Shown here piece after piece: positions 1 to 64,000 of a stretch of 64,000 nt of DNA (positions within the stretch are counted from its first letter, which is position 1; each line of letters starts with the position of its first letter). This DNA comes from Xanthostigma xanthostigma (Eukaryota; Arthropoda; Insecta; Raphidioptera; Raphidiidae): contig OY754469.1 in assembly GCA_963575645.1 (NCBI GenBank), positions 13,596,001-13,660,000 of the forward strand, given 5' to 3'. A program made the position numbers and the translations under genes. Under the pieces are notes generated by a model. That model saw nothing but the letters and a program-made list of their open reading frames with translations. It searched no databases and was not told the origin of the DNA.

Positions 1-1037
1 CATCATATGTTTCTTAATCTTTGTTATTTAATCGATTTTATTAAAATTTATTTGAGTTTTTAGAATTTTAAATAATTTTTTTTTTTTTGTAAAAAAAATA
101 TTAGTTATTCTTTTGCTCAGTCAAAAAGGAAGAGTTGGATGACAAGCATGCTTTTAGTTGATTTTTACATGTAAATCCATAAGCAATAATATTTATTATA
201 TTAATCTAATGCCAATATTTTTAGACTTAATATGAAAATTCAGATTATCGATTAGGTATTCGTCATTTTTTTTTGTTCAAAACAACTATTTCTTAAATGT
301 GTGGAGGTTTAAACTGTTCAAAAATTTTTTACTTGGAGTCTTCGAATTGTCTGCCTCAGCTTATGAAAAACTTTTGTGCAACGGTAAAAATAAGAATAAC
401 TTACCAACAGTCGAAAGTCATTTACAATATTGTTACCGAGGTTTGACTTAATGAATGCTTCAACATACCTGAAAAAAAAGAAATATAATGAAAAAAAGGA
501 TATTTAAAACGAGTGTAATATACAAATACTATTAGCAATTCTGCATCAAAGTTTTCACTGAAACATTTTTAATCCAATGTCCACTTTTAATAAAACCATA
601 TATAACATCAAAGAACAGCTAATTCCAGTATTACTGCAGTGGCACTACAGAATAACGAATTCCTAGATTAATAACATTTAAAATATTACATAACATAACT
701 CTCGACTGCACAACTCGTTTTTCTCCAACAAAACTGTAGAAAAAAATGTATTGCTAGATATATATTTGTAGTTATAAATCAGATTTTCAGCGGCTTTCAG
801 AGTGACTGTATACGTAAGCATGAGCTAGAGGATGCTCTGTATGGAATATATGTATTACATGTGCTATAAAGCAGTGGTTCTCAATCTTTTACAATTTACT
901 GTTTAATACATTTTTCGAAAAAAGACACATTTTCATCCGTGTGTAAAAAAAATTTTGCATATGCGATAAATGACCCATTTCGCATTAGTGTTTTTCTTTT
1001 TTTATGTTTATATTGTATAACATGTATTCATTTTCTG
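1..1037. other. AT-rich stretch without a recognised gene
   Basis: No coding frame with recognisable features is seen on either strand. At 872 the sequence CAGTGGTTCTCAA resembles the terminal motif of many hAT elements. I could not find its partner end, so it is only a possible relic. Confidence 0.4.
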
Positions 1038-1593
1038 AATTATTGCATTTTTATCTTCGTATTTTGTGACGTCACGCCTTTGTGATAGCTGACAGATGTT
1101 GTACTTATGAGTGTAGAACTGTGTTTCAGAGATATTTCTAAGAAAGGTACGTAAATTTACTTAATGAATTGATTTATATTAAGTATATTTTCTTCAAAGT
1201 AGGTACCCAGTAGTAAAAATAGTATGGTTATCTTTATAGTTGCAAGTTAACTAACCTCAAAAATAACCAATAACATAAATGTTATAAAATATCACAAAAA
1301 AACGAATAAACAACAAATCCACTAATTAAATGATGCAGATGTGAATGATCGCAACAAAAATTTAAGCGACTTCAAAATATGTTTATATTTTCTTTGATTT
1401 AAGAAGGCGTGACGTCATTCGGCGCTTCAGTCAACATGGCCGATTGCAGTATTTAATACTTTTATTTTATTAAAAATCTTATTAATCTCAATGTTTATAT
1501 TAACACTGGGTCATTTTTTAGAATCTTTTCAACATATATTTTTCTCTAAAACCATTTATTTGATCCTTTTATTCTGTCGTCATGTCTATTACG
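1038..1593 (+). repeat. Dispersed repeat family with GTGACGTCACGCC motif, copy 1
   Basis: This stretch aligns by eye over its whole length with 58432-58985 in the same orientation, with small indels. Part of it aligns in reverse with 19474-19795. Shared landmarks are GTGACGTCACGCC near the start, GAATGATCGCAACAAAAATT in the middle and AATGTTTATATTAACACTGG near the end. No coding capacity is visible and the superfamily is unknown to me. Confidence 0.75.
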
Positions 1594-1618
1594 GCTAGAA
1601 AAGTTTGCCTATCTTTAA

Positions 1619-2132
1619 AGGTGGCACTTCACATGGCTATTTGTGTTCGCTATTGGGTGTTTGTTGTATTTGGCAAAATATATGACGTTCAAGACAAACA
1701 TGCAAATAGAGGCAAATACGACCATCTACACATGACAGTCAAATAGCAAACACACAAACATTTGGCAGCAGAACGCAAGGTTCAAAATTCCAGGAATTTT
1801 AGCACTGTTTCATTGTCCCAATTCATTTTCAATAGTAATTGTTCCAGTTCTCGCTCACAGCACAGACACAAAAATACTGCACGTCCGTACAGGTTCACGG
1901 CGCGTGCGCTTCTGAATATGGCCATTGTGTGGACGGTTTATTTGCCGTATTTGCCTATTTGGCTCCTTTGATGTGCCTCGAAAAACCGACAAGCGCACGG
2001 TAACGCGTATTTGGTATTGGTCTTATTTGTCAAATAGGCAAATAAGGCCAACACTTTGTCAAATAGACCCTCCACACTTGGTAATTGTTTGCCAAATATG
2101 CCAAATACAAATAGCCATGTGAAGTGCCGGCA
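1619..2132 (+). mobile_element. PIF/Harbinger-type MITE, copy 1
   Basis: The ends are near-perfect inverted repeats, AGGTGGCACTTCACATGGC at the left and its complement (with GCCGGCA at the tip) at the right. They are flanked by a 3-bp duplication TAA at 1616-1618 and 2133-2135. A TWA target duplication is the hallmark of PIF/Harbinger. The interior is rich in CAAATA/TATTTG words next to the ends. A second copy in opposite orientation is at 12962-13484. Short frames inside are conserved only because the DNA is. The element is non-autonomous. Confidence 0.8.
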
Positions 2133-2135
2133 TAA

Positions 2136-2577
2136 CAGGTAATGTACGAATCTGGCTAAAGCCGGACCAGGCTGCTAGTAGCTTTATAAGAAATGTGTTT
2201 CTAATTAGATAATTATTATTTGATTATAACAACTCGTGTTTAAGAGCACTTGACTGTCCGTTGCCCTGGCGTGGGAGTGCTCTCCTATGTCTGTATAATA
2301 TATATGACTGCGCTTGTATAGTAAGTTTAGGTGTGTGAGAAAATAAGAGAAGCAGGGGATGTTTGCTCTGAACTGCACGCTCCTCGATATGAAACTCAGA
2401 TAAATGTGTAAAGCGCAAAACCGCTGATAACCTCTTCCCAGGCAAAATATGGTCTGTGTGTATGTATGTACGTAGTCTCTTGTGTACCATGACTCAAAAA
2501 AAAAACGGCAAGCGTTGAATTTAAAAGAAAACGCACAAAGAATAAACAACGCTAAACATGAATCGAAAATAGTAGGT

Positions 2578-2617
<40 letters not shown>

Positions 2618-2647
2618 TTATTAATTCATATAGCTGTATATACATAA

Positions 2648-2683
<36 letters not shown>

Positions 2684-2820
2684 ATTGTTATGAATTATTT
2701 TATGTACGAGTCGTGACATTATGTTAAAACGAGTGATTAGCAAGTTTTGCCAGTCACACGAGTCATAAAAGCATTACAAACTACATTTTTTGCACGTACA
2801 ACTGATTTTCACATCATAAT
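2136..2820. repeat. Spacer with AAT and TA microsatellites
   Basis: An AAT tract spans about 2584-2617 and a TA tract about 2650-2680. Overlapping minus-strand frames at 2205-2549 have no recognisable domain and I do not call them genes. The AAT tract may be the tail of a lost LINE copy, as seen at 11970 and 57564. Confidence 0.7.
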
Positions 2821-3310
2821 AAGTATATCTATATTCTATATATATAAAATTCTGGTGTCACAATTTTGACCGCGCTTATCTCCGAAACCACTGAACCGAT
2901 TTTAATGAAATTTGTATACATACTACATTTTTTGCACGTACCTCATATAGAATAACTGATTTTCACATCATAATAAGTATATCTATATTCTATATAAGTA
3001 TATAAAATTCTCGTGTCACAATTTATTTTGGCCGCGCTAATCTCCGAAACCACTGAATCGATTTTAATGAAATTTTGTAATTGTGTCTTACTTGGTCCAA
3101 CTTACGCTATAGGATAGTTTTTATTAAATATTTTGCACAAAATTACGGTGTTTTCTTAAAAAAACTGTTTTAGTAACATGTAACGACATCTGATAGAAGT
3201 TTCTCAAAGCTATTAGCTCAGAAGAAAACAAAAAAAACGTTTAAGTACCAAGTAGCGACATCTGTTAGACTTCCTGCTTTAACATTGATGCCGGAAGTAT
3301 GTATTTCAAC

Positions 3311-3529
3311 CATAGAGATATAAGTAACTAGAGTACGCTAGCGGGTATGCTTGCCATACGTGAAAGTGTCTGCCGTTCAGAGAGAGAACGCTGCAAACGT
3401 TCCGTATCATTATATATGTTTACTCAAATCAGCATTGTTTTGTATCATTAGTTAGAGATAAGGAACTTTTCTGTCTGAATTTCAGACATTTCACGTCCCA
3501 CTCGCGTACTCTAGTATAATATCTCTATG
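3311..3529. mobile_element. hAT-type MITE with 8-bp target duplication
   Basis: The terminal inverted repeats are CATAGAGATAT and ATATCTCTATG, and TAGAGTACGC is repeated inverted just inside. The direct repeat ATTTCAAC flanks the element at 3303-3310 and 3530-3537. Eight bases is the hAT duplication length. A partial relative is at 41217-41336. Confidence 0.75.
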
Positions 3530-5578
3530 ATTTCAACCGAGGTATGAAAAAAATTATATTAATAACTGTGCCCTCGCCCGGGGTGTAAATATATTCAAGC
3601 CAATTTTGCATGATGCGAATCGCGAAAGATCTTTTGCATCATGGGTTCCGCAGTACAACATCGTCAAACGCGCAGGTCGTCGGTGAATCGGCTGTCAGAA
3701 GCCGTGTTCATTCGGCCGCCTTAATAACTTTTCATATTGGATGGATGACGATGAAGCAGCAAAACATCTAACGTCTAAAAAACGCTGCCGGTGTCAAGCA
3801 CTAAAGCGGCTATATTTTGTAAGGTGGTTCGGAAACACACTTCACCTTGGGTCATTCGTTTATTTATGAACAAAAAAAAAATGTTTTTATTATCGCTTTG
3901 CGCTTCAGAGCTGACTTTCGTTCATACAAGAAGTTATATCTAGGTTAATTTGCACGAAATCCATTCAAATTGTAGCTGTTTATAAAACGGAACCATTTTT
4001 AGATTGATTTAGGTTCATAATTAGTCCTAAAATTGTAAAATCTCGAACAGCAGTTGTTCGTTGATCTGTACGTACGTACGTACGTTCAAGCTCTACAGAT
4101 CACAATTTTGGTTGGATCGCCTTAGTTTATATTTTATTCACTTTGTTTATTATTAGAGTAGAACCCTATCTAAATTTAATGAAATGCGGTTAGTAGTTTA
4201 ATTTTTATAAAGAGTTTTTATTTTATTATTTTTTGACAGCTAATAGTTTGAAAAAACAACATAACCACTTACATTTGGTGAATATGGCCATTAGTAGGAT
4301 ATAGAGCTTAAGGAGGTTGAGCCGTTTTACGAAGATAATGAAAAAAACCTGAAATAAAGTTTTTTTAATAGATTTTTTTATAACAAAATTTTCTGTAAAA
4401 AATCCAAAATCATTAAGAGATTTATAAAGTCAAAATTTAAAAAAAACTTTTACATGTAGTCTTATGGAAAATATGTCAACCTAGCATGCAAACGGTACAT
4501 TTTAATTTTTTGCAAATAACCAAATAATGTCAGCAGTTCCGAAAACTAAAAGCATTGATGTTTTAGGCATATTTTAATATTTTTTCCAATTTAATTAGGA
4601 GACTTTTAATCAATAAAAAAAATTAATAAACCTTAGCACTTTTCAATTATGGACTTTTATTCTTAACAATTTTAACTGTATTTTCAACTTTTTAATGATT
4701 TAATTTTAATTTTTATTAATTATAATTTCTTTTTTAAATTATTTACTGCAAATAATATGTAAAATACAAATATTTACATAAATTTATTTTTTTTAACCTA
4801 ACTTTGTACAAATTAAGTAAAATACTGAAATATTTAATAATATTAAAAAAAAATATTTATTTATGCCTTTATGACAATAATTTATTGGTATCATCGACTT
4901 ACACCCTTTTGTAAAAATTTATTATGGAAAAGTTCCCATTTAGAATTCGACTTACTTTTGATTGGGACTGTAACGGATCAACCTCCTTAAAGATTCACCC
5001 GACATGTAAAGTCGCCAATCGCGATGGCAATGTTTTAAGAGACGCCGCTATCATAATCATCATATATATTAATACGCTAAGGTTAAAGATGTTTGCCTCC
5101 CTTTTTAGAAAAAACCACACAATTTCTCCGCATAAATTATATATCATTTTACAGATAATTGCTTGCTCTACTGACATCGACAACTAAAAAAATTATTATT
5201 GCTTTTGTTTTCGTAAATTAATTAATTAACAGCAACGCTGAGCAACGTCTGCCATCTGACGGCTATAATTTTGAAACAACGTCACTGTCATCTGACCTTC
5301 ATATTGTAAATACTGCATACTGCCATCTGACGGGCAACGCTGAACAACGTCACAGCAATGCTGCATGATGCCATCTGGCTTAGCTCAACGCTTTTGCTAC
5401 TTGCGCCTCTATATGACAATTTTAGTAAAATATTTCTTCGATCTGTCATCTGAGCTTCATATTGTAATACAACAAAAAGAAGAACGTTATAAGCAGTGTG
5501 CAAAATTAGAAACGATTGAATACGTGCAATCATATTTAAAAAATAATTTTGTAAAGTGATAATTATTATACTTATTTA

Positions 5579-5607
5579 GTGCGAATAATTCGCACAGGTC
5601 ACGCTAG
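5579..5607 (+). other. Helitron-type 3-prime terminus
   Basis: A perfect 7-bp stem (GTGCGAA/TTCGCAC, 3-base loop) is followed by AGGTCACG and CTAG, with T as the next base. This matches the usual Helitron end: hairpin, CTRR, insertion before T. Confidence 0.55.
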
Positions 5608-6704
5608 TATTATGTAATTGTTGAAGGTGGCGGCCGCGGCAATGCTGTCAAGCCTTTTCATCAAACAAGTGTGATTCTCATTGCTTCATTCGTATTCTGT
5701 ACTCGACGACAGAGTCTTTGTACGCACTGTTTCCTATTACAAGATAACTTGACAAAATAATATACTAAACATTATACATCGTGTAGGGCAGTGGCGATAC
5801 TAACATATTTTATTTAAATGGGTATTCTGCAAGGTCAACCCCAAGTACAATACGCGCCACAAATTTAAAAGATTCGGAAGTTAGTCACAAACAGCGTCGC
5901 AAAGGCACATTTTAGAGCCGTTGAGAATCCCACCACCTCCCAGCTACCTGCACGGAACGTGCGCTCGTCGATGATTGGCCGTGATCGCTCGATGCCTTTG
6001 TCACTTGTCGCTTTCCTGCTTTAAAGTACAGTCGAGTACGTTATTGTCAAGGTGACACGTTCACCGCTTGAATACACACTATGTTTCACATATGCCTAGC
6101 GTTCCAAGACGGTTTCCATTTTTTTGAAGTAAAACTTCTTTTGACACGGTAGGGTAAAATTAATTCATGAAATTAAAAATGTAGGGAAAGTGTCGCAATG
6201 TATAGTAGAAAAACCGACTGTAGAACATTAAGTTTTTTGATACAATTATACCAGTTTAACTTCTGTAGTTGTAGTGTAAAATAAATTTCTTTTCTTGTGA
6301 GTCGGGGGTAAAAAATAATTAACAAAAAATAAGAGCTTTGAACTGAAGTCGACTTTAGTTATTCTAACATGTTTGAACACCAAACGAGTATTCTAGTTTA
6401 CGTAATAATTTTACCAAACATTAAATTGTTGGTTATAAAAAAAAACTTTGTAATCTCTCAGTGAATGTAAGAGAGATGATGGATCGCTAGTTAATCACTA
6501 TTCCCAAACTCACTTCGTATAATGTATATAAGAACATCTGGTGTTGGATAATCTATATTACATATAATAAAATATCTTGACTTTATATATACAGAATCTC
6601 CGATTAATATGCATCCATCGGAATTGAGTTCTTAGCTTACTTGCGGTGATAACTGATAAGCGATTAGATATTGGCGTTTGGAAATAGACCATGCAATACT
6701 CCTT
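5608..6704. other. No gene recognised
   Basis: This stretch holds no convincing coding frame. A short near-palindrome TTTGAAGTAAAACTTCTTTT occurs near 6122. The same motif recurs near 47970 and 49006, so it is part of a dispersed repeat whose limits I could not set. A moderately GC-rich patch at 5865-6060 has no recognisable content. Confidence 0.5.
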
Positions 6705-7245
6705 TTTACGGTTCCATATCTCAAAAGGAAAAGAGGAACCCTTATAGAATCACTTTGTTGTCCGTCCGTCCGTCCATCTATCTGTCTGTCAAGACTCTTG
6801 GGAATCAAAATCTATAGGGTACTTCCCGTTGATCTAGAATCATGAAATTTGGCAAGGAGCAATGTCTTGTATCACAAGTAAAGGGGAAAGTTCGAAAGCC
6901 GTTCACAGTAACAGTTCTAATACAAAACAAACGTCCGCTACCAGTGCGTTTATACGACACAATATACGAACTCTCGCATACAACACGGTACGACATTTAA
7001 GCTTTAAGATATAGCTATGAGGTACAATACAATTCAGTAGTCCATTTGAACTCAGTGCAATTATGTGCTTAGTTGGCAAACTGGCCGCGACCTTTGTCGA
7101 TGTATGGCGGCAACAGTTTTCCAAACGGCTAAGCGGGAAAAATCTTCGAGACTCAATTGCCGTGATGGATGAACTATTTACATACCTACAAGTTTGTATA
7201 GAACCCCCAGGTGCGCGAGCCCGACTCGCACTTGGCCGATCTTTT
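6705..7245 (+). repeat. GGTTCCGTA-family dispersed repeat, copy 1
   Basis: The left end has GGTTCC and GGAACCCTTATAG followed by a (GTCC)n/(GTCT)n tract near 6766. The right end has CCGACTCGCACTTGGCCG. The interior aligns with 12812-12961 plus 13485-13915. The same ends occur at 10660-11290. The family is abundant in Lepidoptera as I recall it. I see no reliable coding frame, and the superfamily is uncertain. Confidence 0.7.
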
Positions 7246-7892
7246 ATTTGAACATATATCTAAATACGAAATTATTGATGTATAACATCTTAGCTCTCGG
7301 TATATGGGCAGTAATTTTGTGAATGCATCGGAAATGCGTTATGGAAGTGAAAGAAGCGCGCGCTATTCAATTTACTATAATATTATTTTTTGGTGCGGCC
7401 TACAGTGGATGCATGTCCTGCAACGTAAGAGAGAAACGGAGAAAGAGAATGAAGATACAGCTGTTAACCGTGCTTTTGTAATTACAGTGTAAAATAAACA
7501 TTTAGAATATAAATTAAATAGTTATATAATAATTCGTTATACTAATTCATTTCTGAAAGTTATTTGGATAAAGTATCAAAAAAAAAAATGTTACACATCG
7601 TTGTCTGTCATTTTTCTTTTGTATCTGTTGCAGTTTTCGAAAGTCCAGCGGTGAGCATGTTAAATGGAACGTTGTATAATGTATATTTACATACATTACA
7701 TAAGGTGTAGAACTGTATTTAACATGAACAAATATAAGCTTCAATACTTATTTTACTTTTAGCACAATGCTTACAAAAATGGGCGTGTACATTACAAGCG
7801 TGAATAAAATCGGCCGTAAGTTTATCTATTTTTGATCAGTAATTTCGGAAAGACGTGTAATAATTGCTAGAAAGTTGATCTTTATATTAGGT
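7246..7892. other. No gene recognised
   Basis: AT-rich sequence without domain-bearing frames. Short frames at 7304-7492 and 7547-7744 have no recognisable features. Confidence 0.5.
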
Positions 7893-8231
7893 ATATAACC
7901 GTTCAAAAGTTTTTGTCGGACGGACAAATTTTGAGTTATATTTTGCAACATTTTTCATTGATGCTCCGCTTCTATTGGTCGTAGTGTGATATTATATAAC
8001 CTATAGCCTTCCTCGATAAATGGGCTATCCAACAAAAACAAATGTTTTCAATTCGAACCAGTAGTTCTTGAAATTAGCGCGTTCAACCAAACAAACAAAC
8101 TTCAAATCTTTGATCGAAACGTTAATGTATTAATTATATTTTTTGTTAATATATTGTCTGAAAAATTGGTCGATAATTTTATTTATTGAAAAACAAACAA
8201 ACTCTTCAGCTTTATATTATATTAGTATAGA
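7893..8231 (-). mobile_element. Truncated Helitron with a nested insertion
   Basis: Read on the minus strand it starts TCTATACTAAT at 8231, preceded by A, and continues with AAAGCTGAAGAGTTTGTTTG. It then matches the elements at 22092-22773 and 28023-28363, including CCATTTATCGAGGAAGGCTA. It stops near 7893 without the CTAG hairpin end, so it is truncated. The 5-prime region is split by a small insertion at about 8106-8194. Confidence 0.7.
8106..8194 (+). mobile_element. Half-copy of the CAAATCTTTGAT palindromic family inside a Helitron
   Basis: The inserted segment starts TTCAAATCTTTGAT and continues CGAAACGTTAATGTATTAAT and GGTCGATAATTTTATTTATT, matching one arm of 52178-52655. It sits between two copies of about 12-13 bases of AAACAAACAAACT, which suggests a long target duplication. 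The duplicated sequence is low-complexity, so its length is uncertain. Confidence 0.55.
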
Positions 8232-9005
8232 TTTCTGCCGTCTCATTTCATTTGTGCGCTGTTAATATTTCACCGCCTTTGAATCATTTCCCCTAACGTA
8301 ACGGAAAATTTCAAACAGATAAAGAAGTGTGACTTCAAAAACTTTAATCCCCAATTTTGAAAAAGAAAATTGTTCCCATATACTGCGAGCTATAACTTAT
8401 TGTAAAAAAAAAAATGAACAATGATCAAGATTTTTTTCACATGCCTCCTACAGCCTTTGGTGAATAATAGCATACGAGAAAGATAATACGTACAGAAATT
8501 CAGATAAGTTGAGATATTTCCCTCCTAAGGCATTATCTCAATTCCTTACGATGGAGCGCAATAATTCAGAAGATCCAAGTAACTCACCAAATGTGCTTAT
8601 ATCGCAGTGTAGATACATATGTATGCAATACAGTATGTTTTTTCTTAAATGATACATAAGTCGTTAAAAAAATTACTAAAATACCTGAATGATAATGATA
8701 TTTAAATATCGTTACGGGGAAATAACAGAAAGTGTGTCATCATTATAATAGTATGGGTTGGCTAATGGATAATTCAAAATTTCACAATATTTTTTTTCGT
8801 TTCATGATCCCTCAACTTCAAAAAACATATTTTTATGTTCCATTTCATTTATTTAAGGAATTGTACACATCATAAACATTTGTTGTTTTTTAATTATTAA
8901 CAACGAGGCGTGATTTTTTTTTTCTTTTTAGAAGACTTTTTATCTGCCATTTGTCGATGAGCTCTTAAAACCAGAACATAGAAACACATGACACAAACAT
9001 ATAAT
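8232..9005. other. No gene; short repeat shared with 50632-50700
   Basis: The segment near 8270-8335 (CGTAACGGAAAATTTCAAAC and surroundings) resembles 50632-50700. Nothing else is recognised. The sequence is AT-rich. Confidence 0.45.
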
Positions 9006-9340
9006 TAGAACTGTAACAAACCGTATGTATTCGTTACCGAGTAACGGGTACATCGTCTGACTCGAAGTAACGAATCGTTACTTACAAATTCATTTCGTTA
9101 CTCGCATTTGTCGTGTCCATGACAGTTCGACTCGTTTGATGCGGTTATACGAACGAAGTCATATCGTATCACGTATGCGACGCGCCTCGATGCGATGGTA
9201 CATGCTTGATGTTGTTAGTACACGATTGTATGTCGAATGAAAAGTAACGAGTAACGTAACGATACGAAAGTAACGGGTACTGGTTCTTTAAGTAACGAAT
9301 ACATACAGGTACACAATTTCTCGTTACTTTTACAGCTCTA
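9006..9340. mobile_element. hAT MITE with 8-bp target duplication CATATAAT
   Basis: The 335-bp element begins TAGAACTGTAA and ends TTACAGCTCTA, near-perfect inverted repeats. The 8-bp direct repeat CATATAAT lies at 8998-9005 and 9341-9348. Inside, GTAACGA/TCGTTAC words recur in both orientations near the ends, as expected for hAT subterminal repeats. No transposase frame is present. Confidence 0.85.
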
Positions 9341-9439
9341 CATATAATACATTTCTATGGGTCGAGGCCCGAGGGTCAAACGATATCAGTGAACTGAATA
9401 AAACAAATTAGGAACTATCGTGATGGGCCGTCTGGCAGA

Positions 9440-9720
9440 TGTGAAACGCAAATTTACGCAAAATTCTAGTAACTAAATGTCACCCTGTAACTAAATTTTG
9501 CCCTGACATCAACTAAATTTCGCCCTGTCAACTAACGAAATTCTAATAACTAAATATTGCCCTTTAACCAAATTTTGTCGTCATCTAGTTGTCGCCTTTA
9601 ACAAAAACCACATTATAATCCAACGCATACACAACGTGTATCATCTAACAAAATCCTAGTAACTAAATTTCGCCCTGTTATCTAGATGTCGCCTTCAACT
9701 AAAGCCACGTTTCATCAAAC
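9440..9720 (+). repeat. Degenerate short tandem array
   Basis: Variants of AACTAAATTTCGCCCTG recur about every 20-60 bases (for example near 9477, 9512 and 9661). The 72-codon frame at 9686-9904 begins at the end of this array and has no recognisable domain, so I do not call it a gene. Confidence 0.55.
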
Positions 9721-9934
9721 ACTCACAAACGTAACGTCGTCCCATGAAACGTTCTCCCATAAAAGTGTCGAGCCAACTGCACGGTTTTACTCCCAACCAA
9801 ACGCGCCATTAGAAGTTTCAAATACTACGGAAACACGTTCTGCACAATTGACTATGGGACACTTACAGATGGACACTTTGTATCCGTATATAGATGACCG
9901 GTAATTGCTCGTATTCCTCTCGGGAGAAGAAACT

Positions 9935-10379
9935 ATGACTAATTTGGAATAATTTAACCTCTATCACTTGGGGATCGGAAATGCGTCATTTTCGAGAAAA
10001 ACTACTTCGGTTTTCTTTTTACAAACTCCAAATTTTGGCAGTTAAAAATTAAAAAAAAAATATATTCTTTCTTCTTGGCCTGAATTTTTCCATGATCTGA
10101 TAGCTTACCAATTGGCCAACCTTCCTAAAGCTAAAAACCACGAAATTAACTGTTAGATTTTATTTTGCGTGTTAAAACTTACAATAAATAAAAACTCTCC
10201 ACAAAAGTGTCATTATCATAAAAAAATGACACATTTCCGACCCCCAAGTGAGTACTTATATATTTTTCTTTAATTTTTAACTCCCAAAATTCGTTTTTTT
10301 GTGAAAAGAAAACCAAAGTAGTTTTTCTCGAAAATGAATTTTCTCAAGTGATAAGGTTAAATCATTCCAAATTAGTCAT
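9935..10379. mobile_element. Foldback element with about 90-bp inverted arms
   Basis: The left arm (9935-10035) and right arm (10299-10379) are complementary by eye, sharing ATGACTAATTTGGAATAATT and AGAAAAACTACTTCGGTTTT (one mismatch). A weaker second inverted pair, CACTTGGGG(A)TCGGAAATG, lies further in. Outside the arms GATGACCGGTAATT and its near-complement hint that the inverted repeat once extended farther. There is no coding capacity. Confidence 0.65.
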
Positions 10380-10659
10380 GATTAATTACCGATCATCCTA
10401 TATATGTGTGTATTATGTGTATACATACGTAATGTGAAGTACAACGAGATAAGGATAAGGGCGACATAGCGACAACAGCACAACACATTACTAAGTATCC
10501 CCGTCCTTATGCCTGTACGCTCTTAAAACTTGATATATGTGTGTGAAAATATCGCTGCCAACGCAGACGGTCCATCATGTCGCGCTAACTTATGTCTCAA
10601 CGCTAACTGCAGTAAACAGTTTTGTTTGTTCAACAGCCATTTCATACTCTTCCTCAATC

Positions 10660-11290
10660 CGGGACCCTATTACTAAGCCTCCGCCGTCTGTCCGTCTGTC
10701 TGTCAGCGGGATGTATCTCATAAACCGTAATAAGCAGAGAGTTGAAATGTTGACAGTGTGTATTTCTATTGCCACTACTACAACAAATAATGAAAAATCA
10801 AGATGGCGAATTTCAAAATGGCCGCCATGAAAATTAGAAAAAAATCTGATTAAGCTCATATTAAGCATGCGTGTTCGATCCTATTAACAATATACAAAAA
10901 TGAAAGAAACAAGATGGCGAATTTCAAAATGGCCCCCATGCAAATTAGAAAAAAATCTTCGATTAAGCTGATATTGAGCATGAGTGTTCAGTCCTATTAA
11001 CAATATACGAAAATGACAGAAAAAGATGGTGAATTTCAAAATGGCCGCCTTACAAATTAAAACAAAAATATCCAATTAAGCTGATATTGAGCATGCGTGT
11101 ACAGTCCTATTAAAATTACACGAGAATGAAAAAACCAAGACAGCAAATTTAAAAATGGCCATATTGAAAATTTAAATAAAAATCCGATTTTGCTGCTATT
11201 GGCAATGCGTGTAAAAAGTACATTGTGTTATATTTTATAGGTTGGTACGGAACCATTCGTGTGCGAGTCCGACTCGCACTTGACAGGTTT
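10660..11290 (+). repeat. GGTTCCGTA-family repeat with internal 104-122 bp tandem units
   Basis: It ends with CGAGTCCGACTCGCACTTG, the family 3-prime end, after TTGGTACGGAACC. The interior has four tandem units whose AGATGGCGAATTTCAAAATG starts lie at 10801, 10912, 11034 and 11138, the last degenerate. A (GTCT)n/(GTCC)n tract lies near 10690. Overlapping frames on both strands come from the repeat and are not called genes. Confidence 0.7.
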
Positions 11291-11964
11291 TAATAAATTT
11301 ATAATTCGTTTAACTTTGCAATATTTTTTTTGTTTTAACGATCTTTTTAAAAACGAGTTTTATTCATAAGAGATGAAATGTTTGCGATATCGCTCAATTT
11401 TTTCATTCTTTATTAGACTCTCAAGTGTCAGTGTAATTATTTTAAATATTTTGGTGTACAAAATTTGGAAATGCGAGGGAGACGGCGTTGTTTTGCAAAC
11501 ATAACAGTCTCGTGCTTAAAATAAAAGGCTATGCCGTTATGAAATCTGTAAGAAATTTATACTTCACAAGGTCTATGAGTTTAAAAAACACCTAACGTAT
11601 TTTTCATTTATGCCCATATTCACCGAACACTATTAAAGATAGAAGTCACGAATCTTGGAACAAATTTATTCGTTAGAATAAAATTTACTTTCAATTCACC
11701 AATCAAAATATCAGGTAGCAAAGTTAGTAAAAAAATAAATATATTCTTCACTATACACCTTGCTGTTTTTGTTGAATATTTTGACGTTAATCCAAAAATC
11801 CGACCGATGGCGTTAGTGTAAACGTCAAAAAAAGTTTCACAAAATAATAATGTTTTATCCTAACCCAATTGCACACAAAACTTCCACTAACTTTAATGTT
11901 TTAAACACTTCACAAAAGGTGAAATAGATAACACAAATAAATTCACAAGAGCAGCTGTAGAGCG
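11291..11964. other. No gene recognised
   Basis: AT-rich spacer without recognisable frames or repeats. Confidence 0.5.
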
Positions 11965-11967
11965 GAT

Positions 11968-12290
11968 ACGAGATATAATAATAATAATAATATATTTATT
12001 AGTTCTGTGCATTTTATACAAAATATAGAACAAGTCAGTTAAAATTTAAATTTAAAACACATTAGCATACATTAAATATTAAAAATCTATAAATTAGGGA
12101 ATGTTAATAGGCGTGAAATCATTTTGGAAATATTCACTCATGTTATAGAAATTTCTTTGTACTAGCAGTTGTAGAAGTTTGATTAATGAGTTGTGTGGCC
12201 CTTTCATAATCACTGATAAGGTAGTCGCAGTTAGTTTTAAATAATTTTTGTGTCTGGTATTATGTTCATGATAAAGCAACGTAAACGCGG
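11968..12290 (-). pseudogene. LINE reverse-transcriptase C-terminal remnant with TTA tail
   Basis: Read on the minus strand, the frame 12279-12094 begins MLYHEHNTRHKNYLKL and continues with KGPHNSLIKLLQLL. The HNTR(H/G) block followed by a short basic region is the usual pattern at the C-terminal end of jockey-like LINE ORF2 proteins. Downstream in the element direction the sequence ends in a (TTA)n tract (11968-11994 on the plus strand), as such LINEs often do. It is 5-prime truncated and only the last tens of codons remain. Clade assignment is uncertain. A second such remnant is at 57564-58135. Confidence 0.55.
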
Positions 12291-12811
12291 CAACAAGAAA
12301 AGAGAGCAGGACAAGTTACCGCGTAAATATATAAGAACAGCGATTGTGTAAGAAGACGTCTATTCTTATGGATACATGCATGTTTCAGCGTTTCAAATTA
12401 CACTTCAGTTAAGTCGGGGAAAGAAAAGTATACTCTTGCCTCGCACTGATTGATGATTGATATACAATACAACAATATATTTGTTTACTTGACTGGCTGA
12501 CGATGAAAGTGAGATATGCAATTTTTAAAAGCTAAATAGTATAATACAAAATCGTTATTCGCGTCTGTCTGTTTGTTCGTTTAGTTCTTCAAAACTACAC
12601 AATGAATTTTAATGCGGTTTTCATGAAGGAATTTCTTCTGGAAGATTTATAATATGTATAATATTTATTCATATTAAATTTAAAGATAGTAGAGACATAA
12701 TATCGATGTTTTATTTGTAGTGCAGAATTTTGAAGTCGGTTAATCATTATCCAATCCGTATCTGTAGCCACAACTAATTTGTGAATGGTTATTTGATATT
12801 TTATTATTTTT
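12291..12811. other. No gene recognised
   Basis: AT-rich spacer without a recognisable gene or repeat. Confidence 0.45.
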
Positions 12812-13915
12812 AGGGTTCCGTACCTTAATAGAAAAAAAAGAACCCTTATAGGATTACTTTGTTGTCCGTCTGTCTGTCTATCAAGACTCTAAGAAATCAA
12901 AAACTATAGAGTACTTCCCGATGACCTAGAATCATGAAATCCGACAAGAAGCAATATCTTATGCCGGCACTTCACATGGCTATTTGTATTTGTGTATTTG
13001 GCATATTTGGCAAACAATTACCAAGTGTGGAGGGTCTATTTCACAAAGTGTTGGCCTTATTTGCCTATTTGACAAGTAAGACCAATACCAAATACGCGTT
13101 ACCGTGCGCTTGTCGGTTTTTCGAGGCACATAAAAGGAGTCAAATAGGCAAATACGGCAAATAAACCGTCCACACAATGGCTATGTTCAGAAGCGCACGC
13201 GCCGTGAACCTGTACGGACGTGCAGTATTTTTGTGTCTGTGCTGTGAGCGAGAACTGGAACAATTACTATTGAAAATGAATTGGGACAATGAAACAGTGC
13301 TAAAATTCCTGGAATTTTGAACCTGCGTTCTGCTGACAAATGTTTGTGTGTTTGCTATTTGACTGCCAAGTGTGGATGGTCGTATTTGCCTAACTATTTG
13401 CATGTTTGCCTTGAACGTCATATATTGTGCCAAATACAACAAACACCCAATAGCGAACACAAATAGCCATGTGAAGTGCCACCTTTATAGCATAAGTAAA
13501 CGGAAAAATCCAAAAACCGTAAATAATTTGTAGTTACATCACAAAAAAAATAGTGTTTTTAAACCGAAACAACATGATACGCACGTACACAGTAACAGTT
13601 CTATTCCAACAAACAAGCGTCCGCTACCGGTGCGTTTATACAGCACAAAGCACTCTTGCGTACAGCACGTACGACAACTGGCCTATCAGATATAGCCACG
13701 AGGTACAACACAGTTCAGTAGTCCATCTAAACTCATTTAAATTACACTCTTAGTTGGCAAACTGGCCGCGACGTTTGTCGATGTATGCGGGGACAACAAT
13801 TTTCCAACGCCTAAGCGGGAAAAATCTTTGAGACTCAATTCCCGTGATTTACATACCTACAGGTTTGTACGGAACCCTCGGTGCACGAGTTCGACTCGCG
13901 CTTGGCCGCTTTTTC
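12812..13915 (+). repeat. GGTTCCGTA-family repeat, copy interrupted by a Harbinger MITE
   Basis: Segments 12812-12961 and 13485-13915 together align with 6705-7245. The left part has GGGTTCCGTACC and GAACCCTTATAGGAT. The right part has CGGAACCCTCGGTGC and CGACTCGCGCTTGGCCG. The insertion at 12962-13484 splits it, and the uninterrupted copy supplies the empty site. Confidence 0.75.
12962..13484 (-). mobile_element. PIF/Harbinger-type MITE, copy 2
   Basis: It is the reverse complement of 1619-2132 with high similarity by eye. The ends are TGCCGGCACTTCACATGGC and the complement of AGGTGGCACTTC. It is flanked by TTA at 12959-12961 and 13485-13487. The empty site in the first GGTTCCGTA copy supports insertion with a short (2-3 bp) duplication. 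No transposase is encoded. Confidence 0.82.
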
Positions 13916-14705
13916 TTCTTAGTAGATTATGTACTACTGTTAACAAGTTACTGCACGACCTTTTTCACTGTTGTCAACAGTCGAAAGAAATGTGTCATTC
14001 GCTTGAACGAACCGATAAACAAAACAAATAATCACTCGATGTTTTTTTCTACCATTATCACAGTTCACGGTTTCCGTATTTTATCTTTTCTTTTATTTCC
14101 TCTTTTGTCATTCCTTTCTTAAGTTTAACATCTTTCTCTCTTCCAATTGAATCAATATTTATTTTTTTTTTTGCTTGAAACTTTTTCAATATTACTCATA
14201 CCCCAAACAAAGCTACATCTTACACATGTACCAAGTAAACCTCGAAATGGTGTATTCATTATGTTTATTGATTTATCTGTTAATTGGTGATGTTACTTTG
14301 TAACCTTACACAATACACGGCTTCAAATATAACAAAAATTGTTACAATTTTTACTGTTACGAACCATCTTGAACACAAAAATTATATTACCCAACACATT
14401 TATTATAGCTTTTATCGTTTATTAGTTTTTCTTTCTTTTAGAAATTGTATCTTTTTATGCGGAAGTGTCGTCTTCTTATAAAGTATTTTTTTCGTAAACG
14501 TATAAGTATTTTATTTTTATTGTCAATATAAAAAAAAAATTAAAACGTGTTCAAATAATAATTGATCAGAAAATAGATTTGCCATTGATATTTTTACCGT
14601 CAACAAACCCATGATTACAACAATAAGAAACACGTTGATGATATTATATATCTGTTCCTAGACACAAACATTCGTTTTTTGAAAAAAAAAACATGAATAA
14701 ATGAA
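13916..14705. other. No gene recognised
   Basis: AT-rich spacer. Frames at 13828-14122 and 14284-14481 lack recognisable features. Confidence 0.45.
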
Positions 14706-14707
14706 TA

Positions 14708-14886
14708 CGTAACAAGATTACGTTAGGTATGAAAGTTTTTAAAAATTGTTTATTTTGTTTATTATAATTTTTTAAAGTTCACAAAATATTGAAAAAATGC
14801 GCATTTTCTCATTGTATGTTAGCTTTAAAAAATTATAATAAGCAAAATAAATAACTTTTAAATATTTATACGACGTGATCTTGTTA
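14708..14886. mobile_element. Small foldback repeat
   Basis: The left arm (14708-14776) and right arm (14822-14886) are inverted copies. They share AACAAGAT at the outer tips and TTTATTATAATTTTTTAAAG at the inner side. The loop is about 45 bases. It has no coding capacity. Confidence 0.6.
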
Positions 14887-15339
14887 AGTATATTATGTAA
14901 AAAGGTCTCCATGAAGCAAAAAATGTATAGGCCAATTATTTAAACATTTTTTGTTGTTTTCAATGGAGACGGTTTTTCGAAAAAAAATTATTTAGTTAAC
15001 AATAGCCTCGCACTTTAAAAAAAAAATTCAATAGAACTTTATTCTTTCAAGTGAAGATGACACCATATTTTTAAATTTTTAAATTGTTATTTACTATAAA
15101 AATTATTTTATGCGTTGTACTCTCTCAACCCTGTTGCGCTCGAGCTGTAACGGCCGCGCGGAACCCATTTTTCAACGCTAAATAAAACAATAAACACTAG
15201 AGTTCCAGGAACGGGATTTTACTATTAGAAATTTTCTCCTCTTTAAGAATCGTTTTTTCAATTTCCGCTATCGCTTATAGTTTTTGAGTAATTGCCAAAA
15301 ATCTGAGAGACTTTTTGTCTTTTCATTTTTGTTAATAAC

Positions 15340-15760
15340 AAATGCAATGGTCAGAGTGCCCGTCGGCAAAAATTTTACTGATACATACTCTCCCCAAACT
15401 TTGTATATGGTTTCATTAGGTCTAGTCTGACACCTATTTCCTCTCTGACTTTTCTTGATTTTGGGGCGTTTTCCCTCTAAATTTTCCGAAAGATGTCATT
15501 TGACGACATGTAAAAATTTATAGATACTACTATTTTTTTAATTAGATAGCTTAAAAACTTCAACCAAAACGCTAAAATAATGTTCTCTGACAAATACTTA
15601 ACATGAACCATTTAAAATGTCTGACACCTCGAATATGTCGAACATAAAAGTAATAGAGGAAATAGGTGTCAGACTAGGCCTAATGAAGCCATATACAAAG
15701 TTTGGGGAGAGTACGTATCAGAAAAATTTTTGCCGACGGGCACTCTGACTATAATTTTTG
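15340..15760. mobile_element. Foldback element with about 100-bp arms
   Basis: The left arm near 15347-15446 and right arm near 15653-15752 are inverted copies. They share GTCAGAGTGCCCGTCGGCAA and ACTTTGTATATGG(C)TTCATTAG. The loop is about 200 bases of AT-rich DNA. Nothing is encoded. Confidence 0.7.
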
Positions 15761-16566
15761 TCGGCGAAAAAATAAAAAAACGCTTTTTTCGGATAAGTTA
15801 TTATTATAATAAGTTATTGCTCATATTTTTTGGAGACTTGCGTCTATTTTTCTCATGTATATTACTTCTTGACTAGGCTATTGGGAGTTTTTAAAAATTA
15901 ATTAAAATATTTGTTTTTATTAAAAAAGCTTATTTTTTTGTTCAGGATTTTTATCTGCTCATGATTATTTTTAAGAGAGTCGCTATAGTTTGTATTACAT
16001 TTATAATCTGATTTGTCTTCTATACCTATCAAAAATTTTTTTTAATCTATTGAAAATAAATAAGTATTATTGTTATACTCCACTAAATACAGCAACCATC
16101 ATTTAGTAGTGTTGTCACTAGACGTTTGTACGGTGTGATGTTTGCCTACTATTTCTGCTTTACGAACCCAGAAATGTTCCAAACTTGAGTCAACATAATA
16201 TTATTATCTCGTTACATTTCTGTTATTAAAGCTTGTCTTAATACGGATCATCCTGTTAGATATATACGCAGCAGAAACTTTGCGCGACGTTCTTCGATGT
16301 TGTGGTGAAAACAGTGGCACTGGGGCGATGTGACGATAGAGAAATAAAGTGACAAGAGATGCTGTGTGATGCTGCGTCTGAGTGGGAGAAAACCTAACCT
16401 ACATCTCTATATAAGATATGTCCCCTGTTCCCATGAGGTTCGACGACATTGTGCCAGTGATACTACAAAACTTATGAATAGTTTCAATTCATATATTATG
16501 CTAATCACACAAAAACATTTTCTGAAATTTTAAAGCGAGTTTTTATAATTCGGTTATTGTTCTAGA
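15761..16566. other. No gene recognised
   Basis: AT-rich spacer. A less AT-rich patch at 16260-16400 has no recognisable frame. Confidence 0.4.
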
Positions 16567-17072
16567 ACAGTGATTCCCAAAGTGGTCTATATCGACGACA
16601 ACTCTCAAGGGATCCATGTCAGGGAAAAAAAATTGGGGGTTCATGAAATGAAAATAAGGGTCAACGATAGTGAATCTCCTAACAAAATAAGAAACAAACT
16701 GGACATCGTTAACCGAAACGATTTAAAATTAAATCTAACTAAACTGATGCCAAATGTTGAAAATTTATTATTAAAGCATCAGGTTCATCCCTCACACTAA
16801 AGCATTTATTTTTTGCTTAGTTATTTCATGTAACAGAAATTAAATTTTAATTTGGTTCGTTTTAATTTGAATCTAATAAATAAATGTATAAAACTATACA
16901 TTTCACTACCGTTATAAAGTTAAATCGTTCAAAGTGAGTAGCACTATACCGGTTGTCAAAAATACATTTGAAATTAATGAATTTGCAAAAAATCAAAATC
17001 AGATAAGCAGGGGGTCTACCCAAAACCGAAAAACATGGCAAGTGGTCTACGAGACAAAAAAAATTGGGAACC
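16567..17072 (+). mobile_element. hAT element remnant with transposase C-terminal fragment
   Basis: The left end CAGTGATTCCCAAAGTGGTC and the right end (AATTGGGAACC, complement GGTTCCCAATT) resemble hAT termini. The frame ending at 16800 closes with DLKLNLTKLMPN and a C-terminal HPSH, which resembles the last residues of ZBED/SCAND3-type hAT transposases as I recall them. The N-terminal two-thirds of such a protein is absent, so this is an internally deleted, inactive copy. Confidence 0.5.
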
Positions 17073-17098
17073 TCTTTTCTAGAAGGATAACCATTAAC

Positions 17099-17160
17099 TA
17101 CAGTAGAATCCAGGTAGTACGACTTCGTTTATAACGGCCAACCGCTTTTAACAACGTAAA
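17099..17160 (+). other. Pogo/Tigger-like terminal sequence
   Basis: TACAGTAGAATCC followed by TTTATAACGGCCAACCGC resembles the terminal region of pogo/Tigger elements. The right end was not found. Confidence 0.35.
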
Positions 17161-17211
17161 AGCAACCTCCAGTTTGGTTTCTGTACAACATACTACGCAA
17201 GTATCCGTTTA

Positions 17212-17930
17212 GTAGTAATGGTATACTTTTCGTAACGGCTTGTTATTTTATTTATTTTTTCAAGAAAGTTTCGTTAAAAATTGTTTTTTAAACTTTATAA
17301 TTTCGGAAATATTTTGAAACTAAAAAAAATCAGCTGTTCTTTTTTGTAGATCTGTCAGAAATAAACTAGTTAAGCATGCTTTGATTAATTTTCACATGAC
17401 GTGGAACATAATATGTAGGTAATCATGGCAACGAATAACAAATATCATATTTAGTACTAGCCATTACCCGCGTCACCTCACGCGATTTTAGAATTTTATT
17501 TTCTATACTATATCAAATGTCATTTTTGAAGTTGGAATGGTCCCGTCGCCCAATTGGCTGGAATGTTTTTCCTCGAAATACAACAACAATAGAGAAAGTA
17601 AGCTAATAAAAGAGTTGTAAAAAATGCCGGCGTCGAGTGGCGAAGGCCGCAATGTTGACAAGCGCCGGTAGACGCAGGACACGTTGTGAATCTCTTCAAC
17701 GATAATGCTCGGAGCGAAAAACGCATTAGGGTATTTATGGGTATTTTTAGAGACGCTGTTGTTTAATCCATTTTGCGTTATAGATCTGCGTAAATGTATA
17801 AAACTTGTTATTTGGGAACCTCTGCAGCGTTTCAAGACGATCAGTCTATTAGACACACTCACATACAAAACAACTAGGTATAGCATTATAACATATTATA
17901 TAATATGGAAGAATGGGCGAGGCACATAAA
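17212..17930 (+). repeat. Dispersed repeat (AATGGTATACTTTTC family), copy 1
   Basis: From 17216 to about 17560 it aligns with 54928-55290. Landmarks are AATGGTATACTTTTC, AATCAGCTGTTCTTT, ACTAGCCATTACCCGC and GGAATGGTCCCGTCGCCCAA. The downstream part (17570-17930) has a plus and a minus frame (17705-17929, 17503-17886) with no recognisable domain. I treat them as chance frames. Confidence 0.6.
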
Positions 17931-18177
17931 ATCGTCATTCTTCACTTATCGACGCGGAACACGGAAAAAAATAATAAAAACAAAGAAATAGCCGCAAACG
18001 TGTACGAAATTTCAAAGTTATAAAAAGTGTTATTATCTTTTATTTGTTCCTTGAGAAAATCTTAACAAACCTTCGATTTTTTGTTGGAAAAATTGCCAAG
18101 AAAATCTGGATGGACTACATGTATTAATTTTATGCTGGGTTGCAAAAAGCATTGTTGAAAATTTTGTTTTAGCAATA

Positions 18178-18307
18178 ACCTTTTAGGCTATACACCCATG
18201 GATACTTTTTCTTAGTGACCTTTAAACTATAAAATAAAACCATTTTTGATCAATTTCGATTAATTTTCGAAAACCAAATCCCAGAAGGTTTGTGCGGGTC
18301 CTTTGAC
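18178..18307 (-). repeat. GGACCCCGC-family MITE, solo right end
   Basis: The end GGTTTGTGCGGGTCCTTT and the segment GTGACCTTTAAACTATAAAA match the right ends of the copies near 38340-38455 and 44690-44998. Only about 130 bp of the family is present here. Confidence 0.65.
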
Positions 18308-18883
18308 AATTGACATACATAATCTGACGCTGGTCTCTGCGTCTATGTATGAAAACGTTAAGGTTACTAATTATTTGGCGGAAAATTTAAGCACAGAGAA
18401 AGTCGAGTACGCTGTGTTTCTTCAACAAAAGGATATGCAAATACAAGTGGAAAGAGTCAGTGCGAACAAGAATAGGCACATATGCTCTGAGTGATATCTG
18501 ATGTCGAACTATATGAAGTGCGTGCGTGCGCCTCTTGTTTCGCACGCGCGTTTCTAATGTGCGCGAACGTGTGTGTGTGTTCGTGCGTGCGTGTGTGTGG
18601 GAGGGCTTAGAAACAATGCAGCATCACAAACAAGGACCGACTCTAACTAGATCAGGAAAATTGCTTTACGCTTTTACAGAGACAAACTATTCACAAACTT
18701 CAAAATTACTTATCAGTTCGAAAAACACGTCTGTGTCAGAATAATTTTAATAAAAGTATACGTAACAATAAATAGTATCTAGGTTATGTTTCTAGCGCGT
18801 AATGACAGTATAAAAGAATCAAAGAATAAATGGTTTTAGAGAAAAATATATGTTAAAAAGGATTCTAAATAAATATAGTTTAA
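18308..18883. other. Spacer with GT/GC-rich microsatellite
   Basis: An irregular (GT)n/(GTGC)n tract spans about 18520-18602. The frame 18526-18744 runs through it and has no domain signal. Confidence 0.5.
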
Positions 18884-19225
18884 AAAAACTAAAAAACACG
18901 CTTTATATCGAACTAAAAAGTAAAAAATATTTTTTTTAAAATAAGCTTAAAACAATAATGAATAAAAAATACTAGTATTATTGTGAAAAAAGCGTGGGGC
19001 GCTCGATGTACGAAAATGTGCAACAAAGCGCCCCACGCTTTTTTCACAATAATACTAGTATTTTTTATTCATTTTAAACCAATTATTTTTTACTTTTTAG
19101 TTCGATATAAAGCGTGTTTTTTAGTTTTTTTTAAACTATATTTATTTTTCACTTTTTAGTTTGATATAAAGCGTGTTTTTTAGTTTTTTTTAACTATATT
19201 TATTTTCCACTTTTTAGTTCGATTT
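18884..19225. repeat. Large hairpin joined to 58-bp tandem units
   Basis: The left arm (about 18884-19012) and right arm (about 19029-19146) are inverted copies containing AGCGTGGGGCGCT and AATACTAGTATT. The loop is 16 bases. A 10-base interruption (AATAAGCTTA-like) distinguishes the arms. After the right arm, a unit containing CACTTTTTAGTTCGATATAA repeats at a period of about 58 bp through 19225. A tRNA-like segment follows at once. Confidence 0.7.
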
Positions 19226-19257
19226 ATTGTCAAAAATTTGCCGAAAAAAAACAATTT

Positions 19258-19335
19258 TTTTTCGGCGTGGACGGGATTAGAACCCACGACCCGTGATTCC
19301 GAGAGTTGACGTCAGTGAAGACCCGTGCCTTAGCC
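19258..19335 (-). other. tRNA-like B-box segment
   Basis: On the minus strand, GTGGGTTCTAATCCC forms a T-arm-like hairpin with a B-box match, followed by GTCCACGCCGAAAAAA. Upstream, GGCTAAGGCACGG resembles an A box. I could not fold a full cloverleaf. It resembles a tRNA-derived SINE head or tRNA relic, next to the palindrome at 18884-19225. Confidence 0.4.
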
Positions 19336-19473
19336 AGTGTACTTACAGTGCTGACATATTCTACCACTATATAAACCACTTGCTGTAGTCCAAACGAGTT
19401 TACAAACATGTATACATACATACATACAAACTTACAAGTGAAACTAATATAAAGCGTGTAAAAGTGACCTCGT

Positions 19474-19795
19474 GTTAATATAAACATTGAGATTAATAAG
19501 ATGTTTTATAAAATAAAAGTATTGTAACAGAGACCCCCCAGCAGACGACGACAGAGAATTTTGTGAGACAACAATCGGTACGTTATTCTAACAATGACAC
19601 ACAGATTGTTACAATCGGCTTGTGTCATTGTTAGAATGACGAGCCGAATGTTGTCTCACGAAATTGTCGTCGCCTGCTGGCGGGTCTCTGTTACAGTATA
19701 AAATACTGCAACCGGCCATGTTGACTGAAACACCGAATGACGTCACGTCTTCTTAAATCAAAGAGAATATGAACACTTGAAGTAACTGTCTATAC
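19474..19795 (-). repeat. GTGACGTCACGCC-family repeat, copy 3, split by a hairpin MITE
   Basis: Outside the insertion at 19523-19695, the sequence is the reverse complement of the 3-prime part of 1038-1593. Shared parts are GTTAATATAAACATTGAGAT on one side and CGGCCATGTTGACTGAA with GACGTCACGTCTTCTTAAAT on the other. Confidence 0.7.
19523..19695. mobile_element. Hairpin MITE with GTAT target duplication
   Basis: This 173-bp element has inverted arms of about 75 bp beginning TGTAACAGAGACC and ending GGTCTCTGTTACA. It is flanked by GTAT at 19519-19522 and 19696-19699. The uninterrupted sequence at 1445-1460 and near 58840 (AAAGTAT next to AAATACTGC) shows the empty site. The superfamily is not clear from a 4-bp duplication. 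Confidence 0.78.
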
Positions 19796-22091
19796 ATTTA
19801 TTTAGTATCATTTTTTGTAAAGTTTTTACTTCAAGAAAACGTTTTTCTACGTATTTTGATCGAAATTTTGCTTAACAAGTGATCTTTGTAGAACAACCAT
19901 TTGTTTTTCTGTGAGTACAATCTAATGTTCTAGAATTTAGATGACAGGGAGTTTAAATACGACATTAGACGGCTCTTGATATATGTAAATTGTAATTATA
20001 TGATCACAATCTAAGGTATTTTTCAAATCAAATCAATTCTTTCTGCAATTAAGCATTGTTGTCATAATTTCTTAATTTCGAATATTTCGTCATTTATTTA
20101 AAACCGCCCCTGACAATTATATTAACTGTGTTTGTACTATTGTACATACAGAATGCTTTAATTAAGTCTAAATAAAACCAGAAGAGCTTACTCGCTATAA
20201 CAAGCTCATATTTCAACATAAAATCATAATTAAAAGTATGAACTCAAAATAGCTACTAACAAATATTTAAATTTCAAAAAATACGTTTCAAAGTTGACGA
20301 ATTATAATTATCAATTACTTACAAAAATATATTATTTAAACTTATTTTAGTACTAATCTTTGATTTCAAAATATGAGGGCACAAAATATTATGTAGATTC
20401 GATAAACCAAAATATTTATATGTACCTACAAGATGTCACACTGAATTTAGAGCATAGGAATAAACGCAGTCTAGTAAAAAAAATTTAAAAATAACAAAAT
20501 CATTATTAAGGATGCTTAGAATCAGCCCAAAAAAATAACCAAAAAAGTTTAATATAACGAGGAGCAAATAAAAAAAACTACACCATTTTCTAAATTTAGC
20601 GGACACCCCGTATATTGCACCCTTAAAATAAAGCTTATTAAAAAAATACTCCTGCTTTTGAAATGTATTAAAAGTACTAAAATAATCATTTATATTAGCC
20701 GCATTAATAAATTAAAAATAATAATTTTATACACACCTTTAATAAACGAAGGTTTTTTTAACTCTTTAAAAATCTGGACGTCATCTTTTTTGACTGCGAC
20801 GCAGATGTTTCAGGTTTACACAAAAACACGAGAGTTTTAATTATTCACTTATAACCACATCATTATAATATAATTAACGTTATTAAACTATAGACGCTCG
20901 AGACGAGTGTTCACTTAGTCATTATCACAAAATATGTCCATTAAAAAAGTAAAATTTAATAAGTATTAAATGAACTCAATCACTGCACAAAGAAAGAACC
21001 ATCAAGATTAGACACGAAATATAGATTGAATTTTGAAAGTCAATAAGCCAGGTATATTCGTACTTGGAAACTGTTACGCAACTACGACAAAGTGATAATT
21101 GCACATTAAATTATCAGACGATTTAAAAAATTATTTCACTATAAGTAATTTCTTTCTGTGTATAAATAACTCAGTGGCGTACCATTTCAATAGGGTATTT
21201 TGCACCATATAAAAAAATCTAATAATACTTATTCCTGATAGATTTTGTAAAAAGCAAACGAGAAATGTTGACTTCCGCTCATAATAATGCACTATAAATT
21301 TTATAATTCAATTTTAAGAATTGTATTTTTCAATCTGTTCTTCGAAAGTCTAAAACGCTGTTCACCATGTTGGATTCCGGTGTGACGTCACTTCGTCTGT
21401 AAACTACTTGCGTTTGTGTTGTAATGTGTGTTATTTTGAAGTTCTTTCAAGTTATTGTCACGTTTATTGACTTCTATCCCGTATTTTATTAATTTCACAT
21501 CATGGAAGACGGTTTCGTAAAGCAGAAAGTACTAATCTACCAAGGATAAATACGTTTAATAAATAAATAAAGTTTTACTAACTTGTATATAATAGTTACA
21601 CTGGTAATGTAATAATCATAGCGATCTTAAATATTTTTAATTGCACAGAGTTACCATGGTTACGGTGAACTATCGTTATTATTTACAATCATAGTGACGT
21701 CACGAATCGTTTTCGCGCGAAAATTCACAATGATAAATTAAAAGTTATATTTAACCTTGTATCCCGTTAATTTCATCATAACATAATACCAAGGTGTCTT
21801 ATTTTATTTTACAAAACTTTATTAAAATCGGCCCGACGAAATTGGACTTACAAGTTTTATGAAAACACTAGTTTGCGGATATGGATTGACTTATTGAATG
21901 GTGCATTTATTTTGATACAGATGTTGAATTGTCCATATTATTGAAACTAAGAAAAAAATATTGTGTTATGTATGGTGTGAATGTTGTCATTAGATCCAAA
22001 AACAAACTAAAGTTCACATAAAAACGCCACAATGACTGTATTACCTATGTTGTCAGCAGGGTTTGGCACTACGACTCTGATTTTTATTTTA
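19796..22091. other. AT-rich spacer without recognised gene
   Basis: No domain-bearing frame is seen. A segment near 21370-21400 (GTGTGACGTCACTTCGTC) and one near 21693 recall the GACGTCAC-bearing repeats but could not be aligned. The frame at 20658-20840 is AT-biased noise. Confidence 0.45.
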
Positions 22092-22773
22092 CTAGCGGTC
22101 CCGCCCGGCTTCACCCAGGTGCAAAAGAACGAATGGGAAAAGGAGGAACATGAGTACGCACATCCATTTTAGTTTACCGAGATGAATGTTGTGATAAGTA
22201 TAGATAATAAATTTCTTTTAACTCAATAATTACTGGAATTAATAAAATATAATAAATATTTAATTGAAAACACTGTAGGAAAATTATTTTTATATAGGTC
22301 CCTATAGTTATAACAGTTTTCAAATGAGCTATTAATTAGATATATTTAATTTTAATTAGTCGTAAATAAAATTAAAATACATTTAAATGTAAGAAAGTAA
22401 TGTAGAAAATAAAAAAAAATTAAAAATATATTCGCTCAACATGGGGCTCGAACCCACAACCCTGATATTAAGAGTCACGTACTCTATTGACTGAGCCAAC
22501 CGGGCTTCTGGATTTGCAACGCTAATATTGGTATATTTAGTTACGGCATTTCACCTAAATAGAAAGTTATTTTTGAGATACATTTTGCAACATTTTTCAT
22601 TGATGCTCCGCTCTTATTGGTCGTAGCGTGATATTATATAGCCTATAGCCTTCCTCGATAAATGGGCTATCCAACAAATTATTTTTTTTTCAATTCGAAC
22701 CAGTAAGTTCCTGAGATTAGCGCGTTCAACCAACCAAACAAACAAACTCTTCAGCTTTATATATTAGTATAGA
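22092..22773 (-). mobile_element. Complete non-autonomous Helitron carrying a tRNA-Lys-derived sequence
   Basis: On the minus strand it begins TCTATACTAATATATAAAGC at 22773, preceded by A. It ends with the GCCGGGCGGGACCG region and CTAG at 22095-22092, followed by T. This is exact Helitron A/T insertion geometry with 5-prime TC and 3-prime CTRR. The sequence near the 5-prime end matches 7893-8231 and 28023-28363. The interior holds a tRNA-Lys-like segment at 22433-22505 not seen in the sibling copies. No Rep/helicase is encoded. Confidence 0.8.
22433..22505 (-). pseudogene. tRNA-Lys(CTT)-derived pseudogene or SINE head
   Basis: On the minus strand the 73-base segment starts GCCCGGTTGGCTCAGTCAAT and has anticodon loop CTCTTAA (anticodon CTT). 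It has T-arm GTGGG-TTCGAGC-CCCAT and acceptor 3-prime strand GTTGAGC. It closely follows eukaryotic tRNA-Lys(CTT). The anticodon stem (CGTGA/TATCA) pairs poorly and the acceptor has one mismatch, so I judge it decayed. There is no poly-T terminator directly after it, only AT-rich sequence. Confidence 0.75.
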
Positions 22774-25700
22774 TAAAGACAGTCAATAAACATAGGTATT
22801 TTATTGTACTCAATAAAAATTTTAATGTGGTCTGCATTTCGTTTTTTCTTTGTTCCAGTAGGTATAATATAAATTGTTGAAGGAAAGTTAGGTTGATTTA
22901 AAAAAGAAGATATACCGATTTTTCGCTTATGGCCAACGCTTATCAGGTTCTGATGATGAAGAAAATAAATTTTTGAAACATTGCTCACAAAAAAATCTCG
23001 GTAAAGCTATTTTTCACATTTTTCCTCAAACAATAGATCAATAAATTTAAATATACTTTAATCACATAACAAAACTATTATTAGTAGGTACTAGCTAAAA
23101 AAACGTATTTGATTTTCAAAAAACGAGGTTATTTGCAACAGATTGAAATCAAGAACAAATAATATTTTAATGTATAAGAAAACAACAAGAAAAAAAAATA
23201 AGAAAACTTTAAAATGGTCCAACATTAGTCATCAATTTAGTGTAAAAGAAAGCGTGAAGTAATTTTTTACGTGTTTCCTGCCGTCAACACCTAATTCTCA
23301 ACGCGGCATTTGGAACGGGGGATCGTAGTTGGCTTTTCGAAGACAGACAGACAGACGGCTCAACACACACACATACAGTAAGAACGGCATGAGAACGACG
23401 ACGACGGCGGTTATTGTTGTATATGTGAGTCCTTATTTTCACTTCACAGACAGAAGTACATTCATTCTGACAAACTGAATGACTCTTATGTTGCGCCTTT
23501 GTTTGGGGATTTGAAAATAGATCGCTTTGTAAAATGCTTTTGAATTGTCTCGGCTGAAAAGTAAGCTGAAACTGAAAAGTGTACCATAAAAATTACCAAC
23601 ACGTCGCTTATTCTAACAAACAGCGTGTTAAATGCAAAGCTCACAATAAACCGTAGGTATCGGTATTTTAAAATTTAAAATCGTAAAATGCTTTTTCAGC
23701 TTTTTGTAAAGCATTTTATTTGCTTGTATTTAGATAATAGGAATAAAAATCTCTATTAAATAAAAAAAGAATCATTAACTGTCGAATTAGATATCCTCCT
23801 TTTTTTGAACATTTTTACCTACAGATGCAAATAGAGGGGTGTCATAAGATTGAAGGCTTTGTCTGTCAATCTATCTGTTTGTGATAACTTAGAAACAAAA
23901 CGGATGTTTAGATTTCAGTATTTCTTGTTTTGTTTGGTTAGCAACAGTAGGTATACTCTATGCTACTTTAGCCGCAGATATTTAAGAAGAAGTCATAACA
24001 AAGTTTTGCGACCTTGAAGAAGTTATTTCCCTTTTTTATCGAAAAGTTGATGATAATTAAAAATGTTCCCAATCAGTTAGTTGTTCTATTTTTTCCATAA
24101 TTAAAATTGTATAATACACGTCGTTGCTTCCTCTTATGAAACTGTGTTTTTTTTTAAATTTCGACCAAAAACGTGACAAATATAGATTGATTGAATAATA
24201 TTAAGAAAATTAATGCGTGTTTTTTTGTTATCGTAGGTGTAAGCGACTATCATCCAGTAATTATTAAAGTGTCGGTTGAACTTACAAAACCCGATCTTTA
24301 TTTAAAATATGATAGTCGTCGAGGCTACATAGGATACGCAAGCCTTCACAAACTTGTTTACTTGTTAACAGATATGTAGCGTATCTGCTACTTCGTTTTT
24401 CTGTTTTTTGTGGACACGAATTTTTCAGTATAAGAACGACTCTAATGTCTAATGACAAGTTAAATAAATTCTGAAAGTATTCTAAGGTGCTGTATTGTTG
24501 CATTCAAAAAACTACTAGTAACATTTTCCAACAAAATATCCTTTCTTTTCAAAAACAAACAACCAAATGCAATGGGAGTTGTAGATAAAAACGATAAAAT
24601 ATTTGAAAAACGACATCCTTTTATTTTATAGTCTAATGTCACAGATTTCTATATTATAAATTCAAATCTTTGATTAACGTCTGATTAGAACTCTTCAAAA
24701 AATAAAATTTGCTTTATTTTCAAAGCTTAGAATAACGACATATCGGAAATTCTTTACAACTTCAAATCTTTATATCTTAAAGAAAAATATCGTGTTGCTG
24801 AATTTTTAAACAATCGAATATTTTACTCTAAATTAAGACAGAGAATGTTCAGCTACAATTAGCGTGAACACATGCATGCAAAGTTCGATACACAATCTAA
24901 CAAAACATAAAATAAACATGCATAATGGCAAGTCACAGCTGATACAAAACATCAGGTGGCGTTGTTAGGCGTAAAATATTGTAAAATAAAACTTTCTCGA
25001 ACTAAACTTTGGATTTCGCGTTGCTTTTACTTTTCATAAAGTCGCAAACAGTTCATTTCAAGTGTTCTTCCTACATTCTTAACAATTTTCTTCAAAAAAA
25101 TATTACATTTCTTTTTACGAAACTGATACACATAAACAAAAATATATGGAGGACATTTTACCTCTTTGTGATAGCATTATGTAAATGATGTTGTAGCCGT
25201 TTTTTTTTAAAGAAGAATTTCATAAATTCTCCACCCGCACATAAAAAAATATTTAATTTCTTTGTTTTTCGTAATACAGATACTGTGAGACCAGCCAAAG
25301 TACGTCTTCGTAGAAAGGGAGTGAAGTCGCATTTAACAGCTCTAAGTTCTGCACACCCATAGGCGGAGAAAGCGTTTTCGCATAGTGGGCACAAAAGAAA
25401 ACTCATCTCATCAACTATAAGTTCGGTCAATTGCTCATACGCCACTGGTACTGGTATTTTGGCTGCATCAATGAATCAACAGCCCACATTGACACACCTG
25501 GATATTGTATAAGAAACGCCCCAGGTTACCATTCAAATATGACTGGGTAATATGCCACAATGCAAATCAAGCGTTTTTATACAAGTTATTCAATAAATCA
25601 GACGTTAATCAAAGATTTGGATTTATACTGCAAGTTAGTTACAAATCGCTTGTTTGTTTACCTGTCGCTTTTCCTAAATAAAGGATCCTATGCGCACTAT

Positions 25701-26446
25701 TTTGGTAGACGTAGGTACTTTCTTTGGTCAGGCAATATATTTATTCTTATTTATGCGCGAGGGGGTTATCGATTACATGTCTACAGATGTTTTCCATCAT
25801 TTGAGAATATGTTAATGTCCGTAATCTACGTAGTTCAGTTGTATTATGCGTAACGGAGCTAGTTTAAAATAATTAGATAGGTACCGTAGTATAAAAAATA
25901 TTAAAATATGTTCAATAGCTTTAGAATTAACTGGAACAAACAAAGCGATAGACAACTTTATTTTTATTGATTTAATATCAAACCGTCCTGATTACAAAAC
26001 TAAAATTTTAAGCCCGCAAAATAATGAAATTTTTTTTTTTATTTTGGGCGTCAGAAACTATACGACACGTTTCGGGAATAATTTATTATACAACGTAAAG
26101 ACTCCAAGTTTTATTATTCGCACTTTTTTTCATTACTAAAGTGATTTTTTAAGTAATCACCAAAAACTCTAAACTCTAAACCTCTCAAACGAAATTATAT
26201 TAGTACACATAATAGACTAATGGTCTGTTTAAGAAACGTGCTACTTCTAAATCGAATCGTTTTAAAATGTATATATGCGTGAAAAAATGTCATTAAAAAT
26301 GTATGTGAATAAAATTAAATATCTTTGAAAAGAACTGTCTGTTAGGGAGCTGACGCGCAAAAAAAACATGTAGTCCCAAAGTTCTGCCACTTAGTACATA
26401 AGCTATTTAAGTAATTTAGAGCATTTTTTCTTATCTACCTAAGTAG
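22774..26446. other. Spacer with repeat fragments, no gene
   Basis: It holds a hammerhead-like segment at 22950-22979 and fragments of the CAAATCTTTGAT family at 24657-24705 and 25597-25621. (ACAG)n and (ACG)n patches lie near 23343-23410. Frames at 25158-25445 (minus, with CPLC and a later C) and 25560-25853 (plus) have no recognisable domain, and I do not call them genes. Confidence 0.45.
22950..22979 (+). other. Hammerhead-ribozyme-like core, copy A
   Basis: CTGATGA at 22950-22956 is followed by an 18-base segment with AAAAT and ATTTT able to pair, then GAAAC at 22975-22979. These match the CUGANGA and GAAA boxes of a hammerhead. A related sequence lies at 54104-54134. Flanking helices were not demonstrated. 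Confidence 0.35.
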
Positions 26447-26529
26447 GTATACTAATATCCCGACTGGAAATTAGTTCAGGGAACCCGGATCATGATCAGA
26501 TCCGGATCAGATTTTCCGGATCAGATTTT

Positions 26530-26830
26530 CTGGATCAGTTCCGGATCAGAGTACAGTACTCCATCCTTTGATCTGGTCATCTGATCAGTTCCTGATCAGA
26601 GTACAGTACTCCATCCTTTGATCTGGTCATCTGATCAGTTCCTGATCAGAGTACAGTACTCCATCCTTTGATCTGGTCATCTGATCAGTTCCTGATCAGA
26701 GTATAGTACCCCACCCCTTGATTTGGTGATTTGATCAGAAACTGATCAGTGTTCAGTACTCTTTCCCTTGATCCGGCTATCTGATCAGTTTCTGATCAGA
26801 GTACAGTATTCTATTCGTTAATCCGAAACT
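26530..26830 (+). repeat. 50-bp tandem array (GATCAG-rich)
   Basis: Units starting CTGATCAGTT occur at 26581, 26631 and 26681 with identical spacing, followed by two diverged units to about 26815. Each unit contains CTGATCAG-TT-CCTGATCAG, so the unit itself has inverted symmetry. It lies just inside the left TIR. Unrelated unit-to-unit spacers are absent, so it is not CRISPR-like. Confidence 0.85.
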
Positions 26831-26937
26831 GGAACTATAGTTATATAATAATAATATATATAATAATATTTAGATAAGAGATTCAATAGCATTTCTCAAA
26901 AATTAGGCACTTTGCAGGCTGATGTTGATGCATTAAA

Positions 26938-27505
26938 ATGTGGCCTTTATCGTTTGGTACATTCCAAAACTATACTGGGCCTAGTGTCAGAGAAGAACGA
27001 AGACGTTTTCTTCAATTGCCTTTCAAAACAACAGCAGATTTTGAGAAGTTGGAGGATTCCTTAAAAGAGGAAAAATTAAATCAAAAGGATGAATTAAAAA
27101 ATGAAATTGTAAGTCAATTACCAACTAGTTTTTATCTTATTATTTTACTATTATTTTGTAAAAATACAATCTTATTGTAGGAAAACATTGTATGGAATAT
27201 CACAATGGCAAACAGAACTTTGATGCAGAATTTGACAGACGTAATGGCAAAATTCTTTACAGCTGATGTGATCAACCAATTTACAGCCCAAAAACAAACT
27301 GGAAATAAAACTGTTTTCAAAAGTACTGAGTTTGGTTCATGTTTATTTGGTAAATATTAATTATATTTTTCTAAAATATTTATTTTCAGTTTTATAATTG
27401 TTGAATGTTCCAGATATCATGCGTAACGATTTAGAAGACCATGGAATCAGGTTCAAAGATAAAGAATTTTATGATACTGTTGGCAAAATCATAAACAATG
27501 CATAA
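26938..27505 (+). CDS. DUF4806-like protein, three exons (TE-borne)
   Basis: Splicing 26938-27108, 27181-27349 and 27414-27505 gives 143 codons in one frame. Introns are GTAAGT..TTGTAG and GTAAAT..TTCCAG, in phases 0 and 1. The protein has LPFKTTADFEKLEDSLKEE (about residues 27-45), then LTDVMAKFFTADVINQF in the middle and FKDKEFYDTVGKIINNA at the C-terminus. This pattern fits the DUF4806 domain of insect transposon-associated proteins as I remember it. Upstream, an open frame from about 26874 (acceptor-like TTTAG) encodes a coiled-coil-like QADVDALKCGLYRLVHSK in a frame one base off. A one-base slip near 26960, in TTCCAAAAC, probably separates the two. The ATG at 26938 may therefore not be the original start. 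Function unknown; a regulatory or accessory role in the element is inference. Confidence 0.6.
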
Positions 27506-27639
27506 TATAAAAATAATCAATAATAATTAAATTCACTGTTTGAAAATATATCCACTTTAAGTGTACTAGTATAAGCTTATAACTATAAATAAAATTAAGG
27601 GAAAATGGTAATATTTCGTTAATTATTTAAGGTCCAATA

Positions 27640-27890
27640 ATTATCCAAAAATTAATCCTGATCCTTGAAACGGATCTGGTATGGATCTTTCAGCCGGATT
27701 GGGCATGGATTTTTGAAACGGATCCGGTATGGATCGTTTAGTTGGGTCCGGCATGGATCTTTGAAACGGATCCGGTATGGATCTTCTAGTTGGATCCGGC
27801 ATGGATCTTTGAAACAGATCCAGTATCGATCTTTTAGTCGGATCCGGCATGGATCTTTAAGACGGATCCGACACGGATCTTTTTAATGGA
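27640..27890 (+). repeat. 48-bp tandem array (GGATCC-rich)
   Basis: Units begin GAAACGGATCCGGTATGGAT at 27667, 27715, 27763 and 27811 (variants), an exact 48-bp spacing, with more diverged units after. Because 48 is divisible by three, open frames run on both strands; these are repeat artefacts. The array mirrors the left array across the gene and shares GGATC words with it. Confidence 0.85.
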
Positions 27891-28022
27891 TCCTGTGCGG
27901 ATCATATATGGCGTGACGATTTTTCATCATATCCGGATCAGAAAGCCTGATTTGTCCCTGATCAGTCTTCAGGCAATTCTGATCCGGATCGGATCCCATA
28001 CTGAACCTAATTTCCAGTCGGG

Positions 28023-28363
28023 ATATAAAGCTGAAGAGTTTGTTTGTTTGGTTGGTTGAACGCACTAATCTCAGGAACTACTGGTTCGAAATGAATTTTT
28101 TTTTGTTGGATAGCGCATTTATCGAGGAAGGCTATAGACTAAATAAAATATCACGATACGACTAATAGGAGCGGAGCATCAATGAAAAATGTTGCAAAAT
28201 GTAACTCAAAATTTGTCCGTCCGACAAAAACTTTTGAACGGTAACTCCGATCACCATGTTTGCACACAACATTCATCTTGATAAACTAAGATGAATGTGT
28301 GTACTCATATCCCTCCCCTCTATTCGTTCTTTTGCGCCCGGGTGAAACCGGGCGTGACCGCTA
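28023..28363 (+). mobile_element. Helitron, 3-prime part after the DUF4806-element insertion
   Basis: From ATATAAAGCTGAAGAGTTTG it follows the sibling Helitrons. It ends with hairpin GCCCGG-GTGAAA-CCGGGC, GTGACCG and CTAG, followed by T. Its 5-prime tip (GTATACTAATAT) is on the other side of the insertion, near 26447-26458. No Rep/helicase is present. Confidence 0.75.
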
Positions 28364-29385
28364 GTCTACCATATAAAAATTCATTAGCTTAGTAACTACT
28401 TAGCATCCTTGTTGCTTGTACGCTGCTTGCAACAAACATCTTGTTCGATAGATAGTCAATTTTATAACTTTAGCGTTTTCAATTATTGATATTTTTAAAA
28501 ACAAAAAAATACGGGTAAATTATTTTCTGTCCATTAATCTATTTCAATAATCAGTGAAAAATGAACTATAATGCGCCATGTTGTATTTACACTTTTATTC
28601 AATACCCGTTTTTTTTTTTTTTTGAATACTGGTGGTAATGTTGCAGTGTACCAGTAACTGTTTTTGTGAACTTGTCTTGTAGAACAAAACATTTTTTTCA
28701 ATTAGATTTTAATTTAGATTTCAAGAGATTGGTCCGAAAATATTACGCAACATTTCATTTGTTTCAGAATGTTTTATAACAAGACGTGTGGTGAACGGGG
28801 AATCACACAATAAAGGTAAAGGAGGCACACATATTCACGATACACAATAAAGGAGTTCGAAGAGTGAGGCGGGAAGTTGAGAAATCTATGGTAGAAGCCG
28901 GTTTAGAAAGCATCGCTTATCGCTGGGAGTGGATTAACGTTCGCGGTGTCGAAGGCCTCTAGTAGCTGCTGTACTGCGAATGAATATAAAAAGGCCTCTA
29001 ACAGGCTCTAACCTAGGTGAGATCTATTGTTAAAGAAAACACGAATGGGGAAATACGCGATGGACAAAAAGTCACCTATTCGCCATGGAAACTGATTCTA
29101 CTGCTCACTGGTGGCAGAAAATAAAAGCTGTATAATATGCTTTAGGTAATCAGTTTTAAAGTAAACGTCACATAATTTATTTAAGTATAATTATGGATAA
29201 TAAATTCGAAATAAATAATAGGTACTGGGTAATTCTAAAAAACATCTAGTAGAAGGAGAACATATGTTTAAAGCGAATCACATTTATAGTCAGAGAGCAA
29301 GTATATTTTTGGAACTTTGATTTTTCTTGATTGGTTAGTTCTTTTCTTTTCTGTATATACCTATACCGACATCAATTTATTTCTT
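28364..29385. other. No gene recognised
   Basis: A GC-richer patch at 28780-29130 contains TATTCGCCATGGAAACTG and GCTCACTGGTGGCAGAAAAT. A related string is near 59153-59195, so it is probably a repeat fragment. No coding frame is recognised. Confidence 0.4.
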
Positions 29386-30498
29386 CTTTTTTGACGTGAT
29401 AACGTCTTATAAATTGATGAATCACGTCAATATAAAAAGATAAAACACCGGCTGCATGCACGAAAAAGTGTAACGTTCCTAACGTTCCGCCTGACCCTGT
29501 GCGTGCAAGCGAGAGCGCAGTATGCTTCGGCCCAAGTTTGACAGCTACTAAAATTTAGGTTATGTATTACGGAATACGTTATCACGTAAAACTATCGTCC
29601 GTATAAACCGACTTTACAGACAACCAATTTTTTTTTAACTGTCATTATGAAATCCTTTTTAACCTAACTAAATCCTTAATTTCTATCCTTTTTTTAAACT
29701 TATTTGTAACAATGATATAAATGCATTAGAAACCATACATGCATAGATCTCAGACAATTGAATAAATTCTTTTATTTTAAAGTTTAAAAGTCATAAATAA
29801 AAGCCAATAAAATCTATATTAAAAAAAAATTGGTTGTCTGTAAAGTCGGTTTACGGACGATAGTTTTACGTGATAACGTATTCCGTAATACATAACCTAA
29901 ACCTCCCAAAATTTGGTTTCAATCCGCTTATCCTTGGTGTCGGAATGATAAGAAATGTCAAAAGTGACGTTTGCAACTTACAAAGTATTATGTTCTAATA
30001 ATAATTAGTTATTCCAATACTTAACTTAGAAGGCGTTGCATTTCACAATATACTAATGTCAAAAAATTGAATTAAACATTAGAAATGCAGCCGTTTTCAT
30101 GTTAAGACAAGACATACGTTTGTTTCTAATTTCCATGTACGGCAAACAAAGACAACCGACCGCGTCGCGCCATGCATTAGACAACATTGCATTTATACAG
30201 CTATTTTTCTATATAAATTTGTATAAAATATTTTTCTATATAAATTTGTATAAAAAAACTGTTTAGGCAAATTCTGTTATACGAAATCTATGTAAAATGT
30301 TCTCCTCTTTCGTTTAAGACTGGTTTCAAACCGATCTGATTTAAATTGAGCGAGAAATTAGCAAAAAGCACGCACAGGGTCAGGCGGAACGTTACGCGTT
30401 ATGCGTTATGCGTTACGCGTTACGAACGTTACGTTACACTTTTTCGTACATGCAGCCGGTGTTTTATCAATTTATAAGACGTTATCACGTCAAAAAAA
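29386..30498. mobile_element. Inverted dimer of the GACGTGATAACGTC repeat family
   Basis: The outer ends are inverted copies: TTGACGTGATAACGTCTTAT, then CACCGGCTGCATGCACGAAA, with complements at 30430-30491. An inner inverted pair (about 29560-29635 and 29829-29905) contains TTGGTTGTCTGTAAAGTCGG and TACGTGATAACGTATTCCG. The single copy at 49948-50208 has the outer and inner parts in one 260-bp unit. This locus is therefore best read as two units head to head with AT-rich DNA between. Part of the right arm has GCGTTATGCGTTACGCGTTA repeats at 30395-30436. Confidence 0.65.
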
Positions 30499-30781
30499 GT
30501 TTAAAGGTCACTAAGAGAAAGTGTCCATGGACGCATAACCTAAAAAACAATAGATTTTTAGCTACAGTTATGTTTAGCGAGATTTTAGATATAGAGATAT
30601 CCATTGATTTCACATGTTACGTGTTCAACGTTTGTGCGTTTTTTTAGAAATAGAAAAATAGTCGAAAACTAGGTAATGTTGGAAGGTGTCACCCTGTATA
30701 AAATATAATGTCATATTCGGATTCAGCGCACTCGAAAACATAGCGCTTAGGATTTTTTAAGACTGTGAATTCAATGGATAC
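30499..30781 (+). repeat. GGACCCCGC-family MITE, left part, split by BEL
   Basis: The sequence from TTTAAAGGTCACTAAGAGAA to AATTCAATGGATAC follows the copies at 40925 and 44276. It continues after the BEL element at 38296-38455. Its own left end with GGACCCCGCAC is missing, probably lost at the junction with the 29386-30498 element. Confidence 0.75.
30777..30781. other. BEL target-site duplication, left copy (GATAC)
   Basis: GATAC here and at 38296-38300 flank the BEL element exactly at its TG..CA LTR ends. Five bases is the usual BEL/Pao duplication. Confidence 0.92.
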
Positions 30782-31063
30782 TGTTTAGGATTAACAATTG
30801 AAATTTTTATGTATAATGGATTCGTGAAAGGAATGTTTGGATAATTAGTTTTTAATTGAAGCGAACACTTTTAACTTTTTTGAGATTGTATTTTGATCGA
30901 TAACTGAATTGGAATTGAATTAATGAATTGATTTTTAACACAAAAATGTATAAAAATGGTTATATAATAAATTAAAGACAATTTCATAATAAACAAAAAT
31001 TAAATGTATAGGGTGAAACAAAAAAAATGAATATTAACTAAAATACGTGGTGTTTCCTGAACA
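30782..31063 (-). repeat. BEL element 3-prime LTR (282 bp)
   Basis: On the minus strand it begins TGTTCAGGAAACACC and ends CCTAAACA, giving TG..CA ends. By eye it is identical to the other LTR once the insertion there is removed. Identity of LTRs indicates a very recent insertion. Confidence 0.92.
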
Positions 31064-31076
31064 TTCCGCCCGCCTC
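31064..31076 (-). other. Polypurine tract candidate of the BEL element
   Basis: On the minus strand GAGGCGGGCGGAA directly precedes the 3-prime LTR. This is where the plus-strand primer of an LTR element lies. Confidence 0.65.
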
Positions 31077-31197
31077 GTTAGAGTTTCGCTCGAACGATAA
31101 TTTTGCTAAAACAAAGAAAAAAAAAGAACCAATTTAATTTCAACAAAAAATAATTCGTAAATAATGATTAACCGCCCGCCAAGACGAAACAAGCGGA

Positions 31198-34100
31198 TTA
31201 TTTTGAATTGTTGTCACTTGGCTCACTGATGAGAAGTCTGCAGAGCTTCACGATAGGTCGTTTCATTGTTGATGTAGCTGTTTTTACAGTTACAACTCGA
31301 ACTCGATCGTCGCTTCCTGGGTGAATTTCTGTAACGCGACCAAGCAACCATTTTGAAGGAGGCTGAAGTTCATTTTTAATTAATACAAGTTCGTTTACAG
31401 TTATGTTCGATTCAGGATGTTTCCATTTTTGTCGACCTTGGAGAGTGTGTAAATACTCACTAGACCAACGGTTCCATATGTGTTGGTGAAGTTTACAGAC
31501 TAACTGCCATCGAGACAGACGATTTTCTTCAATATTTAGCAGTGACGGCTCCGGTACAACAGCAATAGGTGTTCCTATTAAAAAATGTCCCGGAGTGAGA
31601 GCAGTAAAATCGTTTGGGTCGTCATGTAGCGGACCTAAAGGTCTTGAGTTTAGACTTGCTTCTGTTAGAGCTAAAAACGTAGCTAATTCTTCAAATGTAA
31701 GTGTGTGACTTCCAATGACACGTTTAAGGTGATGTTTGAAGGCCTTTACTCCTGCTTCCCAGAGTCCTCCAAAGTGGGGGGCAGCGGGAGGAAGAAAATG
31801 CCAGGTAGTGCCATCAGACGCGAGTTGAGAGACAAGATTCTTATCTTGAGATACAGCTCGAAACGCTTGTCGAAGTTCAACATCAGCTCCAACGAAGTTC
31901 GTTCCATTGTCACTATATAGGTCTGATGGAATACCTCGACGAGCTGTGAAGCGCTGAAAGGCTGCTATGAATCCTGCTGACGTATAGTCACTGACGAGTT
32001 CAAGATGAACAGCACGCACGGCAAGACATACAAAAACCGCGACGTATGCCTTTTGTGACTTATGTCCTCTTCCCTTTGATGTGCGTACAAACAACGGTCC
32101 TGCATAGTCCACGCCGGTATGAAGGAATGGTCGCGACGGAGATATTCGAGATGCGCAAAGATCTCCCATGATTTGTGAACTGCCCTTAGCGCGCTCACGA
32201 ATGCAGCGAACACAGTGATGGATGTGCGATTTGACAAGTTGTCTGCAGCCAAGAATCCAGTAATTCTGTCGAATAATCCTGATTGTGAGCTGCGGACCTC
32301 CGTGAAGAGTACTAGCATGAGCGTGGTCAACAATGAGATTACTGACTGGATGTCGTGGAAGTACACATGGATGTTTCTCATTGTATGCTAGAAGTGAATG
32401 ACGTAACCGCCCGCCAACACGAATTAATCCAGAATCGTCTATAAATGGATTTAGTTTCGCTAAAACACTTCCTACTGGAATTGGTTTCTTGAGTTGCAAA
32501 GCTTGAATTTCCTTTTCAAAGGCTTTTTGTTGCACGTATTTGATCCAAAAATTACGCGCATTTCGGATTTCGTTTCCAGACAATCCAGATAATGAGCGCT
32601 GTTTTGCTTTGACACGTGCATTGTATATGAAACGTAAACAATAAGCTGTTACTCTTAAAAATCGAGACCATGAAGAAAATTTAAGCGGTAAGTCCCATTC
32701 TTCTTCATTTTCTTGCACTAACTGAGCGTGGTGAATTCGTGTCTCGATGTCAGTGTGAAGTGGAAGATCACTCGGGGATGGCGGCCAAAATGACGAAGTC
32801 TGGCTAAGCCACGAAGGCCCACTCCACCACAGTGAATGATCAATCAACTTATCTGCCGTCATTCCACGTGATGCACAGTCAGCAGAGTTGTCGGACGTCG
32901 GAACATGACGCCACGTTGCGTCAGGTAAACGTGTTTGTATGTCTGCGACACGATTTGCTACAAAGGTTTGCCAGCGCGATGAGTGAGTCTTGATCCAAGC
33001 AAGTGTGACCGTAGAATCGGTCCATGCAAACGTCGGAATTGTCGCAAAATTCATCGCATTTACTACGTATTCTATTAGACGGGTGAGAAGCTGAGCTGCG
33101 CAGAGTTCAAGACGTGGCAAACTTATGGTTTTTACAGGCGCAACCTTAGACTTGGCGATTAACAAACGAACCTGAATATTGTCGTCGCGTATCACACGCA
33201 AATATACAGCTGCTGCATAGGCACGAGTGGATGCGTCTGCAAATCCGTGGAGTTCACATGGTAGGCCGTCCAGTTGACCGGTATATCGAGGTACAGTAAT
33301 TTCTTGTATTTGTGGTAATGCATTGCAGTAGTCATGCCACCTTTGTTGTATTTCACTAGGAATCGGTTCGTCCCAGTCGATCTTGAGCAGCCATAATTCT
33401 TGCATGATAATTTTTGCTATGATGACGACTGGTGTTAACCATCCCAATGGATCGAACAGTTTTGCTGTAACGGAGAGTATAGAACGCTTGGTCAGAGTAG
33501 CTTCACAATTTGAGATTGAGACATAAAATTTAAATAAATCTTTGTGCGGGTCCCATGCTAAACCTAAAACGTGTATACTCTCATCTTCTTGAATAGAATG
33601 AACATCATTCATGGCACAGTGACTTTTTGGTATGTCTTCAAGAACTTTCGAATTATTACTCGCCCATTTTCGTAACGTAAAACCACCTGATTTCAATAAA
33701 CTGTTGAGATCTTGACATATGCGTTTAGCTTCAGGAATGCTGGATGCGCCAGAGAGTAAATCGTCAACATATAAGTCATTTTCGAGTACGTCTGATGCGA
33801 CAGGATATTGCTTTCGTTCATCTGAGGCAAGTTGCTTTAGTACACGCAGAGCTAGATACGGTGCCGAGGAAGTGCCGTAAGTTACGGTTTGTAATTTAAA
33901 TGCTTTTAATTCGTGATCTTGTGATGAGCGCCATAATATTCTTTGATAATTGGTATCGTTGACATTCATTCTAATTTGGCGGTACATTTTTTCAATATCA
34001 GCGACGATTGCAATGGGATGCTTTCGCCAACGAAGAATGACATTTACAAGATCCGGTAAAAGTCTTGGACCAGGCAACAGGTGATCATTCAATGACGTAC

Positions 34101-36423
34101 CGTTTGAAGTTAAACTTGATGCATTGAAGACGACTCGAAGACGTGTGGTTGAACTTGTTTCTCGAAATACTGCGTGATGAGGTAAGTATACTGCTTGCGA
34201 ATTTGGATCTGAACCAAGACTTTGGGCACATTGCATATGGCCTAATTGCTGGTACTCCTCCATGAACTGAACGTACGACTGAAAATGTGCTGGATTTTTC
34301 ATCAAACGTGACTCTTGTTTGTAAAACAAAAGTGTTGCTTTGGCAAGAGAATCTCCAATGTTGATTGGTAGACCTTGTTTGAAGGGCAGTCGGACAGTGT
34401 AACGCCCGTCCAACTCCCTGACATGCGTAGTTTTAAAATGTTCTTCACACTGCTGTTCTTGCTCGGTTAAAAGTCGCACCTTGGGCAGCTCTTCGTTTTC
34501 CCAAAACTTTCTAAGTGTTTTGTCCAATTGATTGACACAAACACTGTGATGTACTGCATAACTGGATGAGTGTGTAGCATCTGAAGAGGAAACTGATCCC
34601 GATAGAATCCAACCAAAAATTGTTCGTTGTGCAAGTGGACCTCCGTCTAAACTACTGTAAACTCCATCAAGCAGAATGAGACCGTAGATGTCAGCCCCGA
34701 TAAGCATGTCTATTGTTTTTGTGCTACTAGGTTCTGGATCAGCGAATTTTAGACCTTGTAAATAAGGCCAATTGTTCCAGTTAATTGTTGCTTTTGGTGC
34801 GTACGACGTTAAGGTTGGCAGCACGAAAGCATCAAATGGCAAGATTGGATCATTTGCGTGACATGGTTTGAGCACAAGTGATACTGCTGAACTCACGTTG
34901 AATGAGGAATGGCCTTCTAGACCGGAGATTTTTGCTCGAATCTTCTGTTGTGAAGCGTGTAAAGTCTTCACAACTGATTTTGTAACAAACGATGTCTCAG
35001 ATCCTGGATCAATTAGAGCTCGAACTTGAACACTTCGACCGGCGGCGGTTCGCAGTTCGACATTAGCAGTTGCAAGTAATATTGTCTTTTGATTGTCTCC
35101 ATTGGTTCGAGATGCAAAATGACAAGCGGCTGTGACTGGTGAGTCAGAAGTAGCTGCTGATGTCTCTGACTTGGCAACGTTGGTAGAATTTCCCGGTGTC
35201 GAATAATGTAGGAGCGAATGATGGTTGCTGTTGCAGTGTTTACATCTTCCTTGGCTTGTACACTGTTGAACCATATGACCAGTGCGCAGACAATTATAGC
35301 AGCAATGATTGTTTTTAACGAAATCTTTTCGCTGAGCTAGCTGAATTTTTCGAAACGTTGGGCAACGTGCTAACAAATGACTCTGGTTGCAAAATGTACA
35401 ATCTTTTGAAACATTTTCAGATGCGTGATGACTTCTCAAATTTGGAACGTGAGCTTCTCGTGTTCTTTTCGAAGATGTCGAATTCAAAGCAGAAGCGGCA
35501 GTGGTTTGAATTTGCGAAGTTGACGCAGTTTGAATTGCTTCCAAAGCACGAGCTCGATTTTCTAAAAATTCATTTATTTCAGCATATGATGGAAATTCGT
35601 TTTTTCCACCCAGCGATAGCTCCCACTCTTTGTGAGAAGCTGCGTCGAGTTTTTGAACTGTTAGAAAAACCATTATATCATCCCATGATTCAACAGATCG
35701 ATTAAGGTTTTTCAACGCTGCAAGCGATTCATTTGTTTTGTCTCGCAACTGTCGAAGTTCAACTGCTGACTCCGATGAAACAAATGGAACATTCATAAGC
35801 GACTGTAGGTGAGACATAACTAAAACACGCTTATTGTTGTATCGCGTTTTGAGTGTGTTCCAGGCTGAATTATAATTGGCTTCAGTGACGAGGACACTCT
35901 TGAGTAACTGGCTGGCTTCTCCATCTAGGTTGGTTTTCAAGTAATGAAAACGCTGAACATTTGTTAACGTGGCGTTGTCATGAATCAACGATTCGAAAAG
36001 ATCGCGAAAATTCTCCCATTCTAAATAATTACCGGAAAATTTTGGTATTTCAATTTTCGGTAGGCGTACTGAGAATTTCGGAGTTAAATTCTGATTTTCG
36101 TTTATTATTGGTGCGGCTGACTGATTTAGAGATTCGAAGTGATCGTAGAGAAATGTCAAAGCATCGAGATAAGCTTCTTCAGCCAACGTGTAATGCGAAT
36201 CTTTAAAATAAGGATCTTCTAAATCTTCCTCGGAGGTTTCGCGGTTGAGTTGATTATTTAATGTTTGGCATTCCCTCCAAAGGTTTTGTAGTAATTCTAT
36301 TCGACCTTGAGTTGCGCCACGAGTCATATTCGCTCTTCCTTTCTTCTTAAAATTAGGAATTAATCTGTTGATTCCATCGATTACTCGTTGTTGATCTTCT
36401 AATACGTTTACATCTAACGGCAT
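31198..36423 (-). CDS. BEL/Pao gag-pol polyprotein, 1741 aa
   Basis: One uninterrupted frame. The gag-like part has LPKIEIPKFSGNYLEW (about residue 122). Zinc knuckles follow near residues 343-400, including CYNCLRTGHMVQQC (CCHC). An aspartic protease centre lies at LIDPGSETSFV (about 470, DPG in place of DTG). Reverse transcriptase has VADIEKMYRQI (about 807) and YVDDLL (about 884). RNase H has HGFADAST (about 1057) and WTDSTV. Integrase has an HHCC zinc site (HGGP...CVRC, about 1374-1400) and the catalytic triad GVDYAG, YSDNG and LWEAG (about 1438, 1504, 1555), with 50 residues between the last D and E. A C-terminal BEL-type domain (WLLGRV) follows. All catalytic residues are present and no frameshift or stop is seen, so the copy looks competent at protein level. 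The start at 36423 is the first ATG after the primer site. Confidence 0.95.
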   Translation of the reverse strand: MPLDVNVLEDQQRVIDGINRLIPNFKKKGRANMTRGATQGRIELLQNLWRECQTLNNQLNRETSEEDLEDPYFKDSHYTLAEEAYLDALTFLYDHFESLNQSAAPIINENQNLTPKFSVRLPKIEIPKFSGNYLEWENFRDLFESLIHDNATLTNVQRFHYLKTNLDGEASQLLKSVLVTEANYNSAWNTLKTRYNNKRVLVMSHLQSLMNVPFVSSESAVELRQLRDKTNESLAALKNLNRSVESWDDIMVFLTVQKLDAASHKEWELSLGGKNEFPSYAEINEFLENRARALEAIQTASTSQIQTTAASALNSTSSKRTREAHVPNLRSHHASENVSKDCTFCNQSHLLARCPTFRKIQLAQRKDFVKNNHCCYNCLRTGHMVQQCTSQGRCKHCNSNHHSLLHYSTPGNSTNVAKSETSAATSDSPVTAACHFASRTNGDNQKTILLATANVELRTAAGRSVQVRALIDPGSETSFVTKSVVKTLHASQQKIRAKISGLEGHSSFNVSSAVSLVLKPCHANDPILPFDAFVLPTLTSYAPKATINWNNWPYLQGLKFADPEPSSTKTIDMLIGADIYGLILLDGVYSSLDGGPLAQRTIFGWILSGSVSSSDATHSSSYAVHHSVCVNQLDKTLRKFWENEELPKVRLLTEQEQQCEEHFKTTHVRELDGRYTVRLPFKQGLPINIGDSLAKATLLFYKQESRLMKNPAHFQSYVQFMEEYQQLGHMQCAQSLGSDPNSQAVYLPHHAVFRETSSTTRLRVVFNASSLTSNGTSLNDHLLPGPRLLPDLVNVILRWRKHPIAIVADIEKMYRQIRMNVNDTNYQRILWRSSQDHELKAFKLQTVTYGTSSAPYLALRVLKQLASDERKQYPVASDVLENDLYVDDLLSGASSIPEAKRICQDLNSLLKSGGFTLRKWASNNSKVLEDIPKSHCAMNDVHSIQEDESIHVLGLAWDPHKDLFKFYVSISNCEATLTKRSILSVTAKLFDPLGWLTPVVIIAKIIMQELWLLKIDWDEPIPSEIQQRWHDYCNALPQIQEITVPRYTGQLDGLPCELHGFADASTRAYAAAVYLRVIRDDNIQVRLLIAKSKVAPVKTISLPRLELCAAQLLTRLIEYVVNAMNFATIPTFAWTDSTVTLAWIKTHSSRWQTFVANRVADIQTRLPDATWRHVPTSDNSADCASRGMTADKLIDHSLWWSGPSWLSQTSSFWPPSPSDLPLHTDIETRIHHAQLVQENEEEWDLPLKFSSWSRFLRVTAYCLRFIYNARVKAKQRSLSGLSGNEIRNARNFWIKYVQQKAFEKEIQALQLKKPIPVGSVLAKLNPFIDDSGLIRVGGRLRHSLLAYNEKHPCVLPRHPVSNLIVDHAHASTLHGGPQLTIRIIRQNYWILGCRQLVKSHIHHCVRCIRERAKGSSQIMGDLCASRISPSRPFLHTGVDYAGPLFVRTSKGRGHKSQKAYVAVFVCLAVRAVHLELVSDYTSAGFIAAFQRFTARRGIPSDLYSDNGTNFVGADVELRQAFRAVSQDKNLVSQLASDGTTWHFLPPAAPHFGGLWEAGVKAFKHHLKRVIGSHTLTFEELATFLALTEASLNSRPLGPLHDDPNDFTALTPGHFLIGTPIAVVPEPSLLNIEENRLSRWQLVCKLHQHIWNRWSSEYLHTLQGRQKWKHPESNITVNELVLIKNELQPPSKWLLGRVTEIHPGSDDRVRVVTVKTATSTMKRPIVKLCRLLISEPSDNNSK

Positions 36424-36515
36424 CTTGATGATAACGCACGAACAAATTTTTTTTAACTGTTAACGGTGCTATTACAATATTGGTAAAAATAATTATCCTT
36501 CTTGCTGCTTCAGGA

Positions 36516-36534
36516 ATCCGACTCGAAAGGACCA
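36516..36534 (-). other. BEL primer-binding site candidate (tRNA-Tyr-like)
   Basis: On the minus strand TGGTCCTTTCGAGTCGGAT begins five bases after the LTR end. It is complementary to a tRNA 3-prime end reading ATCCGACTCGAAAGGACCA. Eukaryotic tRNA-Tyr ends similarly (CCGGCTCGAAGGACCA), with one substitution and one extra A. Tyr as primer is therefore a guess. Confidence 0.55.
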
Positions 36535-36740
36535 GAAAATGTTTAGGATTAACAATTGAAATTTTTATGTATAATGGATTCGTGAAAGGAATGTTTGGAT
36601 AATTATATACGAAATCAATCTGAAGAAATCCAATTGCAGTATAATTATTTCACTGAAATAGTGAAAGCATAATAATATTAAACGAATATTATCGTCATAA
36701 TATTTTTTTTTAGAAGGCTTATATATAAGAAAAATTTAAA

Positions 36741-36810
36741 TGTCACTGTCGGGACTTGAACCCGAAACAACCAATTTCGCGTTGGCTGAGTTGCATTACT
36801 CTACAGTGCC
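36741..36810 (-). other. tRNA-like module, unit 1
   Basis: The minus strand reads as in the module at 37820-37889. See that entry for the fold. Confidence 0.5.
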
Positions 36811-37125
36811 CACGACAGTTAATTCATGATTTCTCTTATATATAACACAATGCACCGCAGAATCCACTACCTGCGAGAGCTAATAATTTTAATAACAACA
36901 CTACAAGAGTGTTGACTTTCTCTAATTAGCCGGACATGCTGATGTAACTAATAAACAATGAGAAAGATTTAATAAATACTTGCAATATTATATACGAAAT
37001 CAATCTGAAGAAATCCAATTGCAGTATAATTATTTCACTGAAATAGTGAAAGCATAATAATATTAAACGAATATTATCGTCATAATATTTTTTTTTAGAA
37101 GGCTTATATATAAGAAAAATTTAAA

Positions 37126-37195
37126 TGTCACTGTCGGGACTTGAACCCGAAACAACCAATTTCGCGTTGGCTGAGTTGCATTACTCTACAGTGCC
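37126..37195 (-). other. tRNA-like module, unit 2
   Basis: An identical copy 385 bp from unit 1, on the minus strand. Confidence 0.5.
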
Positions 37196-37819
37196 CACGA
37201 CAGTTAATTCATGATTTCTCTTATATATAACACAATGCACCGCAGAATCCACTACCTGCGAGAGCTAATAATTTTAATAACAACACTACAAGAGTGTTGA
37301 CTTTCTCTAATTAGCCGGACATGCTGATGTAACTAATAAACAATGAGAAAGATTTAATAAATACTTGCAATATTATATACGAAATCAATCTGAAGAAATC
37401 CAATTGCAGTATAATTATTTCACTGAAATAGTGAAAGCATAATAATATTAAACGAATATTATCGTCATAATATTTTTTTTTAGAAGGCTTATATATAAGA
37501 AAAATTTAAATTTTTCTTATATATAAGCCTTCTAAAAAAAAATATTATGACGATAATATTCGTTTAATATTATTATGCTTTCACTATTTCAGTGAAATAA
37601 TTATACTGCAATTGGATTTCTTCAGATTGATTTCGTATATAATATTGCAAGTATTTATTAAATCTTTCTCATTGTTTATTAGTTACATCAGCATGTCCGG
37701 CTAATTAGAGAAAGTCAACACTCTTGTAGTGTTGTTATTAAAATTATTAGCTCTCGCAGGTAGTGGATTCTGCGGTGCATTGTGTTATATATAAGAGAAA
37801 TCATGAATTAACTGTCGTG

Positions 37820-37889
37820 GGCACTGTAGAGTAATGCAACTCAGCCAACGCGAAATTGGTTGTTTCGGGTTCAAGTCCCGACAGTGACA
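37820..37889 (+). other. tRNA-like module, inverted copy
   Basis: The 70 bases fold by eye as follows: acceptor GGCACTG with CAGTGAC (one G-A mismatch); D stem GAGT/ACTC with a short 6-base loop; anticodon stem GCCAA/TTGGT around loop CGCGAAA; 4-base variable region; T arm TCGGG-TTCAAGT-CCCGA (perfect); then A. The B box (GGTTCAAGTCC) is excellent. The D loop is too short, and position 33 is G rather than T, so it is unlikely to be a working tRNA. It could be an internal pol III promoter, as in SINEs. Confidence 0.5.
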
Positions 37890-38295
37890 TTTAAATTTTT
37901 CTTATATATAAGCCTTCTAAAAAAAAATATTATGACGATAATATTCGTTTAATATTATTATGCTTTCACTATTTCAGTGAAATAATTATACTGCAATTGG
38001 ATTTCTTCAGATTGATTTCGTATATAATATTGCAAGTATTTATTAAATCTTTCTCATTGTTTATTAGTTTGGATAATTAGTTTTTAATTGAAGCGAACAC
38101 TTTTAACTTTTTTGAGATTGTATTTTGATCGATAACTGAATTGGAATTGAATTAATGAATTGATTTTTAACACAAAAATGTATAAAAATGGTTATATAAT
38201 AAATTAAAGACAATTTCATAATAAACAAAAATTAAATGTATAGGGTGAAACAAAAAAAATGAATATTAACTAAAATACGTGGTGTTTCCTGAACA

Positions 38296-38455
38296 GATAC
38301 CTATATCTTAAATCTGTAGCTAAAAATCTATGGGTTTTTAGGCTATGCGTCCATGTACACTCTTCCTATGTGACTTTTAAACTATAAAATAAAACAATTT
38401 TCAATCAGTTGCACCGTAAACAAAATCCCAGATGGTTTGTGCGGGGTCCTTTCTT
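38296..38455 (+). repeat. GGACCCCGC-family MITE, right part after BEL
   Basis: Starting with the right-hand GATAC, it continues CTATATCTTAAATCTGTAGC and ends GGTTTGTGCGGGGTCCTTT. Joined to 30499-30781 it restores the family sequence seen at 44590-44765. Confidence 0.78.
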
Positions 38456-38998
38456 GATTTAAAAAGTTGAAAATATTTACGCTACAAAAATAAATGAATG
38501 CTTTTACAAATAATTGTATTCAATAAAAAGTTTCACTTCTTCCGAGCGTGACCACAGCACATCTAATTTTATTCCTAAATGCATAATATTCTTTAAGTGA
38601 CGCTCGGTAATGAATAATTAATTAATTATTAAACGAATAAAAATGTTACATAAATTATTATTCTGAATATAAACACTTACACCATAATTTAATGAAGGTA
38701 TATAAGTCTACTGTTTTGTCCGTCCCTGGTGAAAACACGAAGCAGACACAATCTCATCGCCGCGATGAGTTTTATTTACATGGCAAAAGTAAAATCTCTT
38801 TCCTTTCTACGTCCATTTTTCATTCAACAGAAAACTCGTCGTCTAAAGCTTCATTCACATTCTTATCTGAACAAGTATTATTATTATAGGCAAAAATTAT
38901 TTGAGTAATGGAAAAATGTAATGAACACTAAACATTGGACACCTTAAATAACTGGCCGAACAATAAAGAAATAAGTGTTTGAGATATGAAGTCAAATC
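38456..38998. other. No gene recognised
   Basis: AT-rich spacer. The 65-codon frame at 38692-38889 has no recognisable domain. Confidence 0.45.
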
Positions 38999-39405
38999 AG
39001 ATGAGACACTGTTAAAAAAACAATGTTTGATGGTGACACCCCTGAAAAAATGATTTTTGAATTTTTTTACGCCAATCGTTCGTGCTGCGTTAGTTAAAAT
39101 GTCAGCGTTAGTGCCGGAAAATTGTGGAAAATATAAAAGATTGTATCGTATCCAACTTGACGTAAAGCTGGATGGGACACCAGAAACCTCTATATTTTTC
39201 ACAATTTCCCGTCACTAACGCTGAAATTTGAACAGTATACAATACTAACACAGCAATAACGATTAGTGTAAAAAAATTCAAGTTAGTTTTTTAGGGGCAA
39301 TCCATCCAGCTTGACACCAGCAACCCTCTATATTTTCCACAATTTTCTCACACTAACGAAGCACTAACGTTTGGGGTAAAAATTGTTTTTTTATGGTGTC
39401 TCGTT
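38999..39405. mobile_element. Complex foldback repeat
   Basis: The outer ends share GAGACAC next to AAAAAAACAAT in inverted orientation (38999-39020, 39376-39405). An inner pair with CAGCGTTAGTG..GGAAAATTGTGG is inverted at 39103-39135 and 39189-39222. A third partial copy lies at 39332-39372. It has no coding capacity; the frame 38897-39202 is a by-product. Confidence 0.55.
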
Positions 39406-40924
39406 TGGCTTGACATGTGTTTGAGCGTTAAAAATTATCTATAACTGACAACAAATAATACAGGTCGAGACAGGGCCGGATTTAGCATTATTTTGAAATA
39501 TTATTATGCAATCCGACTTCTGCACTTTACCAAGTAAAGATAACCACTGAGCAATGCCTTTTAAGGCCCGGCAATAGGGAATGAAGAGCGTTTTGTTGCC
39601 AGCGCGAGCGCCGTAAGCCAAATCACAACAATATTTTACTCGCACTGATATTTAAACAAATTTGACCCAAAGAGAATTATGATAGAAACAGAAGATGAAC
39701 ACATAAATAAATTTTCATTTAGAAAACAGCCGTTCGGAGGTCCGCGAGGGTACAGCAATCAGTGTTTGCTTTGTGTAATGAAAACTGGTTTGTTAAAATT
39801 TTTAGTTAAATTAATAAAAAAAGATTAGGAGATAATTTACGTCCGGACCCCAAGATTTCGACTGCGTAAGCATCTCCACAAATGTATTCCACATCGTTAA
39901 ATATTAAAAAATTAGAATACGTTCCGTTGTGGTATGATGGGTAATTTTACTGTTAAAAAATTAATAAGTTGAATAAAATAAATTTGATAAGCAATGATTT
40001 TTTTTTGTGAAGCAAGCTTACCACTGTGTCGAATCACCTGGCTGTTGGATATGGAGGAATTACAGTTGGTAAAACACAATACCCCAACTCTGTACGTATA
40101 TATATATATATATATATCTATAATGTTTAAACTGTCGACTCCACTGGGAGTTGTAAGGTATTTAATTTAATTCGTTTCTGACGAAGCGAAGGCCACAGGG
40201 AAAGGTAGAGAACGACGGCGATGGAAGAAACTAAATAACAGTGGGCAACGAAACAATTATACGTAAATTGAAACAGATAAGGCAACGACAATAAGTTGTT
40301 TACTAATTGAAAAATATGGCGGTTTCTTTAAAATGAACGTGTTTTAAAACTCTCGAGTTTTTCCACGGGATAAAGTTTTTTTTTATTAAAACGGAACTTT
40401 CAAACTGTGATGACTTACATCGATGGGGGAAGTGTGACCAAAAAAATAAAAAGTGAGAAATGCCAAGATAGCTGGAGAATTTTTTTTCTTGGCAGTATAG
40501 CAGCTTGGGGCGTACTTTGTACAACAGAATATGTATATATATATATATATTTTTTATTTATTGAATATAATATTTATTTATTGAATATATATTTTTTATT
40601 TATTGAATTGTTTGTTTAAAGAATTTTTTTATTTTGATCTACTAAACACGCCTTGGGTACACGCCTGGGTACCGGGCAGTGACGGATTTACACATTTCTC
40701 AAGAATAGGTTTTAAATTTTTGCTACCCTTACCTCTACACTAATTGTCACTCCTAGGTTATTTCTACAATCCAACAATTTGGTTGAAATTGCACAAGAAA
40801 TAGTTTTTGGGTATATTTTTGAACTAATCAAAGTTTAATCATGTACGACTAATAAGGCAGGGTAATGAATGTTACTTACTCAATAATGTACATTCGGCTA
40901 AAAAAAGGAAAAAAATCGGTCCCC
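39406..40924. other. Spacer with TA microsatellites
   Basis: (TA)n tracts lie near 40098-40117 and 40531-40549, and TTTATTGAATAT repeats at 40555-40610. No gene is recognised. Confidence 0.5.
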
Positions 40925-41165
40925 AAAGGACCCCGCACAAACCTTCTGGAATTTAGTTCTCGATTAAATTGATCGAAAATGATTGTATTTTATAGTTTAA
41001 AGGTCACTGAGAAACCAATAGATTTTTCGCTACAGATATGTTTAGCGAGATTTTTGATATAGGGATAGCCATTGAAGACACAAACGTGTTCCATGTTCAA
41101 ATTTGTGTCATTTTTTAGAAACACAAAAATAATAATCTTGGAAGATGTCACCTGTATAAAATAAT
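40925..41165 (+). repeat. GGACCCCGC-family MITE, left part
   Basis: It begins AAAGGACCCCGCACAAACCT and contains TATAGTTTAAAGGTCACTG and CAATAGATTTTTCGCTACAG. It ends in AATGTCATATTCGGATTCAG, as in the copies at 30499 and 44276. The right half is missing. Confidence 0.7.
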
Positions 41166-41216
41166 AATGTCATATTCGGATTCAGTTGCAGCGGGTCCAG
41201 AAAACCAGATATTTGT

Positions 41217-41336
41217 TTACTCAAATCAGCATTGTTTTGTATCATTGGTTACCATAGAGATAAGGAACTGTTCTCTGTCTGAATTGCAGACACTTTCACG
41301 GCTCACTAGCGTACTCTATTCTAATATCTCTGTGAT
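41217..41336. repeat. Partial copy of the CATAGAGATAT hAT MITE
   Basis: It shares ACTCAAATCAGCATTGTTTT, AGAGATAAGGAACTGTTCT and CTAGCGTACTCTATTCTAAT with 3311-3529 but lacks the left terminus. Confidence 0.6.
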
Positions 41337-42612
41337 ATTGACACAACGGAATTCAGAAACACAACCATAGACAAAAGATCTATATACATGTTACTCACAA
41401 CCCTCGCTAGAAAAAGTTTCACTTCGAAAATATGAAAAATATCAAACATAATTTTTGATTTTTTTACACAATGTTGTTTTAATTTATGACAAAAAGCTCA
41501 GGTAAAATTTACGAGACAGTTTACGCTTAAACTTTAAAGTTGTTTTATTTTTCAACCGCAAAATAATAAATTTCTCTTTCTGAATACATTTTTATAATTC
41601 ATTTCTGTTTTCTGCGAGCTGCTTGTTTGTAGATGAGGCGGTGAAGTTATTTACCCGTATGTTTAATTTTGATGAAAGGTATTCTCTAACAGGGCTGCCA
41701 AACATTTTCAGTTATAGGCCAGCAGGCTGCATTCAGTAGAACCAAGAAAAAAAATATGCATTACAGACAAAAATATCATTTTGCCATATAGCAATATCGT
41801 TGGTATAATAATAGATAATTAATATCATAGAGGGTATTGTGGATTATAGACGCTCCACAAGTCAGTTATTTAGCGATTGATTAGTATTAAAATTATGTGT
41901 AAAAATATATGTACACTTATATCAACGCTCCAAAAGGTAGTAGCTTATAGAACGCTCAAAGGCGTGGAACACTCGAATAACTACGTCCAGTGAAGAGAAA
42001 GAAATTATTTTTTACTTGATATAAACGTCTTTTTTAAATAAAACGTCTTTAGGCGCGACTTGAAAATAACTCAGACCATTTTAGTAACGTGTTTACGCAG
42101 TTTCTGGTTTTAAAAAGACTGATAGTTGGCACCAAAACGAATTGTCGAAAAGTGGAACATAGCTATGGGACGCAAACCAATTTTGTGATCGGTTTCTGCT
42201 ATATAAGACATCGACTAACAGATGGCGGCACTAAAACACACCTGTAGAAGCCATCTTGAACGAAAGGTGAAACATAGCTACAGACGCAAACCAATAAGCA
42301 TAGCCGATGTAATTTAATTTAAGAGTGATTTAATTTGTGAGTGAATATTTCCAAAATAGTGAGAGTGGTAAAAACAAGCCACCGCGCGTAAAGGTTACAC
42401 GCACTCGTATGTTCTTTTCATTTGTTTAACTCGTTATGTAATTATTGTTATTGACAAAATATCACAATGTTGTATGGTCATCAAAACTAGATACAACTGC
42501 AAAGTTTCACGTCAATATTAGGTATGTTCTGTAGGAAATCCACCTATTTCGAACCGCTGTATCTACATTTTGAAACTGACCTGGTGATGGCATCAAATCG
42601 AATGAAGTACTA
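41337..42612. other. No gene recognised
   Basis: AT-rich spacer. Near 42130-42310 the phrase AACATAGCTA(C/T)..GACGCAAACCAA occurs twice, a short imperfect direct repeat. Confidence 0.4.
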
Positions 42613-42615
42613 TTA

Positions 42616-43073
42616 TGGCTAGTTTACACAGTGCGAGCTGCTGACCCGACAGTAGACAGCTACTCGGCTTGTCTACTCGTACGCCAGTAGCTCGGCTCGC
42701 CTTTGCTGTCTACACGATACGAGTAGCTGCTGTCTAGTCTTGCGAGTTGCCACGATGTCGAATGAACGTGTTATAAAAAAAACGCAGCACAAAACACGGG
42801 TTCCGCTCAGTAGACTATCCCGCTCGCGCTGGCGAGCTACTGCCGAACGCGTCCAAACGATGCGAGCGACGGCCGAGCTGCTGTCATGTACGAGTTGCTG
42901 GCGGGCGATCATGCGAGTGAAAACGAAAAATGTTGAAGTAACTCGGATGCGAGCTACTGTCTAACTCGCACGTGCGAGTTACTCGTAAGTGACGTCCAAA
43001 CAGTGCGAGTTACTGCAGTGCAGCTACTCGGCAGGCTGACTCGCACGCTAGCTCGCACTGTGTAAACTAGCCA
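42616..43073. mobile_element. PIF/Harbinger MITE with TTA duplication
   Basis: The ends TGGCTAGTTTACACAGTGCG and complement are perfect inverted repeats of at least 24 bp. TTA flanks both sides (42613-42615, 43074-43076). GAGTAGCTG/CAGTAGCTCG words crowd the interior in both orientations. The element is GC-richer than its surroundings and encodes no transposase. Confidence 0.85.
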
Positions 43074-43076
43074 TTA

Positions 43077-44162
43077 CGCAATACAATATAAATTCGTAGC
43101 TATTTTTGTAAAAGGCTATCAGAACTATTTGAAATGTGAACGCGATCGGTTATTGTAATTGTTTGATTTGAGAATTGTGTTAATCATTTTACCTGATTTT
43201 GAAATTTCCTACAGTTCCAAGCATCCAGAAAACAGTAACGAACCTGTCGTGCGCAGATAGCTGAAACGTGTTCCAAAACCGATAGAAACAGTTTCGTTTT
43301 AGCTACTGCACATACGGGTGACGGTTTTTTTACCGTTTGCTGGCTGCTTGGAACATGCCAATTATTGCACAATACTGATACGCGCTCAGAGGTTAGTAAA
43401 GATAGATGTCATTTCTATATTTCAAACAATGTCTTAAGGCCGCTGTACACGAAGCTAGAAACACTGCTAGGAGTTCTGCTGACCGGTAGGCTGGATACGA
43501 AGCTGGAAATGACGTCACTGCGGGCTGGCCTGCTAGCTCACAAGATAGGTTTTAAAATTAGAAAAGGGGCTATTTGCTTTGCTAGGTATGAGCAAGAACC
43601 AATCAGGAAGCAGTATCTTGTCACGTGGGCGACTTAAACAAACACCCACAAATCAACATGGCCTCATTCTGCTCAGAGTCAGGCAACACACACGATTGCT
43701 CTGTGTTTATATTTGAACTGTCACTGCACGTGCACCAGATTTATTCACAAAACTAGCTTCAAAAGACGTCTCGCGTGAAGCGAGCACATAACAGCATTCA
43801 ATAAAACCGGCGCTAGAAAACTAGTAGGCATTCTAGAGGCGGCCTTTAGTCCTGAAAATAATGACGAGTAACTTTTTGGTGATACTGGACTATGTACAGA
43901 ACACGTAACGCGTAGAAAAGAGATAAGAATAAGTGCTATTCTTGTTAGTTTACTCACAATACACAGAAGGGAATCCAGTATTATTACAGTTCAGTAACGC
44001 AGACGAATAAAATAAATAATATGACAGATACGTTCCACCGAGAGCTCAGCTGATTTTTTCAACAATTCAAATTCGGCTTTCAACGCTACGATACACTTAA
44101 ATAATATATCTATCTCTAGGGCTAAAAGAGCAAAAGAATCATTTGCCAACCCCGTTTAAAAA
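43077..44162. other. Spacer, possible further Harbinger-like repeat at 43435-43850
   Basis: TTAAGGCCGCTGTACACG at 43435 and GGCGGCCTTTAGTC near 43843 could be weak inverted ends of another element. Match length is short, so I leave it as a suggestion. The 90-codon frame 43365-43637 has no domain. Confidence 0.35.
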
Positions 44163-44275
44163 CTGTACAGCAGGGATGCACAACGCGGGCCACATGCGGC
44201 CCACTGTAGATGTGGGTGCGGCGGCTCGCCAGCTAACGCGAAAATGGGATGTTGACAGTTAAATACGCAATAAAG

Positions 44276-44998
44276 AACCCCGCACAAATCTTATGGGATT
44301 TGATTCTCGATTAAATTGATCGAAAATTTTTTTATTTTACAGCTTAAAGGTCACTAAGAAAAAATTTCCATGGGCGCATACCCTAAAAAGCGCAATAGAT
44401 TTTTAGCTACAGATATGTTTTGCGAGATTTTAGATATAGGGATATCCATTGAATTCACAAATATGTTCCATGTTCAACTTTTGTGCTTTTTTTAGAAATA
44501 GAAAAATAGTCGAAAACTAGGTTATGTTGGAAGGTGTCACCCTGTATAAAATAATAATGTCATATTCGGATTTAGCGCATTTGAAAACATAGCGTTTAGG
44601 ATTTTTTAAGACAGAGAATTCAATGGATATCCCTACCTATAAATAAAATCTCGCTAAACACATCTGTAGCTAAAAATCTATGGGTTTTTAGGCTATGCGC
44701 CGATGAACACTTTTTCGTAGTGACCTTTAAACTATAAAATAAAACAATTTTTAATCAATTGAACCTAGAACAAACATATTTCTAGAGCTTAGGATTTTTT
44801 GAGATTGTGAATTCAATGAATGTCCCTATATCTAAAATCTCGCTAAACATATCTGTACTTAAAAATCTATTGGTTTTTATGCTAGGCGCCTATGGATACT
44901 TTTTCATAGTAACCTTTAAACTATAAAATAAAACAATTTTCGATCAATTTAGCCGACAAGGACAACTAAATCCCATAAGGATTGTGCGGGGTCCTAGG
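44276..44998. repeat. GGACCCCGC-family MITE, most complete copy, with duplicated right arm
   Basis: The left end is AGAACCCCGCACAAATCTTA and the right end GATTGTGCGGGGTCCT. The arms are long inverted repeats containing TTTAAAGGTCACTAAGAAAA and TTTTAGCTACAGATATGTTT. The right-arm sequence occurs twice in tandem (about 44590-44765 and 44790-44996). It lies inside the hAT element, so it is younger than that element. Confidence 0.75.
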
Positions 44999-45076
44999 GA
45001 AGGTGACTTACTCTGCATTGATAAATAAACGCGTATAAAGTGTTGTGAACAAATGTATTGAAATAAGTAAGCTTGT

Positions 45077-45250
45077 TTTGGGTCTACCTATATTTGTGAA
45101 CAAACTTTTTGGGTTATGAAAATAAATAAAACGAAAAATCGAAACCGCCCATCAATCGAAAATTCGGAAGCAATTTTACGTGCGGCGACAAGTGATTTGA
45201 AACTAAGCATATCAAAACAATTGTTAGCGCGATGCAATGCGCGTCTTTAG
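45077..45250 (+). pseudogene. hAT transposase C-terminal fragment (SCAND3/GTF2IRD2-like)
   Basis: An open stretch reads FGSTYICEQTFWVMKINK (45077-45130), continues RPSIENSEAILRAATSD and ends with a stop at 45248-45250. The FGSTY-CEQ-F block, the basic stretch, then EN..LR.ATS is the end of the hAT dimerisation region in SCAND3/GTF2IRD2-type transposases, as I know the family. The rest of the protein, including the catalytic core, is missing. No function is expected. Confidence 0.72.
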
Positions 45251-45309
45251 CTCATAATCTGTCCGAGTGGTCCTTGATTCCAATAAGTCTGTGCATCCCT
45301 GCTATACAG

Positions 45310-46349
45310 TTTTATTTCAACTGCTACAAAAAGCAGCCGGGTATCTTTGTTCGTTCTAAAACAAGCACACATATACAACATCTGTACATAACAATATGTT
45401 TAAATTACTTCCATCTTCTTGTTTGATGTCGAATTTGGTTGAAGCATTTAATATCTAAACAAACCACATACAGATTTTTTTTGAAATGAGGATCACAAAG
45501 CAAGAATAGACATCCAAATAATAAATTAGCCAATGGTGCTCTTGAAAAAAAATGGGATTCTACTTTAATCATAAGCCATCTACTCAACATTTCAGTGAAC
45601 TATGCGGAGCGTCTTATAGAGTAAAGCATTGCGCCCTACGTATTTTTATAAATATTTATTGTTTACAATTACGAAGATTGCACACGTCATTTAAAAATCG
45701 AAATAGAATCATGATATGTGTTGTGCAGTACCTAAAAGTGTTAGTAGATCAAGTGGCAATGTTGGTATAAAATTATTAAATTGAAAAGTAACAACTGTCA
45801 GCTGATTATTCACCGCTGATTCCATGCGGTTTCTCTTTTAAACATAACCTTATCACTTTTAAGATGTGACCAGTACTCGCGATTATTTTTCCCATCAATA
45901 TAATTACGCTTTGAAGGATTAGTATCACCCCAACGACAACTTTCTTCCTCAGAAATATACATTTTAAATAAAACATCGAAACCTCGTGCAAAGGCTTCGC
46001 ATAGAGCGGCCATATTGAATATTTTGAAGTCCCAAAAAACATGTTTTTATATAAATAATCGCAAAAGGAATTAAACGTTAAACAAACTACAATAATATTT
46101 CACAGTTATTTAAAAAAAAACCTTGTATATATACTTTAAAGTACCTACTCCTAAGGAAGTTGATCGATGAGCACAAAACGCCTGTTTTAATTAAATATAT
46201 TTTATATTCTCTTGTCTGTTTAGTTTTAATTAAAATTAGAGTTAATTTACATTTAGTTCATCCAAAATAATAATAAATTAAGAAATTCGGCGAGCCAACG
46301 TTTGAAAATCTTTCTTCTTAACACATTCTACCTAATTTCAAAAATTATA
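45310..46349. other. Spacer with one unidentified minus-strand frame
   Basis: On the minus strand, 46013-45810 encodes 67 residues starting MAALCEAFARGFDVLFKM and continuing SCRWGDTNPSKRNYIDG. Its composition is more protein-like than neighbouring AT-rich frames. I do not recognise it and see no splice context that would prove a gene. The rest is AT-rich. Confidence 0.3.
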
Positions 46350-46351
46350 TA

Positions 46352-46745
46352 CAGTGTAAATTCCATTTAACGTCAATTGATATAACGACAAACTCCTTAT
46401 TACGACCAAATTACTTGACTCTATACCTTGTTGCTCATACAATATACACTCTAAATAATGACACATCCACTTTAAATAACGACAATACGTCATCATTAAG
46501 CTATAAACAGTACTTGTTTGTTATTTTGATGCTTTGTTGTCGGCATCATGCGTATCGAAGATTCTAAGAAATTCGTTCTTTTGTTGTTGGGATTATCTTT
46601 CATATGTTTAGCTCAGCTGTTGTAATTTGTGATATAATTGTGTAAATACATATTATAGTAAAAAAATATTAATGGATTATTTCTTCTCTAGTCTCAATAT
46701 CGCCACGGAGTGCACATGCCCTTGAGTGTCCCTATATTTACACTG
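46352..46745. mobile_element. Pogo/Tigger-type MITE with TA duplication
   Basis: The element begins CAGTGTAAATTCCATTTAAC and ends ATTTACACTG, with TA on both sides (46350-46351, 46746-46747). The 5-prime region has TAACG(T/A)C words typical of pogo/Tigger termini. It is 394 bp and encodes no transposase. Confidence 0.65.
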
Positions 46746-46747
46746 TA

Positions 46748-48173
46748 TATACAAGCATTATATTCCAAAAAAAACTCTACATATTATATGTATTAGTAAG
46801 TTATTCACGATACACTCTTTTTCAGTACAAATGCATAAATAAATAAATAAATTCAAGTCCCTTAACTGAAGGAAAGATCAAAAATAACTCGAATACACTC
46901 TTATTCTAATGCAGATTCTATGTTTTCTGACAGTTGGGTTGGATGCGGCTAATAATTGACCAATCTAAAATATGGTGCTTGGGCAGCTGTCATATATTTA
47001 ATTCAAAGCGATTTTTATTGCGGGTAAAGTAAAGTGAATCATGACAGTGATATAACATCGGTTATTTTTTTGAACCTACCCTTAACTGAATTGTAAAACG
47101 CTCTTAAAAATGCATTATCACTGTTATTATTAAAACATAATATAACAATAATTCGTTATTATTATGTGTGCTTAAAAAATTAAAAAAGTGACTCGACTAA
47201 AGGTTGAATATTTTATTTAAAAAAATACAAATCCGTAATACAATACGGGGTTACACATATACTGTAAAGATATGTATTTTTTTTTTCAAACTTTTAACCA
47301 GCTAGCAACACGATCCAGCTTCGCCCGGGTTTATACGATAACTCGATGTGTCCAAATTTTGACTTTTTAGGTCACTGAACACGCTAAATTTTGACGTTCA
47401 AAAAAAAACTGCGGGTTATTCACAAATTTCCTCAAAAATACGTATAAACTTTTTATCTTTCACTGTCATTTTTTTAATCTAACCAATCAGAAATCACATA
47501 ATATACACGTCATAGCAACTGGTGTAGAATTACTGTATTACTATCTCACTTTGTATACACGACCCCGTAATTGTTTTTTTAAAGAACTTCCCCTAAACGC
47601 CAACCCCTTTTCACTGAGCAAAAAAACGCCATCGCATCCACACGACCCCGTAATTGTTTTCTAAAGAACTCCCCCCAAACGCAAAAAAATAAATTTATAA
47701 GAAATAATTTTCCGCACTTAAAACGGACAATAACACTGTTATATGTTATATAAAATAATAAATATGGATATTTTGTGCATCGGGTTATTTGTACACTAAC
47801 CTTAAAGATTGTAATGATTTTATGATTTGTGTGACCGTTAAAACTCGATAATCGCTCGTTATAAACACAATGTCACAATTCGTCGTAAAATAATGTATTA
47901 CAAACTAGATACATAATACTATATTTTTTTTATCAAAGTGACTGTTATTCGTCGAAATCAGTGCCGCCTAAGAAGTTTTACTTCAAAAAAAAATTAATGA
48001 TGATGGCTTTTGATTCAGCCGTATCTAAATTGTTGGCTTTTCGGTCAGGGCAAACATTAAATGCCACACGCATTAAACTTAAAAGACTAGATCTATGGTC
48101 GTATGTGGCAGCGTTTAGCTAGCAGGTTAGCCGTTCAATTAGCCGGCTAATTTAACTATTGGGCTGCGACATA
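46748..48173. other. Spacer with direct repeats
   Basis: ACACGACCCCGTAATTGTTT occurs at about 47558 and 47640, with similar sequence after each. A Helitron-like phrase CAGCTTCGCCCGGGTTTATA lies at 47318-47340. The AGAAGTTTTACTTC motif is near 47970. No gene is seen. Confidence 0.45.
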
Positions 48174-48175
48174 TA

Positions 48176-48748
48176 CAGTATGTAAACGCGTAAGGTGCAC
48201 ATATTGAACTTAACATTGGGAAAAAATACTTAGATCAGAGTTAGCCCTGACTGCATTAATTGTTATTTCTATTGAATTATCGCAGTAATCTTGAGGATTT
48301 CTATTTTATTTTGATTTATTTTTATTTTACTTGGCTTTTTTAATAATAAAAAGCTCTTATAAATAATTATTTTAATTTCTTTGTACAAAAATAAAACAAA
48401 AAAACAACTCCATCTGTTTGGAAACATTTCATTCAAAAATTGTCTGACAGGTATGACGTATGCGCGTTGGTAAATCAGTGACCCAATGTCTTTAGGTTCA
48501 ACACGAATAGGCGGAGATATTTGATCTCGCACCATATTTAAGTATTTTTGGGAATTTAATGTCCCATTAATAAAAAAAGTCCGATTATGTTGTAATCATT
48601 TGAATATTTTTTTCGGTAGTATACACATTCATTTTGCAAAAGAATATTATCTGTCAAATTGAAAAACAAGATTTCAAGGCTCACTCTGATCCAGTCATTT
48701 TTTCTCAATGTTAATTTCTCTATGTGCACCTTACATGTTTACATACTG
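48176..48748. mobile_element. Tc1/mariner-type deletion derivative
   Basis: The termini CAGTATGTAAACGCGTAAGG and near-complement form inverted repeats of about 80 bp that also include AAGGTGCACAT and ATTAACATTG. TA flanks both ends. The minus-strand frame 48535-48269 contains YVIPVRQFLNEMFPNRW, which matches a block just before the catalytic second half of insect DDE_3/Tc1-mariner transposases, as I recall them. The rest of the transposase is gone, so it is non-autonomous. Confidence 0.7.
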
Positions 48749-49176
48749 TATATATTTGTTGTCGCGGTAAAAATACGTTCTCAAAAGATGTAATACAAGA
48801 TTTTATGTGAGTAAAGTATTCCAGTTAACTATAAACATTTAATGGTTCAGTTCTGAGCCGCCTGTAAATTGATCACCGCATCGTCTAGTCATAGGCACGA
48901 CAGATCGTCATAAATTATTATACCTTGGAAAAAATGTCTACCGCAACGCGGCTGTTAAATGGGTGGCCGCACGACAAAACCGATTATGTCAAATTTTTAC
49001 ATTTTTGAAGTAAAACTTCTTTACGCACGCTTGACTTGGGGAGTAAGCTGGTGAATGCGTGACGAGAGCATTACGAAAAGTGTGATCGGGAGCGTTACGA
49101 AAAGTGTGATCGAGCGAGGCAGTTAAGTTTCGTATATCTAAGACACAGTGCAAGCCTATTTTCTGTATTTAACTGT

Positions 49177-49240
49177 AGGAGCAACCCGGTACCACCCGAA
49201 TGCGAGTCTAGTGCTCTCACCGCTACGACACCCCGCTCGG
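49177..49240 (-). other. tRNA-like SINE head fragment
   Basis: On the minus strand, GTCGTAGCGGTGAGAGCAC resembles an A-box region. CTAGACTCGCATTCGG and GGTACCGGGTTGCTCC follow, where a B box would be expected but is decayed. It may be a relic of a tRNA-derived SINE. Confidence 0.35.
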
Positions 49241-49264
49241 TGCCTCTGAATTAATAGCTTTGAT

Positions 49265-49490
49265 TAAATTCTATCAGATGTCGTTACATGTTACTAAAAC
49301 AGTTTTTTTTTTTTGAGAAAATGCCGTAATTTTGTACAAAAAGTTTAATAAAAACTATCCTATAGAGTATAGCGTAAGTTGCATCAAGCACGAGACATAT
49401 ACAAAATGTCATGCAAATCGGTTCAATGGTTTTGGAGATTAGCGCGACCAAAATTGTGACACGAGAATTTTATATAATTATAATAGATAC
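49265..49490 (-). repeat. Helitron-like 5-prime fragment
   Basis: On the minus strand AAAATTCTCGTGTCACAATT, GGTCGCGCTAATCTCC and ACCATTGAACCGAT follow the same order as 2985-3180, ending near ATTTAATCAAAGCTATTAAT. The terminal hairpin is absent. Confidence 0.55.
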
Positions 49491-49947
49491 CTCTAGATTA
49501 GGACATATTTCGCAGTGTTCATATATAAAATACAACCCTTGTTACGGACGACCATGGTCGTGATGACGAAATTCCTTTTTGTGCTGACGTCATTCACGCA
49601 GACATTCTGAATGTTAATTAATACAATTTGCAGCTGAATGTTCAATTAAATCCGTCTTTCGCTCAATGGGAAGTAGGAAAAATTCACCGGCTTGTAAAAT
49701 TACTTAATATCGCTACAAGAAAGAGAGATAGATAGACATCAGTCTTAAGAGGAGTCGATACCGGAAGTCGAGGAAATACAAACACACTGAAAAGACTAGC
49801 AAACACTTTTAAAGTCACAGGAAATAAAATCTCGATAAAAGCTTTCATTATAAAATGAGTTAAACAAATTGAAAATCCATTGACATTATTTTCCTATCTT
49901 TAGTATTTCAAGCATTATATTGTTTTTGAGAGTCGTCCCATATTTCT

Positions 49948-50208
49948 TTATTTTTGACGTGATAACGTCTTATAAATTGATGAAACACCGGCTGCACGCA
50001 CGAAAAAGTGTCACGTTCCGCCTCAGCCTGAGCGTGCAAGCGAGAGCGCGGTATAAGCGATAGAGAGGCACGATCGGCCCAAGCGTCGGCTTGTACGCAT
50101 TTCTCTCTCTTCTTGCGTGACGTCAGAGAGTTCATCAATGTTTCTTTATGACGTTATCACGTAAAACTATCGTACATAAAACGACTTTACAGACAACCAA
50201 TTTTTTTT
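49948..50208 (+). repeat. GACGTGATAACGTC-family repeat, single copy
   Basis: It starts TTGACGTGATAACGTC, contains CACCGGCTGCACGCACGAAA and ends GACTTTACAGACAACCAATT. It is the simple form of the dimer at 29386-30498. The frame 49908-50138 on the minus strand is a by-product. Confidence 0.65.
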
Positions 50209-51328
50209 CTTTAAATTTACACTACGCATAGATTATGAATCGTTTTTTTCTATAAAAAAGAAAACGCTTACCCACATAAAATGAACTCGATTCCTTATAA
50301 GGTTAGTAAACTACAGAGGTTGCCTCGTTCCATCTGACCAATCTGCTTAAGCGCGGGAATGACGTCAACTGACAGACCTTTCGTATTATGACAATACTAC
50401 AAAAATAACTACGCATTTCTTAAAAATTAATAACATAATAACAATATTGTATCTTTTGATTTCTTAGAGATTACTGACATTAAAATTTATAAACAACAAC
50501 ATTAATTGACAGATCCGTCGGATGACGTCATTCCCCACTACTAACCAATGGGATAAGGCAATCTCTGTAATCAACTAGCCGTGTTTCATCGATGCGTTAT
50601 CCATTTTGCGTTACCAAGGTTTTTCTTGTATTTCCCCGCCGTTGAATCATTTCCCCTTTAACGTTACAGACAATTTCAAACAGATACGGCGCTAAATTTA
50701 AATATTGAATTATGCCGCTACATTCAGTCTGTTATTAGCTGAATAGGTCTACTGTGCCACGCCCACTTATCTGTTTAGTAAAAAAGTAATAGTACCTATA
50801 CAATAGTAAAAAACTCGGGTCGCAGTGCGAAACCCTGCCGACAATATAGTGTATTTGCTTACACAATACACAGGCAGTGTGGCTTTATTATGTGAACTTA
50901 ACTCTTTTGTTTTTGAGCAAAATAAGAATTTTAACCCCTTAACACATCCCTTAAAATAATATTTTTTTCTTAATTTCAATATTACTATCAATTGATCAAA
51001 TTAAATTCACGCTTCACTAAGTAAATCCATATCTACAAACTAACGTTTTCATAAAATTTTTAATTCCGGTCCTGTCGGGCCGATTTTAATAAAATTTTGA
51101 TAGCACATTTTGATCATTACTAAAGGGTTAACTTTCAATTTTGAAACGATTCGGAGGAATTTTTCGGTATTTTTGGGCCCAAAAATATTTTTCAACCCCT
51201 AAAACCTACCCTTAAAGTGGCCCGATTAGGCCCATTTTAAATAGGCTTCGTGCGGTGATGGATTTCAACATGTGGTCCAAATTTCATTAAAATCAATTAA
51301 TTCCTTCGAAAGTTATTGCCCGCACACT

Positions 51329-51386
<58 letters not shown>

Positions 51387-52177
51387 TATATAAACATTTC
51401 CAAAAATGGTGCCAAACTTCTTAGGAGGCTATGAAACGTCGAGAAATTTTGGTCCGACCCCTAGGTCCCGCCATCCGACCGACGCCAATAGTGTAAGTGC
51501 CTTATGGCAAATACACTAATGAATTGAGCAGATATTTAGTTTATTTTTAAAAACAAAAAGAATTTCAAAACGTAAATAGATGCTCAGTTGTTCATATTAT
51601 TTACCAGTTGTACCACCCTCTTAATACATCAATTAACTGTCGACTGCGAACGGAATAATTATAATATAACATCGCGAGAATAAATAGTATTATAATGTTC
51701 CGCAATGCACTTACTACATAGTAACGTAAGTACATAATAATGCTTTATCTTAAATACCGACAATAAAATTAAGTATAAGAATGCCCACATAAAACGCAGA
51801 GCATGGAATTACTGGCAACAATTTTCTGTAATCATTATTCAACACAGTTTTTACACTTATAAAATATTATCAAAATTGTTATTCAATTTGTCATTATAAA
51901 TACAAATTGTTTTTTTAACTAAATATCATTGCTCGCATAATACTTATATCTATATTCTATACAAGTATAAACACGAGAAGGAAAAAGTTGTGGTACCGAT
52001 TTGAGTGCGTTAATTCGCACACATTGTGATGAAACGTACATCGTTCTCTTCGTTTTAATGAAGGAATGGGCATTTTCAAGTGTTTAGAAGAAGATAGCTA
52101 CCAATGCATTGAAGGTGTTATTTTTTATCAATCGTCACCTTTCGTATAATGACATAACGTTCAAACTTTATTGAATT
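50209..52177. other. Spacer with TA microsatellites and repeat fragments
   Basis: (TA)n tracts lie near 51331-51349 and 51352-51391. The preceding 51050-51320 has CCGATTTTAATAAAATTTTG and TCCAAATTTCATTAAAATCA, phrases typical of mobile-element ends. No gene is seen. Confidence 0.5.
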
Positions 52178-52253
52178 ACTCCAATAAATAAAATCATCGA
52201 CCAATTTTTCAGATTAATATATTAACAAAAAATATAAAAATTAATACATTAAC

Positions 52254-52282
52254 GTTTCGGTCCGGATTCGGATTTTCTTCAG
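52254..52282 (-). other. Hammerhead-ribozyme-like core, copy B (minus)
   Basis: The minus strand reads CTGAAGA, then 17 bases with TCCG and CGGA able to pair, then GAAAC. This meets the CUGANGA and GAAA core pattern. Helix III and the cleavage site were not established by eye. Confidence 0.4.
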
Positions 52283-52554
52283 AACTGATCCAAAAAATAT
52301 AAAATTCTCACAATGCTCAATTAGATACGGAAAATTTAAGTAATATACCTATGTAATATTATTTTGAAATAATTTTTGTTTTTAATGATTTTTTTATTTC
52401 TTTTCAGGTACCTACTTACAATCATATCCATGACTACTTATTAAAAACTGTTTGTTATTATTTTTTCAATTTTTGATAATTAAAAACTTAAAGTGAATTT
52501 AAAAGCCAATTAGAAACTAATTATTAATTAATTTTTATATTTATTAGATCAGTT

Positions 52555-52583
52555 CTAAAGAAGGTCCAAACCCGGAACGAAAC
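52555..52583 (+). other. Hammerhead-ribozyme-like core, copy C (plus), decayed
   Basis: CTAAAGA (one change from CUGANGA), AGGTCC, a loop, CGGAAC, then GAAAC. It is the inverted partner of copy B. Confidence 0.35.
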
Positions 52584-52655
52584 GTTAATGTATTAATTTT
52601 TATATTTTTTGTTAATATATTTGTCTGAAAAACTGGTCGATAATTTTATTTATTA

Positions 52656-53192
52656 AAGAGTTCTAATCACACGTTTCAGAGAATAGTGAATTACGTTCGA
52701 ATTTCGACCACTTTGCGAGCACTATAGTATCAATAATAATTCAACTATTTATAATTTAAACTAGCTGCCCGGTCTGTCTTCTCCCGGATTTTAAATTGCC
52801 ATTAATAGATATATTACATTATCGCGGACTTTCTATTGCAATATAGCCCCCTTACACCGCGCCCCCTCCAGAAGTCAACCGTTTCTTCACTGCTACCAAT
52901 GTTTGTTTTTTTTTTCATTTTTTCATACTGAAAATTGGAAAAAAACATCAATAAACTAAACTTTTATGCTTGTAGTTTGAACTTTGAAAGTCTTCTTTGA
53001 AAGTTTAGTGTTTTGATAGAAAGTGATCTATTTTAGGCCGTTTGTTATAAAGCCCATTAAACACGGGGAATGCATCGTAGCTTTGATTAAAACCATAGTG
53101 TATTCCTTTTATACTGAACTTCAGCTACCTGTGTACACAATATTTTGTAGTAGGGCTACGACAATTTAAGCGCAATGCTAGAAAATCGGTAT
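52656..53192. other. No gene; Helitron-like end phrase
   Basis: ACTAGCTGCCCGGTCTGTCT near 52760 resembles the complement of a Helitron-like terminus. Nothing else is recognised. Confidence 0.35.
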
Positions 53193-53558
53193 GAAGAATC
53201 ATAACTATGACAGCCATGTTTTTATAGTAGACTAGCGGTCCGTCCCGGTTTCACCCGGATGCGAAAGATATAATTCTGCTAAATGTACTTCGTTTGCGGC
53301 CCTGCGTCTGAATTAATAGCTCTGAGCAAATTCTACCAGATTTGTTTCTGAACTAATATAGCTTTGTATAGTATGAAAAATCGTAACTATGACAGCCATG
53401 TTTTTATAGTAGACTAGCGGTCCGTCCCGGTTATATTTATAATTCTGCAAAATGTACTTCGTTTGCAGCCCTGCGTCAGAACTAATAGCTCTGAGCAAAT
53501 TCTACCAGATTTGTTTCTGAACTAATAGTTTTGTTTGCTTCTGAACTAATAACTCTGA
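53193..53558. repeat. Tandem duplication of about 183 bp spanning a Helitron end
   Basis: AACTATGACAGCCATGTTTT followed by TAGACTAGCGGTCCGTCCCG occurs at about 53203 and 53386. The sequence after it, ATGTACTTCGTTTGC..GCCCTGCGTC and CAAATTCTACCAGATTTG, is also repeated. The copies differ by a short indel after CCCGGTT. Confidence 0.7.
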
Positions 53559-53765
53559 GTAAATTCTATGACATGTCGCTACGTGTTATTATTACAGTTT
53601 GTTTTTTGAGAAAACACCGCAATTTTGTACAAAATATTTAATAAAAACTATCCTATAGCGTAAGCAAGACACATGTACAAAATTTCATTGAAATCGGTTC
53701 AGTGGTTTCGGATATTAGCGCGGACGACCATCGCGACACGAAATTTTTGTATACATATTATATAA
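53233..53765 (-). mobile_element. Helitron-like element (minus strand) with duplicated 3-prime end
   Basis: On the minus strand the 5-prime part has TTCGTGTCGCGATGG and AACCACTGAACCGAT. The 3-prime end is CCGGGTGAAACCGGGACGG followed by ACCGCTAGT. CTAG followed by T fits a Helitron end. The tandem duplication above doubles that end. Confidence 0.5.
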
Positions 53766-53766
53766 A

Positions 53767-54916
53767 AAATATTACGTATCCAGTGCGTAATGATATATAT
53801 TATATACCTACATATTACAACGAGCTGACATTGTGTTAAAAACGAGCTTAATACCATCACGCGTGAGATATATATGAGAATTTTTGCTCTCTATAAAATA
53901 GGTGGTTTTCACTTCATATTTAGTATATTTGTATCAGTTCGATTGTGAAATAAACTTCATTTCTATTGGGTTGTTTATGAAAATTATTATTTGCGCCAGC
54001 CGTCGTTTTTCATACATTTCTCTTGGTAGCTGATTAGTGGTTTATGAAAGCACTTTTTCATTACAGCACTAGAGCGCAATAGGTCACTTTATGTTTCGAC
54101 GTTAATAAAGATGAAAATAAATTTTTCGAAACGTTGCCCACTAGCGAAACACTGGTAAAGCTTATTTTATGATCCTCAACCAAAACCTTCCTTCATCTTT
54201 ATAAATTACGTCAATTTCTAATTGGTTCGGGAAGGTATAACGAGAGGAAAATTTATTTTATTCCTTTCCTACATTCTGGCAATTTTATTTTTTTAAGTCG
54301 ATTCAATTCTATTTTTTTTAATTCTTTTTTTTATCAGATTGAGTTACGCTTTATTCCAGATTCCCATCCCTATCACCGAAATGCGTCTTTTCTGGGCCTT
54401 CTTTATACAATCTTTATATCGTCAGCAAATAAAAGACGTTTCACCTCTCCTAACCGTTTTTGAAAATCTCTTTTGCGGCTTTACACGCACGTACTCACAT
54501 GGCTTAATAATATATATACAATATAACAAACATAATGGGGCGGACTAGGTTTTTGAAATGTTCTCAGAAAGTAATGTAGAGAATGATAAACAACCTCCAA
54601 TAATTCATTGGTAGAACGTCAGACATTAATAATTAATTATTTTCCACATGTTTTACCATTCCAACAAGTGGGGAATGGTACTAGTTTAGATCAAAAATCA
54701 CTTTTCAAAATTTAACGGGGTACCCCGAATCCAAAAAAACATATTTTTGGAAAAACTCGGTGCGTCTGTTAGTCTGTGACCACGATACAGGTCAAACGGA
54801 TGAGCGGATTGAAAGCAAATTTTGGAAGGATGTCTGGTATGCAAATATGAAGAGCCCTATTATTTTTGGGGAAAATCAGCGCATGCGCAGAAGAGATGTA
54901 TGCTACAAAGGTGTTT
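53767..54916. other. No gene; hammerhead-like relic at 54104-54134
   Basis: TAAAGATGAAAATAAATTTT then TCGAAACGTTG at 54104-54134 parallels 22950-22979 but its first box is decayed. The rest is AT-rich without recognised genes. Confidence 0.4.
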
Positions 54917-55290
54917 TTCATATAATAATGGTATACTTTTCATAACGGCTTATTATCCTATTTATTTTTTCAAAAAAGTTTCGTTAAAATGTTTTTTTCT
55001 AAAGTTCATGGTTTCGGAAATATTTTGAAAATAAAAAAAAATCAGCTGTTCTTTCGTTTTGTAGATCTGAAATAAACTATAGTTAAGCATGCTTTGATTA
55101 ATTTTTACATGACGTGTGGAACATATTATGTAAGTAATCATGGCAATAGCAAATATCACATAGAATACTAGCCATTACCCGCATGACCTCACGCAATATC
55201 AGAAATTTTATTTTCTTTATTATACTATATCAAGTGGCAATATTTTTGAAGTTGGAATGGTCCCGTCGCCCAACTGGCTCGAATTTTTAA
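54917..55290 (+). repeat. AATGGTATACTTTTC-family repeat, copy 2
   Basis: It aligns with 17212-17560: AATGGTATACTTTTC, AATCAGCTGTTCTTTC, TTAAGCATGCTTTGATTAAT, ACTAGCCATTACCCGC and GGTCCCGTCGCCCAA. No coding capacity. Confidence 0.65.
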
Positions 55291-56338
55291 ATAGAGAGAG
55301 AGAAAGAGGTGATTTTAATATTATTTGTGAATTATTTCTTTCAATTTTTCACATACCTTTTTAAAACTGCAAATTATTTTATTTCTATTTCCATTTATGA
55401 AACGATCTGTTAACCTAAACTAAGAAGATTAAGATAAATTTTTAAATTGTTAGTTTTGATTTATGCCACGTTTTCTATAAATATAAATATCGATTGCACT
55501 GAGTTTTTTAATTTGTTTTAATATTCAATGCTCACAACGCTAATTAATTTTTAAATTAAGAATTATTATAATTATTGTTATATAAATTATATTGAAAATT
55601 ATTTTTCTATATATCTTATTTTTATTGTCTTAAGTTATTTTCCATCGTATTATACATTTCCTTCTCAAATATTATAAAAATATTTTTTTATCTATTGGCA
55701 TTAAGTGTAATTAACGTTTAATTTTCATCAACTTAGTGAGCCAAAATCCGATTTCGTTTTAACAGATTTTTAAGTACGTTTTTTCTTCAAAATATGTGAT
55801 AAAATATTGAATATAAAGCACAACAAAGGCCTGATAATATTATTATAAATTGGCAATATGACCGCACGACGTCGTTTATGCTACTATAAAGGTTAATTAA
55901 GAAATTTTAATACTGCATAACTACCAGCTTAATCCGAATCTATAAACACGATATAATGTTTCCGCCATGCGATTAATATTTTCGTTTATGTGGTGACCTA
56001 GTCCAAGCCTGCAGGGTATAATATTTCCGCAATTCCACTAGACGGACCAATAAGCGAAAACTACGATTCAGCAGTTATATCAGCTGTGTATAAAACATTA
56101 TATAGGTTTTTCCTTTCCCGACCAATCCCGTCTACATCATTTATAACATCATTCTACTAAACGATTGTCCCTTACAGAAATTTTAGTTTTTACAAAGTTT
56201 TATAAACCATTCTACTTCATTCGTGGTAATGATTTAACCACTAAAGAGCTCATAATATATATATGCGGATAAAAATATTAGTGAAAAAAAAACGTTTTAA
56301 CAACAAGCTTTTCTTGAAATGTACTAAGAAGAGGAAAA
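55291..56338. other. No gene recognised
   Basis: Strongly AT-rich spacer without recognisable frames or repeats. Confidence 0.5.
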
Positions 56339-56352
56339 AATTAATAATTTAG

Positions 56353-56526
56353 ATAAATAAAATTGTTGGCCAATTTATTTCAGACCATATATTGACAAAA
56401 AATTAATATAAAAATATAAATCAACATGTTTATATTAGTTTTTTGTTAATATATGGTCTGAAAAAAAAATTGGTCAACAATTTTATTTATTTGAAGAGTT
56501 CTATTCAGACGTTAATCAAAGATTTG
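56353..56526. mobile_element. Palindromic CAAATCTTTGAT-family element with 14-bp duplication
   Basis: Two inverted arms share AAATAAAATTGTTG(G)CCAA and AGACCATATATTGAC around a short loop. One end carries GACGTTAATCAAAGATTTG. The 14 bases AATTAATAATTTAG flank it at 56339-56352 and 56527-56540. A duplication this long argues against a cut-and-paste element and for target-primed reverse transcription. Confidence 0.7.
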
Positions 56527-56540
56527 AATTAATAATTTAG

Positions 56541-57563
56541 GTTCATAATTATAAAAGAGGGGGCTGTAAACTCTATATGATCGTTTATTAGTCACAACCC
56601 ACGCTTTTATAATAATGGACCTAAATTATTAAAAATTATTCTTTTTTTTAAATATATTTCAATAAAAGCTTGTCTTTAAAGCGTGTATTTTTGATTATTT
56701 TATTTTGTTCTTTTTGGCCTTTCAACATTTTTACTATTAAAATATTTATCAAAATTAAATGGTTATTTATTTCTAAAAACGATTGCATCATATATTGCCA
56801 TCGGGAATACAAAATTTCAAACCGATCGAATATGTGACGTCCGCCATATTAGGTTTACAGTGACGTCATAAAGCTTATCGTATTCTATTCATGAAACTCG
56901 AGGTTATTGTAGAAAAAATTAATCCGCCATCTTGAATGTAGACATTGTTATACACGTGTACAAAATATTAAAACTTTAATAGTATAATTATTAGATCCAA
57001 TCAAAATTTCGATTGCAAAATTTAACCGAAACGGACACACTGACTGGCAAACATGCGAAGTTAAATAAAAATTTGTAAAAAAGAACAGCAAACAGCAAAG
57101 AAACTTGATTTGTTTAAGTCTAGAAATCACCTTCAAAGAAAATGTTCGACTTTAAAGGCTCAATAATCTAGAAATACCACAAGATATTTGTCTTCCCCGA
57201 AAACTTGCAAAAACAGGTACAGTTACAAATTTATTTATTAAAATTGGAAGAAGTTCCGGTCACATACTATAATATTTATGTATTGAGATAAAATGAACTT
57301 CCAAAACCGGGGATAAAGAATGTCATAAAATAATTTTATAACAAGATCAAAAGCAAATTGAATACAACGTCCACACTGCACATGCATTTATAAACATAAT
57401 AGTATCATTCGGTCGCTTTTATGTCCCAGCTATGTCGCCGACCAGATATGCAGGTCTTAAAATGCACATTCGGTATCTATTTGTTGACGATTTAATAGGT
57501 ACATAATATTTAAAACAGATGGCTCATCTAACCGCTGACCAGTGTTACCAGACGTCACTTTGT
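56541..57563. other. No gene recognised
   Basis: AT-rich. A patch at 56820-56950 (GTGACGTCCGCCATATTAGG and CCGCCATCTTGAATG) resembles other GACGTC-bearing repeats but does not align well. Confidence 0.4.
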
Positions 57564-58135
57564 ATTAATAATAATAATAATAATAATAGTAATAATAATA
57601 ATAATAATAGTATATGACAAGTCAGTGTTTACATTTAAATTTCATAATTAAAAAATTCATTAAAATTATAGAATTCACCGTTTACCAGATGACTCTTTAA
57701 CTTCTTTTTAAATGCTAGAAGTGGCAGTGATTTTGTATCTTGTGACAAAAGGTTATAGAATTTAACACAGTTATATAGTGCTCCTTTTTCAAAAGTAGTT
57801 AAAGAGTGATCCGGCACCCGAAAGTCGCTGTTTCCTCTAGTTACTAGTATTATGTACATGTAACATTTGATGGCAAGCAAAATATTTAAAATGTTCTTTT
57901 ACAAAACAAACACAGTCGTAAATGTAAACGCAAGGCAGAGTTAAGAGCCCGTGGGCAGAAAAAGATCCTCTACACGTCTCTCTGGCATTTAATTTAGCTA
58001 AGATGCTGATGCAACTTTTCTGAGCTTTAAAAATCAACTCTATGTTTACCGCTCCCCAAAAAATAATTCCATATTTCATTTTAGAATAAAAATTTCCAAA
58101 ATACATAGTTCTGACAGTCTCGTAATTAGCAAATT
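57564..58135 (-). pseudogene. LINE ORF2 C-terminal remnant with AAT/ATT tail
   Basis: Two overlapping minus-strand frames together give a reverse-transcriptase C-terminal region. The first has KMKYGIIFWG (as in the family YGIIFWG block) and ILAKLNARETCRGSF. The second has RGNSDFRVPDHS and LPLLAFKKKLKSHL. A one-base frameshift near 57865 separates them. On the plus strand the tail is an (AAT)n tract at 57564-57609. The copy is 5-prime truncated before the catalytic domain. It is jockey-like by my recollection of the family; clade not proven. Confidence 0.7.
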
Positions 58136-58150
58136 TTGATATGCATATAT

Positions 58151-58292
58151 ATGTTACGGTTAATACAAGAAAGTAGTTTATTCGCGAATTAACCGGCTAA
58201 TACCCGAATTAACCAACGTCGAGGATTGGTTAATTCGGGTAATTAGCCGATTAATTCGCGAATTAACTACTTTCTTGTATTAACCGTAACAT
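58151..58292. mobile_element. Near-perfect 142-bp hairpin repeat
   Basis: The arms begin ATGTTACGGTTAATACAAGA and end with the complement. They also share TTCGCGAATTAAC, ACCCGAATTAACCAA and a loop with CGTCGAGG. Flanking TATA/ATAT prevents setting a target duplication. No coding capacity. Confidence 0.75.
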
Positions 58293-58431
58293 ATACATTA
58301 AAGTAACTATATGACGTAATTGGCAAGATGACAGGTTTTGAAATTCAATTCTATACTGTAGGTAGGTACACGTCTACTATTTCCGAAAAAAAAACATTAT
58401 TTCAGCAATAAATTAAATTTGAACGCAAATT

Positions 58432-58985
58432 ATTGCATTTTTATCTTTCTATTTTGAAATAATTGAAAAAACGCTTGTGACGTCACGCCTTAGTGACAGT
58501 TGACATTAGATGTTGTATTTATGGGTGTCGTAGAAAGGTATGTAGATTTACTTAGATTTACTTAATGATATGATTCATATTATTTACATAAGTATTTTCT
58601 TAAAAGTAGTAAGACTTCTTTAGTTGCAGGTTAACTAACCTCAAAAATAACATGTTACATAATTAATGTTATAAAATATCACAATAAACAACAAAACAAA
58701 AAACAACAAATTATGCAGAAGTGAATGATCGCAACAAAAATTTAAGCGACATTGTGATTATTTACTTCAAGTGTTTATATTCTTTGATTAAAGAAGGCGT
58801 GACGTCATTCGGTGTTGCAGACAACATGACCGATTGCAGTATTTTATACTTTTTTTTTATTAAAAATCCTATTAATCTCATTGTTTATATTAACACTGGG
58901 TCATTTTTTAGAATTCTTTCAACATATATTTTTCTCTAAAACAATTTATTCTTTGATTCTTTTATACTGTCATCATGCCTATTAT
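58432..58985 (+). repeat. GTGACGTCACGCC-family repeat, copy 2
   Basis: It is co-linear with 1038-1593 over about 550 bp, with small indels. The end here is ATTATTAGG-like rather than the Harbinger MITE that follows copy 1. Confidence 0.75.
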
Positions 58986-58992
58986 AGGGACT

Positions 58993-59530
58993 ATATTTTT
59001 TTAATTTTTAGATAATTCATTGACAAGAGCAAAAACCTGCGAAACTTTTTTCTTACTGTAATTTAAAATTCATTTTTTTATGACACTAGAATGCGTTTTC
59101 GTTCATAGATATAAAAATAATATTTTACCTCGTTATTTTCTATATATAGCTATTCGCCATAGGAAGTGATTTAGTGCTCTCTGGTAGTAGAAAATGAAAT
59201 TTTATAATTAATTATTTCCGAATTGATTTGAAATCTCTTATTTAAAAGCCGTTATTTTAAATGTTTACATTATGTACTATAATTTTCCGGCCTGCACTGT
59301 AATTTTACGGCCCTGGTCAATTGATTGATATTAACGGTAGCACAATGACATGAAATATAAATATTATTGTTATATTAACTTATATCCCGAAAAAAAAAAC
59401 CTTTAATCGTTTACCCTCAGAGTACGGTTTATATGTTTTGAACACGAAAAGTTTGCGACAATTTTACTGATACAGGCAAAACATATAAGTATTTGTTAAG
59501 AAAAAAATCTACAAGGTTAGATTAAACTAT
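58993..59530. other. No gene recognised
   Basis: AT-rich. TATTCGCCATAGGAAGTGAT near 59152 resembles 29089-29108. Confidence 0.4.
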
Positions 59531-60535
59531 AGGTGGCTACACACAGCAGGCCTGTTTGTTTCAACTGAACAATCCTCCTGAAGACCGATCGCCGGATGAA
59601 CTGTCGACCCTCAAAACATTCGGGTGAATCTGAAAGATTCTTCAGTCACAGCCATGGCCTCTACTGATGACGACGCACTAGAGCTTTTTGGTTTGGTAGT
59701 CGCGTTATGTAAAAAGAAATCCAGAAAGAAACGTAATTTATGGTGTAAAGATTGAATTTGCCGAATGAATTAAAATTGGCACCGAAAGACTGGCACTATT
59801 ATTCGCTAATGGTTGAAGATAAATATCTGCAGACTGCATAGCTTCTATCATCAATAGAGCCTTTGCTAGAACGCAAACGCACACCTCACGAAAGGCTAAC
59901 TGTGACCTTGAGGTTCTTAGTTACTGAACTGATGGCCTAATGACGAGGCAGGTGACCATACCATAAACACATTCAGGTTCATCTGCCGGATGGACGAACA
60001 TATTTTTGATTTTTCTCCGGATTTAACTGTAAGGTCGATCGGAGTATATAAATGTCGTAGTCACTATAGTGGAATCCGTCAGTTTGTGAAATACCAAGAT
60101 ATTTCATAATTGCTAATGAAATACCTGTTCCGTTAAGCAAACAGAATAAAACTATCACTCGTCGAGAATAATATTTGCTAAAAGATTATGATATTGTAGT
60201 AACAAATAGTACCAAATCTGTGACAAAAAATGTTAGATAATGAATCAGTAGCTTGGTCAATGGGTTGTTATTATGTTCAGTGGCAAAAGAATAACTCATT
60301 ACACCGAGTGATTGGTCGTAGTACATTTAAGGTGGTGTTTGGAAGTGACCCAAATCTTGGCCTTGCATCAAACTAATCTTCCACAGCACATGATACCTCG
60401 GTTTTTCACAATCTGACGAATTCCACTATGTGAATACGAAATATTATATTATACGACCTACGCTTTCAGGCGACCGACCTTTAGGCGTACTGTTTAGTTC
60501 GAACCGACACTCCTACCGGACCGTATGTAGCCATC
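59531..60535 (+). mobile_element. Defective PIF/Harbinger element
   Basis: The left end AGGTGGCTACACACAGCAGG and right end (complement AGATGGCTACATACGG) are imperfect inverted repeats. Between them a decayed transposase N-terminal region lies at 59654-59945. Downstream sequence has many stops. Flanking TAT and TAA only partly agree, so the duplication is unproven. Confidence 0.6.
59654..59945 (+). pseudogene. PIF/Harbinger transposase N-terminal fragment, frameshifted
   Basis: It opens MASTDDDALELFGLVVAL, then KKKSRKKRNLWCKD with a stop soon after. A further segment in another frame reads SSIEPLLERKRTPHERLTV and then TLRFLVTE. The short basic block before W-KDW and the ERL-TLRFL block are family features of Harbinger transposases. 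Several stops and frame changes show it is dead. Confidence 0.65.
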
Positions 60536-61283
60536 TTAACAGACGTTAAAAAAATAAATCAATATAACAAATTATTGTTCAGAATATAATATTTGCATGC
60601 TTTGAGTAAATTTGCATAATTAAACAATAACTTACTGAACTGGTGACAGTATGCTGAATATAATATAATTCTAATGTTCAATATACTGAATAATTTATAG
60701 GATAAATTCGGCGTTTGTCTGAGAAATCAGGAATTTTCCTCGAATTTTTTTATCAAACTGGTGACTCTATGCATGAGTGAATAAAAATTGATCGTTAACT
60801 ATTTTGTAGTATTTTTAATACATAAAAAACATGAATGTATTTAATTTTCCGTTTATACGAGACAATCGAAATAAACTTTGCCATAAAATTAAAATAAAGT
60901 TATAAAAATGCATATTAATATACGAAATTAAAAATATTACTAGTTTTCCAGTGACATCTGAAGATGATGTTTTTATTGATCAACGCTTTTCATTGGCCAG
61001 CGCGACTGTACGTCAAATGGCGTACTGAATCTTTATAGGTTTTGCCATCATCAAATATATTAGTTATTGGCTATTTCACGACTTTACGACAAATTATGTG
61101 TTATATAACGTTTAGTTTTATGCATGCAGTGCTAAACTATACGGTGATGAAGTAGATATAACTCGATTTTTCCTAAAAAGAAAAAATCTACAAGATCATA
61201 AACAGGTACGGTTGTATCAGAGCCTTGCAGGTTTATTTTGCCGTAGTAACATTGAAAATATGCATCCACTTTAATTTTTACTA
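60536..61283. other. No gene recognised
   Basis: AT-rich spacer without recognised genes. Confidence 0.45.
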
Positions 61284-61985
61284 GCTGCTACCCGCAAAAT
61301 TTTATCAAAAATAACTGCAGAAACTGATATTTTATATTTAATTTGCAAGCCAGTGAAATTTCTACTAGCGAAATATTTGTATTCTTAAAATTAAAAAATA
61401 ACGACATATATTATACAAGTAACCTAATTTTGAAATTAATAACGCGAAGGCTAAATCTGTTTGACGTCACATGCTTTTTAAAACTTACTACATAATAAAA
61501 TACTAAACAAAATAAAACAATAACTATTTCAAACATGTAATGGAACATAAAAACTACGTTTTTTATTACATAAAAACTTGATTAACGATAACTGCAGGTA
61601 TACAATGAACATTGTTTTTATACCATAATGTTTTTATATAGAAAAAAATCAGGTTAATACTGCTATTGTTTTTATGTTCAGAACATTTCACGTAAAAATA
61701 ATTTTAATCTGAATTCTTTTATTCAAAAAATAATAATGTAAATTGTGATAATATTAAGTTATGGGATTTAGTTAAGAAGTCTATTTATTCTGAGAAAACA
61801 AGTTGTCAAATATAATAAGCTAACGAAACGTTTTCAGCCGAATATGTTAAAAATCATTTACAGAAAACCGCATCTGAATCGATTGAACCGTTTTCAAGAT
61901 AAATGGCGACATTGGAGTCCATACACACAAACAAACAATCTCTCACCCTAAATGCATATACCTTCTCCGTTCCGTCGTGGGTAAA
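61284..61985 (-). mobile_element. Helitron-like or other non-autonomous repeat
   Basis: On the minus strand it starts in TTTTTACCCACGACGGAACG, has GAGATTGTTTGTTTGTGTGT and GGTTCAATCGATTCAGATGC, and ends GCGGGTAGCAGCTAGT. CTAG followed by T fits a Helitron terminus. I saw no second copy in this window. Confidence 0.35.
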
Positions 61986-62260
61986 AATATAGTCAATGTT
62001 TGAGGCAAGTTTTGCTCCTTCGCGTCGTTTTGAGATGTCCGGTACGAAGAAGTTACTGAGAAGATTGATTATAATATGTCTAATATAGGAGAACGTGTTT
62101 AGTTGGCAGCAAATTCTGTATTAGTCCGTGCTTTACCTTAATTACGTCCACCATTTCATGACGAATTTCATTAAAAACCTACGACAAGTACAGCACATTC
62201 ATAATTTATAGTGTTATTAATCCACAGGCCACAATACACTGCATAGCTACCAAATAGTGC

Positions 62261-63156
62261 AAGCTCCCATGACAGAAAAGTTACTCCAAAGAATACCTTA
62301 AAATTATAAAGTGAAAATGGCTGAAAAACATGTCAGAAACATGTTACGCTCGCCAGACAAGTAAAAATTTGTTAATTGTTATTTTTTATGAATTTTTGAA
62401 TTTAAAAAAAAACATGATTTTACTTTCCAAAACACCTGCTTGAAATTTATACAATTTGTAGTAAATAATGTACCATTTTTGAAAAAATTTAGAATAAACA
62501 AAAATTTTTTTTCTAATTAGCAACGATTGTACCATATTTTTTCATTAAAAAATGTGGTCGCATTTAATGAAAAAATATGGTATAATCGTTGCTAACTAGA
62601 AATTTTTTTTTTTATTCTAAATTAATACGGTAGATCCCTTTTATATACTTTAATACATTTTTCATCAAAATATTGTTTTTTACCATGCCAGATTCAATTT
62701 TTAAGCGCCGTGACAGCGTTTTTTCATAAACAAATCAGCTTTTACAAGGGCCGTGTCAAAACACCACCTTAATTTTTTTTCTGAAAGAAGGTTTGACATC
62801 TATTTTATGCATAAAAATTGGTCTGTCAGCGAAAAAATGTTTTTTACTATGACAGACTTCATAAAAAAAATAATTTATAACAAATGAAGTCTGACAAATT
62901 TATTAACAAAAATTGTCAGCCAGACCAATTTTTTAAAAAATGGTACATTATTTACTACAAATTGTATAAATTTCAAGCAGGTGTTTTGGAAAGTGAAATC
63001 ATGTTTTTTTTTAAATTCAAAAATTCATAAAAAATAACAATTAACAAATTTTTACTAGTTTGGCGGGCGTAACATGTTTCTGACATGTTTTTCAGCCATT
63101 TTCACTTTATAATTTTGAGGTGTTCTTTGGGGTAACTTTTTCTGTCATGGGAGCTT
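62261..63156. mobile_element. Long-TIR element (about 230-bp arms) with a nested hairpin
   Basis: The arms 62261-62490 and 62926-63156 are inverted copies beginning AAGCTCCCATGACAGAAAAG. Shared inner strings include AACATGTCAGAAACATGTTA and ACACCTGCTTGAAATTTATA. Inside the left half, a second hairpin spans about 62511-62622 with TAGCAACGATT(G/A)TACCATA arms. A third inverted pair (GACAGACTTCAT / ATGAAGTCTGAC) is near 62861-62900. No protein is encoded. Confidence 0.75.
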
Positions 63157-63759
63157 AATCTAAAACAAGTTTGTTTTTCCCAAACCCAACTTCTTGTTCG
63201 AAATAGCCCTGAATACTTTGCTCTAAAATACTATAACAGTCTTTCTAGTTTCTACTGACATGAAGACAGTACCTTTTCTCAAATTTGAAAGAGAGCTCAA
63301 GTAAACCTTAATTAAAGCTGGTTTATTTTCTGCTAATGAATTTACTTGATGTATTTTTTTATGTAATTTATTGACTGATAATTTATTCTATTCTATTGCT
63401 TCGAACTCCGGCACTGAAGATTCTAGATGTTTAGATATTCTCTGTTTACAAATTTCAATATTTTACTTTTCCCAGCAGTATTTATAAAATATCGTAAAGC
63501 AACACACTTAACTTTTGCAAATAGCTCGGCAAATGAGCTGCTTCAATTTTAAAATAGTATTCGTGTGCCTTTTTACAAAATAGCTACATAAAACGGTAGC
63601 GCAGAATGAGCTGGAACAATGCTCAGAGGAAAACATAAATACAATACTCTCTAGAAGAAATATTGTTCTACACATCTCACCGAAACCTTCCAAATAGCTA
63701 TAGTATCCCTATTTATATTATATATGTATATCGAACAGAAACAAAGGCATGCTGGAGGC
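63157..63759. other. No gene recognised
   Basis: AT-rich spacer. The minus frame 63508-63693 has no domain signal. Confidence 0.45.
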
Positions 63760-64000
63760 AACAATGTTCACACTAGCCGGATGCCGGAACGATTTTTATC
63801 GGGTGCCGGACGCCTCCTGTTCACACTACACGATAAAATTCCGTTCCGCTCGTTGACTCGAGCTCATTTTTTAAACAGGCGAACATGCGAGATGGACGAC
63901 GATGAAGTTCTTGTTGTGATGTGGTACTTTTTAAACAAAAAAACAACGAAAAAATTGAAAAAAGGAAATATTGCGTGCACCCAATCTTAGTAGTGAAATT
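63760..64000 (+). pseudogene. PIF/Harbinger transposase start, cut by the window edge
   Basis: GC-richer, repeat-like sequence (TTCACACTAGCCGGATGCCG, GTTCACACTACACG) precedes an ATG at 63892. The frame reads MDDDEVLVVMWYFLNKK and stops at 63988-63990. One frame over, the DNA near 63957-63996 encodes KRKYCVHPILVV, which resembles the (Y/W)WVHP box of Harbinger transposases. A one-base shift in the A-rich run would explain both. The element continues beyond the window. Confidence 0.55.

Follow-up and report, generated by a model that had tools for sequence, protein, structure and literature searches.

A palindromic insert of 385-bp tRNA-bearing units in a BEL/Pao LTR: a probable retrotransposition product resembling twin-primed insertions

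How Penelope-like elements and animal retrozymes form their tandem and inverted copies is an unsettled question. In rotifers, some Penelope copies combine direct and inverted repeats and are flanked by target duplications of 8, 9 or 10 bp, others have no duplication, and head-to-head is the most frequent order reported; the mechanism put forward for them is self-priming on an antisense template, a sense template not being excluded (PMC3846280). For animal retrozymes, a circular RNA template and a Penelope or LINE helper have been proposed (PMC7229834). A purified Penelope-like protein cuts and extends both DNA strands and starts inside its own RNA, and initiation in that assay has no need for target homology (PMC11167929). 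Inversions of L1 arise by twin priming, in which both target ends prime on one RNA, with microhomology at the ends, and the two cDNAs anneal. Inverted L1 copies without 5' microhomology amount to 28 of 605, and 17 inverted insertions recovered in a HeLa assay carry duplications of 10-17 bp (PMC2912911).

The locus described here lies in a window of 64 kb, the whole stretch of DNA that was analysed. It is an insert of 1461 bp (36606-38066) built solely from identical 385-bp tRNA-like units, the coordinates of which are collected in Table 1. The starts of the three direct pieces are spaced by 385 and 385 bp, units 1 and 2 have the same base at 385 of 385 positions, and the third piece repeats the beginning of the unit without a mismatch, the direct arm measuring 902 nt (2 x 385 + 132). 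At 37507/37508 this arm meets, with a spacer of 0 nt, an inverted arm of 559 nt (37508-38066), the exact reverse complement of 36949-37507. Two and a third units point in one direction, one and a half in the opposite one, and a 3' tail is absent from both ends of the insert.

The evidence for insertion of this unit is one locus. No second copy is found in the rest of the window (nothing to E 10 with masked nhmmer; best blastn E 0.11), and no relative was found among viral contigs (4 exact patterns, 0 matches), prokaryote genome contigs (1 degenerate and 1 exact pattern, 0 matches) or plasmids (distant blastn), collections that hardly cover animals and may lack entries from the window's own genome, so that absence from them means little. 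Membership of the unit in a repeated family is not established, the viral, prokaryote and plasmid searches and the window having given no second copy. The window also contains two GATC-rich tandem arrays about 0.9 kb apart, at 26533-26808 (50 bp, 5.5 copies) and 27660-27883 (48 bp, 4.7 copies), and a 113-bp tandem repeat of 3.3 copies at 10789-11160.

Table 1. Features of the insert and of its host element (positions are those of the window)
Feature	Positions	Strand	Basis
Direct unit 1, 385 bp	36606..36990	- (tRNA sense on - strand)	repeat comparison
Direct unit 2, 385/385 same as unit 1	36991..37375	-	repeat comparison
Partial third direct unit, 132 nt, exact prefix, stops at palindrome centre	37376..37507	-	repeat comparison
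Inverted partial unit, 132 nt	37508..37639	+	559-nt exact reverse complement; division into pieces by arithmetic
Inverted full unit, 385 nt	37640..38024	+	559-nt reverse complement; division by arithmetic
Inverted partial unit, 42 nt, right end of insert	38025..38066	+	559-nt reverse complement; division by arithmetic
ATTTAAAT, 8-bp unit palindrome at inversion junction	37504..37511	.	sequence; centre 3 nt past tRNA 3' end
tRNA-like cloverleaf, B box GGTTCAAGTCC	36741..36810	-	ARAGORN, RF00005
tRNA-like cloverleaf	37126..37195	-	ARAGORN, RF00005
tRNA-like cloverleaf	37820..37889	+	ARAGORN, RF00005
T5 run, Pol III terminator-like, 7-11 nt past tRNA 3' end	37896..37900	+	sequence; same spot in each full unit
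CTTATATATAAG, 12-bp palindromic TATA-like motif, recurs in each unit	36718..36729	.	sequence
Target duplication GTTTGGATAATTA, left copy; last 4 nt ATTA also fit unit	36593..36605	.	
Target duplication GTTTGGATAATTA, right copy; first 3 nt GTT also fit unit	38067..38079	.	
Empty site, GTTTGGATAATTA unbroken in intact LTR, single copy	30835..30847	.	
Intact LTR, 282 bp; 3' LTR by ORF direction	30782..31063	-	LTR alignment
Interrupted LTR (5' LTR) holding the insert	36540..38295	-	LTR alignment
BEL/Pao gag-pol ORF, 1741 aa, no internal stops	31198..36423	-	ORF list and domain scan
BEL target duplication GATAC	left 30777..30781, right 38296-38300	.	sequence

The host of the insert is a 282-bp LTR of an element on the minus strand. 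This element belongs to BEL/Pao by the Pfam matches of its 1741-aa ORF (three pieces scanned apart) to DUF1759, Peptidase_A17 (the Pao peptidase), Integrase_H2C2 and DUF5641, together with matches to RVT_1 (29.3 bits, slightly below the cut-off of 29.6) and rve (25.8 bits, below the cut-off of 32.6). With the insert and one target copy disregarded, its LTRs (30782-31063, and 36540-36605 joined to 38080-38295), which read TG...CA, agree at 282 of 282 bases, and a 5-bp GATAC duplication flanks the whole element. The target GTTTGGATAATTA stands on both sides of the insert and uninterrupted in the intact LTR; given microhomologies of 4 and 3 nt at the junctions, the true target duplication could be 6 to 13 bp. 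Because only one of two identical LTRs holds the insert, the insertion is later than the integration of the BEL element. The earlier note had described a palindromic array of identical 385-bp tRNA-like units, lying between 13-bp duplications and younger than an already very young retrotransposon; the array and its duplications are confirmed to the base, and the relative age is borne out by the LTRs.

The same flanks bear on the reading of the insert as an assembly artefact. Perfect palindromes without a spacer, such as this one, are a known type of sequencing and assembly error. A fold-back error, however, would re-enter the left flank, whereas the right flank is not the reverse complement of the left one and resumes the LTR collinearly after duplicating a stretch that is unbroken in the intact LTR. 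A plain fold-back is for this reason unlikely, and an artefact in general is hardly credible. A dispersed repeat occurs in both orientations at 38286-38420, 44636-44770 and 44825-44959 and also at about 18181-18304, 30498-30567, 40925-41007 and 44268-44414; it has matches on either side of the BEL insertion, and two of its copies form a 189-bp tandem.

The unit has a GC content of 31.4%. Each of the three complete units holds a cloverleaf tRNA (RF00005, 42.5 bits, E 3.1e-7 each), and ARAGORN (bacterial code) predicts three tRNAs across the 64 kb, every one within the insert; the tRNA-like fold that the earlier note had seen in each full unit is thus found by both programs. The tRNA is 70 nt long and forms a full cloverleaf with one acceptor mismatch. 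Its nominal anticodon is CGA, without the U33 usual in tRNAs. The B box GGTTCAAGTCC agrees with the Pol III consensus; the D loop, by contrast, is short, and the A box is a poor one. With Rfam at the gathering threshold, the whole window gave no tRNA, though 42.5 bits exceed the gathering score of 29, a result tentatively attributed to the faster filters of that scan. Scans of this kind can miss odd tRNAs (36741-36810 and its equivalents).

The T5 run behind the tRNA (unit position 257) is the sole run of at least four T on the tRNA-sense strand of the unit. Pol III is expected to terminate there, yielding a transcript of about 80 nt, so that a multimer RNA needs another polymerase, read-through or a circle as its source. 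This terminator also bears on whether the insert is an ordinary tRNA-derived SINE, multimerised and inverted by chance. Such SINEs consist of a tRNA head with a Pol III B box, a body and a 3' tail, with no internal terminator. The unit shares their tRNA-like part and good B box, but it has no tail, it carries a T5 run expected to stop Pol III just behind the tRNA, and it forms a head-to-tail multimer with seamless 385-nt joints, all of which make this origin very improbable.

In folding, 0 of 100 shuffles are as good as the unit in either sense (z -5.4 in the tRNA sense, -4.8 in the other), and random GC-matched pieces of the window fold equally well in 11 of 300 and 38 of 300 cases, respectively, so that overall folding does not distinguish the unit. 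Imperfect inverted arms of 33 nt (76%; 36719-36751 with 36813-36845) enclose the tRNA. An outer 7-bp stem, ACTGTCG/CGACAGT, competes with the T stem of the cloverleaf (judged by eye), and the RNA could therefore switch between the cloverleaf and a long hairpin.

Self-cleaving motifs were sought in two ways. A search of 1701 bases against Rfam up to E 5 matched no hammerhead or other ribozyme family. Two overlapping rows of the same clan excluded, it returned 17 rows, three for tRNA and 14 for models of microRNA or bacterial RNA that stay under their gathering scores; a MIR1888 row (39.3 bits) is rejected, being the palindrome itself. On the circular unit, both strands, the hammerhead core scan gave CTGAAGA (of the form CTGANGA, + strand unit position 15) and the near-core CTGATGT (position 334), neither of which has a helix II adjoining GAAA (pairing by eye). 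The absence of a hammerhead core from the unit, noticed before, is borne out by both.

These results weigh on a second origin, in which the insert is a repeats-only copy of an autonomous Penelope-like element and the 385-bp unit its pseudo-LTR. Rotifer Penelope copies do show two direct and one inverted repeat, short duplications and a palindromic junction, and CTTATATATAAG parallels their TATA box readable both ways (PMC3846280). The insert, on the other hand, consists of the unit only and has no Penelope coding remnants, and no hammerhead is matched to E 5, yet minimal hammerheads are reported to be conserved in Penelope-like elements (PMC7761336). A tRNA within a pseudo-LTR is unmentioned in the portions of the Penelope literature covered. 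This derivation seems quite improbable. The lack of reverse transcriptase and GIY-YIG coding is an argument against autonomy of the element, whereas mobilisation by an autonomous one would be compatible with it.

All three junctions of the insert bear microhomology. On the left, the last four target bases (ATTA) equal the unit bases that precede the first inserted base; on the right, the first three (GTT) are likewise matched by the unit; and the arms turn at the palindrome ATTTAAAT. Per 385 positions, suitable points number 6 on the left (at least 4 nt), 9 on the right (at least 3 nt) and 6 for palindrome centres (at least 8 bp), which gives a joint chance of 5.7e-6 for independent uniform draws, with thresholds picked after seeing the data. 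Among the six palindromes of at least 8 bp in the unit, ATTTAAAT is the nearest to the predicted RNase Z site (a 1-in-6 match), and longer ones of 10 and 12 bp are not used at the inversion.

Junctions of this kind could also arise if tandem pieces of satellite or extrachromosomal circular DNA had been taken up into a staggered double-strand break through microhomology end joining, two of them being placed head to head at the palindrome. Polymerase-theta joining fits microhomologies of 3, 4 and 8 nt at the three junctions, and capture would suit identical head-to-tail units with no tail. It needs, however, two independent fragments that end in the same unit phase, and the clean 13-bp duplication requires a regular stagger, as made by retroelement endonucleases. 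DNA capture is possible but unlikely.

The uninterrupted target in the intact LTR, the 13-bp duplication, the microhomology at three junctions, the identical units and the lack of a tail speak for retrotransposition. The insert is probably the product of a small non-autonomous element, whose RNA would be a head-to-tail multimer or a circle of the 385-nt tRNA-bearing unit. From the anatomy, the unit identity, the empty site and the microhomology, all of which are read directly from the bases, we infer an RNA intermediate, its polarity and possible circularity, a helper and an order of steps. The helper, Penelope-like or LINE, would have supplied endonuclease and reverse transcriptase and cut the two strands of the LTR at points up to 13 nt apart. 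Both free 3' ends would have served as primers on RNA of one polarity, the tRNA sense, the left target end via ATTA with 902 nt copied and the right one via AAC with 559 nt copied, each cDNA extending beyond one unit length. The two same-polarity cDNAs would then have joined at the self-complementary ATTTAAAT, starting at the tRNA 3' end, and fill-in would have produced the spacerless palindrome and the target duplications.

The polarity is deduced from 3' overhangs that carry the duplicated bases, as in target-primed reverse transcription, with which both ends must have copied the same tRNA-sense RNA; 5' overhangs at the cuts would void this argument. If the RNA is repetitive or circular, both cDNAs cover the same sequence, and the joined product is a perfect palindrome. 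With an empty site known to the base, undecayed sequence and microhomology at its three junctions, the locus lends itself to a reading in which a single sense RNA templated both cDNAs; a head-to-head inversion then requires no antisense RNA. The earlier note had seen in the locus a special combination of features matching no named family. The anatomy that it described stands, but the palindrome needs no special element, twin priming on a repetitive or circular RNA being enough to explain it. The junction microhomology seen here contrasts with the dispensable target homology of the Penelope-like assay (PMC11167929), and this counts against the proposal. As for a helper gene, the 10 frames scanned besides the BEL pieces, out of 75 stop-to-stop frames of at least 75 aa in the window, gave no Pfam match.

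Annealing of two 12-nt tails at the palindrome is predicted at -5.1 to -6.4 kcal/mol (DNA parameters), and the best hairpin of a single tail at -1.0, with the palindrome unused. An unconstrained co-fold of two tails of 43-44 nt reaches -11.7 through pairs other than the end palindrome. Self-priming of one cDNA is less likely: if the 8-bp palindrome had to supply its own loop, a stem of 2 bp would remain (by eye), and the hairpin predicted for a single tail avoids it. Since cDNAs of the same polarity have no clean way of joining except at a palindrome, their shared end phase adds no separate support for a processed RNA end, on which just the choice among the six palindromes informs independently. 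With tails paired over 6 to 8 bases, their ends would lie at, or one base inside, the cleavage predicted by the usual rule for RNase Z.

The twin-primed element may tentatively be carried one step further, to a retrozyme-like animal RNA replicon in which a tRNA takes the place of the self-cleaving ribozyme, a reading that we regard as rather unlikely. RNase Z at the tRNA 3' end and RNase P at its 5' end, both part of the tRNA-maturing machinery of the host, would cut the multimers and leave RNA starting exactly where both cDNAs end. Twin priming would then place a copy of this leftover RNA, or of its circle, in the genome. That the inversion is centred 3 nt from where RNase Z should cut is suggestive only, being a 1-in-6 match. 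Should the unit turn out to form a family, tRNA processing might conceivably stand in for a ribozyme in the making of small RNA replicons.

Compared with described systems, the insertion appears to work like one of retrozyme or Penelope type, membership in either being not established, and the feature comparison supports the earlier choice of Penelope-like elements and animal retrozymes as nearest in form. Among the literature matches listed (titles and abstract openings, subscription papers being mostly outside), there is no tRNA-bearing retrozyme-like element, which does not prove that such an element is unpublished. Helenus elements (tRNA-bearing TRIMs) are likewise short non-coding retroelements with a tRNA-like sequence in their repeated part. 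They have, however, two LTRs with the tRNA, a PBS, a PPT and, in animals, 4-bp duplications, as against 13 bp and an inversion here (PMC10886601). Between repeats of the 385-bp unit there is no internal region of another sequence, and Helenus is set aside on duplication length (13 bp, or at least 6 bp allowing for microhomology, against 4 bp).

Animal retrozymes, which are non-LTR, form low-GC tandem units of 150-450 bp, a range that includes the present unit with its low GC; like the insert they have no LTR, they are described without PBS and PPT, and their duplications, when present, exceed 4 bp. They are defined by a type I hammerhead, in place of which the unit has a tRNA-like cloverleaf, and the main text of the paper describing them does not use the word "inverted", whereas half of the present insert is inverted without a spacer (PMC7229834). 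Unlike Penelope-like elements, the insert has no coding sequence, no hammerhead and a tRNA inside its unit. Both combine direct and inverted terminal repeats with a short target duplication, and Pen2a of Adineta vaga has two direct repeats and an adjacent inverted one with a 9-bp duplication; rotifer Penelope elements also have palindromes at their inversions and a TATA box readable in both directions (PMC3846280). Twin-primed (5'-inverted) L1 copies derive, as is proposed for the insert, from two cDNAs at both target ends and have 10-17 bp duplications (PMC2912911), with microhomology at the ends and the inversion, as seen here in 4 nt, 3 nt and the 8-bp palindrome. The present insert differs from them in having no poly(A) and in that its arms share repeated sequence and hence form a perfect palindrome, and twin priming would yield in it the very head-to-head order that is commonest in rotifer Penelope (PMC3846280).
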